Source of the DNA: Microcaldota archaeon
GTDB lineage: Archaea > Micrarchaeota > Micrarchaeia > Anstonellales > Bilamarchaeaceae
DNA length: 46,400 nt
Assembly (NCBI GenBank): GCA_023129075.1
Contig: JAGMCT010000020.1
Location: forward strand, 1 to 46,400
Direction of reading: 5' to 3'
Positions 1 through 46,400 of this stretch are shown piece after piece; the first letter of the stretch is position 1; each line of letters opens with the position of its first letter. Both the position numbers and the translations under genes were made by a program. A model generated the notes under the pieces. That model did no database searches. It worked only from the letters and a program-made list of their open reading frames with translations, and was not told the origin of the DNA.

Positions 1-282
1 CTGGTTGAGGCAAAGAGAATCGGAATAATAGTAAGCACGAAGATAGGGCAGAAGAAAGTAAAACTGGCAGAAGAGATAAAAAGGAAATTGGGAGACGTTG
101 GGGTGGATAGCGAAATCCTTGTTTTAAATGAGGTAAACCAGAAGGCACTGGAGAATTTTATGAGTTTTGAAGGGTATATACTCACTGCCTGCCCAAGACT
201 GGCTGATGATGAGTGGGGGAAACCGACTATTTCCTTGGAACAGTTTGAGAGGTTTATTGGGCTTAAGAAAGAGCTGTTGTGA
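1..282 (+). CDS. dph2: Diphthamide biosynthesis enzyme Dph2, C-terminal part (truncated by window edge)
   Basis: The reading frame is open from base 1 and gives the last 93 residues of a protein whose 5' part lies outside the window. The segment 'GIIVSTKIGQKK', the 'TACPRLADDEW' block with its cysteine, and 'KPTISLEQF' match the C-terminal domain of archaeal Dph2. That radical enzyme transfers the 3-amino-3-carboxypropyl group of SAM to a histidine of elongation factor aEF2. Dph2 holds one 4Fe-4S cluster with three cysteines, one per domain, and the cysteine in TACPR is probably the third. The assignment rests on this C-terminal part only. The gene ends 98 bases before the next gene, which has its own TATA box. 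Confidence 0.85.
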   Translation: MVEAKRIGIIVSTKIGQKKVKLAEEIKRKLGDVGVDSEILVLNEVNQKALENFMSFEGYILTACPRLADDEWGKPTISLEQFERFIGLKKELL

Positions 283-334
283 TGCCTGCTTTGGTAAATA
301 GCTAAATTGTGTTCAAAAGTGGAAAAGAAGGATA

Positions 335-346
335 GGTTTTTAAATA
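335..346 (+). promoter_or_regulatory. TATA box of the tandem-repeat protein gene
   Basis: GGTTTTTAAATA lies about 35 bases before the ATG at 381. A GGTGAT ribosome binding site at 370-375 stands five bases before the ATG. This is the typical promoter and start layout of the window. Confidence 0.6.
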
Positions 347-380
347 TTTCGCCACATAAATATTATCAAGGTGATAAAAT

Positions 381-1706
381 ATGGATGATAATTTGATTGT
401 GGCGTTGTACCATGAAGATTCTGGAGTAAGGGAAGCTGCGGGAATGAAGGCTGTTGAAGAATATGCTGCAGATGGATATTATATAGGGCTTATTCAAATG
501 GCTGGAAACGAGGGATTACCAGAGGGTGTAAGGATAACTGCGGGAATGAAGGGTGTTGAAAACTGTGCTGTGAATAAGTCATATGGACAACTTATTAGAA
601 TAGCCGAATATCTTAAGGAATCACCAGAGAAAATAAGGGAAGCCGCAGGAATGAAGGCTATTGAAAAATGTGCTGCGGGTGGATTATATGGAGGACTTAT
701 TGAAATATCTGGAAACAAAGAATTGTCAGAGAGTGTAAGGGAAACTGCAGGAATGAAGGTTATTGAGAAATATACTGCGGATGGATTATATGGAGGACTT
801 ATTGGAATTGGTGGAAACAAAGAATTACCAGAGAGTGTAAGAGAAGCTGCCAGAACTAATCTTGAAGCTGTGGGAATGAAGGCTGTTGAAAAATATGATG
901 TAAATGAATCATATGGACAACTTATTGAAATGGCTGGAAACGAGGGATTACCAGAGAGTGTAAGAGAAGCTGCCAGAACTAATCTTGAAGCTGCTGGAAT
1001 GAAAGTTGTTGAAAAATGTGCTGCAGATGGATTATACAAAGAACTTATTGAAATATCTGGAAACAAAGAATTGTCAGATAGTGTAAGGGAAACTGCAGGA
1101 ATGAAGGCTATTGAGAAATATACTGCGGATGGATCATATGGAAGACTTATTGGAATTGGTGGAAACAAAGAATTACCAGAGAGTGTAAGAGAAGCTGCCA
1201 GAACTAATCTTGAAGCTGTGGGAATGAAGGCTGTTGAAAAATATGATGTAAATGAATCATATAACGGTCTTATTGGAATGGCTAAAGATGAAGAATTACC
1301 AGGGAGTGTAAGGGAAGCTGCGGGAATGAAGGCTATTGAGAAATATACTGCGGATGGATCATATGAAAGACTTATTGGAATGGCTGAAAACAAGGGATTA
1401 CCAGAAAAGGTAAGAGAAGCTGCCAAGGCCAATATTGAAGCTGCGAAAATGAAAGTTGTTGAAAAATGTGTTGTGAATAAGTCATATGGACAACTTATTG
1501 AAATGGCTGGAAACAAGGAATTGTCCGAGAGTATAAAAATAGCCGCTGAAGAAAAAATAAAAAATGAGGCTAATAGACTTGCGCAAAAGATGGGACTGAC
1601 CAAAAATCCGCTTGCAGGAGACGGGCTTACGGTAGAGCCATCTAAGATAATGAGGGGGATCTCTTGGCTCAGAGGGAAAACACCAAAAAACAAGATAAAG
1701 GCATGA
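381..1706 (+). CDS. HEAT-like tandem-repeat protein of unknown function
   Basis: This 441-aa protein consists almost entirely of about ten helical repeats. The unit is 34 residues, of the form 'VREAAGMKAIEKYTADGLYGG' followed by 'LIGIGGNKELPES'. A longer 41-residue form carries a seven-residue insertion around 'RTNLEA'. The pattern of two helices and the 'VREAA' start resemble HEAT or PBS-lyase repeats, which usually bind proteins. The last 50 residues are not repeated, are basic ('LRGKTPKNKIKA'), and could be a separate contact region. At DNA level 796-914 and 1144-1262 are identical by eye, so the repeat array expanded recently. There is no signal peptide. The start is supported by a GGTGAT site five bases upstream. 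A specific function cannot be given. Confidence 0.8.
   Translation: MDDNLIVALYHEDSGVREAAGMKAVEEYAADGYYIGLIQMAGNEGLPEGVRITAGMKGVENCAVNKSYGQLIRIAEYLKESPEKIREAAGMKAIEKCAAGGLYGGLIEISGNKELSESVRETAGMKVIEKYTADGLYGGLIGIGGNKELPESVREAARTNLEAVGMKAVEKYDVNESYGQLIEMAGNEGLPESVREAARTNLEAAGMKVVEKCAADGLYKELIEISGNKELSDSVRETAGMKAIEKYTADGSYGRLIGIGGNKELPESVREAARTNLEAVGMKAVEKYDVNESYNGLIGMAKDEELPGSVREAAGMKAIEKYTADGSYERLIGMAENKGLPEKVREAAKANIEAAKMKVVEKCVVNKSYGQLIEMAGNKELSESIKIAAEEKIKNEANRLAQKMGLTKNPLAGDGLTVEPSKIMRGISWLRGKTPKNKIKA
796..1262 (+). repeat. 119-bp perfect direct repeat inside the repeat-protein gene
   Basis: Bases 796-914 recur at 1144-1262 with no difference that I can see, at a distance of 348 bases. 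This corresponds to a 116-residue super-unit made of two 41-residue repeats and one 34-residue repeat. Neighbouring units are similar but diverged. Confidence 0.85.
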
Positions 1707-1719
1707 TGTTCCGCGGACC

Positions 1720-2256
1720 CTAAATGGTCCGATTCAGAACGAAATCCTTGAGTTCTGCAGACCAGTTTACGCTGTCAAGTTGCGCACCATCCCGTATGTT
1801 CTTAACTATCCTCTGTGCAGTCTCTATGGCTGTTGAGGTGGAGGTGTCAAGCTCCCCAACATCCTTGTAGTGCAGAATTGAGGTAAGATAACAATAATCC
1901 AGCATCTCTGTCATAAGATTGCTGTTAAGTTTTTTTTCAGAATAATTTCTTGGGAGGAGGCGCTTTCTAAGGGTTTCGGGGTGAGTGCGGAGCACGAATA
2001 TGTGGTCATAAGGAACTGTAAATTCGCATGCAAGATGCCCCTCAAGAACAAAATCCTTTCTTGGACCAATGAATTCACTCAATCTTCTCTTCAGAAGAGG
2101 TATTCCCACCTCTATTTCACCATCCTTCTCCTTTCCAAGATGGCTCTCAAGAACAAAATCCTTTATAGAAATCAATTCAAATGAGAGTAAAGAAGAAAGG
2201 TGTTTGGCTACTTCTGTTTTGCCTGTTCCCGGAGTCCCTGTAATTACTATCCTCAT
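1720..2256 (-). CDS. Fap7/AK6-type adenylate kinase, predicted ribosome assembly factor
   Basis: This 178-aa P-loop protein begins 'MRIVITGTPGTGKTEVAKHL', with the Walker A motif GTPGTGKT at residues 7-14. It also has the short lid-type block 'LLPRNYSEKKLNSNL' around residue 105, as in the AK6/Fap7/Cin family. Members convert ATP and AMP to ADP. In eukaryotes and archaea they bind uS11 during small-subunit maturation. The length fits the family (about 170-190 aa). The start codon overlaps the stop of the upstream flippase-like gene (ATGA), so the two are probably co-transcribed. The client protein uS11 is encoded at the other end of this window. Confidence 0.85.
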   Translation of the reverse strand: MRIVITGTPGTGKTEVAKHLSSLLSFELISIKDFVLESHLGKEKDGEIEVGIPLLKRRLSEFIGPRKDFVLEGHLACEFTVPYDHIFVLRTHPETLRKRLLPRNYSEKKLNSNLMTEMLDYCYLTSILHYKDVGELDTSTSTAIETAQRIVKNIRDGAQLDSVNWSAELKDFVLNRTI

Positions 2257-3236
2257 AACTTTACACCTTTCTGGAGTTCATAAAGGCCGGGAAGATTAAG
2301 CACTATTGTTTTGAATCTTGCAAGAAGCATGAAGAAGGTGATTTTTGCCACGCTAATGCCGAAGAGGCTCATCACTAATATACCTCCTCCCTCACTTAGA
2401 CCCATACCTGCAAGAGTAGGGGAAGGTACAAACTCAAGCATCGTAACAAGAGGCTGGAAAAAATAATAGAAAACCAACTCTCCTCCGTATGCAAAATCTA
2501 TAAAAAGACCTGCAGACCACGCAACCATCCACCAGGAAATAGCCTTGAAAGTCCAGGTGAAAATAAGAATCAAGATTAGTATAGGGGTCTTCTTTATCAC
2601 AATGTCGGAATGAACCTGCATACGTTCAAACATATTGTATATTCTTCCAATAAAGGGAATGGATTTGGAAAAGGAAAACAAAGATAAGAATTTTCTGGAG
2701 AACATAAGAAGTATCATAACCAGTAGAACGAATAGAAGGCCGAATACGCCTATGAAGAGAAAATAACCGCCGTTCCCCTGAAATAGTGAAAAAATAAGGT
2801 AAATAACAGCTACAGTTCCGGCTCCTATCTTCACTACAAAATCAAAGGCCTGGGGGCCTATAACCGAAAGCATTGCTTTTTCTGAAGGAATCTTATAATT
2901 CTTATTAAGAACTACGGCAGTAGCAAGGTATCCGCTTCTTGCCGGGGTAAAGTCGGACATAAGCATGCCTGTAAAATGCGCGCTGAGAATCTTCATGAAA
3001 CTCAGGGGACACCCCATCTCATCAAGCATTATCTTTATTCTAAGGACCATACCAAGATACATTAGAAAAAGGAAAAAAACAGCAAGAAAAAGATAAAAAA
3101 AGTTGATGTTTGCAAATTCCTTTAGCACTGCATCAACGCCGGCAAAATAAAGGATAATTCCTATAAGTAACAGTGAGATTATAGAATGTATGGCCAAGTG
3201 AACCCTTTTGTTCTGCAGGATTTTTGAAATAGACAT
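2253..3236 (-). CDS. LPG synthase TM region / flippase-like (UPF0104) membrane protein
   Basis: This integral membrane protein of about 327 aa has seven to eight hydrophobic segments. The conserved 'DFTPARSGYLATAVVL' block near residue 85 and the late 'PSPTLAGMGLSEGGG' block are typical of the UPF0104/lysylphosphatidylglycerol-synthase TM family. Archaeal relatives are thought to move lipid-linked molecules across the membrane or act in glycan assembly. The substrate is not predictable here. An in-frame ATG at 3260 would add eight residues. I prefer 3236 because the AT-rich box at 3259-3272 then lies about 25 bases upstream of a leaderless start. The gene is divergent from the PAC2 gene and overlaps the kinase gene downstream by four bases. 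Confidence 0.85.
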   Translation of the reverse strand: MSISKILQNKRVHLAIHSIISLLLIGIILYFAGVDAVLKEFANINFFYLFLAVFFLFLMYLGMVLRIKIMLDEMGCPLSFMKILSAHFTGMLMSDFTPARSGYLATAVVLNKNYKIPSEKAMLSVIGPQAFDFVVKIGAGTVAVIYLIFSLFQGNGGYFLFIGVFGLLFVLLVMILLMFSRKFLSLFSFSKSIPFIGRIYNMFERMQVHSDIVIKKTPILILILIFTWTFKAISWWMVAWSAGLFIDFAYGGELVFYYFFQPLVTMLEFVPSPTLAGMGLSEGGGILVMSLFGISVAKITFFMLLARFKTIVLNLPGLYELQKGVKL

Positions 3237-3258
3237 CAGTAGGAAAACATCGGAAAAC

Positions 3259-3272
3259 ATTAAAAAGGTTTT
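3259..3272. promoter_or_regulatory. Shared divergent TATA-like element
   Basis: ATTAAAAAGGTTTT sits between two divergent genes. It reads as a TATA-like box in both directions, about 20 bases before the PAC2 ATG and about 23 bases before the flippase-like ATG at 3236. Neither start has a ribosome binding site, so both messages are probably leaderless. Confidence 0.4.
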
Positions 3273-3281
3273 ATCAGAAAA

Positions 3282-4001
3282 ATGATTATGGCAACAGAAA
3301 TAGAAGAACTCAGGAAAATCAAATTAAAAGAAGGTTATTTTGTTGTGGGATTTCCTTCCACCGGTCTTGTAGGGAGCATAGCAACAAGCTATCTTGTGGA
3401 TTTGCTGGATATGGAACTGATTGGGTATGTTTCAAGCGATAAGTTCGCACCGATAACTGCAATCCATGATTATAAACCAATGCCTCCGGCAAGGATACAT
3501 TATTCAAAAAAAAATAATCTTGTTGTGCTTCTCTCAGAAACAGCAATTCCCATTTCTGTTTCAACTGAACTGGCTGAAAAAATACTGGACTACTCAAAAA
3601 AAATAGGTGCAAGGATGCTCATTTCCCTTGGCGGAATAAGCATGAATGAAAAACCAAATGATGTTTATGTGATTACAAGTAAGGAAGAATTCGTAAAACC
3701 TTTGCTCAAGAAAACAGTGGCAAAGAAAATAAAAGAGGGAGCAACAACCGGGGTTACTGCAGTACTTCTTTCAGAAGGGTTCCTACATGATATTCCTGTG
3801 GTTTCCTTTCTTGCAGAAAGCGCGGAGGAAGCGGATCCAAAAGCCGCCTCTAATGTTCTTAAAACACTCTCAAAATTCCTTGGTGTTCCAATTGATACAA
3901 GTGCTTTAGAAGGAGAAGCAAGGGAGCTTGCAAAAAAGATAAAAAGCAAACTTACTGAATCAAGAATAATAAAAAGAAAAATGGGTTCAATGTTCAGGTA
4001 A
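3282..4001 (+). CDS. PAC2-family (proteasome assembly chaperone-like) protein
   Basis: The 239-aa soluble protein contains the PAC2/DUF75 signature 'VVGFPSTGLVGSIATSYLVD' at residues 22-41, followed by 'MPPARIHY' and 'LISLGGI'. The 'TGVTAVLLSEG' block near residue 155 is also typical. Archaeal members such as PbaA and PbaB are linked to assembly of proteasomes or of other large complexes. Length and domain cover match the family. No proteasome gene lies in this window. A second ATG at 3288 is equally possible as start. The 3' end overlaps the convergent small ORF by eight bases. Confidence 0.87.
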   Translation: MIMATEIEELRKIKLKEGYFVVGFPSTGLVGSIATSYLVDLLDMELIGYVSSDKFAPITAIHDYKPMPPARIHYSKKNNLVVLLSETAIPISVSTELAEKILDYSKKIGARMLISLGGISMNEKPNDVYVITSKEEFVKPLLKKTVAKKIKEGATTGVTAVLLSEGFLHDIPVVSFLAESAEEADPKAASNVLKTLSKFLGVPIDTSALEGEARELAKKIKSKLTESRIIKRKMGSMFR

Positions 4002-4200
4002 GGGAATAAACAATCATTCCCTCTTTTTTTGCTTTTTCTATTCTTTTGCTTATATGGATTGGGTCTTCTCCTTCAAAGGAAAGGTCATTTAAAAAACTTC
4101 CAAAAAAATGATTTCCGTTGAGATAAAACTCAACTACCCTAAAATCCCTTTTTTTTACTTGGATGGGGGCTGTTTTCTTCTTAGATGTATGAATTTTCAC
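3994..4200 (-). CDS. Small hypothetical protein, coupled to mscS
   Basis: This 68-aa ORF starts with a GTG that overlaps the TGA of the mscS gene (GTGA), which is strong evidence of translational coupling. The protein is basic at the N terminus ('MKIHTSKKKTAPIQVKKRDF'). It has a central 'FYLNGNHFFGSFLNDLSFEGED' block that could form a small beta fold, and a C-terminal helix. There is no signal peptide or membrane segment. I do not recognise a family. It could be a cytosolic accessory factor of the channel, but that is inference from position only. Confidence 0.6.
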   Translation of the reverse strand: MKIHTSKKKTAPIQVKKRDFRVVEFYLNGNHFFGSFLNDLSFEGEDPIHISKRIEKAKKEGMIVYSLT

Positions 4201-5291
4201 TTCTTTAAATGGACCGTTTGCGTCGGGAAAGGAATTCCTATCTTTGCTTTGTTGAGTGCACTGTGTATTATATTCACTGCCTCAAGCTTCTTGCCGTATG
4301 CAACCGAATAATCATCCACCCAGAAAAGAGCCTTGAAATTAAGGGAAAAATCACCCATCTCTATAAATAAAATCTCTGGTTTTGGCTTTTTGGAGATTCC
4401 ATTCATTCCTGAAACGGCCTTTCCAATAACCTTAACCACCTTCATTGGGTCAGAACCATATTCAACAGTGAAGGGAACAACAACCCTCATTCTATGGTCG
4501 GGCTGTACAAAGTTCTTCAACATCTCGTTTGCAAGCTGTGAATTCGGAATTATTACTATCTCATTGTCATAGGTTCTAAGTTTTGTGCTTCTTAAGCCGA
4601 TATCATCTATAACCCCTAATTGGCCTGAAGCAAGCTCAACCTTATCCCCGACCCTTACCGTCCTGTCAAGTATAAGGGAGATTCCTCCGAATATGTTTGC
4701 AAGGGAATCCTGTACTGCAAAGGAGATGGCAAGGCCTGCGATTCCAAGACCTGCAAGTAATGGGCCGATATCTATCCCCCACGTACTAAGAATCATCATT
4801 ATTCCTATTACCCATATTACTGCATTAAGTGTTTTATGAGTCAGTGGAATCACTTCATCATCAATCGTGGATTTGGTTTTAGCTGACCATTCCTTTAAGC
4901 CGTATTTTACAAATACATTTACTATGTCCAGGGAAAAAAATAGGAATGTTGCATAGAGTAATGTTAGGAGAACCCCGCCTATGAAACCAGAGATTGGGGC
5001 AGAGAGATTTATAATGTTTAAAGCAATGAATAAACCTGCTAAGAGTATAAAGCGAAAAACAGGGTTTTCTGTTGTTTCAAGAAGTTTATCATCAAGTTCT
5101 GTCTTGGTTTTCTTTGCTACAAGATTGAAGGCAAGTTTCATCAATATAAGAGCTATTACCGCCAAAAGAAAGAAGATTGCAACAACAGCTATCGCCATTA
5201 GATAAGTATTTCCACCTACAAGAGCTCCTAATCCCGTGGCATTCACAATGTCCACAGTTGAGGCAACGGTTTGGTTTGTTAGTTCATCCAT
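4197..5291 (-). CDS. mscS: MscS-family mechanosensitive channel
   Basis: This 364-aa membrane protein opens under membrane tension and releases solutes during osmotic downshock. It has about five hydrophobic N-terminal segments. The pore helix and MscS core read 'GLGIAGLAISFAVQDSLANI' (about residues 185-205), followed by the beta domain 'VGDKVELASGQLGVIDDIGL' and the 'IPNSQLANEMLKNF' block. The C-terminal alpha/beta domain ends in 'FPTQTVHLKK'. The reading frame allows a GTG at 5300, but that GTG is part of an AGGTGG ribosome binding site. The ATG at 5291 is the better start. The gene begins about 20 bases downstream of tRNA-Ser, so the transcripts may be joined. Confidence 0.93.
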   Translation of the reverse strand: MDELTNQTVASTVDIVNATGLGALVGGNTYLMAIAVVAIFFLLAVIALILMKLAFNLVAKKTKTELDDKLLETTENPVFRFILLAGLFIALNIINLSAPISGFIGGVLLTLLYATFLFFSLDIVNVFVKYGLKEWSAKTKSTIDDEVIPLTHKTLNAVIWVIGIMMILSTWGIDIGPLLAGLGIAGLAISFAVQDSLANIFGGISLILDRTVRVGDKVELASGQLGVIDDIGLRSTKLRTYDNEIVIIPNSQLANEMLKNFVQPDHRMRVVVPFTVEYGSDPMKVVKVIGKAVSGMNGISKKPKPEILFIEMGDFSLNFKALFWVDDYSVAYGKKLEAVNIIHSALNKAKIGIPFPTQTVHLKK

Positions 5292-5311
5292 ATATACCAC
5301 CTATTCTTTAA

Positions 5312-5394
5312 CGCCGAGAGGGAGATTTGAACTCCCAATCCCTTGCGGGACGTGCTTTCCAGGCACGCGCACTACCGGGTTATGCGATCTCGGC
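5312..5394 (-). tRNA. tRNA-Ser (anticodon GGA)
   Basis: The complementary strand folds into a class II tRNA. The acceptor stem is GCCGAGA with TCTCGGC. The anticodon arm is CGTGC-CTGGAAA-GCACG, with GGA in positions 34-36. The long variable arm CCC-GCAA-GGG is typical of serine tRNAs, and the T arm is GGGAG-TTCAAAT-CTCCC. The discriminator base is G, as usual for archaeal tRNA-Ser. CCA is not encoded. There is no intron. Confidence 0.96.
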
Positions 5395-5434
5395 ATGAGA
5401 ACGCACGCGACTGATGTTTATTACAATAACGGAT

Positions 5435-6670
5435 TCATTCAATGATTCCTTTTATGTAAGTGTAACCAAGATAGCCGATAACAATAACTATGACCCCTAT
5501 TACCAACCATATCCAGGGGAAACCTTCTTCTTCAACTGCTCCATTTTCACCATTCACATCCTCAATTGCTCCCTGTGTTATAAGGAATTCTGCTTCGTAT
5601 TTTGCAGAGTTTTCATCTGCATCTGAAACAAGCACCTTTATTTTCACAAGAGTATTTACGGGCTGAAGAGGTATCTCCCCAATATATTTGTTTCCTGACT
5701 CTTTGTAAACAGGTGCGTCATAAGAGCTTCCCTCAACTATATAAGTAACCTTCACATTCTCAAGGTCTACTCCTGAAGGAGCCATTCCAACATCATATGC
5801 ATTAAAAGCGACCTTTATTGCCTTAGAAGATTGGGTTATCTTCAGGTTTTCTATTACCGGCGGGGTCGTATCAAACACAACCTCATAATTCTGGTTCTCA
5901 TCAAGGTCTATGGGGATCTCTTTTTCCCTTCCTCCATACTCAACCGTTACTATTGGGTTGGGGGTTAAAAGGTCCTTGAGGTTAAGGGTTGTAGTGTCAT
6001 AGGTATCTCCATCAGCAGTTATAAGGGCCTTCAAAGGCTCCCCGTCATCATCCACAACAGAAATTTTTAAGTTGTATAATATAAGCTGGAAGGTGTAGTC
6101 TGTATCTTCAGCTATATAAAGTTCTTCGCTGACCACTCCTTTTGAGTATTTTACGGAGATGGGAACAACGCCGGATATTACTGTATACCTCGCAAGACCT
6201 GAGTTATCTGTTCTTTTCTTCATTCCCATGACATTTACTTCTGCATTGGAAATGGGGTCTCCAACACGGTCTTCAACATAAATATTCAGGGTGTATGCCT
6301 CAAAAGTGAACTGCAGGTCTGCTGTAAGGCCGTGCGAGCCTGCTTCTTCATTTCTTGTCTGCTCGCTTCCTAAATAAGAAACCTTTACTGTGTAAGTGCA
6401 GTCAACCTTTGCAGGATTCTGCTCATCGTTGTGGATAGTTATCTCTGTTTTTCCCTCGCTATCTGTATAAAAATTATTTGTTGTTACATAGCCCTTATCT
6501 GTAGTGTAATCTTTTTGATAGGTTATGTTCACCATCGCTCCTTCTATAGGCACCCAATGAGAATCAAAAACCTGTATTCTTACTGTTTCCTTGAAGCGGG
6601 TTTCACATGTTCCGGCAAATGCTGGGGCAAGAAATAGGGATAGTAAAAGGATCAACATCAATCTTCGCAC
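5435..6670 (-). CDS. Secreted, C-terminally membrane-anchored surface protein with Ig-like domains
   Basis: The 411-aa protein begins with a signal peptide ('LMLILLLSLFLAPAFAGTC', cleavage near AFA-G). It then has several beta-sandwich modules. Three contain the carboxypeptidase-regulatory/Ig-like pattern 'V.D..G.PI..A.V.V' (for example 'VEDRVGDPISNAEVNVMG' and 'VVDDDGEPLKALITADG'). A further domain around 'DTTPPVIENLKI' resembles bacterial Ig-like repeats. The C terminus is a single membrane helix ('WIWLVIGVIVIVIGYLGYTY') after an acidic spacer. It is probably a cell-surface protein exposed outside. The start is a GTG at 6670, four bases after a GGTGAT site; the open frame extends to 6679 but that codon is part of the site. 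The function is unknown. Confidence 0.8.
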   Translation of the reverse strand: MRRLMLILLLSLFLAPAFAGTCETRFKETVRIQVFDSHWVPIEGAMVNITYQKDYTTDKGYVTTNNFYTDSEGKTEITIHNDEQNPAKVDCTYTVKVSYLGSEQTRNEEAGSHGLTADLQFTFEAYTLNIYVEDRVGDPISNAEVNVMGMKKRTDNSGLARYTVISGVVPISVKYSKGVVSEELYIAEDTDYTFQLILYNLKISVVDDDGEPLKALITADGDTYDTTTLNLKDLLTPNPIVTVEYGGREKEIPIDLDENQNYEVVFDTTPPVIENLKITQSSKAIKVAFNAYDVGMAPSGVDLENVKVTYIVEGSSYDAPVYKESGNKYIGEIPLQPVNTLVKIKVLVSDADENSAKYEAEFLITQGAIEDVNGENGAVEEEGFPWIWLVIGVIVIVIGYLGYTYIKGIIE

Positions 6671-6699
6671 ACAAATCACCAGAATAAAGTAATCAGAGA

Positions 6700-6712
6700 A
6701 GGTTTAAAAAGG
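6700..6712 (-). promoter_or_regulatory. TATA box of the surface-protein gene
   Basis: ACCTTTTTAAACC on the minus strand lies about 40 bases before the GTG start at 6670 and directly beyond the gyrA stop codon. This indicates a promoter separate from the gyrase operon. Confidence 0.55.
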
Positions 6713-6715
6713 TTT

Positions 6716-9400
6716 TTAAGTTGCAGAATCATTTTCCCCAGTATTCTCAATATTCTCTGGCTTCTTAGTATTCTCAGTGTTCTCTATAGTCTTTGGCTTC
6801 TTAGTGTTCTCAGTGTTCTCTATAGTCTTTGGCTTCTTAGTGTTCTCAGTGTTCTCTGGCTTCTCAGTGTTCTCTGGCTTCTCAGTGTTCTCTGGCTTCT
6901 CAGTGTTCTCTGGCTTCTCAGTGTTCTCTGGCTTCTCAGTGTTCTCTGGCTTCTCGGTGTTCTCTGGCTTCTTGGTGTTCTCTGGCTTCTCTTCACTCTC
7001 CTCAATCTCCTCCTTCTCTTCCTTTGGAACCCTTGTAAAAGAGGAAACCTTCTCCTTTTCCTTAAGACGGATTATGCGCACCCCTTTTGTATTCCTTCCT
7101 ATTACTGAAATATTGGAAACATTAATGCGGATAAGCTGAGCCCTAGAGCTTACAACGATTATCTGGTCGTCTTCATCAACAGCTCTTATGTCTACTGCAT
7201 CGCCGTTCCTTTTTCCGGTATTTATGTTTATTATCCCTGAACCGCCTCTGTTCTGCAGTCTGTATTCCTCTATATTAGTGCGTTTTCCATAGCCGTATTC
7301 TGTGATTGTAAGAAGGGCAGGTCCGGCCCTGTTGGATGCAGCGCCAATTACCTTATCTTCCTTTGCAAGCCTTATTCCGCGGACTCCTGCAGCTGTTCTT
7401 CCCATGTTCCTTACATCAGATTCCCTGAAGCGGATGGATTTTCCTTTTGCAGTTGCAAGTATTATCTCTTCGCCGGGAACAATATGCTTTACCTCAACCA
7501 GAGTATCCCCTTCATGCAATGTAAGGGCTATTATTCCTCCTCTTCTTGGATGGCTGAAGGCAGAAAGAGGGGTTTTCTTTACTGTTCCTTTTTCAGTAGC
7601 CATGAAAAGAGAACCTTCCTCAAAATTCTTTACAACAATCCTTGAGGTTACCTTGGCATCTTCAAGTTCAAGCAGGTTTACTATGGGTTTTCCTTTGGAG
7701 TATCTTCCTGCCTCAGGAATAAGATATGTTTTAAGCCAGTGCACCTTTCCTCTATCCGTAAAGAAAAGAATATATTTGTGATTGGTTGTGATAAGAACGT
7801 CCTCAATAAAATCATCCTCAACGGTTTCTGCACTTCTCACCCCTATTCCGCCTCTCTTCTGGGTTCTGTATTGGTCAAGAGGAACCCTTTTCACGTATCC
7901 TTTATTGGAGAGAGTAACCACCACTTCTTCATCAGGGATAAGAGCTTCTATATCCATGTCTTCTTCGCCCTCTATAATTTCTGTTTTTCTTTTATCCCCG
8001 TATCTAGCTTTTATCTCAGAGGTCTCTTCCTTTATTATGCTAAGAACAATGGATTCGTCCGAAAGAACCTTTTCCAGGTATATTATCCTTTCCTCAAGCT
8101 CCCTGTGTTCTTTGAGAAGAGATTCAACCTCAAGGCTGGTTAATTTCTGCAGCTTCATATCAAGGATTGCGGCTGCCTGCTTTTCTGTAAATGAATGCAC
8201 CTTGGCAAGTGCAAGCTTTGCATCAGCAGGACTTTTTGCAGACTTTATCATCTGGATGATTGGGTCTATGTTGGATAGTGCTTTTTTCAGGCCTTCAAGA
8301 ATATGAATCCTGTCCTTTGATTTGTTGAGCTCATAGGTGCTTCTTCTTCTTATAATCTCTTTTCTGAAATCAATGAATTCAGAAAGCATATCTTTGAGCG
8401 GAAGAACCTTGGGAACACCATTTACAAGTGCAAGGTTTATTATTCCAAAGCTTACCTCAAGAGAAGTATGCTTCAATAATTGGTTTTTCACAACCTCAGG
8501 ATTTTCCCCTCTCTTAAGGTCTATATCTATGTGCATACCTTTTCTGTCCGAGCGGTCTTGTATCCCTTTTATTCCTTCTATCTTTTTTGACTTTACTCCG
8601 TCAACAACCTGCCTTATGAGGGAGGTTTTGTTAACCTGGTAAGGAATTTCAGTAATTATTATCTTATTGTCTTCAGTGATGGTGATTCTTCCCCTAACTC
8701 TTATTATGCCTCTTCCTGTGGTGTATGCTAAGAGGATTCCTTTCCTTCCTACGATGAGGCCTCCTGTGGGGAAATCGGGTCCGCTTACTATCTGCAGTAA
8801 TTTTTCCTCATCTGCGCCGTCTATGAGAGCAAGGATTGCATCTGAAATCTCAATAAGGTTGTGCGGAGGAATATTAGTTGACATACCAACAGCAATGCCT
8901 GAAGAACCATTTATCAGAAGATTGGGGCTTGTGGATGGAAGAACTGAGGGTTCTTTTAATGTGCCGTCAAAATTTGGAAGGAAATCAACCGTATCCTCTT
9001 TTATATTTTTTAGCATGTCCTCTGCTAAACGGGTCATACGGCATTCGGTATAACGCATGGCGGCGGCAGAGTCCCCATCCACACTTCCAAAATTTCCATG
9101 CCCGTCAACAAGCAGGTATCTTAAACTAAAATCCTGGGCCATCCTTACAAGAGAATCATAGATTGCAGTATCTCCATGCGGATGATATTTACCCAAACAC
9201 TCGCCGACGATTCTTGCACTCTTTTTATGCGGGTGGTTGTGTGTATTTCCAAGCTCCTGCATCGCGTAAAGAATCCTTCTGTGAACTGGTTTAAGGCCGT
9301 CCCTTACATCAGGCAGGGCCCTGCTTACAATAACACTCATTGCATAATCCATATAGGACCTTTTCATATCCTCTTCAATAGGAATATCTACAATTGTCAT
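6716..9400 (-). CDS. gyrA: DNA gyrase subunit A with a low-complexity C-terminal tail
   Basis: GyrA cuts and rejoins DNA and, with GyrB, introduces negative supercoils. The 894-aa protein starts '[20 protein letters not shown]'. It carries the catalytic tyrosine 117 in '[11 protein letters not shown]', the breakage-reunion domain (about 1-480), and a six-bladed wrapping domain. The GyrA box is present as 'QKRGGIG', so supercoiling activity is expected. From about residue 795 the protein continues as a glutamate-rich tail with about eight repeats of KPENTE, then 12-residue units with '[10 protein letters not shown]'. The tail is not part of ordinary GyrA. The ATG lies four bases after the gyrB stop, with the ribosome binding site overlapping that stop, so the genes are translated in tandem. 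Confidence 0.97.
6757..6990 (-). repeat. Minisatellite encoding the GyrA tail (18-bp and 36-bp units)
   Basis: About eight nearly identical 18-bp units (TTCTCTGGCTTCTCAGTG on the plus strand) run through about 6847-6990. They are followed by two 36-bp units around 6773-6844. Unit sizes are multiples of three, so changes in copy number keep the gyrA frame. Confidence 0.9.
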
Positions 9401-9404
9401 AATA

Positions 9405-11291
9405 TCACACGTCCAGGTTCATAACCTCTTTTGCATGAGCAGAGATGAATTCCCTTCGTGGCTCAACAGCATCACCCATAAGAACGCTGAAAAGTTTGTC
9501 TGCTTTCATTGCATCTTCAATAGTAACCCTTTTGAGGGTGCGGGTTTCAGGATTCATGGTGGTTTCCCATAACTGCTCAGGGTTCATCTCTCCAAGACCT
9601 TTGTATCTTTGGATGCTGGCGCTCTCCCCCATCTCTTCAATACAAACTGCAAGCTCCTGGTCGTTGAAAGCATATTTCTCGGTTTTCCCTTTCTTTACCT
9701 TGTAAAGAGGAGGCTGGGCTATGTAAACATATCCATCTTCAATTACTTTATTGAAATGGCGGTAAAGAAGTGTAAGGAGAAGGGTTCGTATATGGCTCCC
9801 GTCAACATCAGCATCCGTCATTATTACTATCTTATGATACCTTAATTTAGAAAGGTTAAACTCCTCTCCGAACCCTGTGCCGAATGCAAGAATCATGGAC
9901 TTTATTTCTTCATTTGCAAGAAGCTTTGTGAGGGGTGCCTTCTCAACATTCAGAATTTTTCCTCTGAGCGGAAGGATTGCCTGTGTATTCCTGTCTCTGC
10001 CCTGCTTGGCTGAACCTCCTGCAGAATCTCCTTCTACGATAAAAATCTCTGCCTTTGTTGGGTCGTTTTCTATACAATCGGCAAGCTTTCCCGGAAGAAC
10101 AGAGGATTCAAAAACACTCTTCCTTCTTATAAGATCTCTTGCCTTCTGCGCAGCCTCCCTTGCCTTCATGGCTCTTGCGATTTTTGAGATTACCAACTGG
10201 GCTTCCTTTGGATGCTCTTCAAGGTAGCTCTTAAAAGAGGAGTAAACGAATTTTTCAACAGCGCTCTTGACTTCCGGGTTTCCAAGCTTTGTTTTTGTCT
10301 GGCCCTCAAATTGGGGGGAAGGAATCTTTACGCTTATAAGAGCAGTGAGGCCTTCCTGTATATCATCCTGCACAAACCTTCTGTCCTTTTCCTTCATCAG
10401 ATTGTTGGACTTTGCATATTCATTTATAGAACGGAGAAGGGCAGTCCTGAAACCGGATACGTGTGTTCCTCCTTCTGTTGTTTTTATGTTATTTACAAAT
10501 GAATAAAGTGAGGTGGAATAGTAATCAGTATATTGAACTCCATATTCCATTATGACATCTCCATCTACTTTATCTGCAACTATTGGTATGTGAAAGGGGG
10601 TTCTGCTCTTATTGATGAAAAGGATAAATTCGGAAAGACCTCCTTCTGAAAAGAATTCCTCCCTCTTTTCCATCTTTTCGTCATCAAGAATGATGCGCAG
10701 TCCCTTATTCAAAAAAGCGATTTCCCTGAAACGTTCTGCCAGGGAATTGAAATCAAATTCTATGGACGGGAAAATGGAAAGGTCAGGCTTGAAGCGCACG
10801 ATTGTACCTGTGTAATTACTATCCCCTTTGACCTCAACAGGGGTTGTTGATTTGCCTTTTTCATATTTCTGCACATGTATTTTTCCATCCCTGTGCACCT
10901 CAATCTCCATTCGTTCACTTAAGGCATTTACAACGGACAGTCCTACACCGTGCAGACCACCGCTTACTTTATAGGCTTTTTTCTCAAACTTACCTCCTGC
11001 ATGAAGCATTGTTGTAACAATTTCAAGGGCTGATTTTTTGTACTTTGGATGGATGCCTACTGGAATTCCTCTTCCATCATCCCTCATGAAAATGGAGTTG
11101 TCTGTTTTTAGTATAACCTCAATATTTTTGCAGTAGCCTGCCATTGCTTCATCTATACTATTATCCATTATCTCATAAATCATGTGATGGAGACCATGTT
11201 TTCCCGTGTCTCCTATGTACATTGCAGGCCTTTTCCTTACTCCTTCTAGACCTTCAAGAACTTTAATAGTACTTGCTCCGTAATCTTCCAT
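9405..11291 (-). CDS. gyrB: DNA gyrase subunit B
   Basis: GyrB supplies the ATPase and the TOPRIM metal site of gyrase. The 628-aa protein starts '[20 protein letters not shown]'. It shows the GHKL ATP-binding motifs '[11 protein letters not shown]', 'DDGRGIPV' and '[15 protein letters not shown]'. The transducer domain follows, and the TOPRIM motifs '[15 protein letters not shown]' and '[15 protein letters not shown]' are intact. The C-terminal '[19 protein letters not shown]' is conserved. It has the short form typical of bacterial type II enzymes without insertions. A GTG at 11300 is in frame but is part of the AGGTG binding site, so ATG 11291 is the start. It follows the 770-aa gene by ten bases and precedes gyrA by four. 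Confidence 0.97.
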
Positions 11292-11300
11292 ATAATACAC

Positions 11301-13613
11301 CTATATTAAACCTAAAGATTTGCTCCAGGTTTCCATTACTTCCTTTGCCTTGCTCTTTTCAACGATAAGAACACTGAATGTTGTGTTGGCTCTTGAAAAT
11401 AAGAGAATGGTATTTTTTCCTACAGCAACACTCCTGAGAATAGATTCTCTAAAACTCTTTTCAAACGCACTGGTTAGGGATATAAGCTTGAGCGAGAGAA
11501 CTGTGACAACTGACTTGCTTCCTCTTTCAGTAAAAATATACGCCGGCTTTCCATTCTTTATGATGATTCCGCTCTTTATTATGCCCTTCTTCCTAAAAGA
11601 GCCCATAAGCTTCTCTGCCATATGTTCTGCAGAGACCTGCTTCCTTTTCAGTTCATCATTTTCAATAAGATAACCTTCTCCTGCGTGCTCTCCAACGAAT
11701 CTTGTGACTGCCCATCTTCTCCATTGGGGGGGTATTGAAACGATTGAGGCAATGAGTATTGAATCGTTCTGCCCCATAAGTCCGCTTATGTTCTTTTCCC
11801 AAAGTTCCCATTTGCTTTCTACAATGTTCTCCTTTTCATTTATGGATTTAAGGGCTTCTGCAATTCTTTCATAATTGAATTTTATCAATTCAAATGCAAC
11901 ATCCTGTTTTTCAGCAACTTCTATAAGATGGTTAATCCTATGCAGCGGAATGGAATTCACAACATCATATTCTGATTTGACATCCAGTTTTTGGGCTGTT
12001 GCTCTTTCAACCTCTTTCTTGAGTTGAGAAAGAAGTTCCTTTGTTTTCTTGTAATTCGCCCTATTGGATTGTGTGGTCGCTTCTGAAGCAGAATAATAGC
12101 CCTGGCCAAGCATTATGGCTTTGAGATGATCCTCTACAACAATGTAAATGGTGTAAATGCCCAACACGATGAAAACTGTTGAAAGAGAACCAGCGATATC
12201 AGTGCCCAAGTATTTCGGGATATCACTTAGTACAAGTTCGGTTATAAGAATTGTTTTTGAAAAGAAAAGACCAAGCGGAATCCCTATCAAAAGGAGTATT
12301 CCTCCGGTTACCAGATATTTATCCTTATCTGCAAGAGGGGGCAGGAAGTATTCAAGAAGTGAGTGCATTACATTCTTATCTGCAATAAAAGTTGTAGCGC
12401 CTATATATGTGTACTGTAAAAGATATATTGTAAGGAAAAAAGCAACAACCCAGAACGAAAGCACAAGCGCTAAGGAAGGATAATAACCAAGGAATATATA
12501 GAACAGATCAAAAAGGAATTTGGAGAGGTTCATTGCAAACATAACAACTATATTATCCTTTAGGCTCACAAAATAACCAAACAACTGAATTGTCCTTTCT
12601 GAAACTCCGGGAAGTTTCCATTTTGAAAAGACCTCTTCATCAAACGGAGTGGAAGAAAGGAAGCTGTACTTTAAAATTGTTTTTTCAAAAACCCCTACTC
12701 TTATGCCCCTCCATTCCACGGAAGGAGGATTTTCTTCCACCAGTTCACCATTGCCTTCAATAACAATACTAAACTGGTCTATTTCAAGGTTTCTTGAAGG
12801 ATTTTCCCTTATATAAATCTCTGTATATTCTGTTTCATCTCCGCCGGTAAGTAAAAAATAACTAGAACATTTATATTGTTGGTTTGTATAATTAATTTCT
12901 TCTACAACCATATCCAGCATATTGTATATGTTTTCCATCTTGTAATTCGGAGAGGAACAAACCCCGTAAAGACGACTGTTGAAAAGTGAATTGGTTTTTA
13001 TTGAATAAATTTTTAGAAGAATCTGGTCTGCAGTCTTAACAAACTCACTGAGTTTTATCTCGCTCGCACCCTCAAGTTCATCAAGCTTGGAATCCAGTTC
13101 AAGGATTAATTCATCAATCTTGTCAGAATCTGTCTTGTATAAAAACAAAGATGAACCAAAGGTCTGCTTCCCATATTCTGCAGCATCCCTGCACTTCTGG
13201 GAGGTGCAGGCTTCAACACAGCTGTCCGCATCAAGGCATTTTATCATATTGCCCTCAAAACCAAGAGACTGAAGGCACTGTTTATCAAATTTTTCTTTTG
13301 GGTTTTTAAAATCGCTCAAATATGAGCGAAGAATCTGCACATCCTGCGCAGTAATATTTGTATAATTAAACGTCTGGAGAGAACCGCCAACCTCATGAAC
13401 CGTAATTATTCTTCTTAAATTTATATTAAGTTCGCTGTCTATTACAATAGGTTTGAATTCTATGATTCTTGCTTCTGGAATTCCATTTGCATCAATGTCT
13501 ATATCCTGTGTTGTGATTGGGATTTCTGAGCCTGTTAAAGTGATGGCTCTTTCCTCAACACAACCAAACATGAAAAGAGTTAAGAATAATAGTAAAATAA
13601 TGGGTTTTTTCAT
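11301..13613 (-). CDS. Lipoprotein-like multi-pass membrane protein, first gene of the gyrase operon
   Basis: The 770-aa protein begins with a lipobox-type signal ('MKKPIILLLFLTLFMFGC', Cys18). An extracellular part of about 330 residues contains four to six cysteines in 'KCLDADSCVEACTSQKC'. Four to five hydrophobic segments follow between about 345 and 500 (for example 'LALVLSFWVVAFFLTIYLL'). A cytosolic part of about 260 residues has a coiled coil near 520-560 and a winged-helix-like stretch near 650-700. Its last 70 residues resemble a roadblock/profilin-type fold by eye. I do not recognise a family. It has its own TATA box upstream and ends ten bases before gyrB. A membrane-linked regulatory role is only inference. 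Confidence 0.75.
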   Translation of the reverse strand: MKKPIILLLFLTLFMFGCVEERAITLTGSEIPITTQDIDIDANGIPEARIIEFKPIVIDSELNINLRRIITVHEVGGSLQTFNYTNITAQDVQILRSYLSDFKNPKEKFDKQCLQSLGFEGNMIKCLDADSCVEACTSQKCRDAAEYGKQTFGSSLFLYKTDSDKIDELILELDSKLDELEGASEIKLSEFVKTADQILLKIYSIKTNSLFNSRLYGVCSSPNYKMENIYNMLDMVVEEINYTNQQYKCSSYFLLTGGDETEYTEIYIRENPSRNLEIDQFSIVIEGNGELVEENPPSVEWRGIRVGVFEKTILKYSFLSSTPFDEEVFSKWKLPGVSERTIQLFGYFVSLKDNIVVMFAMNLSKFLFDLFYIFLGYYPSLALVLSFWVVAFFLTIYLLQYTYIGATTFIADKNVMHSLLEYFLPPLADKDKYLVTGGILLLIGIPLGLFFSKTILITELVLSDIPKYLGTDIAGSLSTVFIVLGIYTIYIVVEDHLKAIMLGQGYYSASEATTQSNRANYKKTKELLSQLKKEVERATAQKLDVKSEYDVVNSIPLHRINHLIEVAEKQDVAFELIKFNYERIAEALKSINEKENIVESKWELWEKNISGLMGQNDSILIASIVSIPPQWRRWAVTRFVGEHAGEGYLIENDELKRKQVSAEHMAEKLMGSFRKKGIIKSGIIIKNGKPAYIFTERGSKSVVTVLSLKLISLTSAFEKSFRESILRSVAVGKNTILLFSRANTTFSVLIVEKSKAKEVMETWSKSLGLI

Positions 13614-13634
13614 ACAGAAAGGTTAATAGGATAA

Positions 13635-13645
13635 CCTTAAAAATC
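13635..13645 (-). promoter_or_regulatory. TATA box of the gyrase operon
   Basis: GATTTTTAAGG on the minus strand lies about 25 bases before the ATG at 13613 of the first operon gene. It is the only clear TATA-like element before gyrB and gyrA. Confidence 0.5.
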
Positions 13646-13667
13646 TATCCAAAATTAATGGGATTTT

Positions 13668-14564
13668 TTACTGGATTTTTTTATCTCTTTTCCGAAGAAT
13701 TTTTGCCGCCAAAACCACAATATTGTCTTCTTCGTCCCCTAATCCCGCTCCGATGAGGTCATCTATCTTCTTTCCTGGCATATCCTTCATCAATCTAATG
13801 AGTTTCAAACGGACTTGAGGGAATTTGTTGGTTTCAAGGGTTCTTTTAATCTGTAAAAAGCCGGCGTCTCCTTTATCTTTCAGATTTTCTATTGCAGTAA
13901 AAACAACTACATCTTCAAGATCCTCAAGAGCAGTAGTCAACATGGAAATTATTTCGCTTCCTGGCAGATCTTTTATTGCATCCAACATCCTTATTTTTGT
14001 TGTGGGGAACCTGTTTGATTTAATGTGTTTTTTGAATATTTCAAGGCCCTTATCAAGATTCGGGGGTTCCAGAAGAACAAGGATTATCGCATTCCTTATG
14101 CCTTCTTCATCTTCACTTCCAAGAGCATTGTCAAAGAATGCTGCGGCAATATCATCTTTATATTTATCTGGAGGAATCTCTTTGTTCAGGTATTTGCTGA
14201 GAAGCCAAATGTAGGAGGCTTTTGTGTTCTGGATTGGTTCGTTTTTGTACGCCTTGATAAGGGAAAGGATGTGTTCTTCAGAAAGGGAAATCTTGCCCAG
14301 GATTTCAAATATCTTCCCTTTTAATTCAACATTTGTGTCCGGCTTTATTAAAGAGATGATTGCGGATATGCCTTTCTGCCCCTTTTTGGATAACTGCTTC
14401 AGAACCAAGGTTTTTTCAACCATATTTTTCTTGTCAAAATCATTGAGTATTTTTTCTATTATCTTGACCGGGTCTGAAGAGCTGAAAAGCCTTGAGAAAA
14501 ATCCTTGCTTAGGTGGATTCTTATTTTTAGCTGATTTGAAAGCTTTGACTGATTTGGAAGCCAT
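13668..14564 (-). CDS. HEAT-repeat protein
   Basis: The 298-aa protein has a basic N-terminal stretch ('MASKSVKAFKSAKNKNPPKQ') and then six to seven helical pairs. Several show the HEAT pattern, for example 'ISMLTTALEDLEDVVVFTAIENLKD' in outline and 'LIGAGLGDEEDNIVVLAAKI'. The repeats contain the typical D-x-V signature at helix ends. Such proteins are scaffolds; the partner is unknown. There is no signal peptide or membrane helix. The start has no ribosome binding site and lies about 25 bases after an AT-rich box, so it is probably leaderless. It lies upstream of the gyrase operon, but that operon has its own promoter. Confidence 0.75.
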   Translation of the reverse strand: MASKSVKAFKSAKNKNPPKQGFFSRLFSSSDPVKIIEKILNDFDKKNMVEKTLVLKQLSKKGQKGISAIISLIKPDTNVELKGKIFEILGKISLSEEHILSLIKAYKNEPIQNTKASYIWLLSKYLNKEIPPDKYKDDIAAAFFDNALGSEDEEGIRNAIILVLLEPPNLDKGLEIFKKHIKSNRFPTTKIRMLDAIKDLPGSEIISMLTTALEDLEDVVVFTAIENLKDKGDAGFLQIKRTLETNKFPQVRLKLIRLMKDMPGKKIDDLIGAGLGDEEDNIVVLAAKILRKRDKKIQ

Positions 14565-14623
14565 AACTAATTATAAACAATGTAAACTTAAAAACATTTG
14601 TATTTCTTTATTAACACAATAAT

Positions 14624-15451
14624 TCAAAGGAAATAAGCAAGCGATTTGTAGATGAGGGAAGCAGCAAGCATCTCTGTGATGCGGTTTCCGGGAATGGGAG
14701 CCAGTTCAACAACATCCATTCCGATTATCTTTTTACTTTTTGAGAGTTCTTTCAAGAGTTCCAATAATTGGGAATAGAAAATCCCTCCGGGCTGGGGGGT
14801 TCCTACAGCAGGCGCTTGTGAGGGATCTATACCATCCAGATCAATTGTAAGGTATACTTTTTCATTCTTTAAGGAGGAAATAACCTCTTCAATGTTAAAG
14901 GAAGAACCGAAAGTAAAAATATTTTCTCTTGTTTTGAGATAATCTGCTTCTTCCTGAGATATACTTCTTACACCTGCCTGCACAATATTGTCAAATGATT
15001 CAGAGGCCCTGCGCATAACACATACATGGGAGAACCTGCTTCCCATGTAAGAATCCCTCATATCTGCATGGGCGTCTATCTGAAGAATGGAAAAATCCTT
15101 TTCAGGAAAGGCGTTCAGCGCCCCGAGCGTAACAGTGTGTTCTCCTCCGAGGATTACAGGAAATTTATTGTTTTCAAGGATATAAGAAACATTCTTTTCA
15201 ACCTCTTTAATCATGTTTTCAGGAGAGGAAACATCAACAGGAACAGGGTCAAGAACGTGAAAACCTAAGGAGCTTGGGGTTTTACCGGTTTCCATATCAT
15301 AATCCTCATTTTCTATGCTTGCTCTTAGAATTGCATAGGGGCCTTCTCTTGCACCGGAAATAAATGAAGAGGTCAAATCATACGGCACCGGAAGAAAAAC
15401 TACCTTTGCCTGTTGAAAACCAACATCTGATTCAATGAATTTTAACTGCAT
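14624..15451 (-). CDS. speB: Agmatinase / arginase-family ureohydrolase
   Basis: The 275-aa enzyme belongs to the binuclear manganese ureohydrolases. Metal-ligand motifs are intact: 'GGEHTVTLG' near residue 105, 'DAHADMRD' near 128, and 'TIDLDGIDPSQAPAVGTPQPGG' near 205. Agmatinase splits agmatine into putrescine and urea, which supplies polyamines. The length and the 'FSHVCVMRRA' block fit archaeal agmatinases better than arginases. A GGTGAA ribosome binding site stands six bases before the ATG. The gene is divergent from the winged-helix regulator at 15571. Arginase or guanidinobutyrase activity cannot be excluded from sequence alone. Confidence 0.88.
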   Translation of the reverse strand: MQLKFIESDVGFQQAKVVFLPVPYDLTSSFISGAREGPYAILRASIENEDYDMETGKTPSSLGFHVLDPVPVDVSSPENMIKEVEKNVSYILENNKFPVILGGEHTVTLGALNAFPEKDFSILQIDAHADMRDSYMGSRFSHVCVMRRASESFDNIVQAGVRSISQEEADYLKTRENIFTFGSSFNIEEVISSLKNEKVYLTIDLDGIDPSQAPAVGTPQPGGIFYSQLLELLKELSKSKKIIGMDVVELAPIPGNRITEMLAASLIYKSLAYFL

Positions 15452-15493
15452 AAATTTTCACCTGTTTGGAAAAAATACTGAGGAAGAAACGAT

Positions 15494-15506
15494 AGGTTTA
15501 AAAAAG
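15494..15506 (+). promoter_or_regulatory. TATA box of the winged-helix gene
   Basis: AGGTTTAAAAAAG precedes the tandem 11-bp repeats by 18 bases, which places the likely transcription start at or inside those repeats. Confidence 0.55.
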
Positions 15507-15523
15507 TATCACGATAATATCAT

Positions 15524-15556
15524 GACAGTTGCGTGACAATTGCGCAACAGTTCAAG
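15524..15556 (+). promoter_or_regulatory. Candidate operator: three 11-bp direct repeats with an internal inverted repeat
   Basis: Units GACAGTTGCGT (15524-15534), GACAATTGCGC (15535-15545) and AACAGTTCAAG (15546-15556) follow each other with a period of 11 bases, about one helical turn. GTTGCG at 15528-15533 and CGCAAC at 15543-15548 form an inverted repeat. The element lies between the TATA box and the ATG of a DNA-binding protein gene. Confidence 0.5.
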
Positions 15557-15570
15557 CCAAGAGGCACAAA

Positions 15571-15993
15571 ATGAAAGGGAAGAAAGGATTTAAAAACGGT
15601 ACAGTTTTTCTGAAGGCAGAAATAGAAAAAGACCTGCAGGAAAACATGGAAAAATTCAAGGACCCGCTTGTGCTTGCAGAGATTGCATACAGACTGCTTG
15701 AGGAAAGAGAGAGTACAAACAGAATACTCAAGAACATCCTCGCGAGGATTGAACAACTGGAAAAAAGAGAACCAACAGAAACCCGGCCTATGGAAGAGAT
15801 TATTCTTCCTGAGATAGACAACAGAATAGTGAACTTTGTTGAGAAAAAGAAAAAAGCAACTGCAGAGCAGGTGCAGAAAAAATTCGGATACAAAGGAAGG
15901 AATGCAGCAAGCTCAAGACTCAACAAGCTTTGCAGCATGCAGATATTAAAGAAAAGACAGGTCGGAAGAAAGGTTTATTTTCTTAGAGTCTGA
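15571..15993 (+). CDS. Winged-helix DNA-binding protein, probable transcription regulator
   Basis: The 140-aa protein starts at the ATG 'MKGKKGFKNGTVFLKAEIEK'. It has a helical, charged middle ('LAEIAYRLLEERESTNRILK', likely a coiled coil for dimerisation). The C-terminal winged helix spans about residues 85-140: 'ATAEQVQKKFGYKGRNAASS' is the helix-turn-helix and 'ILKKRQVGRKVYFLRV' the wing. The frame extends upstream to a TTG at 15529, but the ATG is more likely because the region before it looks like an operator. Autoregulation is an inference from the direct repeats directly before the gene. Confidence 0.78.
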   Translation: MKGKKGFKNGTVFLKAEIEKDLQENMEKFKDPLVLAEIAYRLLEERESTNRILKNILARIEQLEKREPTETRPMEEIILPEIDNRIVNFVEKKKKATAEQVQKKFGYKGRNAASSRLNKLCSMQILKKRQVGRKVYFLRV

Positions 15994-16003
15994 CAAGGCT
16001 TTA

Positions 16004-16059
16004 GGGGAGAAGGGATGCTCACCTCCCACACTAGTTTTTCCTTCTCCCCACCTCCCACA
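16004..16059. terminator. Inverted repeat between convergent genes, possible two-way terminator
   Basis: GGGGAGAAGG (16004-16013) pairs perfectly with CCTTCTCCCC (16040-16049) across a 26-base loop that contains a T-run. The 11-mer CACCTCCCACA occurs at 16020-16030 and again at 16049-16059. The element fills the gap between two convergent genes. Confidence 0.45.
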
Positions 16060-16061
16060 TT

Positions 16062-17258
16062 TCATCCTTTTAGTCTTTCTAGTTTTCTTGAACTCTGATT
16101 TTGAATGATTTTGGGGGTCTTTGGTTTTGGAAAGGACTTCCTATCATCATGAACATATCTACTATTTTTTATATTCTGGACAATAAAACCAGCCTGTTCT
16201 TTTTTATAATCCATCAGAATAAGAAGGTATTTAAGCGCCTTGTACCAACTCTTTCCTGCGCCCCCCAACCGATATGCAGCGAACTTTAATTCCTCTATTT
16301 TTAAGATGTTTTCCAAGAGAAGAAGTCTGAGATTTCCATCCTTGTCTTCACCGCACCCGTTGAGAACTATTCTGTTTTCCTTTATGTATTTTTTTAACCG
16401 CTCTAAGACCTGCTTAGAAGTAAAGCCTTTTTGTTTCTTTCTTTCCTTTATTCTTGCCAATATTTCATCCCTTTGCTCCTTTGGAAAACCATTCTCCTCA
16501 AGAACAGCATCTACAAAAAGATACCAACCGTTAAAGTGGTTTGTTATTACAACAAACCAGGGATTTTTGCGTGCATTCTTGGAGTTCAGCGCCTTAAAAT
16601 CTTCATCAGTGGCTGAATCCGAGATAATCGGTCCAAAAAGTGCAAGAGCTTCCCTCTTTGCCTCTTCTGGAGAATACAACATTTCATTGGAGGTGCGGGA
16701 AATTATCTCAAGTATTTTCTGGATCTTTGAGTGCGCGTCTTTTTCAGATACTCTTTTTGAAAGGATGAACATCTTTTGAAGTGCTCCATACCAATCATCC
16801 CTGTATGTTCCAAAATACTTGCAGGCATCAGAATACCAGGGGTAATTTCTTCTGGCGTGGGATTGTGAAAGCTGCACAAGGTCCTTTTCACTATTGAGAT
16901 CCAGAACATCCAAAACCCCTATGAAACTAAGGAGAGTTCTTCCCCTGCTCAGAACAGGGTCACTACCTCTAAGACTTATGAGTGATAATTCAAGGGCTCT
17001 TTTTGAGATGCTACGGGCCTGTTGTTTATCTTTTCCTGAAATTTCAAGAAGTTTTGGAAGGGATGTATACCATTCCTTTGAATTTCCTCCAAAAACCCCG
17101 CACGAATCCTTAAAAAGAGGAAATTCCTTGACCGCAATAGGAAATCCCAATTTTTTTATATCAGTATCGTTGGTTAGGTCCAGGGTAGAAATATATTCCT
17201 TGAAAGCAGTTATTGCCCTTTTTATTTTTTTAGGGGATTCCCAGTGTTGTGGGTCCAT
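16062..17258 (-). CDS. Unknown protein with four repeats around an FG...W(Y) core
   Basis: The 398-aa soluble protein contains four imperfect modules of about 85-95 residues. Each ends in an aromatic core: 'CGVFGGNSKEWYTSLPKLL', 'CKYFGTYRDDWYGALQKMF', 'TNHFNGWYLFVDAVLEENG' and 'YRLGGAGKSWYKALKYLL'. Each is followed by a charged helix with Gln and Lys. The pattern is similar to small DNA-binding repeats found next to homing nucleases (a run ending in F-G-S-W-x-x-A), but no nuclease motif is present. I do not recognise the family as a whole. The protein is basic at the C terminus. A role in nucleic-acid binding is a guess. It has its own TATA box (TTTTATAAATT) about 30 bases upstream. Confidence 0.68.
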   Translation of the reverse strand: MDPQHWESPKKIKRAITAFKEYISTLDLTNDTDIKKLGFPIAVKEFPLFKDSCGVFGGNSKEWYTSLPKLLEISGKDKQQARSISKRALELSLISLRGSDPVLSRGRTLLSFIGVLDVLDLNSEKDLVQLSQSHARRNYPWYSDACKYFGTYRDDWYGALQKMFILSKRVSEKDAHSKIQKILEIISRTSNEMLYSPEEAKREALALFGPIISDSATDEDFKALNSKNARKNPWFVVITNHFNGWYLFVDAVLEENGFPKEQRDEILARIKERKKQKGFTSKQVLERLKKYIKENRIVLNGCGEDKDGNLRLLLLENILKIEELKFAAYRLGGAGKSWYKALKYLLILMDYKKEQAGFIVQNIKNSRYVHDDRKSFPKPKTPKIIQNQSSRKLERLKG

Positions 17259-17301
17259 AAGTGTTTATTTGAGTAAACGAATTTATAAAACTTTGTCCCT
17301 A

Positions 17302-18711
17302 TCAGACCGTTTCGCTTCCTTTTTTACTCCTCAAACCAAAATCAGCTCCCTGTGCAACCCACCAGTTATCATATCTTTCTGTTATCTGCTCTTCTATTGT
17401 CTTGGATTCCTTTATTGCTTTCTTTATGTGGGACTGTTCAATAAGCCCTTCATCCAGTGCAAGGTCTCCGGCCAGCTTTAGTATCCCGCTTAATTTTCTT
17501 AAGCGGAGGGTTATGCCGCTCTTTTCATCAAGCTTTCTTGCAATCCTCTTTCCTTCTTCTATTAACTCTTTTACTGCGCCATAAGAAGCATTGGGAATTC
17601 TGCCGTCCATAAGGATTTCCTGTGCAGCAAATTGGGCCATCTTTTTTCTGTTTTCAGGAGTATCTTCCATATGTGTGTTCACAAGGATTTCATAGCCGTT
17701 TCCCCTTATTCTTGAACGCAGGGCAGGATTTAGAAGAGGAAGGTCGTTCATATTCATGGCGCCGACAAGTATGAAATCACACGGAACCTTGTCTACTTTT
17801 ATTATCGCTCCTGCACTTGTTGGATTTCTTCCGGTAATCGGAAATCTTCTTTCCTGCATTGATGTAAGGATGTATTTTTGCAGGGTGCCGAGGGTCGCCA
17901 GTTCATCTATGTAAAGGACCCCTTCATGAGCTTCATGGATGGCGCCTGCAACAACCCTTAGATAAGCAGGGGTTCCTATTTCAGGATGGTCTCCATAAGG
18001 GTCGTGCTTTACATCTCCCAAAAGCTCGGTTTCGCTTGCAGCAACAACCTCAACAAAGGTTTTTCTTTTTAAGGGAACAAGAATCTTTCTTCTCATGTTC
18101 TTTTCGTCCTTTTTCATCTTTACCATATCTTCTTTTGTAATAATCAAAAGTCTGCCATCTTCGGTTTTCTCATAAACAACCAGTTCCTCCTTTCCATTGT
18201 GGCCTATTCTTGTTGTGTGAACTCTTGTTTCCTCCTTCTGCTCCCTTATTATCAGGTCTTCAAAAGGATTATCATATTTCAGGTATTTATCAGCACCGCA
18301 GGAAGGACAGATGCGCTGTAATGAAGGGCTGAACGAACCGCATCGCTTGCATCTAAAACCCAATTTTTCAGCAACAAATACTGGGGCTCCTCTTGGGTCT
18401 ATTTCTTTTCCATATTCCTTTCTTGTTTTCTGTGAAAGCAGAATTTCTTTGCCGGCTCTTACTGAAAGCAAAGGCTTCTCAGATCTTTCGGAATTATGCA
18501 GAACAGAAATCTCAAATTTTGGATTTGGAAGAAGAGAGGATATTGCTTTTGCGATAAGGGATTTTCCTGTGCCGGGGGGACCTACCAACAAAAGATGGCG
18601 GTGCTGTTGGGCAACCAGCCCTGCTATTCTTACGGCCCTTTCCTGGCCGATTATTCTTTCAAGAGGGTTTTCAGGAATAAGAACCTCTCCTGTGTGCTCA
18701 AAATCTCCCAT
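17302..18711 (-). CDS. LonB-like AAA+ ATPase with zinc ribbon, lacking the Lon protease domain
   Basis: The 469-aa protein follows archaeal LonB closely in its ATPase part. Walker A is GPPGTGKS (residues 44-51) and Walker B is 'GVLYIDELATL'. The block 'ERRFPITGRNPTSAGAIIKV' and the arginine finger region 'PALRSRIRGNGYEILV' are typical of LonB. LonB normally carries two membrane helices in the insertion between Walker A and B, and a C-terminal Ser-Lys protease. Here the insertion has a four-cysteine zinc ribbon (Cys121, 124, 135, 138: 'CKRCGS' and 'CPSCGA') and no membrane segment. The protein ends after the AAA lid with 'YDNWWVAQGADFGL'. It is therefore probably an unfolding or remodelling ATPase, not a protease. 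No separate protease gene is adjacent. Confidence 0.85.
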   Translation of the reverse strand: MGDFEHTGEVLIPENPLERIIGQERAVRIAGLVAQQHRHLLLVGPPGTGKSLIAKAISSLLPNPKFEISVLHNSERSEKPLLSVRAGKEILLSQKTRKEYGKEIDPRGAPVFVAEKLGFRCKRCGSFSPSLQRICPSCGADKYLKYDNPFEDLIIREQKEETRVHTTRIGHNGKEELVVYEKTEDGRLLIITKEDMVKMKKDEKNMRRKILVPLKRKTFVEVVAASETELLGDVKHDPYGDHPEIGTPAYLRVVAGAIHEAHEGVLYIDELATLGTLQKYILTSMQERRFPITGRNPTSAGAIIKVDKVPCDFILVGAMNMNDLPLLNPALRSRIRGNGYEILVNTHMEDTPENRKKMAQFAAQEILMDGRIPNASYGAVKELIEEGKRIARKLDEKSGITLRLRKLSGILKLAGDLALDEGLIEQSHIKKAIKESKTIEEQITERYDNWWVAQGADFGLRSKKGSETV

Positions 18712-18799
18712 GAAATTTCTTAGGTCCTTTCAATTTAAAATCCTTTGTTTAGTTCTCATACCTCGCTCATAAATCGTCGGTTCTGTGAAAATGGATAAA

Positions 18800-18810
18800 G
18801 ATATAAAAAG
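18800..18810 (+). promoter_or_regulatory. TATA box of the HAD phosphatase gene
   Basis: GATATAAAAAG lies 21 bases before the ATG at 18831 with no ribosome binding site, which suggests a nearly leaderless message. Confidence 0.55.
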
Positions 18811-18830
18811 AATGCTGTAGAAAAATTTGC

Positions 18831-19472
18831 ATGGAGAATTCTAATGAGATTGGACTATTAATTTTCGATTTAGATGGGACCCTCTTTAAGTCTGATAAGT
18901 CCAATATAGAAGCTGTAAAGAAGGCAGTTTCCCAGCTGAATGCAGAAATTCCCGTAGATGAAGAAAAAATAAGAATGCATTTGGGGGAAGTATCCGATAG
19001 ATTTTATAAAAATCTCCTTCCAAAAGATAAAATTTTCTTATGGCATGAACTCAGGCTAAAGACAAGAGAGCAGTATCCGAAGTATATCTCAGAATTTGGA
19101 GAACTCTTTCCTGATGTAATAGAAACTTTGAAAACCCTTAAGAAGAGGGGATATAAACTGGCACTTTGCAGCAATTGTGGAATCCTGTATCTTGACTCTG
19201 TAATATCTAATTTTGATATGAGAAATTATTTTGATTATAAAGAATGTGTTGGGGAGAACAATCTAACCAAAAGTGAGATTATAGAAAAAATCAAGAATAA
19301 GTTTCCAGGTTTAAAACCTGCAATTATCGGGGATAGGATACATGATATAGAAGCTGCAAGAAAAACTAATGCTCTATCCATAGGAGCATTGTATGGTTAT
19401 GGCAGAGACGAGCCCAAGGAAGCAGATATTCAAATAAACAGGTTTTCAGAATTACTGGACATTTTTTTATAG
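18831..19472 (+). CDS. HAD-superfamily phosphatase (phosphoglycolate-phosphatase-like)
   Basis: The 213-aa protein has all HAD motifs. Motif I is 'FDLDGTLF' (residues 12-19, nucleophile Asp). Motif II is 'LALCSNCG' near residue 115. A conserved Lys lies in 'NLTKSEIIEKIKNKF', and motif IV is 'IGDRIHDIEAARK'. The helical cap sits between motifs I and II (type C1), as in phosphoglycolate phosphatase and related enzymes. The substrate cannot be predicted. The gene is divergent from the LonB-like gene, so the two may share a control region. Confidence 0.88.
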   Translation: MENSNEIGLLIFDLDGTLFKSDKSNIEAVKKAVSQLNAEIPVDEEKIRMHLGEVSDRFYKNLLPKDKIFLWHELRLKTREQYPKYISEFGELFPDVIETLKTLKKRGYKLALCSNCGILYLDSVISNFDMRNYFDYKECVGENNLTKSEIIEKIKNKFPGLKPAIIGDRIHDIEAARKTNALSIGALYGYGRDEPKEADIQINRFSELLDIFL

Positions 19473-19529
19473 GTGTGTTAAAACATGGTTTTTTAAATAT
19501 TTCCATCAATAATTATAATTAGTGATAAT

Positions 19530-20435
19530 ATGGTGGAAACTGTACAAAAACAAAAACAGGAGAGAATAAGAGGCCCTGCGATAGAGGTTTTCAAAACATA
19601 CAAAGAAGGTGTTTCATTTCCTGATGCACTTAAGCTTGCAGAAGAAGCAAAAGGGGTTTTAGTTTCAAACGAAAGGCATGATGAAGTATTGGTTAAACGC
19701 GATGCATGGAGACACATACAAAAAGGTTATCCCTGCTGGACCGGAACCATGGCTGCTTATGAAGAACCAAATAAGAAACTTGGAAAAGAGATAGTTTATA
19801 CTGACCCAAAAACAAAACAGAGATATATCTTCCCGACTGGTGATGCAGAGGGCTCAAGGAATGTCGTCCTTGTTGCAGAGCATCCTGATTATACATTGGT
19901 AGAAGATGGAGAAAACCTTATAGTCCGTGCATCCTTAGTTGACATATTGGAGGATTTTCCTGTTTCAGATGGCCAGTATAGAACAGATGAGAAGCATGGT
20001 ATTCCAATAGGCAGGCAGGTGGATGCAGAACGTGAAGATGCACTTTGTCTTTGGAAAGAAGCACGTTATCTTTGGAGAATTGATAAAAGAGTGGGTCCTG
20101 CTGTCCGCAGCTGCGACGTCCTCAGTAACGTCTATAGAACGCACGGTTTCGTCCTCAACGACAGTCCGTCCCGTGAGTTTGGAGTGATGGTGGAAACCAA
20201 TAAAAAAAATGAACGAACAGTCACAGCAGATAACATAAGTGAAAAAGAACTTCTGAATTTATGCGGAGAATTCGTAAAGGGTGCAACGAAAATTACGGAA
20301 GCTGAGTTCATAAATAAACTAGAGAGAGGTATTACAAAATTAGAAGAACAGCTGCCTAATACAGAACCAGAGAAACAAAAAGAATTGAAAGAAATGATAA
20401 AAACACTGAGAGATTATATTGAAGCAACGAGCTAA
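19530..20435 (+). CDS. Unknown 301-aa soluble protein
   Basis: No family is recognised. The protein has a mixed alpha/beta N-terminal part with aromatic and charged clusters ('RDAWRHIQKGYPCWTGTMAA', 'IFPTGDAEGSRNVVLVAEHP'). A conserved-looking middle follows ('DALCLWKEARYLWRIDKRVG'), then a C-terminal helical stretch ('LEEQLPNTEPEKQKELKEMI') likely to form a coiled coil. There is no signal peptide or membrane helix. The start has a GTGAT site three bases upstream, and a TATA-like TTTTTTAAATAT lies further up. Codons in about 20100-20185 end in C or G far more often than the rest of the gene. Confidence 0.7.
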   Translation: MVETVQKQKQERIRGPAIEVFKTYKEGVSFPDALKLAEEAKGVLVSNERHDEVLVKRDAWRHIQKGYPCWTGTMAAYEEPNKKLGKEIVYTDPKTKQRYIFPTGDAEGSRNVVLVAEHPDYTLVEDGENLIVRASLVDILEDFPVSDGQYRTDEKHGIPIGRQVDAEREDALCLWKEARYLWRIDKRVGPAVRSCDVLSNVYRTHGFVLNDSPSREFGVMVETNKKNERTVTADNISEKELLNLCGEFVKGATKITEAEFINKLERGITKLEEQLPNTEPEKQKELKEMIKTLRDYIEATS

Positions 20436-20479
20436 TTCTTTATTATTTATTGTTTTTGGGACGCCACAAACACCTCAAT

Positions 20480-20758
20480 TTATTCCAGCCAATTATACCC
20501 TTTCTCACGATGCACTATTGAAGTAATCTTAACTTCCTTTTCAGTTACTACATAAACAAGCCTGTAATTTCCAACTCGCAATCTGTAAAACTCCGGATTA
20601 AATGAACCTTTAATTTTTTTTATATCCGCCCTGCTTCTCTTTTGAAATGGATTCTTTTTTAGTTCATGAAAACTATTTTTTATTCTTTTTTGCATTATCT
20701 CATCAAGGGAGTAAAACTCCTTTCTTGCCTTCTCTGAAATTAGGATTTTCCAACTCAT
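20480..20758 (-). CDS. RelE/ParE-family toxin
   Basis: The 92-aa protein has the RelE fold pattern. It has an N-terminal helix pair ('ISEKARKEFYSLDEIMQKRI'), the 'IKKIKGSFNPEFYRLRVGNY' strand region and the C-terminal 'SIVHREKGYNW'. Lys/Arg residues and the terminal tyrosine are in positions used by ribosome-dependent mRNA nucleases. The start overlaps the antitoxin stop (ATGA). RelE toxins cut mRNA in the ribosomal A site during stress. ParE-type gyrase poisoning is an alternative that sequence alone does not exclude; the 'FYRLRVGNYRLVY' block favours RelE. Confidence 0.87.
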   Translation of the reverse strand: MSWKILISEKARKEFYSLDEIMQKRIKNSFHELKKNPFQKRSRADIKKIKGSFNPEFYRLRVGNYRLVYVVTEKEVKITSIVHREKGYNWLE

Positions 20759-20937
20759 AAATCCTCAGCCCTGTAAAACTTCTGATGACTGAGCACCCAT
20801 TTCTGCTCTTCAAGAAAACCGTGCATTTTTGCAACCTCTATAAGAGCTTTAATTATTTCATCATAGGTTTCCCCTTTCCTACCGAGCATTTTCAAATGCT
20901 CTCTAGTTGTTTCATTTATTGAAATTGTAGTTGACAT
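20755..20937 (-). CDS. Antitoxin with an N-terminal ribbon-helix-helix-like segment
   Basis: This 60-aa protein directly precedes the toxin gene and overlaps it by four bases, the usual order for type II pairs. Residues 1-40 ('MSTTISINETTREHLKMLGR' onward) form a strand followed by two helices, as in small archaeal RHH/VapB-like antitoxins. The C-terminal 'WVLSHQKFYRAEDL' would wrap the toxin. A perfect inverted repeat just upstream suggests autoregulation by the complex. Confidence 0.82.
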   Translation of the reverse strand: MSTTISINETTREHLKMLGRKGETYDEIIKALIEVAKMHGFLEEQKWVLSHQKFYRAEDL

Positions 20938-20962
20938 ATAATCACATATAATTGTTATATGT
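20934..20962 (-). promoter_or_regulatory. Operator of the toxin-antitoxin operon
   Basis: ACATATAA occurs at 20934-20941 and 20944-20951. The second copy forms a perfect inverted repeat with TTATATGT at 20955-20962 across TTG. The first copy covers the antitoxin start codon. A TATA-like box (CATTTAAAAATATAAC on the minus strand, 20964-20979) lies directly next to it, so a bound repressor would block transcription. Confidence 0.65.
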
Positions 20963-21007
20963 AGTTATATTTTTAAATGTTTTGAACACTTTGAAGATGA
21001 TTCTTTT

Positions 21008-21646
21008 CTACTTTTTCATTGCAAGAATCTTATCTGCAAGGATGTCAAGGGGCTGTGCACCCACTACATCTATGATCTCATTTATTACTGTTTTTGGAAC
21101 ACCGCGAACATTGTATTTCTGGGAAAGAGCAGGAAATTCATTTGCCTGGATAACATCAGATTTTATATTGGAATTAAGAATGGCAAAATCATGGGCTGCC
21201 TTTGCAGAACCAGAACAGTGGGGGCAGGTTGGGGTTACAAATACCTTTATATGCACAGGGAAATTTATCTGCTTTATTTTTTCTATTACTTCCTGGGGAA
21301 TATCCGGCGCTCCTTTTGAAACATCTATGATGTCTTCTATAAAGGTTATGAATTCGTGGCCTCCTGGAATTCCGTAGAAAACGATGTGCGCTTTCTTTTC
21401 TCCTTCTATGAAAATAGCAGGGGCCATTTCTATGGAATAATCCCTGGATTTGGGGTCTTTGAAGGAATAGAATTCTGCTGAAATCTTAGGGTTTATGGAG
21501 GAGAGTTCTTCAAGAAGGATTCTAAGCTCTTTGCAGGGCGGGCATTCGCTCTCATCTCCAAAGAGTATAAGCTTGACTGGTTTGTTCAGTTCTTTCTCAA
21601 ACCTTGTCTTTAACTGGTCTAAAATATCTGGTTGTATTACGGCCAT
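21008..21646 (-). CDS. Protein disulfide oxidoreductase with two thioredoxin folds
   Basis: The 212-aa protein has two thioredoxin-like units. The N-terminal site is CPPC ('DESECPPCKELRILLEEL', about residues 32-48). The C-terminal site is CPHC ('VFVTPTCPHCSGSAKAAHDF', about 135-155). The cis-Pro of the second unit lies in 'VRGVPKTVIN'. This is the layout of archaeal PDO enzymes (glutaredoxin-like family), which make, break and rearrange disulfides. There is no signal peptide, so it probably acts in the cytosol. A GGGGTGG site stands before the ATG, 18 bases after the stop of the membrane-protein gene. It shares an operon with a cysteine-rich secreted protein. Confidence 0.93.
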   Translation of the reverse strand: MAVIQPDILDQLKTRFEKELNKPVKLILFGDESECPPCKELRILLEELSSINPKISAEFYSFKDPKSRDYSIEMAPAIFIEGEKKAHIVFYGIPGGHEFITFIEDIIDVSKGAPDIPQEVIEKIKQINFPVHIKVFVTPTCPHCSGSAKAAHDFAILNSNIKSDVIQANEFPALSQKYNVRGVPKTVINEIIDVVGAQPLDILADKILAMKK

Positions 21647-21664
21647 ACTTCCACCCCTTCAAAT

Positions 21665-22552
21665 CTATTTTTTTTCCTTGGGTTTGGTTACTTCTCTCCA
21701 GAAGAAAACGGGTATGGGGGCAAGCAGTGTGGAAACGGCAAAACTAACCAAAACAACAAGAAGCATAACGATTACAATAACAATAAAACCAATTATTGGA
21801 GCTATTGAAAAAACAGCAGAAAACATGGAAACTGGTGCGGTTACAAAAGAAACAAGCAGACTAAGAATCTGGCTTATGATATAAAAAACAAACCAGAAAG
21901 CAAGAGTTTCCCAGAACCTATTTCTAAGGAGTGTGATGGAGTTTTTGAATCCTTTTAGGGGATTTAGTTTATTGAAGGCTATCTCAAATTGTGTGTAGAA
22001 ATTAAGCGCTCCGAAAAGCCAAATAAGCAGAATTCCAAAACCAATTGAGATATAAAGGGAAAAGATTCCCAAAAATAGGAAAATAGAGGGGTCTGCTCCT
22101 GGCAGTAATCCTAAAATAAATGGAAAGAACATTATCAAAAAGATGAGTGAAACCACAGCCCCTGTAAAGATTGTATAAAGAATACCTAATTCCCTGTTCT
22201 TTGAATCTAAATAAGGGATTTTCTTCTTTTTCAGGATGAATTGAAGGGCAGAAAAATTTACTCCCTGAGAAGCGCCTAAGATGAAAATTCCTACCAAGAG
22301 AGAAAGCAAACCAAGAAGGGAAAAAATAATTGTGCTTACCCAGAAGTCAAGGACTGGAAGAAGGGAAGAAACTAAAAGAGAAATTCCGAATATTGCCGCT
22401 CCCAAAAGCAATATACCAACAAAAGCAATCAGAAAGGAAATAATAAAATACTTGAAAAGGTCCCAAAAATGAGATTTGTGAAAATTAATTGTTTCTTTTA
22501 TTACACTGATGCTTAAATCAAGACCTTTTGATAAATTCTTTACAACTGCCAT
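21665..22552 (-). CDS. Multi-pass membrane protein of unknown function
   Basis: The 295-aa protein has about six hydrophobic segments (for example 'LFKYFIISFLIAFVGILLLG' and 'IIGFIVIVIVMLLVVLVSFA'). It begins at the ATG 'MAVVKNLSKGLDLSISVIKE'. The arrangement, with a short amphipathic N terminus and the 'GFKNSITLLRNRFWETLAFW' loop, is seen in archaeal and bacterial DUF-type membrane proteins without a known role. The frame is open to 22693 inside the upstream gene, but that extension overlaps its coding end and is unlikely. It lies between the metalloprotease and PDO genes, all on one strand with short gaps. Confidence 0.75.
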   Translation of the reverse strand: MAVVKNLSKGLDLSISVIKETINFHKSHFWDLFKYFIISFLIAFVGILLLGAAIFGISLLVSSLLPVLDFWVSTIIFSLLGLLSLLVGIFILGASQGVNFSALQFILKKKKIPYLDSKNRELGILYTIFTGAVVSLIFLIMFFPFILGLLPGADPSIFLFLGIFSLYISIGFGILLIWLFGALNFYTQFEIAFNKLNPLKGFKNSITLLRNRFWETLAFWFVFYIISQILSLLVSFVTAPVSMFSAVFSIAPIIGFIVIVIVMLLVVLVSFAVSTLLAPIPVFFWREVTKPKEKK

Positions 22553-22583
22553 AAAGAAAACTAAATAAGAATCATTAAAAGGA

Positions 22584-24215
22584 TTACTGTTTTTCGTAGC
22601 TGGTGTCCATCTCAAATTTCTGCCAGAGCTCTTCCATCTGCTCAGTGTATTCAATTTCAGCAATAGAATAAAGAAGGGCCTTTGCCTCCTCATGAGTCAT
22701 TCCTGATTCGGCATTAGCAAGCTCTTTATAAAACTGGACAATCTTCTCTTCTCCTATAAACTCCTCAAGTTCATAAAAGAAAATCTTACCTCTCTCATGG
22801 TCGTTTACATACCAAAAAATATCATCCTTGAAATCATCCCAAGAGTAGGGAAAATATCTCGTTCTCTGGAAGTAATCGTATGCATTCTTATCTTTATTGA
22901 ATTTGTACTTTGTGCAGTTCTTTCCTTCCCATCCTTCTGCAATCATAACACCTGTAACAACATCACATTGATAGGCCATTCCACAGAGGTCTTTTGGGTC
23001 CTTATCAGATTCGTACCAATTTCTTGGGAACTTATCCCACTGGCAGCCGTTCCTAAAAGCCTCGTACATATGAATCCCCTCAGGGGGATAAGCGCCTTTG
23101 CTTTCTGCAATCTTTCTTGGAGGGTAGTCTACAATTCCTTCCATGAATGGAATAGAAGGGTCGTGAAGGCTTATGAGGTGGTGGCCGAATTCATGCTGTT
23201 CTCTCCAGCCTACCATCGGGTCATCTGCAAATCTGGAAAGAAGGCTTTGGTTGCACTCGTATTTACCGCCAACAGAATAACAGAAAGAAGTTGGAATATA
23301 GATGTGTGCGCGGATAAGAGAATTATCCTCAACATCATAGGTTTGGTATTCCATATAAACAGTAGAAAATGCACCAGAAACAGAAACAGTAAATCGGATT
23401 GGATAAACAGGCCCCTGTTTTGTCGGGGCTGATTCAGAAAAACCAGTATACTCCTGCAATTCATCCAAAGAGGACTCTATAATGCCTGCATAATTTGCTA
23501 TATTTTTCATGGAAAGAGGGCAGGGCTCCGGGCAGTCCAGGGTTAGTTTTTCGCTTCCTGCACAGTTTTCCCAATTGCAGTCCTCAGGGCAATTTAGGCA
23601 GGTTTCCTTCATGTCGCAGTAATCATCAGCACACTGGGGCTCCGAAAGGCAGATGTGTGTTCTTGAGCACCAGCCGGTAATACATTCTTCATTTATAACG
23701 CAGGGGTCTCCCTCATTCCAAAAACCTTCATGACATACTTTGTAATATAGGTTTTCCCCGGTTTTAGAAGGGTAATGAAGAAGACACTTTCCCCCTATAC
23801 ACTGCTCATCAAGGTCGCAGTATTCAAGGTCTCTTAATTTGAGCATGCATATTCCTGAGGTGCAGAATTTATCAGAAGGGCAGTCAGAAGTGGTATTGCA
23901 GTATAGGGTTTTGTCCTCATCAGAAGGAGGCTCCCAATCATCAATCGGAGCACAGCGGTAAACCTCCAAAATACAGTATTCCCATTCCCTGCAGTCAAGA
24001 TCACGGGAACAGATGGTTGCATTGGAAAGGTCCATTACACATACATGGTCCTGGCAGGAGACTGAAACATTGTTGCAGTCTGCCAGGGTGTCGCAATAGG
24101 TGCCTGTACTCACCTTATAACTGAACTGCTGGTCCCCATTCTCATCAGAATCGTTAATACAACCAGAAAACAGCAAAAATAGGGAAATTAATATAATGAA
24201 ATAGTAGGATTTCAT
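22584..24215 (-). CDS. Cysteine-rich secreted lipoprotein metalloprotease (metzincin-like)
   Basis: The 543-aa protein has a lipobox signal ('FLLFSGC', Cys19). A region of about 210 residues with roughly 28 cysteines in short repeats follows ('C.....C.....C....C', as in Dickkopf/EB-like modules). The rest is a protease-like domain. The zinc site is 'REQHEFGHHLISLHD': His341, Glu342, His345, and His351 in the place of the third metzincin ligand. The usual glycine of HExxHxxGxxH is Ile348. A possible Met-turn is 'LCGMAYQCD'. Glu359 in 'FMEGIVD' could serve instead as a gluzincin ligand. It is probably anchored outside the cell. The gene is followed by a membrane protein and a disulfide oxidoreductase. 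Confidence 0.8.
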   Translation of the reverse strand: MKSYYFIILISLFLLFSGCINDSDENGDQQFSYKVSTGTYCDTLADCNNVSVSCQDHVCVMDLSNATICSRDLDCREWEYCILEVYRCAPIDDWEPPSDEDKTLYCNTTSDCPSDKFCTSGICMLKLRDLEYCDLDEQCIGGKCLLHYPSKTGENLYYKVCHEGFWNEGDPCVINEECITGWCSRTHICLSEPQCADDYCDMKETCLNCPEDCNWENCAGSEKLTLDCPEPCPLSMKNIANYAGIIESSLDELQEYTGFSESAPTKQGPVYPIRFTVSVSGAFSTVYMEYQTYDVEDNSLIRAHIYIPTSFCYSVGGKYECNQSLLSRFADDPMVGWREQHEFGHHLISLHDPSIPFMEGIVDYPPRKIAESKGAYPPEGIHMYEAFRNGCQWDKFPRNWYESDKDPKDLCGMAYQCDVVTGVMIAEGWEGKNCTKYKFNKDKNAYDYFQRTRYFPYSWDDFKDDIFWYVNDHERGKIFFYELEEFIGEEKIVQFYKELANAESGMTHEEAKALLYSIAEIEYTEQMEELWQKFEMDTSYEKQ

Positions 24216-24236
24216 AGAAATAAGTGAGGTTCGGAA

Positions 24237-24248
24237 TGCTTTAAAAGG
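24237..24248 (+). promoter_or_regulatory. TATA box of the DUF4870-like gene
   Basis: GCTTTAAAAGGT lies about 32 bases before the ATG at 24280. A GGTGAT binding site stands six bases before the start. Confidence 0.55.
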
Positions 24249-24279
24249 TTGCGATTTGAAATATGCTTGGTGATATTAT

Positions 24280-24666
24280 ATGGTTGAGAAGAAAACAGAG
24301 GAAGCTCCAAAGAAAGCAGGGGGCTCTCTAGAAAATGAAAGCAAACTACTAGGAGCAATTTCATATATTTTGGGAATATTTGCACTGATTATTTACCTCA
24401 TCAAAAAAGATGACAGGTTTGTAAGATTTCATGCATTACAATCAGCATTCCTAAGCATTGTAATAATTGTACTTACTATTCTGTTCAACATCGCAACCAT
24501 GGTTCTTGGTGCATTAACCGCAGGAATCGGTGCAATCGCAATGCTCTGCACATTCCCGCTGTTCCTTGTGGCATTTGCATATATAATATACCTTGCATAC
24601 AAGGCATACCAAGGAGAAATGGTTATGGTGCCTATGCTCGGGGAATTGGCAGAGAAGTATGTATAA
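24280..24666 (+). CDS. DUF4870-family small membrane protein
   Basis: The 128-aa protein has a charged N terminus and three to four membrane helices. The blocks 'LLGAISYILGIFALIIYLIK', 'RFVRFHALQSAFLSIV' and 'IYLAYKAYQGE' are typical of DUF4870, a widespread small membrane family without a known mechanism. The signature 'VRFHALQS' places the second helix after a short cytosolic loop. It is followed by a T-rich tract and another small membrane protein with a lysine-rich N terminus. Confidence 0.85.
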   Translation: MVEKKTEEAPKKAGGSLENESKLLGAISYILGIFALIIYLIKKDDRFVRFHALQSAFLSIVIIVLTILFNIATMVLGALTAGIGAIAMLCTFPLFLVAFAYIIYLAYKAYQGEMVMVPMLGELAEKYV

Positions 24667-24694
24667 ATTTCTTTTTTCTTTTTTTTCTTTTTTT
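24667..24694 (+). terminator. T-rich transcription end
   Basis: A run of about 28 bases that is almost only T follows the stop codon closely. Archaeal RNA polymerase ends at such T-tracts. The next gene starts 20 bases later, so read-through is also possible. Confidence 0.45.
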
Positions 24695-24714
24695 GAATTC
24701 TAGAGGGAGATAAT

Positions 24715-25149
24715 ATGGCTAAAAAATCTGCAAAAATAAAGGAAACACCAAAAAAGAAGGGAAAGAAATCTGTAGCTGTGAAGGAGTCTAAACAAAAGGA
24801 GATACCAAAAGAAACGGCAGAACCTGAAAAACCAGAAAAGAAGGAAACAATAAGAGAAGTAAAGAAAACCGCAAAGAAGAAAGAGGAAAAAAGTCCAATA
24901 TTAGCAGCAATATTGAGTTTTCTTATTACTGGAGTCGGACAGATTTACAACGGACAGATAACAAAAGGAATAATCCTCCTGCTTGCCCATTTAGGGATGT
25001 GGGTTGTTGTATTTGTGCTTTCCTACTTCCTTATAGGATGTTGTATGGTGCCAATTCCGATACTAATTTGGGTTTATAGTATTTACGACGCATACAAAAC
25101 AGCAGAAAGAATAAATGCAGGAGAAAAAGTAAAGGATATGGAATGGTAA
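24715..25149 (+). CDS. TM2-like membrane protein with a lysine-rich N-terminal arm
   Basis: Residues 1-58 are mainly Lys, Glu and Pro, with no membrane segment. The rest carries two to three hydrophobic segments in TM2-like style: 'SPILAAILSFLITGVGQIYN' with the G-x-G-Q-I-Y-N-G motif, then 'GIILLLAHLGMWVVVFVLSY' and 'WVYSIYDAYKTAERINAGE'. TM2 proteins are small and have no established function in archaea. The lysine-rich arm is probably cytosolic and could contact nucleic acid or acidic lipid, which is speculation. A GGGAGATAAT site precedes the ATG. Confidence 0.75.
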   Translation: MAKKSAKIKETPKKKGKKSVAVKESKQKEIPKETAEPEKPEKKETIREVKKTAKKKEEKSPILAAILSFLITGVGQIYNGQITKGIILLLAHLGMWVVVFVLSYFLIGCCMVPIPILIWVYSIYDAYKTAERINAGEKVKDMEW

Positions 25150-25150
25150 T

Positions 25151-25176
25151 CCTTTATTTTTAATTTTTTTTTAAAG
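25151..25176 (+). terminator. T-rich transcription end with flanking inverted repeat
   Basis: CCTTT and AAAGG flank a long T-rich run directly after the TM2-like gene. It could end transcription. Confidence 0.4.
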
Positions 25177-25212
25177 GCACACTGTTTTAATACTAATTGA
25201 ATAAAACAAAAC

Positions 25213-26100
25213 ATGCGAGTGGCCAGTAAAGAAGGGGAAATAGGATTAGATAATGGTAAGGGGGACTATTCATTTCTATCCCATGCACATGGAGACCACT
25301 TAAGAGGAATAAAAAAAGCAAAGAACATATTGAGTTCAGATGAAACTGCAGAGATGGCAGGAGTAAAAAACTCCGGACTGCCAAAGGGAATTAAACTGCA
25401 TGACGCAGGGCATATTTTAGGGGCAAGGCAGATAGCGATTGAAAATGGAAAAAAGACAGTATACACCGGGGACTTCAGAACTGAAAAGGATATATTCGGA
25501 CATAAAGCAGAAATAATTGAATGTGATGAACTTATAATAGAAGCAACCTATGGAAACCCTGCATTCAGGTTTCCTGCTCTGGATGATGTTTATTCAGGAA
25601 TGCAGGATTTTATAAGAAAAAACAAAAACAATATAGTGTTATTTGGTGCCTATTCTTTAGGAAAGACACAGGAGATAATAAAGATTGTTAATGAAGTTGG
25701 AGGAGTGCCTGTTGTAGAAGAAAACAGCGAACGGTTCAACAGGGTTTATGAAAAATTCGGAAAAAAACTTGAAAGGGCGGTAATTGGAAGCGAAAAGGCA
25801 GAAGAAGCAATGAAAGGTCCTTTTGTAGGAATCATAAAACCCAATCTTGCGAAAAAAACTTTTGGAAGTAAATTGGAGGGAGCGTTCGGGAGAAAGGTTG
25901 TTACTGCTGCTGCTTCAGGATGGGTTCAGCGCTACAGGTTCAATACTGATGTACTTTTTCCCCTAAGCGACCATGAGGATTTCTACGGAATAATTGAGTA
26001 TATACGGGAAGCAAATCCAAAAAAAGTCCGGTTTGTACATGGGGAGAAAAAACACCTGGAAAATGAGATGAGCAAAGAGGGAATAGAGGTAATGAAATGA
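25213..26100 (+). CDS. MBL-fold protein of the CPSF / mRNA 3'-end processing type
   Basis: The 295-aa protein belongs to the metallo-beta-lactamase fold. The metal motif is 'SHAHGDHLRG' (residues 23-32). The beta-CASP-like blocks are 'HDAGHILGARQIAI', 'YTGDFRTEKDIF' and 'IIEATYGNPAF'. A late 'VRFVHGEKKHLENEM' block carries the last ligand. Related archaeal proteins are annotated as exonucleases of the mRNA 3'-end processing family or as single-strand nucleases. This is the short form without KH domains. Its start codon follows a TATA-like TTTTTTTAAAGG. It overlaps nth (ATGA), so a role in DNA repair together with endonuclease III is also plausible. Confidence 0.82.
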   Translation: MRVASKEGEIGLDNGKGDYSFLSHAHGDHLRGIKKAKNILSSDETAEMAGVKNSGLPKGIKLHDAGHILGARQIAIENGKKTVYTGDFRTEKDIFGHKAEIIECDELIIEATYGNPAFRFPALDDVYSGMQDFIRKNKNNIVLFGAYSLGKTQEIIKIVNEVGGVPVVEENSERFNRVYEKFGKKLERAVIGSEKAEEAMKGPFVGIIKPNLAKKTFGSKLEGAFGRKVVTAAASGWVQRYRFNTDVLFPLSDHEDFYGIIEYIREANPKKVRFVHGEKKHLENEMSKEGIEVMK

Positions 26101-26744
26101 GAAGAAAGGTTGAGACTATTGTAAGGAGATTGAAGGGATATCTTAGAGGGGAGATTTCACATCTTGGTTCACAGCCAAGGAATGCGTTCAGGATTCTTAT
26201 ATCTACCATCCTTTCCCAAAGAACAAGGGATGAGAATACTGCACATGCAACAGACAAATTGTTTGAGGTTTATCCTGATGCTTATTCTTTGAGCGCAGCT
26301 CCACTTGGAAAAATAGAGAAACTCATAAAGAAAGCTGGGTTTTATAAGACTAAGGCAAAAAGATTGAAGGAAGTGGCAACGGCGATTGTTGAAAAGTTTG
26401 GAGGAAAGGTTCCAAAAAATAGAGAAGAAATGGAAAAACTTCCAGGAGTAGGACCCAAAACAAGCGGATGTGTGGCTATTTATGCATTCGGAAAGGATGC
26501 AATTCCTGTGGATACGCATGTACATAGGATAAGCAATAGGCTGGGGTGGGTGAAAACCAGAACACCCGAAGAAACCGAAAAGGAACTGGAGAGGATTGTA
26601 CCAAGGAGATATTGGCAGAGCATAAATGAATTATTTGTATTGTACGGACAGATGGTATGTAAGCCGGTAAAACCTTTATGCGAAAGATGCGTGATAAAGA
26701 GATATTGCAATTATTGGAAAACTGTTGCATCAAAAAAGAAGTAG
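26097..26744 (+). CDS. nth: Endonuclease III (DNA glycosylase / AP lyase)
   Basis: The 215-aa enzyme removes oxidised pyrimidines. The HhH motif 'LPGVGPKTSGCVAIYAFG' contains the catalytic lysine, and 'IPVDTHVHRISNRLGWV' contains the catalytic aspartate. A 4Fe-4S site ends the protein as C-x6-C-x2-C-x5-C ('CKPVKPLCERCVIKRYC'). Length and order are standard for Nth. Its ATG overlaps the stop of the MBL-fold gene, so the two are co-transcribed. Confidence 0.95.
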   Translation: MRRKVETIVRRLKGYLRGEISHLGSQPRNAFRILISTILSQRTRDENTAHATDKLFEVYPDAYSLSAAPLGKIEKLIKKAGFYKTKAKRLKEVATAIVEKFGGKVPKNREEMEKLPGVGPKTSGCVAIYAFGKDAIPVDTHVHRISNRLGWVKTRTPEETEKELERIVPRRYWQSINELFVLYGQMVCKPVKPLCERCVIKRYCNYWKTVASKKK

Positions 26745-26747
26745 GAT

Positions 26748-26760
26748 GGGTTTAAAAACA
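26748..26760 (+). promoter_or_regulatory. TATA box of the exported coiled-coil gene
   Basis: GGGTTTAAAAACA lies about 25 bases before the ATG at 26782, directly after the nth gene. Confidence 0.5.
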
Positions 26761-26781
26761 TTTATATAAACTAATTATAAC

Positions 26782-27525
26782 ATGTCTGGAGCTAAGAGGG
26801 TTCTTCTCATTAGTGCGGTTTGTACAGCAGTTGCATTTGCTGGAAACACTTCTGCAAAACAGCCAAAAAAGCACCTGCAGAAGGAACCTGAGATAGAAGA
26901 AATAATGAATGAAGGAAAAATTAGGGCAGAGAGAGAAAAAGAAAAACAGGAAAGGATAGACAAACTGATAGAAGTGCTGAAAAGATGCCATAAAGAAACA
27001 AAAAGAAAAGGATATCAGAATGAAGAAAAAATGAGAGGGGTTTTGGAAGAAATAGAGAAAGCAGAGAAAACCAAAAAAGAACTGCTGAAAGATTTGTATA
27101 AAATAATGGCTGAACTTAGAAGAGAGATGCCTGGATTGCTTGATAGAGCAGTAAAAAAAATGAACGAGAATAAAAAAATTGAAATAAAAAAGACCTGGAA
27201 AAAAATAAGAAAAAAAAGAAAAAGTTATTACTATCTTATGAGCAAAATATGGAGATTTTACTCTATTCAGCTTAGAACCAGCAAACCACTGCAGGAAAAA
27301 CTCCGAGAAAACATAGATGGAGTCGAAAAGGAGCTTGAGCCTATCCAGAAAAAAATTGAAAAAAGAAAATTAAAAATAAGGGAATTAAAAATTAAAATAA
27401 AAGATAACAGAGAGGATATGAGGAATTGGGCGAAATTTTACGAGGAAATTAAGGAATTAGAAGGGGAGATTAGAATGGCAATACCGCTCATGATAAAACA
27501 GATTGAATTTTTTGAGAATGAATAG
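26782..27525 (+). CDS. Exported coiled-coil protein
   Basis: The 247-aa protein begins with a signal-like segment ('VLLISAVCTAVAFAGNTSAK', possible cleavage after AFA). The remainder is almost entirely charged helix: long heptad-like stretches at about 45-90 and 160-235 ('LEPIQKKIEKRKLKIRELKI' type) are typical of coiled coils. Lysine and glutamate make up a large part. No enzyme motif is visible. It may be a surface or periplasm-like structural protein, but the signal peptide is short and an internal role cannot be ruled out. Confidence 0.7.
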   Translation: MSGAKRVLLISAVCTAVAFAGNTSAKQPKKHLQKEPEIEEIMNEGKIRAEREKEKQERIDKLIEVLKRCHKETKRKGYQNEEKMRGVLEEIEKAEKTKKELLKDLYKIMAELRREMPGLLDRAVKKMNENKKIEIKKTWKKIRKKRKSYYYLMSKIWRFYSIQLRTSKPLQEKLRENIDGVEKELEPIQKKIEKRKLKIRELKIKIKDNREDMRNWAKFYEEIKELEGEIRMAIPLMIKQIEFFENE

Positions 27526-27561
27526 TGACGGAATTCAGAAGAGAAAGAGAATTACAGAAAT

Positions 27562-27572
27562 GTTTTTATAAC
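27562..27572 (+). promoter_or_regulatory. TATA box of the acidic microprotein gene
   Basis: GTTTTTATAAC lies about 30 bases before the ATG at 27602, and a GGTGAC site lies three bases before it. Confidence 0.5.
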
Positions 27573-27601
27573 TTTCCATCTTTTCTAAAAGCGGTGACAA
27601 A

Positions 27602-27688
27602 ATGAAACTCGGCCTTGATGACTGGGAAGATTCGGACTTTGACGATGAAGATGATGATTGGGAACCTGAAGATGAAGATGAGGAATAG
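27602..27688 (+). CDS. 28-residue very acidic microprotein
   Basis: A short frame follows a TATA-like box and an excellent ribosome binding site (GGTGAC, then AAA and the ATG). It codes for 'MKLGLDDWEDSDFDDEDDDW' followed by 'EPEDEDEE'. Eighteen of 28 residues are Asp or Glu, and two Trp are regularly spaced. It is too short for a family assignment. Its extreme charge would suit binding to basic proteins, nucleic-acid mimicry or metal binding. The strong start signals argue that it is a real gene. Confidence 0.6.
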   Translation: MKLGLDDWEDSDFDDEDDDWEPEDEDEE

Positions 27689-27730
27689 TGCTTATTTTAA
27701 TTGATTTCCTCTTTTAATATATTCATCAAA

Positions 27731-27805
27731 GGGCCCGTAGCGCAGCCTGGATAGCGCAGCAGCCTTCTAAGCTGACGGTCGAGGGTTCAAATCCCTCCGG
27801 GCCCG
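27731..27805 (+). tRNA. tRNA-Arg (anticodon TCT)
   Basis: The acceptor stem is GGGCCCG with CGGGCCC and a G discriminator. The anticodon loop is CTTCTAA inside a CAGC/GCTG stem, with anticodon TCT reading AGA. The T arm is GAGGG-TTCAAAT-CCCTC. It is 75 bases long, has no intron and no encoded CCA. Confidence 0.96.
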
Positions 27806-27816
27806 TTCTAAACAAA

Positions 27817-27892
27817 TAGGCGGTCCCTGCGGATTATCCTTTGGATAATTCCCTCAGAAATCCTGGGGATTTCCAAGGCCCCTCCGGGCCCG
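27817..27892 (+). other. Hairpin-rich tract after tRNA-Arg with a copy of the tRNA 3' end
   Basis: ATTATCC-TTT-GGATAAT, AAATCC-TGG-GGATTT and GGCCC-CTCC-GGGCC form three successive possible hairpins. CCCTCCGGGCCCG at 27880-27892 repeats the last 13 bases of tRNA-Arg (27793-27805). It may be a processed part of the tRNA transcript, a remnant of an integration site or a degenerate tRNA. Confidence 0.45.
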
Positions 27893-27945
27893 AATTAATA
27901 AAGTTATGTCAAAGTATTCTATAGGTCCCTTTTTCCTACTCTCAT

Positions 27946-28809
27946 TCAAAAAAAGGACAGAAGCACTATGCCGGTAATCAATACCAAAATAGCAAAGTAC
28001 TGGAGTTTGCTGAGTTTTTCTCCTGTAAATCTGCCACATAAAACAGCTATTAATGGATTTGCAAACATTATTGCAGCAACAATACTTACATCTGCCACTT
28101 TTATTCCAAGATTATAAAACAGAGTTCCTGCTCCGCCTCCCAGACCTGCAAGAAATGTATAAAATAAAATCTCTCTATCTGGAATCTTGAAATCCATTTT
28201 AGAGATTTTCAAATGTACTCCGCTGGACACCAAAACTCCAAATTCAATTATAAGAGAGGTAAGGAATGGTCCTATTATACTCACAGGAATCTTGAAAAGG
28301 AAATAGACCAAACCCCACAGCAAAGCTGCAAATAGAGCCAGAAATACGCCTGGGGAGATTTTCAGAATGTTCGGGCTCTTTAATTCTTTTAAATTGAGCG
28401 ATATCAGTATAATGCCTGCCAAAATCAGAATAATGGAAAATGACTGGACTGGAGTCAGGGACTCACCAAAAAAAATGATTGAGAAAAGTATGGTAAACAT
28501 AACAGAAGAGCCTGAGATTGGGGTTACAATTCCTAGTTTTTCTATTTTCAATGCCTTGCAAAACGCAGCAAACGGGAAGTATCCTATTATGGAGATTATG
28601 GATGCAATCAGGATGTAATACAGTGAAAAGGTAGTTTCTGAAATAAAATACAGGAAGACCATTAACAAAATCAGGGTTACAAAAAAAGTTCTGAAGAAGA
28701 TTGCCTTTGTTGGACCTATTCTTGCTATGGGGGTTTTTAAGAAGAATGCATTTAAACCATACCCGAGCATTGCAATAAAGCCGAATAGAATCCCAAAAGA
28801 AGCATCCAT
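27946..28809 (-). CDS. EamA/DMT-family transporter
   Basis: The 287-aa protein has ten hydrophobic segments in two homologous halves. The EamA signatures 'ASFGILFGFIAMLGYGLNAF' and 'PGVFLALFAALLWGLVYFLF' start the halves. The C-terminal 'MFANPLIAVLCGRFTGEKLS' is also typical. DMT proteins carry small metabolites or drugs out of or into the cell; the substrate is unknown. The N-terminal ATG is close to the promoter region shared with the divergent UPF0147-PolD operon. Confidence 0.9.
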   Translation of the reverse strand: MDASFGILFGFIAMLGYGLNAFFLKTPIARIGPTKAIFFRTFFVTLILLMVFLYFISETTFSLYYILIASIISIIGYFPFAAFCKALKIEKLGIVTPISGSSVMFTILFSIIFFGESLTPVQSFSIILILAGIILISLNLKELKSPNILKISPGVFLALFAALLWGLVYFLFKIPVSIIGPFLTSLIIEFGVLVSSGVHLKISKMDFKIPDREILFYTFLAGLGGGAGTLFYNLGIKVADVSIVAAIMFANPLIAVLCGRFTGEKLSKLQYFAILVLITGIVLLSFF

Positions 28810-28831
28810 AAAAAAATTTAGAGTAAGAATC

Positions 28832-28844
28832 TTTTTAAATATTT
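28832..28844 (+). promoter_or_regulatory. TATA box of the UPF0147-PolD operon
   Basis: TTTTTAAATATTT lies about 75 bases before the first ATG. Transcription would start near 28865, so the palindrome that follows is in the leader. Confidence 0.5.
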
Positions 28845-28884
28845 ATGATGAAAAAGGGTTTTACCTGAAATTTGATTTATTAAT

Positions 28885-28900
28885 GGGCGGATATCCGCCC
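28885..28900 (+). promoter_or_regulatory. Perfect 16-bp palindrome in the leader of the PolD operon
   Basis: GGGCGGATATCCGCCC is a perfect palindrome of high GC content in AT-rich surroundings. In RNA it can form a six-pair stem with an AUAU loop, five bases upstream of the GAGGTGG ribosome binding site of UPF0147. It may be a protein operator or a hairpin that controls translation. Confidence 0.55.
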
Positions 28901-28916
28901 GCAAAGAGGTGGTTTA

Positions 28917-29162
28917 ATGGTAAGTGAAAGGGAAGTTATAGAACTTATGGGAGGGGTTGCAAATGATTCAACTGTTCCTAAGAATATAAGGAAGGCGCTT
29001 TCTACTGCTTCTCAGAAAATGAGAAGTGATGAGGAACTAACCGTGAGGGTGAGTTCTGCAATATATGAAGTGGAAGCCATAAGCGAGGATGTAAACATGC
29101 CAACGCACGCAAGGATGCAGATATGGAGTATCCTAAGTGCTCTTGAATCCCTTAAGAAATAA
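28917..29162 (+). CDS. UPF0147 family protein
   Basis: The 81-aa helical protein matches archaeal UPF0147: 'VIELMGGVANDSTVPKNIRK' and 'INMPTHARMQIW'-like 'VNMPTHARMQIWSILSALES'. The family is conserved in archaea but has no assigned activity. A strong GAGGTGG site precedes the ATG. It lies eight bases before the DP1 gene, so it is part of the PolD operon, and a role near DNA replication is a reasonable inference. Confidence 0.88.
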   Translation: MVSEREVIELMGGVANDSTVPKNIRKALSTASQKMRSDEELTVRVSSAIYEVEAISEDVNMPTHARMQIWSILSALESLKK

Positions 29163-29170
29163 GGGGAAAA

Positions 29171-30595
29171 ATGGAAGAACTGTCTAAAAAAGGAATAAGA
29201 ATTACACTTGCAGCAGAGGAATTCATAAAAGAGCACAATATTCCTTTGGAAAAAATCCTTTCTCTGAATAAATCGTTTATTGAGAAGGATGATTTGAGGG
29301 GTCTTGAAAAGGAAGAAAAGGAGAAAAAGAAAGAAGTTGAAATAAAAAGGGAAAGCAAATTCAAACCGATTGCAAAAGAATATGATGCGGATATAAAAAT
29401 TTATCATGCTCTGGATGTTACTGAAAAATCAAGGACTAATGGAAGTGTTGAGGATTTCATATCTTACTTCAGGAATAGATACAAAAGATTAAAGAGAAAG
29501 CTTGGAACTGAAAATTCGAAATGGTCTCTGTGTGATGTTGCAGAAACAAGAAATATGAAAGGGGAAAAAGTAAGATTGGACGTGCTTGTTTTTAACATCA
29601 GCATAACAAAAAATAATAATCTTCTAATAACCATAGAGGACATGACAGGAATGGGAAAGGTTGTATTTACAAAAAGAAAGGAGGAAATATTCAATAAAGC
29701 AAAACTTATTTCAAAAGATGATGTTGTAAGCATATACTGTTCTGTTGGAGACGGAATATTGTTCGGGGAAGATATTGAATGGGTGGATATTCCTGCTACA
29801 AGGGAAAAAAAGTTTGCAGAGAATGATTTTGTAGCGCTTTATCTATCAGATTTGCATTTCGGGAGCAAACAATTCCTGCCCAACTACCTTGACCAATTGG
29901 TTGAATGGATCCATGGAAAAAAAGGAGGAGAAGAAACCGCATCAAAGGTTAAATATATGATGGTGGCAGGGGACCTTGTTGATGGAATAGGAATTTATCC
30001 TTCACAGGAAAAAGACCTGCTTGTAAAAGACATAAATAAACAGTATGAGTTATTCAATGAGTTTCTTGAGAGGCTGCCTGATTATATTGAAGTAATCATC
30101 GGGCCGGGAAACCATGATGCAGTAAGAAGGGCAGACCCTATGCCTGCACTTAGCAAAGAACTTGTAACCTTTGATGCCCATCTTGTAGGAAGCCCTTCAT
30201 TTTTTTCAATTGAAGGAATAAAACATCTGATGTATCATGGGACCTCTGCAGACAGCTGGATAGCAACATTTTCTCATTTAAGTTATTCAGAACCAGAAAA
30301 AGTTATGGTAGATGCACTAAAAAAAAGACATCTCTCCCCTCTTTATGGGGGAAATCCAATTGTACCTGAAAGAATAGACTACATGATGATAGAGGAGGTG
30401 CCGGATGTTCTGCATTTTGGGCATGTGCACAAAAATGGATATGCAAAGTATAAAAACACACTTGTAATAAACTCCGGAACATTTCAGGGTATTACAGATT
30501 TCCAGAAGAAACAAGGACATATACCAACACCAGGAAAGGTGCCTGCTTATGAATTGAAAACAGGAAGAATAAGGACTCTTGACTTCACAGTGTGA
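29171..30595 (+). CDS. DNA polymerase D small subunit DP1 (3'-5' exonuclease)
   Basis: The 474-aa protein is the proofreading subunit of the archaeal replicase PolD. The N-terminal part is short and helical, and an OB fold follows ('VRLDVLVFNISITKNNNLLI'). The phosphoesterase domain has all metal motifs: 'LYLSDLHFGSKQF', 'VAGDLVDGIGIYPSQE', 'IIGPGNHDAVRRADPMPAL' and 'VLHFGHVHKNGY'. Its stop overlaps the ribosome binding site of DP2, so the two subunits are translated together. DP1 binds DP2 through its C-terminal and OB regions. Confidence 0.96.
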   Translation: MEELSKKGIRITLAAEEFIKEHNIPLEKILSLNKSFIEKDDLRGLEKEEKEKKKEVEIKRESKFKPIAKEYDADIKIYHALDVTEKSRTNGSVEDFISYFRNRYKRLKRKLGTENSKWSLCDVAETRNMKGEKVRLDVLVFNISITKNNNLLITIEDMTGMGKVVFTKRKEEIFNKAKLISKDDVVSIYCSVGDGILFGEDIEWVDIPATREKKFAENDFVALYLSDLHFGSKQFLPNYLDQLVEWIHGKKGGEETASKVKYMMVAGDLVDGIGIYPSQEKDLLVKDINKQYELFNEFLERLPDYIEVIIGPGNHDAVRRADPMPALSKELVTFDAHLVGSPSFFSIEGIKHLMYHGTSADSWIATFSHLSYSEPEKVMVDALKKRHLSPLYGGNPIVPERIDYMMIEEVPDVLHFGHVHKNGYAKYKNTLVINSGTFQGITDFQKKQGHIPTPGKVPAYELKTGRIRTLDFTV

Positions 30596-30599
30596 TACT

Positions 30600-33500
30600 A
30601 TGGATTATTTTGAAGGTCTTAAAAAAGAACTGGAAAAAGCTTACGGAGTTGCATCAGCGGCAAGAAAAAAAGGATTTGACCCTGTGGACAAAGTTGAAAT
30701 AATGATTGCAAAGGATGTTGCAGAAAGGGTTGAAGGACTTGTAGGGCCTGAAGGGATAGCAGGCGTGATAAGAGAAATGGAAGAAAAGGGGAAAAACAGG
30801 CTGGATATTGCATTTGAAATAGTTGAAAGGATTGCAAAAGGAGAGCTCTTTTCAGGAGGAAAAAAAGAACGAATAGGACAGGCAGTAAGAACTGGTGTGA
30901 GCATCATTACTGAAGGGGTTCTTGTTGCTCCTACAGAGGGAATTTCAAGGTTTGAGATAAAAGAAAATCCGGATGGAAGTGAGTATATATCAATCTATTA
31001 TGCAGGGCCGATAAGAAGTGCAGGGGGAACTGCTTCTGCACTCAGTGTTGTATTTACAGATGTAGCCAGAAAAAGTATTGGAATTGGGAATTACAGGCCC
31101 ACTGAAACCGAGATAGCAAGATATGTTGAGGAGATAAATATCTATGATTCAAGGTGTTCTCCGCTACAATACAAGCCTCCGGACAGGGATATAGAACATA
31201 TAATCAAGAACTGCCCCATATGTATAGATGGGGAGCCAACAGAAGAGATAGAGATTTCAGTGCACAGAGACCTGAAAAGGATGGAAACCAATAGAATAAG
31301 AGGCGGAATAGCACTTGTAGTATGCGAAGGAATAGCACAGAAAGCCCCAAAGGTATTAAGATATGCAAAAAAGCACGGACTTGAGTGGAACTGGCTGCAG
31401 AACATCATAAAAATAAAAAAAACAAAAGACAGTGTTGGAATAACGCCTGATTATACATACCTTGACGGTCTTGTAGCGGGAAGACCTGTATTTGCATATC
31501 CTATGAGAAAGGGAGGATTCAGGTTAAGGTACGGAAGAAGCAGAACCAACGGGCTGATGGCAAGGAATATACATCCGGCAACAATGATTATTCTTGATGG
31601 ATTTATAGCCAATGGGACGCAGATGAAGGTTGAGAGGCCTGGAAAAGGATGTATTTTGACTTCCTGCGAAGGAATAGAACCTCCGGTTGTGAAACTAAAA
31701 GATGGGGAAGTAAGGAAAGTAAGGAGTGAAGAAGAGGCAATAGAACTAAATGAGAATGTTGAAAAAGTTCTTTTTCTTGGAGATATGCTTGTAACGTATG
31801 GAGATTTCAGAAAATCCAATCATCCGTTGCTGCCTTCAGGGTACTGCGAGGAATGGTGGGAAGAGGAACTAAAGGAAAAAGGATTGAAAAAACCTGAGAT
31901 TCAGAGTGCAGAGGAAGCCTTTGAATTTGCAGGGAAAACAGATACCCCCCTGCACCCTGAGTATACTCTAGCATGGCATGATATTGAAATTGAAGAACTG
32001 TGTAAACTCAAGGATTGGTTTTCAAATGCAAGAATAATTGAAGAGGATGGAAAAATAAAAGAAGTAAAACTGCACTCTGATGAAGGGTGCAAGAAAATAC
32101 TTGAAAAACTTTATGCAGAACACAGAGTAAAAGACGGTTATATAATACTGGATAAAAATTATGGATATATATTTAAGGAAACATTAAAAGGAGAGATAAA
32201 TCCTGAAATGGATGTTATGGAAAATGTAAAGAGAATGTGCGGAGTAAATGTGAGAAAAAAAATTCCAATTTATATAGGTGGGAGGATGGGGAGGCCTGAA
32301 AAGGCAAAGGAAAGAAGAATGGATGCAAACCCGAATGTTCTCTTCCCCACAGGCTCACCAAAAACCAGAGACCTTCTAAGACTTTACAAAACAAAAAGTG
32401 TGAGAAATCCGGACGAAAGAAAGGTCGGGATTGAGGTTGCAAGGTATAGGTGCACTTCATGCAACACTATTGGATTTTACAGAAAATGCCTTAACTGCGG
32501 AGGTATGTGCAAGAAGGAGAGAGTATGCCAGAAATGCAGAAAGGTTACCAATGAAAAAGAACACTGTGGAATGCCCACAAAAACCTTTGAAAGGCGAATG
32601 GTTGACATCGTGGATATGATGGACCGAGTAAAGGAAAAGCTTAGAATGCCAATCCCTGAAATAAAGGGTGTTAAGGGTCTTTCCAATGAAGGAAAGATTG
32701 CCGAACGATTGGAAAAGGGATTTCTAAGAGCAAAACATAAAGTTTATGTTTTTAGGGATGGAACCTGCAGGTTTGATGCAACCGATGTTCCTCTTACGCA
32801 CTTCAAAATAAAGGAGATAGGACAAACTGTGGAAGGGATTAAAAAATTGGGTTATGAAAAAGATATCTCTGGAAGGAATATAGAAAATGAAGAACAGATT
32901 ATTCCGCTCAATCCTCAGGACATACTGCTTTCTGAGCATGGTGCAGAATACTTTATAGGACTTACTAATTTTGTTGACGACCTTCTTATTGAGGTTTATG
33001 GAATGCAGGCTTATTATAATGTAAAGAAAGGGGATGACCTATTAGGACATCTAGTGATAGGGCTGGCCCCGCATATCTCGGCAGGTGTACTGGGAAGAAT
33101 AATAGGATTTACAAACTCAAATGTAGGGTATGCTCATCCTTATTTTCATACGGCAAAAAGAAGAAACTGCGACTCAGATGAGGACTCTGTAATTCTACTA
33201 TTGGATGGACTGCTGAACTTTTCAAAGAAATATTTAAATGAAAGGAGGGGAGGAACAATGGATGCTCCTCTTCTGCTTACTTCAAAAATAGACCCAAAGG
33301 AGGTTGATGATGAAGTGCATGCAATGGAGGTTGTATCTAGATATCCTTTGGAATTTTATAAAGCGGCAGAGGAATATAAATATCCTGGAGAAGTACAGCT
33401 AAGAAGGGTCAACGATTTGCTTGGAACAGATGCACAGTATGGAGATCTGCTTTTTACACATGACAACGGCAATATTGAGAGGGGTCCACCGCGAACAAAA

Positions 33501-33914
33501 TATGTGCTCTTGAATGATATTCCTGATAAGGTTGAGGCCGAATTCAACCTGCATAAAAAACTAAGGGCCGTAGATGTGAAAAATGCTGCTGAGAAACTTA
33601 TACTCGGGCATTTTATTCCGGACTTATACGGCAACTTAAGGTCGTTTTCAAGGCAGACCTTCAGGTGTGTAGATTGTAATACAATTCATAGGAGACCGCC
33701 ACTCAAGGGTAAATGTATGAGATGTGGTGGGAAACTTCTCCTGACTATTAATAAGGGGGGAGTTATGAAATACCTTGACATCTCGCAGAATATAGTTGAT
33801 GAGTATGATTTACCACTTTACCTGAAGCAGAGGCTTGATTTATTAAGGGGAGAGATAGCAAGCGTTTTTGAGGATGAAAAAATAAAACAGACAGGAATAG
33901 CGGATTTCTTTTAG
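30600..33914 (+). CDS. DNA polymerase D large subunit DP2 (catalytic)
   Basis: This 1104-aa protein is the catalytic subunit of PolD. It starts 'MDYFEGLKKELEKAYGVASA'. Conserved blocks include 'YYAGPIRSAGGTASALSVVF' near residue 135 and the core 'HPYFHTAKRRNCDSDEDSVI' near 855 with its acidic metal ligands. Zinc-binding sites are 'CTSCNTIGFYRKCLNCGG' and a C-terminal 'CVDCNTIHRRPPLKGKCMRCGG'. The end 'QTGIADFF' is a PCNA-binding (PIP) motif. There is no intein, and length is at the low end of the family. The frame extends seven codons further upstream, but the ATG at 30600 sits after a GTGAT site. Confidence 0.97.
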   Translation: MDYFEGLKKELEKAYGVASAARKKGFDPVDKVEIMIAKDVAERVEGLVGPEGIAGVIREMEEKGKNRLDIAFEIVERIAKGELFSGGKKERIGQAVRTGVSIITEGVLVAPTEGISRFEIKENPDGSEYISIYYAGPIRSAGGTASALSVVFTDVARKSIGIGNYRPTETEIARYVEEINIYDSRCSPLQYKPPDRDIEHIIKNCPICIDGEPTEEIEISVHRDLKRMETNRIRGGIALVVCEGIAQKAPKVLRYAKKHGLEWNWLQNIIKIKKTKDSVGITPDYTYLDGLVAGRPVFAYPMRKGGFRLRYGRSRTNGLMARNIHPATMIILDGFIANGTQMKVERPGKGCILTSCEGIEPPVVKLKDGEVRKVRSEEEAIELNENVEKVLFLGDMLVTYGDFRKSNHPLLPSGYCEEWWEEELKEKGLKKPEIQSAEEAFEFAGKTDTPLHPEYTLAWHDIEIEELCKLKDWFSNARIIEEDGKIKEVKLHSDEGCKKILEKLYAEHRVKDGYIILDKNYGYIFKETLKGEINPEMDVMENVKRMCGVNVRKKIPIYIGGRMGRPEKAKERRMDANPNVLFPTGSPKTRDLLRLYKTKSVRNPDERKVGIEVARYRCTSCNTIGFYRKCLNCGGMCKKERVCQKCRKVTNEKEHCGMPTKTFERRMVDIVDMMDRVKEKLRMPIPEIKGVKGLSNEGKIAERLEKGFLRAKHKVYVFRDGTCRFDATDVPLTHFKIKEIGQTVEGIKKLGYEKDISGRNIENEEQIIPLNPQDILLSEHGAEYFIGLTNFVDDLLIEVYGMQAYYNVKKGDDLLGHLVIGLAPHISAGVLGRIIGFTNSNVGYAHPYFHTAKRRNCDSDEDSVILLLDGLLNFSKKYLNERRGGTMDAPLLLTSKIDPKEVDDEVHAMEVVSRYPLEFYKAAEEYKYPGEVQLRRVNDLLGTDAQYGDLLFTHDNGNIERGPPRTKYVLLNDIPDKVEAEFNLHKKLRAVDVKNAAEKLILGHFIPDLYGNLRSFSRQTFRCVDCNTIHRRPPLKGKCMRCGGKLLLTINKGGVMKYLDISQNIVDEYDLPLYLKQRLDLLRGEIASVFEDEKIKQTGIADFF

Positions 33915-33922
33915 AGAAAATA

Positions 33923-34183
33923 TGCGGGCTCCCTGACTTGCACACCAACCCCGACCAGTATCTCTTATCCTCTGCTCCACTTCCTGATCCTCCAAGCATG
34001 GCGAGATAAATGCGTAGGGCTGCTCCTTCCGGTCTGACCCGTTTTGCACTTTCCACCATCGTAGAGGGGAAAGCTTCGGCGCTTTGGATAAAAGGCTGAA
34101 CGAGACTGAAATACTCCTCAGGTATTCGGCCCACCAAAGGGGATTTGTGGTAAAGGGACCCCTAGCCCCTGCCTAGCCCGCAT
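33923..34183 (-). ncRNA. SRP RNA (7S RNA)
   Basis: The gap between DP2 and the next gene is GC-rich on the minus strand. It contains the S-domain core 'GGGTCAGACC', GGAA tetraloop and 'GGAGCAGCCC' (about 34017-34042), the most conserved part of SRP RNA that binds SRP54. The two ends pair (TGCGGGCT with AGCCCGCA), forming the closing helix. At about 260 bases it is shorter than the usual archaeal 300. A TATA-like TTTTTTAAT is found about 25 bases upstream (34202-34210). The RNA targets ribosomes making exported proteins to the membrane. Exact ends are estimates. Confidence 0.92.
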
Positions 34184-34285
34184 TGAAATAAGGAAAATGG
34201 GATTAAAAAAGTTTTCGGAAGGTTTTACTTACACATAGAACTAGAAATAATAACATTTAAAAACAGTTCTATACATAATATAATT

Positions 34286-35044
34286 ATGAAACATAAACAG
34301 CTGGAAAGGCCTCCCAACAAAAATAGAAGCTCTGGGGAAGTGCTGGCGACGTACTTTACCACGGCCTTTGGGCGTCTGAAAGAAAATTTACATAAAAAAA
34401 GAATGAATAGATTAGTTGAAAAATTAAGAAATGCTCCCTTGATGTATGATAGATACAGTGCTTCATTAAAGATTAGAAAATTAGCTCAGAAAGGAGCGAA
34501 TATTGAAAATACAATTCCTCATCTTCTAGTACTGTTATTTAACACGGATGTCTCTTGGACAAAGGATTGGAATTGGGAACTACGCTCTGATATATTACAG
34601 AATTGTTTGGATGCTCTTGTATATTCTGCTGTAAAAAGTGAAAATACGAAAAAAATGTTGTTTGAAAAAATTAGTATTATGGAGATGATTAGCAGGAGTA
34701 GAAATGGCAAGGAAAGTAGTTATCTTATTCTAGAAAAACGTGGCAAGGAAAGGGTTTATTCTATTCTACCAATTCTTGCTGAAAAAATAGATATCTCTGA
34801 TATTTTTCCTCTGCTAGAAAAAGAATTGTTTGATGAATCTGAAAGGGTACAGTTCCATGTTGTTAAGGCCTTTGAGAAAAGCGCTGAACGCGGGATTGGC
34901 ATAATTCCTTATGTGTATGCTCTTACGGAGGTAATTGAAACAATTAGAACTGAGAAGTGTCAGGACCTAATAAAAATACACACATCACTCTCCGCTAGCT
35001 TGGCTTTACAATACGCTGCTCAAATAAGAGAACAACAAAAATGA
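34286..35044 (+). CDS. Unknown helical (HEAT-like) protein
   Basis: The 252-aa protein has a basic N-terminal segment ('RLKENLHKKRMNRLVEKLRN') and then a run of helix pairs. Examples are 'DRYSASLKIRKLAQKGANIE' and 'ESERVQFHVVKAFEKSAERG'. This resembles HEAT or armadillo repeats in outline, without a clear unit. There is no signal peptide or membrane helix. It has its own TATA box (ATTTAAAAAC) about 30 bases upstream and probably no leader. The function is unknown; it could be a scaffold. Confidence 0.62.
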   Translation: MKHKQLERPPNKNRSSGEVLATYFTTAFGRLKENLHKKRMNRLVEKLRNAPLMYDRYSASLKIRKLAQKGANIENTIPHLLVLLFNTDVSWTKDWNWELRSDILQNCLDALVYSAVKSENTKKMLFEKISIMEMISRSRNGKESSYLILEKRGKERVYSILPILAEKIDISDIFPLLEKELFDESERVQFHVVKAFEKSAERGIGIIPYVYALTEVIETIRTEKCQDLIKIHTSLSASLALQYAAQIREQQK

Positions 35045-35138
35045 CAATTGAGATGTTTTTGCTGAAAAATATGGAGATGAAACTACAAAAAAGGGAGCTC
35101 GGAATATAATAGACTATATACAGTCTAAGAATGTCAAT

Positions 35139-35849
35139 TTATCTTTTTAAATCATTTACAAGGTCTATTATACTTATCAAGTCATTTGTCTTTTCATATT
35201 CTCTGAGCCTTCCGATATCCATCCAATAATCAGTGAATACATAACCTGAAATTGGTTTTTTCTCCTTAATAATCTTGGGGAAGACATCCATTGCGAAATC
35301 CTTGCCAGGTTCCAGGTAGGGAAGTACTTCTTTTGAAAATAGATAAATTCCTGTATTAATAAGATATTCCATTATTGGTTTTTCCCTGAATCTTCTTATC
35401 TCCGCTTCATTGTTGATTTCTGCAACACCGTACTCCATGGGTGTTTCTCTTTTCTTAAGCGCGATTGTTGCAATATTTCCCTTATCTTTATGGAAACGCT
35501 CCATCTCACTGAGATTTACATTGGTAAGCTGGTCTCCCATAAGAACAAAGAAATGACTTCCGGGATTTCCTTCAAAAAGAGTAAGAGCGCCTGCAGTGCC
35601 AAGAGGTTTATCTTCTTCCAGATATTTTATTTTTACTCCCATTGAACGCCCGTCACCAAAATAATCCATAATCTGTTCTTTGAGATAACCCACGGAGAGT
35701 ATGATATCTTTTACTCCATGTGTCTTAAGGTTTTTCAGAACATAATAAAGAATCGGCTTGCTTCCTAAAGGGAGCATGGATTTTGGAATTGTATAAGTAT
35801 ATGGTCTCAATCTTGTTCCTGTTCCTCCGCACAAAACAAATGCTTTCAT
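35139..35849 (-). CDS. NDP-sugar nucleotidyltransferase
   Basis: The 236-aa enzyme activates a sugar phosphate by transfer of a nucleotide. The nucleotide-binding start is 'MKAFVLCGGTGTRLRPYTYT', with the G-G-x-G-T-R-L-R-P motif and a conserved 'PKSMLPLGSKPI'. The catalytic 'VLMGDQLTN' and sugar-binding 'FREKP' and 'NTGIYLF' blocks are present. It could be a glucose-1-phosphate thymidylyltransferase or mannose-1-phosphate guanylyltransferase. There is no C-terminal left-handed helix. A GGTGAT site lies before the ATG, and the start overlaps the DUF92 stop (ATGA). An in-frame TTG at 35861 is not needed. Confidence 0.9.
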   Translation of the reverse strand: MKAFVLCGGTGTRLRPYTYTIPKSMLPLGSKPILYYVLKNLKTHGVKDIILSVGYLKEQIMDYFGDGRSMGVKIKYLEEDKPLGTAGALTLFEGNPGSHFFVLMGDQLTNVNLSEMERFHKDKGNIATIALKKRETPMEYGVAEINNEAEIRRFREKPIMEYLINTGIYLFSKEVLPYLEPGKDFAMDVFPKIIKEKKPISGYVFTDYWMDIGRLREYEKTNDLISIIDLVNDLKR

Positions 35850-36466
35850 AGTATCACCCAAATAACATAACCTAATAAACCACCTGTAATGGCACAGATG
35901 GTATTTGTGGTGTGTTTACTGCCTATTCCCATTTCCTCCAGCACGCCGAATAGACTGTCAACAACACTACCAATAAATCCTGCAAAAGAAATATAAAGGG
36001 CTACGTTCGGGGAGAAATTGAAAAGAAAAAGAGCGGAAACGGCTATGAGAACAGAACCTGCAAGAGACATCATAAAACCAAGGAGAGTTACTCCTCCGCT
36101 TACCCCCTCTTCAACAGGCTTTAACGAACCTAAAAAAATTGGTTTTCCACCGAATATACCAAGCTCTGATGCAAACTTATCAGAAAGTATAGCGGCAACC
36201 GAACCTATGAATGGAAGCGGACCTAATATAAAGGAAAACAAGGCACAAACTGATGGAACAAGACCATTTGAAAGAACATTTTCCCAACTTCTGTCATGCT
36301 CATAGATTCCTTTTTCCTTTTTTTCTGCATAGCCGTATTTTGTCGCGACTGTGGCAAAGAAAAAGAAGGCAAGCATAAGGAGAAGGTAATTGGGGCCTCC
36401 GAATATCAAAATAACTACACCAAATAAGAATGCAAGAAATAAACCTGCTTTATCCAGCATTAACAT
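35846..36466 (-). CDS. DUF92/TMEM19-family membrane protein
   Basis: The 206-aa membrane protein has five to six hydrophobic segments and the family blocks 'WENVLSNGLVPSVCALF', 'LSDKFASELGIFGGKP', 'EEGVSGGVTLLGF' and 'GFIGSVVDSLFGVLEE'. Related plant VTE6 is a phytyl-phosphate kinase, which uses CTP or other NTPs, so a role in isoprenoid-phosphate metabolism is possible in archaea. It is translationally coupled to the nucleotidyltransferase. The start ATG lies about 25 bases after a TATA-like ATTTAAACCC (minus strand, 36487-36496), so the message is likely leaderless. Confidence 0.9.
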   Translation of the reverse strand: MLMLDKAGLFLAFLFGVVILIFGGPNYLLLMLAFFFFATVATKYGYAEKKEKGIYEHDRSWENVLSNGLVPSVCALFSFILGPLPFIGSVAAILSDKFASELGIFGGKPIFLGSLKPVEEGVSGGVTLLGFMMSLAGSVLIAVSALFLFNFSPNVALYISFAGFIGSVVDSLFGVLEEMGIGSKHTTNTICAITGGLLGYVIWVIL

Positions 36467-36535
36467 AATTAGAAGATGAAAGAAAAGGGTTTAAATCTAT
36501 TCGGATTTTTTGAAATTTTTTAGGGATTGTTCTGA

Positions 36536-36595
36536 AGGAAATAAGAATTAGAGCCAACGCACATAGACGCTGGCTGACAAGGCGACCAATTTCCT
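36536..36595 (+). ncRNA. Candidate structured ncRNA in an intergenic region
   Basis: A GC-rich stretch in an AT-rich gap can form a nested structure. AGGAAAT (36536-36542) pairs with ATTTCCT (36589-36595). AGCCA (36552-36556) pairs with TGGCT (36571-36575), with inner CG/CG pairs and an eight-base loop. The two unpaired sides could be a guide pocket, as in H/ACA RNAs, but an ACA box is not clear. A TATA-like GGTTTAAATC lies about 40 bases upstream. The rest of the 249-base gap shows nothing else. Confidence 0.3.
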
Positions 36596-36715
36596 CCCAA
36601 AATACGTAAATTAATAGAAGGAGGGGTTAGTTTTTTAAATGTACTGTTATAAGTTATAGAAGGTAAATAAGAGTGTCAGTAAGTATTTTTAAACTTATTC
36701 TAATCTAATAAAAGT

Positions 36716-37141
36716 ATGGGATTTTTAGACTTCCTGTTAGGGAAAAAAGAAGAGAAAGAAAAGAAAAAAGGAGAGGGAGCACCATTCAGAATAAGAACCA
36801 AGTTCGTTCCGGTTAGGCTGAAATCCCATAAAGAAGAAAAGATTGACTTAATTATAACATTAAAAAATATCACAGATAAAAAACAACTTGTTTCGTGTGA
36901 TGTGCTAATTTCAAAGAATGCGGGGGTTGGATTTGATTCTACCTGCCTAAAAAAAGTGAAGGAAGTTAAATTCGGCGAGGTGGAAGCAGGCGAAGAAAAA
37001 GAGAAGGAAGTAATACTTTACTCAAGCAACCAGACAAAGGAAGGGAATTATAATATGCTTATCATTGCTTATCAGCATTACCTTAATTATGAAAAAGTGC
37101 TTGGAAAAATGAAGAAAAAGATAGTTCTCAGAATTGTCTGA
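36716..37141 (+). CDS. Unknown small protein with a beta-sandwich-like domain
   Basis: The 141-aa protein has a short lysine/glutamate-rich start ('MGFLDFLLGKKEEKEKKK') and then alternating strands ('FRIRTKFVPVRLKSHKEEKI', 'KIDLIITLKNITDKKQLVSC', 'VGFDSTCLKKVKEVKFGEVE'). This resembles an Ig-like fold of the kind that binds other proteins ('LKSHKEEKIDLIITLKNITD' type). No family is recognised. There is no signal peptide. A TATA-like ATTTTTAAACTT lies about 25 bases upstream and no ribosome binding site is visible, so it may be leaderless. It overlaps the convergent MBL gene by 14 bases. Confidence 0.65.
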   Translation: MGFLDFLLGKKEEKEKKKGEGAPFRIRTKFVPVRLKSHKEEKIDLIITLKNITDKKQLVSCDVLISKNAGVGFDSTCLKKVKEVKFGEVEAGEEKEKEVILYSSNQTKEGNYNMLIIAYQHYLNYEKVLGKMKKKIVLRIV

Positions 37142-37724
37142 GCAAAGACTTTATGTAATCCTTTTCCTCAAATGGCATCCCATGCCCTGGGAATATCTTT
37201 CTTATATCCAAGGTGAGGAGTTTTTCATAGGAATCCTTTAATTTTATTATGCTGCTTGTAGGAAGGTCTGTATTCGGGAGCATAAAATCCGGGAAGATGG
37301 TATCTCCTGCAAAAAGAAAACCTTTCTCTTCAAGGTAGATGCAGATTGAATCCTCTGAGTGGCCCGGGGTTTCAATTATTTGGAAGTTAAAATCTCCTTG
37401 TTTTATCACATCTCCGTCCTTTAAGGGAAGAATAGATAAACCTCTGAAATCAACATCAAAATAAAGAGTAGAACAAAGAAGGGAAAGCTCGTCATTTTCT
37501 TCAATTGCCTTCTTTGCGAGTACTGAGGCATAGATTTCTGCTTCTACCTGGGCAAGGGATGCTATATGGTCGCAGTGTGCATGAGTGATTATAACCTTTT
37601 TTACATTCCGCGGAGGCATGTTTTCGGGAGCATCTACTGCTAAATCCCCAACAATATAACCATTAGCTAGGATTCCCCTGGAAAGCCTGAATTCATTACT
37701 GGTGGATCCCCTTGTCCATATCAC
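37128..37724 (-). CDS. MBL-fold metallo-hydrolase
   Basis: The protein of about 198 aa has the MBL metal motifs 'ITHAHCDHIASL', 'IETPGHSEDSICIYLEEKG', 'FAGDTIFPDF' and 'IFPGHGMPFEEKDY', as in glyoxalase II-like hydrolases. The start is uncertain. The frame is open to 37790, but its first codons overlap the winged-helix gene, so a GTG at 37724 ('VIWTRGSTSNEF') gives the right length for the first strand. The substrate is unknown. It lies at the end of an operon with the winged-helix regulator and TraB. Confidence 0.85.
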   Translation of the reverse strand: MIWTRGSTSNEFRLSRGILANGYIVGDLAVDAPENMPPRNVKKVIITHAHCDHIASLAQVEAEIYASVLAKKAIEENDELSLLCSTLYFDVDFRGLSILPLKDGDVIKQGDFNFQIIETPGHSEDSICIYLEEKGFLFAGDTIFPDFMLPNTDLPTSSIIKLKDSYEKLLTLDIRKIFPGHGMPFEEKDYIKSLLRQF

Positions 37725-37977
37725 CAAATAATCGCCCCACTTGTTCAAACAGGCCGGCCAATTCCATTCCAGTAGAAGTAAGTTTTGCAAAAACCTTCCT
37801 GCCTTTTGAATTTAACTCAACAAATCCCTTTTTTTCAAGGGAGTGAATGAATTTTGTAATGAATACGTAAGTAGTTGAGGTGCTCCTTGCTATTTCTGAA
37901 AGATAACCTCCTTCAGGATGGGATTTTAGGAAAATCAGAACCTTGAATGGTTCATTTCTCAGGATTTCTCGAACCAA
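37696..37977 (-). CDS. Winged-helix transcription regulator (ArsR/MarR-like)
   Basis: The 93-aa protein is a single winged helix: 'EPFKVLIFLKSHPEGGYLSE', recognition helix 'TSTTYVFITKFIHSLEKKGF' and wing 'VELNSKGRKVFAKLTSTGME'. It starts at a TTG three bases after a GGTGAT site (37982-37987) that overlaps the TraB stop. The C terminus overlaps the MBL gene. Family members usually repress transcription; the operator and ligand are unknown. Confidence 0.82.
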   Translation of the reverse strand: MVREILRNEPFKVLIFLKSHPEGGYLSEIARSTSTTYVFITKFIHSLEKKGFVELNSKGRKVFAKLTSTGMELAGLFEQVGRLFGDMDKGIHQ

Positions 37978-39977
37978 ACAATCACCTTACCACTTGGAAA
38001 TCTATATTCTCTTCTGATTCCTTGTTGTGTTTTCTTATTCTTGCGAGAATGCCTGGAAGGTGAGCTGCACCCAGTATTATTACTGCACTTTCCGGCTTGT
38101 TGTGAAGGATTACCCGAATTATATGTTCGTCCCTTTTCTCCACCATTATCTGGTATAATCTTGGAAATCGCTGTCTTAATAAGCCCAGCAAGCGGAGAAT
38201 ATTCTTCTCCTCCATTAACTGGTCTATGGACGAGAGGTAACCTATGTCTTGTATTGTGAATGTGAATATTCCCATCTTTTCCTTTAGGGGTATTCTTTCC
38301 AGTTCCCGCAGAGTGAGATTTATATCCCTGTCCAACAAAAGCAGAGGTTTTTTTAATTCCCTTGAAAGAAGAATTGCTTCCTTCATTTCTGCTCCCGGAC
38401 TTATACCCAACATAAAACCTATTGCCTGTTGCAAGAGGTACATAATGCCCGAAAGAGGTCTTAACAACAACTCTTTCATGCCTGGTTTTCTGTTTCTCAG
38501 CAATGCCATTAACCTTGTTCTGCAGAGCTCTACTCCTATATACTGCGGTTGTTCTTTTATTATTATTTTTCTTACCAATTCTATGCTTTTGCGGTGTATA
38601 TGCGCTACTGGTATTATGAAGAGTTTCATGAGTAGATGATGAGAGATTGGTTTTAAGAGTTTTTGGGGGGGTATTACAGGAGAGGGATTGTAAGTTAGAT
38701 GAGGAAATGAATGAGTCTGCGGGCTGAGGAACAGGAATGGCAATTGAATCATCAACGGAGGAATCCTCTTTGAAATCTATTTTCTTTGTAAATGTATTTT
38801 CTTTCAGGAATAATGGAATGGTATTAATATCCTTTATAAAGCTAGGGGGGAGTTTGTAGAAGTTCTCATCGGCATCTATTTCCTGTTTTTTCTTAGGGTT
38901 GTTTTTTTCTAGGAAAAAGAAGGAATATGCATTAGAGAGTGTGGTGCTGGTTTGTATTTTCTTCATCTTTAATGCTTTGAATTTTGGAATTCTGTGTTCC
39001 GCCATCATAACATAAAAATTTTTGTGCACTGCATGCGATTTTTCCATGTGGTGTGCTTCAGGAGTAATGGTAACATTATTCACTGGCTGAGGTTCTCTCA
39101 TGCGACGGACAGCAGGAGTAATATTAACATACTGCTGGACATAAAAGCGGATAGGGCCGCTACCTATTGCATGGAATAAACCAATTACATTGGTCATGTT
39201 CGGGTCTCTGCACTGGGACCTTCTATGGTCGGAAAAATTAACCTCATCAGATGAAATAATGTCTTCTTTTACTGCTTCTCTGTGAAGGCGCATTATTCTT
39301 TCCCTTTCTTTTCCCTGCACCCAATCCCAAATATTGTATCTTCCTATTATATCCTTCCTGAAGCGGCAAGTCTTTGGGTTCTCCCTCTCTATAAAATCAC
39401 GGAGATTTTTATCATAATCCGGTGAGATATAAACAACCTTTCCTCTTTTATCAGCATACATCTCAACGATTCTTATATCATCTGGATTTATTCCCCTGGA
39501 AACGAAATTGCTGATGTCATAGGTGTTCCTCAATCTTATGAGGTGGCCGTCGGAATAAAAAGAGGCCTCTATAATCCTGTAGGTTTTTCCTTCATATTGA
39601 ACAGAATATGCTCTTTCGGATTCTATTCCATATCTTCTAGATGTTCCACCTGTTGTTGTTATTACTGATTCAACAAGAAGGTTTCCTGGGATTGCGTTTA
39701 CTCCGGTTGATATGGTAGTTCTATTGTTTTGTGTATTGCGCTCAGGGGTTCTGGTTTGATATGTAAGACTTCCATTATTGGTTTGTACAAGTCGGTTTGT
39801 TAAGTTAATTCTTCTAGAATTGAACGGTCTTTGGACATTCCGATGCTGAAATCTATTGTTGGTAGGTGGATTGGACTGCCTTTGGGCACTTCTGAAATCA
39901 AACAACTTTTTAATTTTGGTTTTAACTTTGTTGATTTTAGTCTTAACCTTGTTAATTAATATTTTCATCCATGTCAT
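37959..39977 (-). CDS. Unknown protein, N/Q-rich N terminus; frame overlaps TraB
   Basis: The frame codes for 672 aa from the ATG 'MTWMKILINKVKTKINKVKT' (SD GGAGAT four bases before; an in-frame GTG at 40001 is less likely). Residues about 40-110 are rich in Asn, Gln, Arg and Thr. A folded part of about 100-250 contains 'RAYSVQYEGKTYRIIEASFY' and 'DKNLRDFIERENPKTCRFRK'. The next 180 residues are less clear. From about residue 440 the frame overlaps the TraB gene completely and then the winged-helix gene, and its composition becomes random-like (Ser, Asn, His rich). The true protein probably ends near 38.7 kb, or joins TraB by a frameshift at the C7 run (38665-38671). No family is recognised. 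Confidence 0.5.
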   Translation of the reverse strand: MTWMKILINKVKTKINKVKTKIKKLFDFRSAQRQSNPPTNNRFQHRNVQRPFNSRRINLTNRLVQTNNGSLTYQTRTPERNTQNNRTTISTGVNAIPGNLLVESVITTTGGTSRRYGIESERAYSVQYEGKTYRIIEASFYSDGHLIRLRNTYDISNFVSRGINPDDIRIVEMYADKRGKVVYISPDYDKNLRDFIERENPKTCRFRKDIIGRYNIWDWVQGKERERIMRLHREAVKEDIISSDEVNFSDHRRSQCRDPNMTNVIGLFHAIGSGPIRFYVQQYVNITPAVRRMREPQPVNNVTITPEAHHMEKSHAVHKNFYVMMAEHRIPKFKALKMKKIQTSTTLSNAYSFFFLEKNNPKKKQEIDADENFYKLPPSFIKDINTIPLFLKENTFTKKIDFKEDSSVDDSIAIPVPQPADSFISSSNLQSLSCNTPPKTLKTNLSSSTHETLHNTSSAYTPQKHRIGKKNNNKRTTAVYRSRALQNKVNGIAEKQKTRHERVVVKTSFGHYVPLATGNRFYVGYKSGSRNEGSNSSFKGIKKTSAFVGQGYKSHSAGTGKNTPKGKDGNIHIHNTRHRLPLVHRPVNGGEEYSPLAGLIKTAISKIIPDNGGEKGRTYNSGNPSQQAGKCSNNTGCSSPSRHSRKNKKTQQGIRREYRFPSGKVIVWFEKS
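37982..38629 (-). CDS. TraB-domain protein
   Basis: This 215-aa part carries the TraB/PrgY signature: 'IIPVAHIHRKSIELVRKIII', 'EQPQYIGVELCRTRLMALLR', 'PGAEMKEAILLSRELKKPLL' and 'LLDRDINLTLRELERIPLKE', then 'SAVIILGAAHLPGI'. TraB proteins are predicted hydrolases or chaperone-like proteins; the bacterial founder inhibits peptide pheromone. No function is known in archaea. The ATG at 38629 lacks a ribosome binding site. The frame is open further upstream to 38755 and meets the C7 run. The protein may therefore be the C-terminal part of a longer protein encoded by the preceding gene. Confidence 0.8.
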   Translation of the reverse strand: MKLFIIPVAHIHRKSIELVRKIIIKEQPQYIGVELCRTRLMALLRNRKPGMKELLLRPLSGIMYLLQQAIGFMLGISPGAEMKEAILLSRELKKPLLLLDRDINLTLRELERIPLKEKMGIFTFTIQDIGYLSSIDQLMEEKNILRLLGLLRQRFPRLYQIMVEKRDEHIIRVILHNKPESAVIILGAAHLPGILARIRKHNKESEENIDFQVVR

Positions 39978-40012
39978 TTTTATCTCCCATGAAAACACCA
40001 AAGAAAAAAATA

Positions 40013-40117
40013 CGGGCCTGAGGGGATTTCCTCATCTGTGGAAGAACCAAAGATGGTTCGGACCCCCGACACCCGGATTAAGAGTCCGGTGCTCTAACCA
40101 AACTGAGCTACAGGCCC
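40013..40117 (-). tRNA. tRNA-Lys (anticodon CTT) with a 30-base insertion in the T loop
   Basis: On the minus strand the acceptor GGGCCTG pairs with CAGGCCC, discriminator G. The D arm (GCTC...GAGC) and the anticodon arm (CCGGA-CTCTTAA-TCCGG) are normal, with CTT at positions 34-36. The T stem GGGGG pairs with CCCCT, but the loop between holds about 37 bases instead of seven. Removing 30 bases gives the loop TCCGAAT and a 75-base tRNA. This looks like a non-canonical archaeal tRNA intron near position 59. The base at position 55 is C instead of the nearly universal T. I could not draw a clear bulge-helix-bulge motif. Confidence 0.85.
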
Positions 40118-40126
40118 ATAGAAAAT

Positions 40127-41287
40127 TTATTCAATATCTACGACTGCTTGATTTATAATCTTAACTACCCTGTATTCCGGAACCCTATCCCCTTCATCAA
40201 ATGTCAAGTAACCTGAAATACCCTGCCATTCATTAAGGGAGAACATATACTGCATAATTGCTTCTCCATCTGTGTTTCCAAAATCAAAGCCGTCCGCAAT
40301 AAGATAAACTGCATCTCTTATTGAAATTGTAAGATATTTGTTTGCAGGTTCTTCTGCATAATGAGATTCGTAGCTGTTGAGAAACTGTTCCACTCCATAT
40401 GCGTGCTCATCAAAAACAGGAACCGTGGCAATAAGACCTTCCGCCTCCTGGCCTGCGGTTGTGAGAACCTCTAGAGAAACCTCGTTTACAGCACCAAGAA
40501 ATATGAGTTCCAAACCAGCTTCCTTTGCCTTGATTATTACCTCTGCTGAGAGTTCCGGATCTGAGGTAATAATGTACAGAGCATCAGGCTTGGAAGACTT
40601 TATCTTTCCCAGTGTGCTTTCCAGATTTTCATCTATCTTTTCTTCAGGAAGGACTGCAAGATTCTGTGCTGCTGCTTCTTCCCTGAAAGCATCCAATATT
40701 GAAAGGGCTGTGGAGGAACTATCGATTAAAGGTGTTATCCTCCTTATGGTATTATCTACAGCATATTTTGCCATTCCTCGTCCTATCTCCTCGCCTGCTA
40801 CAGGTAAAACCGTTATATAATCGTTGTCTTCTGTTTTTTCGGTTAAAAGATTTACCATGAAAATCTGGTTCTCTTCAAGAATAGGGGCCATTCCCTCTAA
40901 TTCTGACTGGCAAACCCCTCCTATAACATACTGGGGTCCGTATAATTCTATGAGCTCCTCAAGAGCCATTGCCGCACCTTCCCTTGTGCAGAGGCTGTCC
41001 ATTGAAACAAGCTCAAATACATAATTCTTTCTTCCTTCGTTAATTTCATCAATTGCAAGAAGGGCTGCTCTTTCCAAGGACGAACCTTCATCATAATGGT
41101 CCCCGCTTAAAGGCCCGACAAAACCTATGTAAATAGTTTCTGGTTCGGGTTCAACGTACTGCGGTTCAGGTTCTGGTTCGGGCTGTGTGAAATCGACTTC
41201 GGTTTCATTTTCGCCGTTTGCATCAGGCTGATCTATACATCCAAACATGAATAATAAAAGTATTCCAAGTACAAATATCTTTTTCAT
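40127..41287 (-). CDS. Substrate-binding lipoprotein, LivJ-like (branched-chain amino acid type)
   Basis: The 386-aa protein has a lipobox signal ('ILLLFMFGC', Cys17) and an acidic Pro-rich linker ('QPEPEPEPQYVEPEPE'). The Leu/Ile/Val-binding fold follows: 'YIGFVGPLSGDHYDEGSSLE' at the start and 'YVIGGVCQSELEGMAPILEE' in the middle. The last part has 'ISGYLTFDEGDRVPEYRVVK', which is typical of the family. Such proteins bind amino acids or related compounds outside the cell and pass them to an ABC transporter. No transporter genes are adjacent. A TATA box and a GGTG site precede the ATG. Confidence 0.9.
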   Translation of the reverse strand: MKKIFVLGILLLFMFGCIDQPDANGENETEVDFTQPEPEPEPQYVEPEPETIYIGFVGPLSGDHYDEGSSLERAALLAIDEINEGRKNYVFELVSMDSLCTREGAAMALEELIELYGPQYVIGGVCQSELEGMAPILEENQIFMVNLLTEKTEDNDYITVLPVAGEEIGRGMAKYAVDNTIRRITPLIDSSSTALSILDAFREEAAAQNLAVLPEEKIDENLESTLGKIKSSKPDALYIITSDPELSAEVIIKAKEAGLELIFLGAVNEVSLEVLTTAGQEAEGLIATVPVFDEHAYGVEQFLNSYESHYAEEPANKYLTISIRDAVYLIADGFDFGNTDGEAIMQYMFSLNEWQGISGYLTFDEGDRVPEYRVVKIINQAVVDIE

Positions 41288-41318
41288 TTAAAAACACCAA
41301 ATAGAGAATGGGGGAAAA

Positions 41319-41330
41319 GGTTTTTAAAAT
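41319..41330 (-). promoter_or_regulatory. TATA box of the LivJ-like gene
   Basis: ATTTTAAAAACC on the minus strand lies about 35 bases before the ATG at 41287. Confidence 0.55.
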
Positions 41331-41398
41331 TGTGTCTATTGGTAAGAAACTAGTTTTGAAATAATACATTTTTAAACGCTTCGTAACACTATTATACT

Positions 41399-42037
41399 AT
41401 GGAAAAAAGAAGCATGGGAAAGAATATAGAAAAAAAAGTTGATAGAATCAAAAAAACGGCTGAATTCAGAAGATATAAGGAAGTTGTTCATCAGCTTATT
41501 GGACATTCTGCAGATAAAACGTACTCACGTCACAAAGAGGAGCTGATGGGAGGGTTCAATGAGGCAAATCAGGAAGCACGGAAAAGAGGAGGACTGTATG
41601 AAGAGTTTTTTGTTTCAAGAACCTTGTACGGGCTCGGAATAGGAACGATGTTTGATGAGGTCCTTAAAGGATTTATCTATGAAAGAATTGGCAAAGAAAA
41701 CAGCTGCAAAAACATAATTGTGGCAAAAGCCACAGATAAGGTGAAGGGACTGATGGAAGAATACGTTGACAGCCATCTGAGCAGCACGATAAGGGCGTAT
41801 GCTTATGCTATTCTTGCAGGTATAAGCACATTGAGCATTATAAAAGAAAGCGATGGATGGATTGCGAACGGGGAAAATTGGAAGGTTTATGCATTGTCAA
41901 TAGGAACCGTTATGCTGGGCATTTACGTGGCGGGCAGGAAACTTTATAATGATTTAGTAGGAAAAAAAAGAATTCTGGAGATGGCGGAGAAAGAAGCAAA
42001 ACTAATTCTTGGAAAATCTCCATCTGACTGCTCCTGA
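41399..42037 (+). CDS. Unknown protein with two C-terminal membrane helices
   Basis: The 212-aa protein has a charged, helical N-terminal part ('KKVDRIKKTAEFRRYKEVVH', 'DKTYSRHKEELMGGFNEANQ'). Two hydrophobic segments follow ('STIRAYAYAILAGISTLSII' and 'VYALSIGTVMLGIYVAGRKL'), then a short basic tail. It is probably anchored in the membrane with a cytosolic head. No family is recognised. A TATA box lies about 25 bases upstream, without a ribosome binding site. Its 3' end overlaps the end of the convergent cysS gene by 36 bases. Confidence 0.65.
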   Translation: MEKRSMGKNIEKKVDRIKKTAEFRRYKEVVHQLIGHSADKTYSRHKEELMGGFNEANQEARKRGGLYEEFFVSRTLYGLGIGTMFDEVLKGFIYERIGKENSCKNIIVAKATDKVKGLMEEYVDSHLSSTIRAYAYAILAGISTLSIIKESDGWIANGENWKVYALSIGTVMLGIYVAGRKLYNDLVGKKRILEMAEKEAKLILGKSPSDCS

Positions 42038-43459
42038 AGAATCCTCCAATTGTATCCCTATGTTCTTTAATTCTGCCCTTATCTTATCAGAGAGTTCGTA
42101 ATTCTTACTGTTCCTCGCATCTTCCCTTGCCTTTATCAGAAGGTTAAGAACCTCTTCTGCAGAAAGATTTTCATCTGCTTTATCCTTCTCAACCTGCATT
42201 AAGAGATTAAACAGGTCTTTCTTAAGAGATTCTATATTTTTTTCTTCTCTTTTGAAACCAAGAATATTGAAAAGTATTCCAGAAAGTTCTTGTTTTAGGA
42301 AGGAAAGGTGTTCTATATCTACCTTGTCCTTTTCAATATGGGAATTTATCTTTGTAAGTAATTCAAAGAATGCAGAGAATGCATTCGGAGTATCAAAATC
42401 ATTCTCTAAATGATTGAAGAACCCATCCAGCAAGAGGGTGGTTTCTTTTTTGAACTCCTCATCTTTTTGGTTTTCTTTTTCTTCTTCCATTCTTTCAAGG
42501 GTGTTGAACACTCCATGAATTGTATTTTCTGCTGCCTTTATTCTCTCCATGCTAAAATCTATCGGGCTCCTATAATGGGACTGCAGAAAAAAAAGCCTGA
42601 GTGCATTCGGAGTGGTTTTCTCCAGTGCATCCCTGATGGTTATAAAATTGCCAAGAGACTTGCTCATTTTTACCCCATCAACCGTAAGGAAACCTGTATG
42701 CATCCAGTATTTTACAAATGGAATTTTAAGGGCCGACTCGGCCTGTGCTATCTCATTTTCGTGGTGGGGGAAGATAAGGTCGCGGGCCCCTCCATGAATA
42801 TCAAGGGTTCTGTTTTTTGTGTAATGCATAGCTATTGCAGAGCATTCTATGTGCCAGCCGGGCCTTCCTTTTCCCCATGGGCTGTCAAAGGTAATAAGCT
42901 CCTCTCCCTTCTTCCAGAGTGCAAAATCCAATTCATTCTTTTTTGTTTCGTCTTTTTCAATCCTTGCAGCTGTTTTAAGTTTTTCCAAATCCTGGTGGGA
43001 GAGTTTTCCGTATTCCTTAAAGGAAAAAACATCAAAATAGATGCCGGTTTCTGTTTCGTATGCATTGCCGTTTTCCATTATTTTCTGAATCATTTGGATT
43101 ATTTGGGGGATGTGCTCAGTAACCTTAGGGTATATATCTGCAGGCAGGATGTTTAGTTCGGAAAAGAGATTCATTGCATCGCTGTTGAATCTTTCTGTGA
43201 GTTTTGCGGGGTCCTCATTGGTTTCCTTTGCCCTGTTTATTATTTTATCATCTACATCTGTTATATTTTGTATGTGGAAAACGGAATAAGTCTTGTGAAA
43301 AAAATATCTTTTTATGAAATCAAAGGCAACATAGGTTCTTGCATGGCCAAGGTGGGTGTGGTCATAGGGAGTGAGACCGCAGACATACATGAATATTTTT
43401 TTATCTTCTATCGGATGGAACTCTTCTTTTTCCTTTGTAAGGGAATTATAAACCTTCAT
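42002..43459 (-). CDS. cysS: Cysteinyl-tRNA synthetase
   Basis: The 485-aa class I enzyme charges tRNA-Cys. The signatures are 'YVCGLTPYDHTHLGHARTYV' (HIGH motif as HLGH, with the zinc cysteine in VCG), the zinc site 'GRPGWHIECSAIAM', and 'KMSKSLGNFITIRD' (KMSKS). The C-terminal helical anticodon domain includes 'LIKAREDARNSKNYELSDKI'. Length matches bacterial and archaeal CysRS. It makes the SepRS/SepCysS route unnecessary. The start has no ribosome binding site and lies about 25 bases after an ATTTAAAAC box. The gene is divergent from the ankyrin gene. Confidence 0.96.
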   Translation of the reverse strand: MKVYNSLTKEKEEFHPIEDKKIFMYVCGLTPYDHTHLGHARTYVAFDFIKRYFFHKTYSVFHIQNITDVDDKIINRAKETNEDPAKLTERFNSDAMNLFSELNILPADIYPKVTEHIPQIIQMIQKIMENGNAYETETGIYFDVFSFKEYGKLSHQDLEKLKTAARIEKDETKKNELDFALWKKGEELITFDSPWGKGRPGWHIECSAIAMHYTKNRTLDIHGGARDLIFPHHENEIAQAESALKIPFVKYWMHTGFLTVDGVKMSKSLGNFITIRDALEKTTPNALRLFFLQSHYRSPIDFSMERIKAAENTIHGVFNTLERMEEEKENQKDEEFKKETTLLLDGFFNHLENDFDTPNAFSAFFELLTKINSHIEKDKVDIEHLSFLKQELSGILFNILGFKREEKNIESLKKDLFNLLMQVEKDKADENLSAEEVLNLLIKAREDARNSKNYELSDKIRAELKNIGIQLEDSSGAVRWRFSKN

Positions 43460-43530
43460 AAGATTGGTTTGGGAGAGAGGGTTTTAAATGATTTTGAATG
43501 TTTTTTAAATTGTTTCTCAGATGTGTAAGT

Positions 43531-44220
43531 ATGAAAATAGTTAACTTGGATGATGATGAGGTGTTCAAACGCCTGCTGTATCCTCCAGAGAATGAACACC
43601 CCGCGCCAAATGAAAATGATAAAAAACTGATAGATTCTGCACTTCTTGGGGGTGTTGAAAGGGCGAAAAAAGCAATAAAAGAAGGGGCGAATTTGGAGGT
43701 AACGATTATGTCTGATTGGACTCCGCTTATATTAACGGGAATCCATGGAAATAAAGAAGTAGCAGAGATACTTATAGGGGAAGGGGCAGATATAGAAGCA
43801 AAAGACTGGGCAGGCTGGACCCCGCTCATGCGTGCAGCAGAACAAGAAAACAAAGAAACAGTAAAAATGCTTATACAAAAAGGGGCAGATGTTATTTATG
43901 CTTTTCTAAAGGAAGATGTGGGGGTGAAGAACGTAATTAAAGGGGTTATTGATGAGAATCCGAACCTGATTGATAAGGAAGAGAGGTTCCTTCTTTCGGT
44001 TATCTCAGAACCGGAAAAGATTCCTTTTTCAGAGAAACAAAAGGTTAGAAGAGTATTGACAAAATTTAGTAGAGAAAAAAGAATAAATGCAGAAGAAGCA
44101 CACAGAATTTTCAGGAATTTAATGAAAAGATGGAATGAAAGGATAGAGATAAAAGAATACAAACTAAGAAAACCAAAACAGAAATCTGGAAGAGGAGAAA
44201 TGAAAAGATTGCAGAACTAA
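43531..44220 (+). CDS. Ankyrin-repeat protein
   Basis: The 229-aa protein starts 'MKIVNLDDDEVFKRLLYPPE'. Two to three ankyrin repeats are visible: 'LIDSALLGGVERAKKAIKEG', 'WTPLILTGIHGNKEVAEILI' and 'GWTPLMRAAEQENKETVKML'. The last third is a charged helical region ('KVRRVLTKFSREKRINAEEA') of unknown fold with a basic end. Ankyrin repeats mediate protein contacts; the partner is unknown. The frame extends upstream to 43498, but the ATG at 43531, about 25 bases after a TTTTTTAAAT box (43499-43510), is more likely. Confidence 0.85.
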   Translation: MKIVNLDDDEVFKRLLYPPENEHPAPNENDKKLIDSALLGGVERAKKAIKEGANLEVTIMSDWTPLILTGIHGNKEVAEILIGEGADIEAKDWAGWTPLMRAAEQENKETVKMLIQKGADVIYAFLKEDVGVKNVIKGVIDENPNLIDKEERFLLSVISEPEKIPFSEKQKVRRVLTKFSREKRINAEEAHRIFRNLMKRWNERIEIKEYKLRKPKQKSGRGEMKRLQN

Positions 44221-45200
44221 TCATATGCAGGAATTCTTCTTGGAATTCTTGGTTCTTTTCTTTCCAAAAGAACGATTCTGGAGATGGGCTCCTCATCTAC
44301 TATATGATAAGAAGGAAGAAGTTTTTCTAATTTCTTTGAGAATTCAACAATATGTTCATGGGAAGGCATGTTTTCTTTCTTAAGGCGCTTTCTGGAATAG
44401 CCAAGGAACATATATGCCTTTACCTCTATAAAATCAGTTTCGGACCTCTCAAATATTTCAGCATAGGAAGGAAGGTGCTCATCTGCATCATTCAAGTCTT
44501 TTATGAGTGTGAAACGGAGGATCTTTCTTGTAGGGAGAGAGGGAAAGAGTGAAATGGTTTTCATAAGACGCTCCCAGCCGTCAGGGTAAACAGGAACGTT
44601 TATTTTTTGAAAAAGCGCTTTATTCGGAGCATCCAGGGAAAGGTAAAGCTGGGTTGGAAGAGAATTATTTTCCTTTAGCTTGAGGAACATTTCGGGTTCC
44701 TGGCCGTTGGTGACTATGAAAGTGGATTTTACTTCAGGATTAGAATTCAGAAGTGAAACAAGTTCAGGGAGGGCGGGGTAGAGTGTAGGTTCTCCTGAAA
44801 GGGAAATAGCCCAATGAGAAGGAAATCTTTCAAAAGCCTGCTTGAAGAGTTCGCGGTTTGCATCATGGGCCCCTCCTAAACCGCTGAGCAATCTTTTTCT
44901 TTGTTCGACTGTTTTTTGGATTATCTCTTGAGGGGGGTCCCATTCCTTCATTTTTATGTTGCGCATGAATTCCATGGGACGCCAGCAAAAGATGCAGTTC
45001 TGTTGGCACCATGCTGCAGAAGGGCTCATCTGAACGCATCTGTGAGTGTCTACTCCATAAAAACGATTCTTATAGCAGAAACCCTTGTTTCTCAGGGCTT
45101 TCTTGTTCCAGGAGCATATCTGTACGGCTGAATGATTACCAACTATTCCATAGGATTTCTTTTCAAATTCCTTCCTGGTTTCATCATCAAAAGAGACCAT
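44217..45200 (-). CDS. taw1: tRNA 4-demethylwyosine synthase Taw1
   Basis: The 327-aa radical SAM enzyme uses pyruvate to form the third ring of 4-demethylwyosine at G37 of tRNA-Phe. The SAM cluster motif is 'CQQNCIFCWRPMEFM' (C-x3-C-x2-C). Three further cysteines ('ICSWNK', 'GFCYKN', 'HRCVQM') can hold the second 4Fe-4S cluster. 'ISLSGEPTLYPALPELVSLL' and 'VTNGQEPEMF' are also characteristic. Length fits archaeal Taw1 (without flavodoxin domain). The ATG stands five bases after the rpo3 stop, so it is part of the uS11-Rpo3 operon. Confidence 0.96.
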   Translation of the reverse strand: MVSFDDETRKEFEKKSYGIVGNHSAVQICSWNKKALRNKGFCYKNRFYGVDTHRCVQMSPSAAWCQQNCIFCWRPMEFMRNIKMKEWDPPQEIIQKTVEQRKRLLSGLGGAHDANRELFKQAFERFPSHWAISLSGEPTLYPALPELVSLLNSNPEVKSTFIVTNGQEPEMFLKLKENNSLPTQLYLSLDAPNKALFQKINVPVYPDGWERLMKTISLFPSLPTRKILRFTLIKDLNDADEHLPSYAEIFERSETDFIEVKAYMFLGYSRKRLKKENMPSHEHIVEFSKKLEKLLPSYHIVDEEPISRIVLLERKEPRIPRRIPAYD

Positions 45201-45205
45201 AAGTA

Positions 45206-45967
45206 TTACTTCTTTTTTGTGGCTTTCTTTGAGGTTTTCTTTGTGGCTTTCTTTGCAACTGTTTTCTTAGCTGTCTTTTTCTTTGCTGGTTTTTTAGTTG
45301 ATTTTACTGCCTTTTTGGCTGTTGCTTTCTTTGCAGCTTTCTTTGGGGTTTTTTTGGTTGGTTTTACTGCCTTTTTGGCTGTTGCTTTCTTTGGTGGTTT
45401 TCTTTTCTTTGAAAAATAAGCATTAAGTTCAGAGATATCACTCAGAAGATTATCACAACCCCTAATAAGCATATTTTTGACAGAAATTTGATGGAAACCT
45501 TCTGCTATAAAAGAAAGTGTACCGTCATCTTCTATCCCATATGAAACAAGACCTGCCTGGAATTTTGCATGGGTCCTTCCAATACCGAGTTTCAGTTTTC
45601 CTTCTACACGAACAACCTGTCCTTCATCAAGGGAAAAAATAGGGATATCCTGAACAGCCACAGTCATCTTGGAATCTGATTTTAGGTCCTGGGACATTAT
45701 TCTTCCTGGACCGGACATATCAAATTTGAAAATAGGCATCTTTGAAGGAAGTTTTTTCGGCATTTTTATGGGAATCAAACCTATTCTATGAGCAAGATAT
45801 TCATCAAAAATAGAAGATGTATTTTCATATACAACTATATTATCTATTGCAAATAAAGGGACATGCATCATTGAATACCTTCTCACTGCATTTGCAAGAG
45901 GCACGTCCAGATCTTTCACAGAAAAGGAAAGAACATTTCCATTCTCCTTAAAATTTGAAATCTGCAT
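45206..45967 (-). CDS. rpo3: RNA polymerase subunit Rpo3 (D) with a lysine/alanine-rich C-terminal tail
   Basis: Rpo3 is the alpha/Rpb3-like assembly subunit of archaeal RNA polymerase. The 253-aa protein has the N-terminal dimerisation block 'VPLANAVRRYSMMHVPLFAI', 'DEYLAHRIGLIPIKMP', and the insert domain. Only one cysteine is seen (171), so there is no Fe-S domain. From about residue 187 the protein continues with 67 residues made almost only of Lys, Ala, Thr and Pro ('KKATAKKAVKPTKKTPKKAA' type), similar to histone H1 tails. The start ATG lies after a GGAGGATGTGAT site that overlaps the uS11 stop; a GTG at 45973 is in frame but less likely. Confidence 0.93.
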   Translation of the reverse strand: MQISNFKENGNVLSFSVKDLDVPLANAVRRYSMMHVPLFAIDNIVVYENTSSIFDEYLAHRIGLIPIKMPKKLPSKMPIFKFDMSGPGRIMSQDLKSDSKMTVAVQDIPIFSLDEGQVVRVEGKLKLGIGRTHAKFQAGLVSYGIEDDGTLSFIAEGFHQISVKNMLIRGCDNLLSDISELNAYFSKKRKPPKKATAKKAVKPTKKTPKKAAKKATAKKAVKSTKKPAKKKTAKKTVAKKATKKTSKKATKKK

Positions 45968-45969
45968 AA

Positions 45970-46400
45970 TCACATCCTCCTTCCTCTTCTGCCTCCTTTC
46001 CTTTTCATTGAATCAGTGGGCAGTGGAGTAACATCATCAATCCTTCCGACCCTTAATCTCATCCTTGCAACGGTCCTTACTACTGCCTGGGCTCCAGAGC
46101 CAGGGGTTTTTGCACCGTTTCCTCCAGGTGCTCTTATTTTTATGTGAACGCGGTCAATTCCTTTTTCCTTTAAGTCATTAACAATTCTTGCTGCTGCCTG
46201 CATTGCTGCATAAGGCTTTCCCTCTTCCCTGGAAGATTTTACCATCATGCCTCCGCTGGCCCATGCAAGTGTTTCAGCACCGCTTATATCAGTTGCAGTT
46301 ATTATTGTATCATTTTTTGAGGAATAAACGTGGAGTATTGCAAGCTTTCCTTTCTTTGGTTTCTTCTTAACCTCCTCTGTTGGTTTTTCTTCTTTGGGTG
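45970..46400 (-). CDS. rps11: Ribosomal protein uS11, N terminus cut by the window edge
   Basis: The C-terminal part has the uS11 core '[20 protein letters not shown]', '[20 protein letters not shown]' and the basic end '[13 protein letters not shown]'. Upstream the frame stays open to the window edge and reads '[20 protein letters not shown]' and '[15 protein letters not shown]', the usual N-terminal core. Before that it shows a lysine-rich extension ('[10 protein letters not shown]'). uS11 binds 16S rRNA in the platform of the small subunit. The gene is followed by rpo3, the classic archaeal order. It is also the binding partner of Fap7-type kinases. Confidence 0.95.

Follow-up and report, generated by a model that had tools for sequence, protein, structure and literature searches.

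The window analysed here is a stretch of 46,400 nucleotides from an archaeon of the Micrarchaeota, whose genome (G000) is a 0.99 Mb draft of 25 contigs with 93% completeness. At 40117-40013 on the minus strand, the window contains a gene for tRNA-Lys(CUU) whose T loop is 30 bases too long. ARAGORN and the Rfam model RF00005 both recognized a tRNA-Lys(CTT) on the minus strand, with the 3' end wrongly put inside the insert (40117-40043). Reading by hand revealed that the acceptor stem (GGGCCUG:CAGGCCC) and the T stem (GGGGG:CCCCU) are both complete. The gene can be divided into exon 1 (positions 1-59, 40057-40117, minus strand; ARAGORN, RF00005 and orthologue identity), a putative 30-nt intron at position 59/60 (40027-40056, minus strand) and exon 2 (positions 60-72 and the discriminator G73, 40013-40026, minus strand), which pairs with the 5' half of the T stem and the 5' strand of the acceptor stem and is identical to the orthologues. 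Several other loci of the window were unusual as well. A protein resembling RNA polymerase subunit D (45206-45973, minus strand) carries a long Lys/Ala/Thr repeat tail similar to that of histone H1, a Gyrase A-like protein in this archaeon (6716-9400, minus strand) ends in a tail of ENTEKP-type repeats, and a further protein (381-1706, plus strand) is built from repeated helical units of the type AAGMKAVEKYAADGLY. For the SRP RNA (33924-34181, minus strand), the highest score came from the model of the bacterial large SRP, despite the archaeal genome.

Orthologues of the tRNA-Lys(CUU) gene were found in sister genera. Two of them (G007 and G073) share the sequence GGGCCTGTAGCTCAGCTTGGTTAGAGCACCGGACTCTTAATCCGGGTGTCGGGGGTTCGAATCCCCTCAGGCCCG and have no insert: where they read GGGGGTTCGAATCCCCTCAGGCCC, the window gene reads GGGGGTCCGAA, followed by 30 nt and then TCCCCTCAGGCCC. 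The insert is missing from the orthologues of four more genomes as well (G017, G009, G016 and G024). Gene positions 1-61 are 97% identical to the intronless orthologues, and removal of the insert restores a canonical tRNA that differs from the G007/G073 orthologue at 2 of 75 bases, one C>T exchange in the D loop and T55>C. The preliminary description had reported complete acceptor and T stems with 30 additional T-loop bases, and both the direct reading and the orthologues bear this out. As judged from sequence comparison, the identity of the gene as tRNA-Lys(CUU) is settled by its orthologues. Since these are intronless and nearly identical to the spliced exons, the insert represents a gain.

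If the insert is an intron, it should fit the motif that the archaeal splicing endonuclease cuts, namely two 3-nt bulges that flank a 4-bp helix (PMC6379350). Such a bulge-helix-bulge could be drawn in register, with the T stem as outer helix h. The 5' strand of the central helix H is formed by U54-C55-C56-G57 (40059-40062, minus strand) and its 3' strand by the intron bases AGGA (40029-40032, minus strand), giving three Watson-Crick pairs (U-A, C-G, C-G) with positions 54-56 and one G.A apposition at position 57. The inner helix h' consists of CAUCU (40051-40055, minus strand) and AGAUG (40033-40037, minus strand), five pairs flush with bulge 1 and H, and closes a loop of 13 nt. Bulge 1 (A58-A59|C, 40056-40058, minus strand) would hold the 5' splice site after A59 and bulge 2 (AA|U60, 40026-40028, minus strand) the 3' splice site before U60. 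Both predicted cuts thus fall after the second base of the bulge (AA|C and AA|U), as in the enzyme-RNA structure from ARMAN-2, where cleavage separates base two of the bulge from base three (PMC12397907), and the remaining T loop reads UCCGAAU. Since the fourth pair of H is a G.A mismatch, the motif is slightly relaxed.

When intron sequences were shuffled with their composition kept, only 76 of 100,000 reached at least three pairs in H together with at least five pairs in a flush h'. Thus, the claim that no clear bulge-helix-bulge can be drawn for this insertion does not hold. The same mature loop had been proposed before and stands, but the cut had been left ambiguous near positions 58-60; because both cuts sit at the canonical place in the bulge-helix-bulge, the intron position is fixed at 59/60. 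A second gene of the genome, a tRNA-Ala(CGC) (contig C3:11000-11600, tRNA at about 11268-11323 with the insert adjoining, minus strand), also carries a T-loop insert (TTCAAT|ACATTTT...GGGAAAA|T). By hand it fits the same register, and the gene is too disrupted for ARAGORN. The genome gave no match for a number of tRNAs that should be there (Tyr, His, Thr-GGU and Glu-UUC among them); these may be heavily interrupted, split or located in missing sequence.

The main computational objection to the predicted splicing fold is an alternative fold of lower energy. In the minimum-energy structure of the free RNA the T arm is paired differently, 7.5 kcal/mol below the bulge-helix-bulge fold. This structure contains the two hairpins previously drawn for the insertion, which therefore exist in the computed free-RNA fold but do not represent the splicing fold. 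Since the free-RNA minimum differs from the latter, either the enzyme or the tertiary structure of the tRNA would have to favour splicing.

Further evidence for the register came from related genomes. We collected 42 tRNA-Lys genes with an interrupted T loop from the order and the phylum, 40 of which entered the alignment A1. With the three-helix model in one fixed register, 85.2% of the cells were paired (n=40), versus 71.1% in shuffles and 62.9% for the best slide, and 104 cells had changed on both sides (41.5 in shuffles). The covariation score was 0.423 compared to 0.177 in shuffles, and none of 500 shuffles attained it. Helix H, columns 6-9 with 21-24 of A1, contributes an exon base that changes together with the intron: position 55 and its intron partner were U-A in 23 cases, C-G in 10, U-G in 3 and other in 4, while position 57 and its partner were A-U in 21, G-C in 7, G-U in 3 and other in 9 (n=40 each). 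In a partner-swap test on the 26 introns left after deduplication, the outcome was 20 of 20,000 when every pair of H was counted and 102 of 20,000 at position 55, which also passed. Exceptions exist, as G191 has an A opposite C55 and the introns of G001, G032 and G039 fit the register poorly. AAU was the commonest bulge 2 among the aligned introns. The predicted splice register of the window intron is hence strongly backed by covariation in 40 Lys T-loop introns. With the intron, the Micrarchaeota would gain a family of T-loop splice sites that has good support and in which a base of the exon T loop covaries with the intron.

These data also bear on the idea that the locus is a decaying pseudogene hit by a chance insertion, with AAG codons read by tRNA-Lys(UUU). 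One tRNA-Lys(TTT) gene is indeed present in the genome and its product could wobble; moreover, a formerly universal base is altered and ARAGORN fails to model the true 3' end. However, all stems are paired, and the conservation of the exons noted above argues against decay. In addition, the insert forms an in-register splice motif, and this register recurs in most of the 39 other Lys T-loop introns. AAG is also well used, with 476 of the 1,212 Lys codons in the larger open reading frames of the window. A second, intact tRNA-Lys(CTT) gene, named earlier, together with absence of this transcript, as a finding that would refute the proposal, was looked for in the 93%-complete genome and not found. 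We therefore regard a pseudogene as very improbable.

The genome encodes a matching enzyme. A reading frame of 383 amino acids (contig C6, 43962) gave a full-length match to the epsilon2 EndA of ARMAN-2 (4FZ2/9W2K, E=8e-118) and matches both PF01974 and PF02778. Residues Y160/K161 of the specific loop (GTYK), which broadens the substrate range, and the RNA-contacting and catalytic residues K228, Y236, H251, S252, R275, K282 and W384 are identical in the alignment with the ARMAN-2 protein, for which the roles of such residues, including the Tyr-Lys of the specific loop, have been described (PMC12397907). Broad-specificity endonucleases tolerate relaxed and displaced motifs (PMC6379350). A second EndA-like protein of about 154-164 amino acids (L105, contig C16:23889-24119, minus strand) shows a weak PF01974 match and is possibly a non-catalytic partner. 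Many relatives carry similar small second EndA copies.

Based on the register, the covariation and the gene for an epsilon2 endonuclease, the insert would be a tRNA intron of the usual archaeal type, only located at a non-canonical position. By sequence it is of a known kind, the archaeal bulge-helix-bulge tRNA introns. Of more interest than the intron is the base at position 55, a real C (40061, minus strand) where the sister genera have U. U55, or pseudouridine 55, is close to universal and, among the modified sites of tRNA, has been described as the one conserved most universally (PMC7912444).

The preliminary description had read a C at this position, and it is genuinely encoded. A pattern for tRNA-Lys(CUU) with C55 matched 66 of the 301 genomes of the phylum, one of them by chance (G012) and one uncertain (G295), leaving about 65; the corresponding U55 pattern matched 140. 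A true C55 match and a U55 match never occurred in the same genome. C55 genes were concentrated in two families, f20 and f21 (for example L132-L158 and L190-L225). Nor is C55 restricted to tRNA-Lys(CUU). The possibility that only one tRNA of the window genome carries it was rejected, as its intronless tRNA-Thr(UGU) (L004, contig C5:7566-7637) has the T loop TCCAATT and hence a second C55. Sequences resembling tRNA-Lys(UUU) with C55 were present in 26 genomes, some of them multi-copy: G237, G238 and G239 have two or three copies each. In two such Lys(UUU)-like sequences (L269 and L273) the 5' part is not tRNA-like, and these may be fragments or disrupted copies. Among the sampled loci of non-Lys tRNAs in relatives we counted 48 U55, no C55 and one G55, a comparison in which a Lys-versus-other Fisher test is biased by the frequent choice of Lys loci for having C55. 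The G55 belongs to a tRNA-Cys with the loop TGCGATT (L182, G270:C21:957-1073).

An error of assembly or sequencing in this metagenome-assembled genome might in principle produce a single C55. The assembly is a draft of 25 contigs, and a collection scan that may omit records of the own species showed no second strain. However, C55 occurs in the same isoacceptor of about 64 other genomes and again in tRNA-Thr(UGU) here. Furthermore, its intron partner is G in this gene, and G is also the partner in 10 of the 11 remaining introns with C55. An artefact is thus the least probable of the explanations that we considered, and we treat C55 as encoded.

Does the intron explain the C? C55 is the third strong pair of H, alongside the G.A mismatch at position 57. 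In the window pre-tRNA the computed bulge-helix-bulge fold was 2.9 kcal/mol better with C55 than with U55, and the predicted probability of the H pair was about 0.2 versus 0.001-0.002. Locally, C55 is therefore likely to stabilize the modelled splicing fold of this gene. Within family f1, the window genome is the only one with C55 in tRNA-Lys(CUU), which places both the intron gain and the T55C exchange on one branch. As a general cause of C55, the intron was rejected: 12 C55 genes were interrupted and 52 were not, compared to 26 and 113 among U55 genes (12/64 versus 26/139; odds ratio 1.00, P=1.0). Such introns do not need C55 either, as 26 tRNA-Lys(CUU) introns have U55. Given this and the lack of association, C55 in general cannot be due to stabilization of the helix.

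A C at position 55 might also be edited to U, and then converted to pseudouridine, before or after splicing. Such editing would resemble the known archaeal C-to-U editing at position 8, where CDAT8 converts C8 to U8 in tRNAs of Methanopyrus kandleri (PMC9957541), and would reconcile the gene with the near universality of U55 (PMC7912444). The archaeal enzymes that make pseudouridine 55 are Pus10 and Cbf5 (PMC9957541). Pus10 is intact in the window genome (a frame of 358 amino acids with 44-46% identity to relatives), so that an edited U55 could be modified. Loss of Pus10 was consequently rejected as an explanation of C55 here; the in-frame stops of the Pus10 match fall outside the open reading frame. 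Pus10 was also found in G007, G020 and G087 (families f1 and f13, counting the window genome). The Pus10 model TIGR01213 detected no homologue in any of 18 searched f20 and f21 genomes (90-97% complete), C55 and U55 genomes alike, where divergence beyond the model is possible.

Editing, raised as a possibility in the preliminary description, received no positive evidence. The sole PF00383 match of the window genome is an AAA and dCMP-deaminase-like protein with no THUMP match; a THUMP-containing cytidine deaminase was thus not found, a search that could miss a divergent deaminase. Several C55 genomes (G208, G175 and G163) had no PF00383 match at all. Moreover, C55 is simply encoded in the roughly 65 genomes, and no case of editing at position 55 was found in the open-access literature searched. 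Like the CDAT8-edited tRNAs of M. kandleri, the tRNAs described here encode a conserved U as C. In contrast to that system, they concern position 55, few tRNAs only and a genome in which no THUMP deaminase was found. We consider editing improbable, if somewhat less so than decay of the gene, and favour retention of C55.

In our preferred explanation, which we hold to be very probable, the gene is a functional single-copy tRNA-Lys(CUU) with a gained intron at 59/60, epsilon2-type splicing and a C55 that takes part in the central helix and is most likely kept. After the split from the sampled sister genera, the T loop would have gained a 30-nt bulge-helix-bulge intron between A59 and U60. C55 would pair with a G of the intron bases AGGA, and the three Watson-Crick pairs would help to hold the splicing fold. 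The ARMAN-type epsilon2 endonuclease would cut both 3-nt bulges after the second base, and joining of the exons would yield the T loop UCCGAAU. C55 most likely stays C after splicing, giving a tRNA that would lack pseudouridine 55 and make a changed docking contact with G18 in the D loop. We infer splicing, exon joining, C55 retention and the effect on the elbow from these combined data.

For the phylum as a whole, we lean slightly towards the view that U55 is not obligatory in Micrarchaeota. About 65 species would encode and keep C55 in their tRNA-Lys(CUU), and the same would hold for some tRNA-Lys(UUU) and, here, for tRNA-Thr(UGU), resulting in working elongators with a G18-C55 elbow in place of pseudouridine 55, partly together with the apparent absence of Pus10 (18/18 genomes of f20 and f21). 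Recurrent C55 would then represent a natural exception to the most universally conserved modified tRNA site (PMC7912444). Since it is present in many species, the exception is directly testable by tRNA sequencing and functional assays. A recurrent encoded C55, or its covariation with an intron, was not found described in the open-access literature searched, which was covered in part.

Compared to known systems, the gene shares with archaeal non-canonical T-loop introns (PMC6379350) the T-loop insert, the 3-nt bulges around a short helix, the intact exons and a broad-specificity endonuclease. It differs in that one of its four central pairs is G.A and that the exon base C55 pairs with the intron. 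The epsilon2 EndA of ARMAN-2 (Candidatus Micrarchaeum acidiphilum) is the same type of enzyme and has the specific-loop Tyr-Lys and the contact residues in common with the enzyme of the window genome, whose sister lineages are mostly labelled Candidatus Micrarchaeota. The ARMAN-2 structure paper (PMC12397907) does not mention the T loop, and the window genome has the second, 164-amino-acid EndA-like protein. A natural tRNA with C55 is also known in the tRNA-Pyl of Desulfitobacterium hafniense (PMC7609411). However, that tRNA has G13-C55 and lacks U8, whereas the tRNA-Lys(CUU) described here keeps GG at positions 18-19 and is an ordinary elongator.
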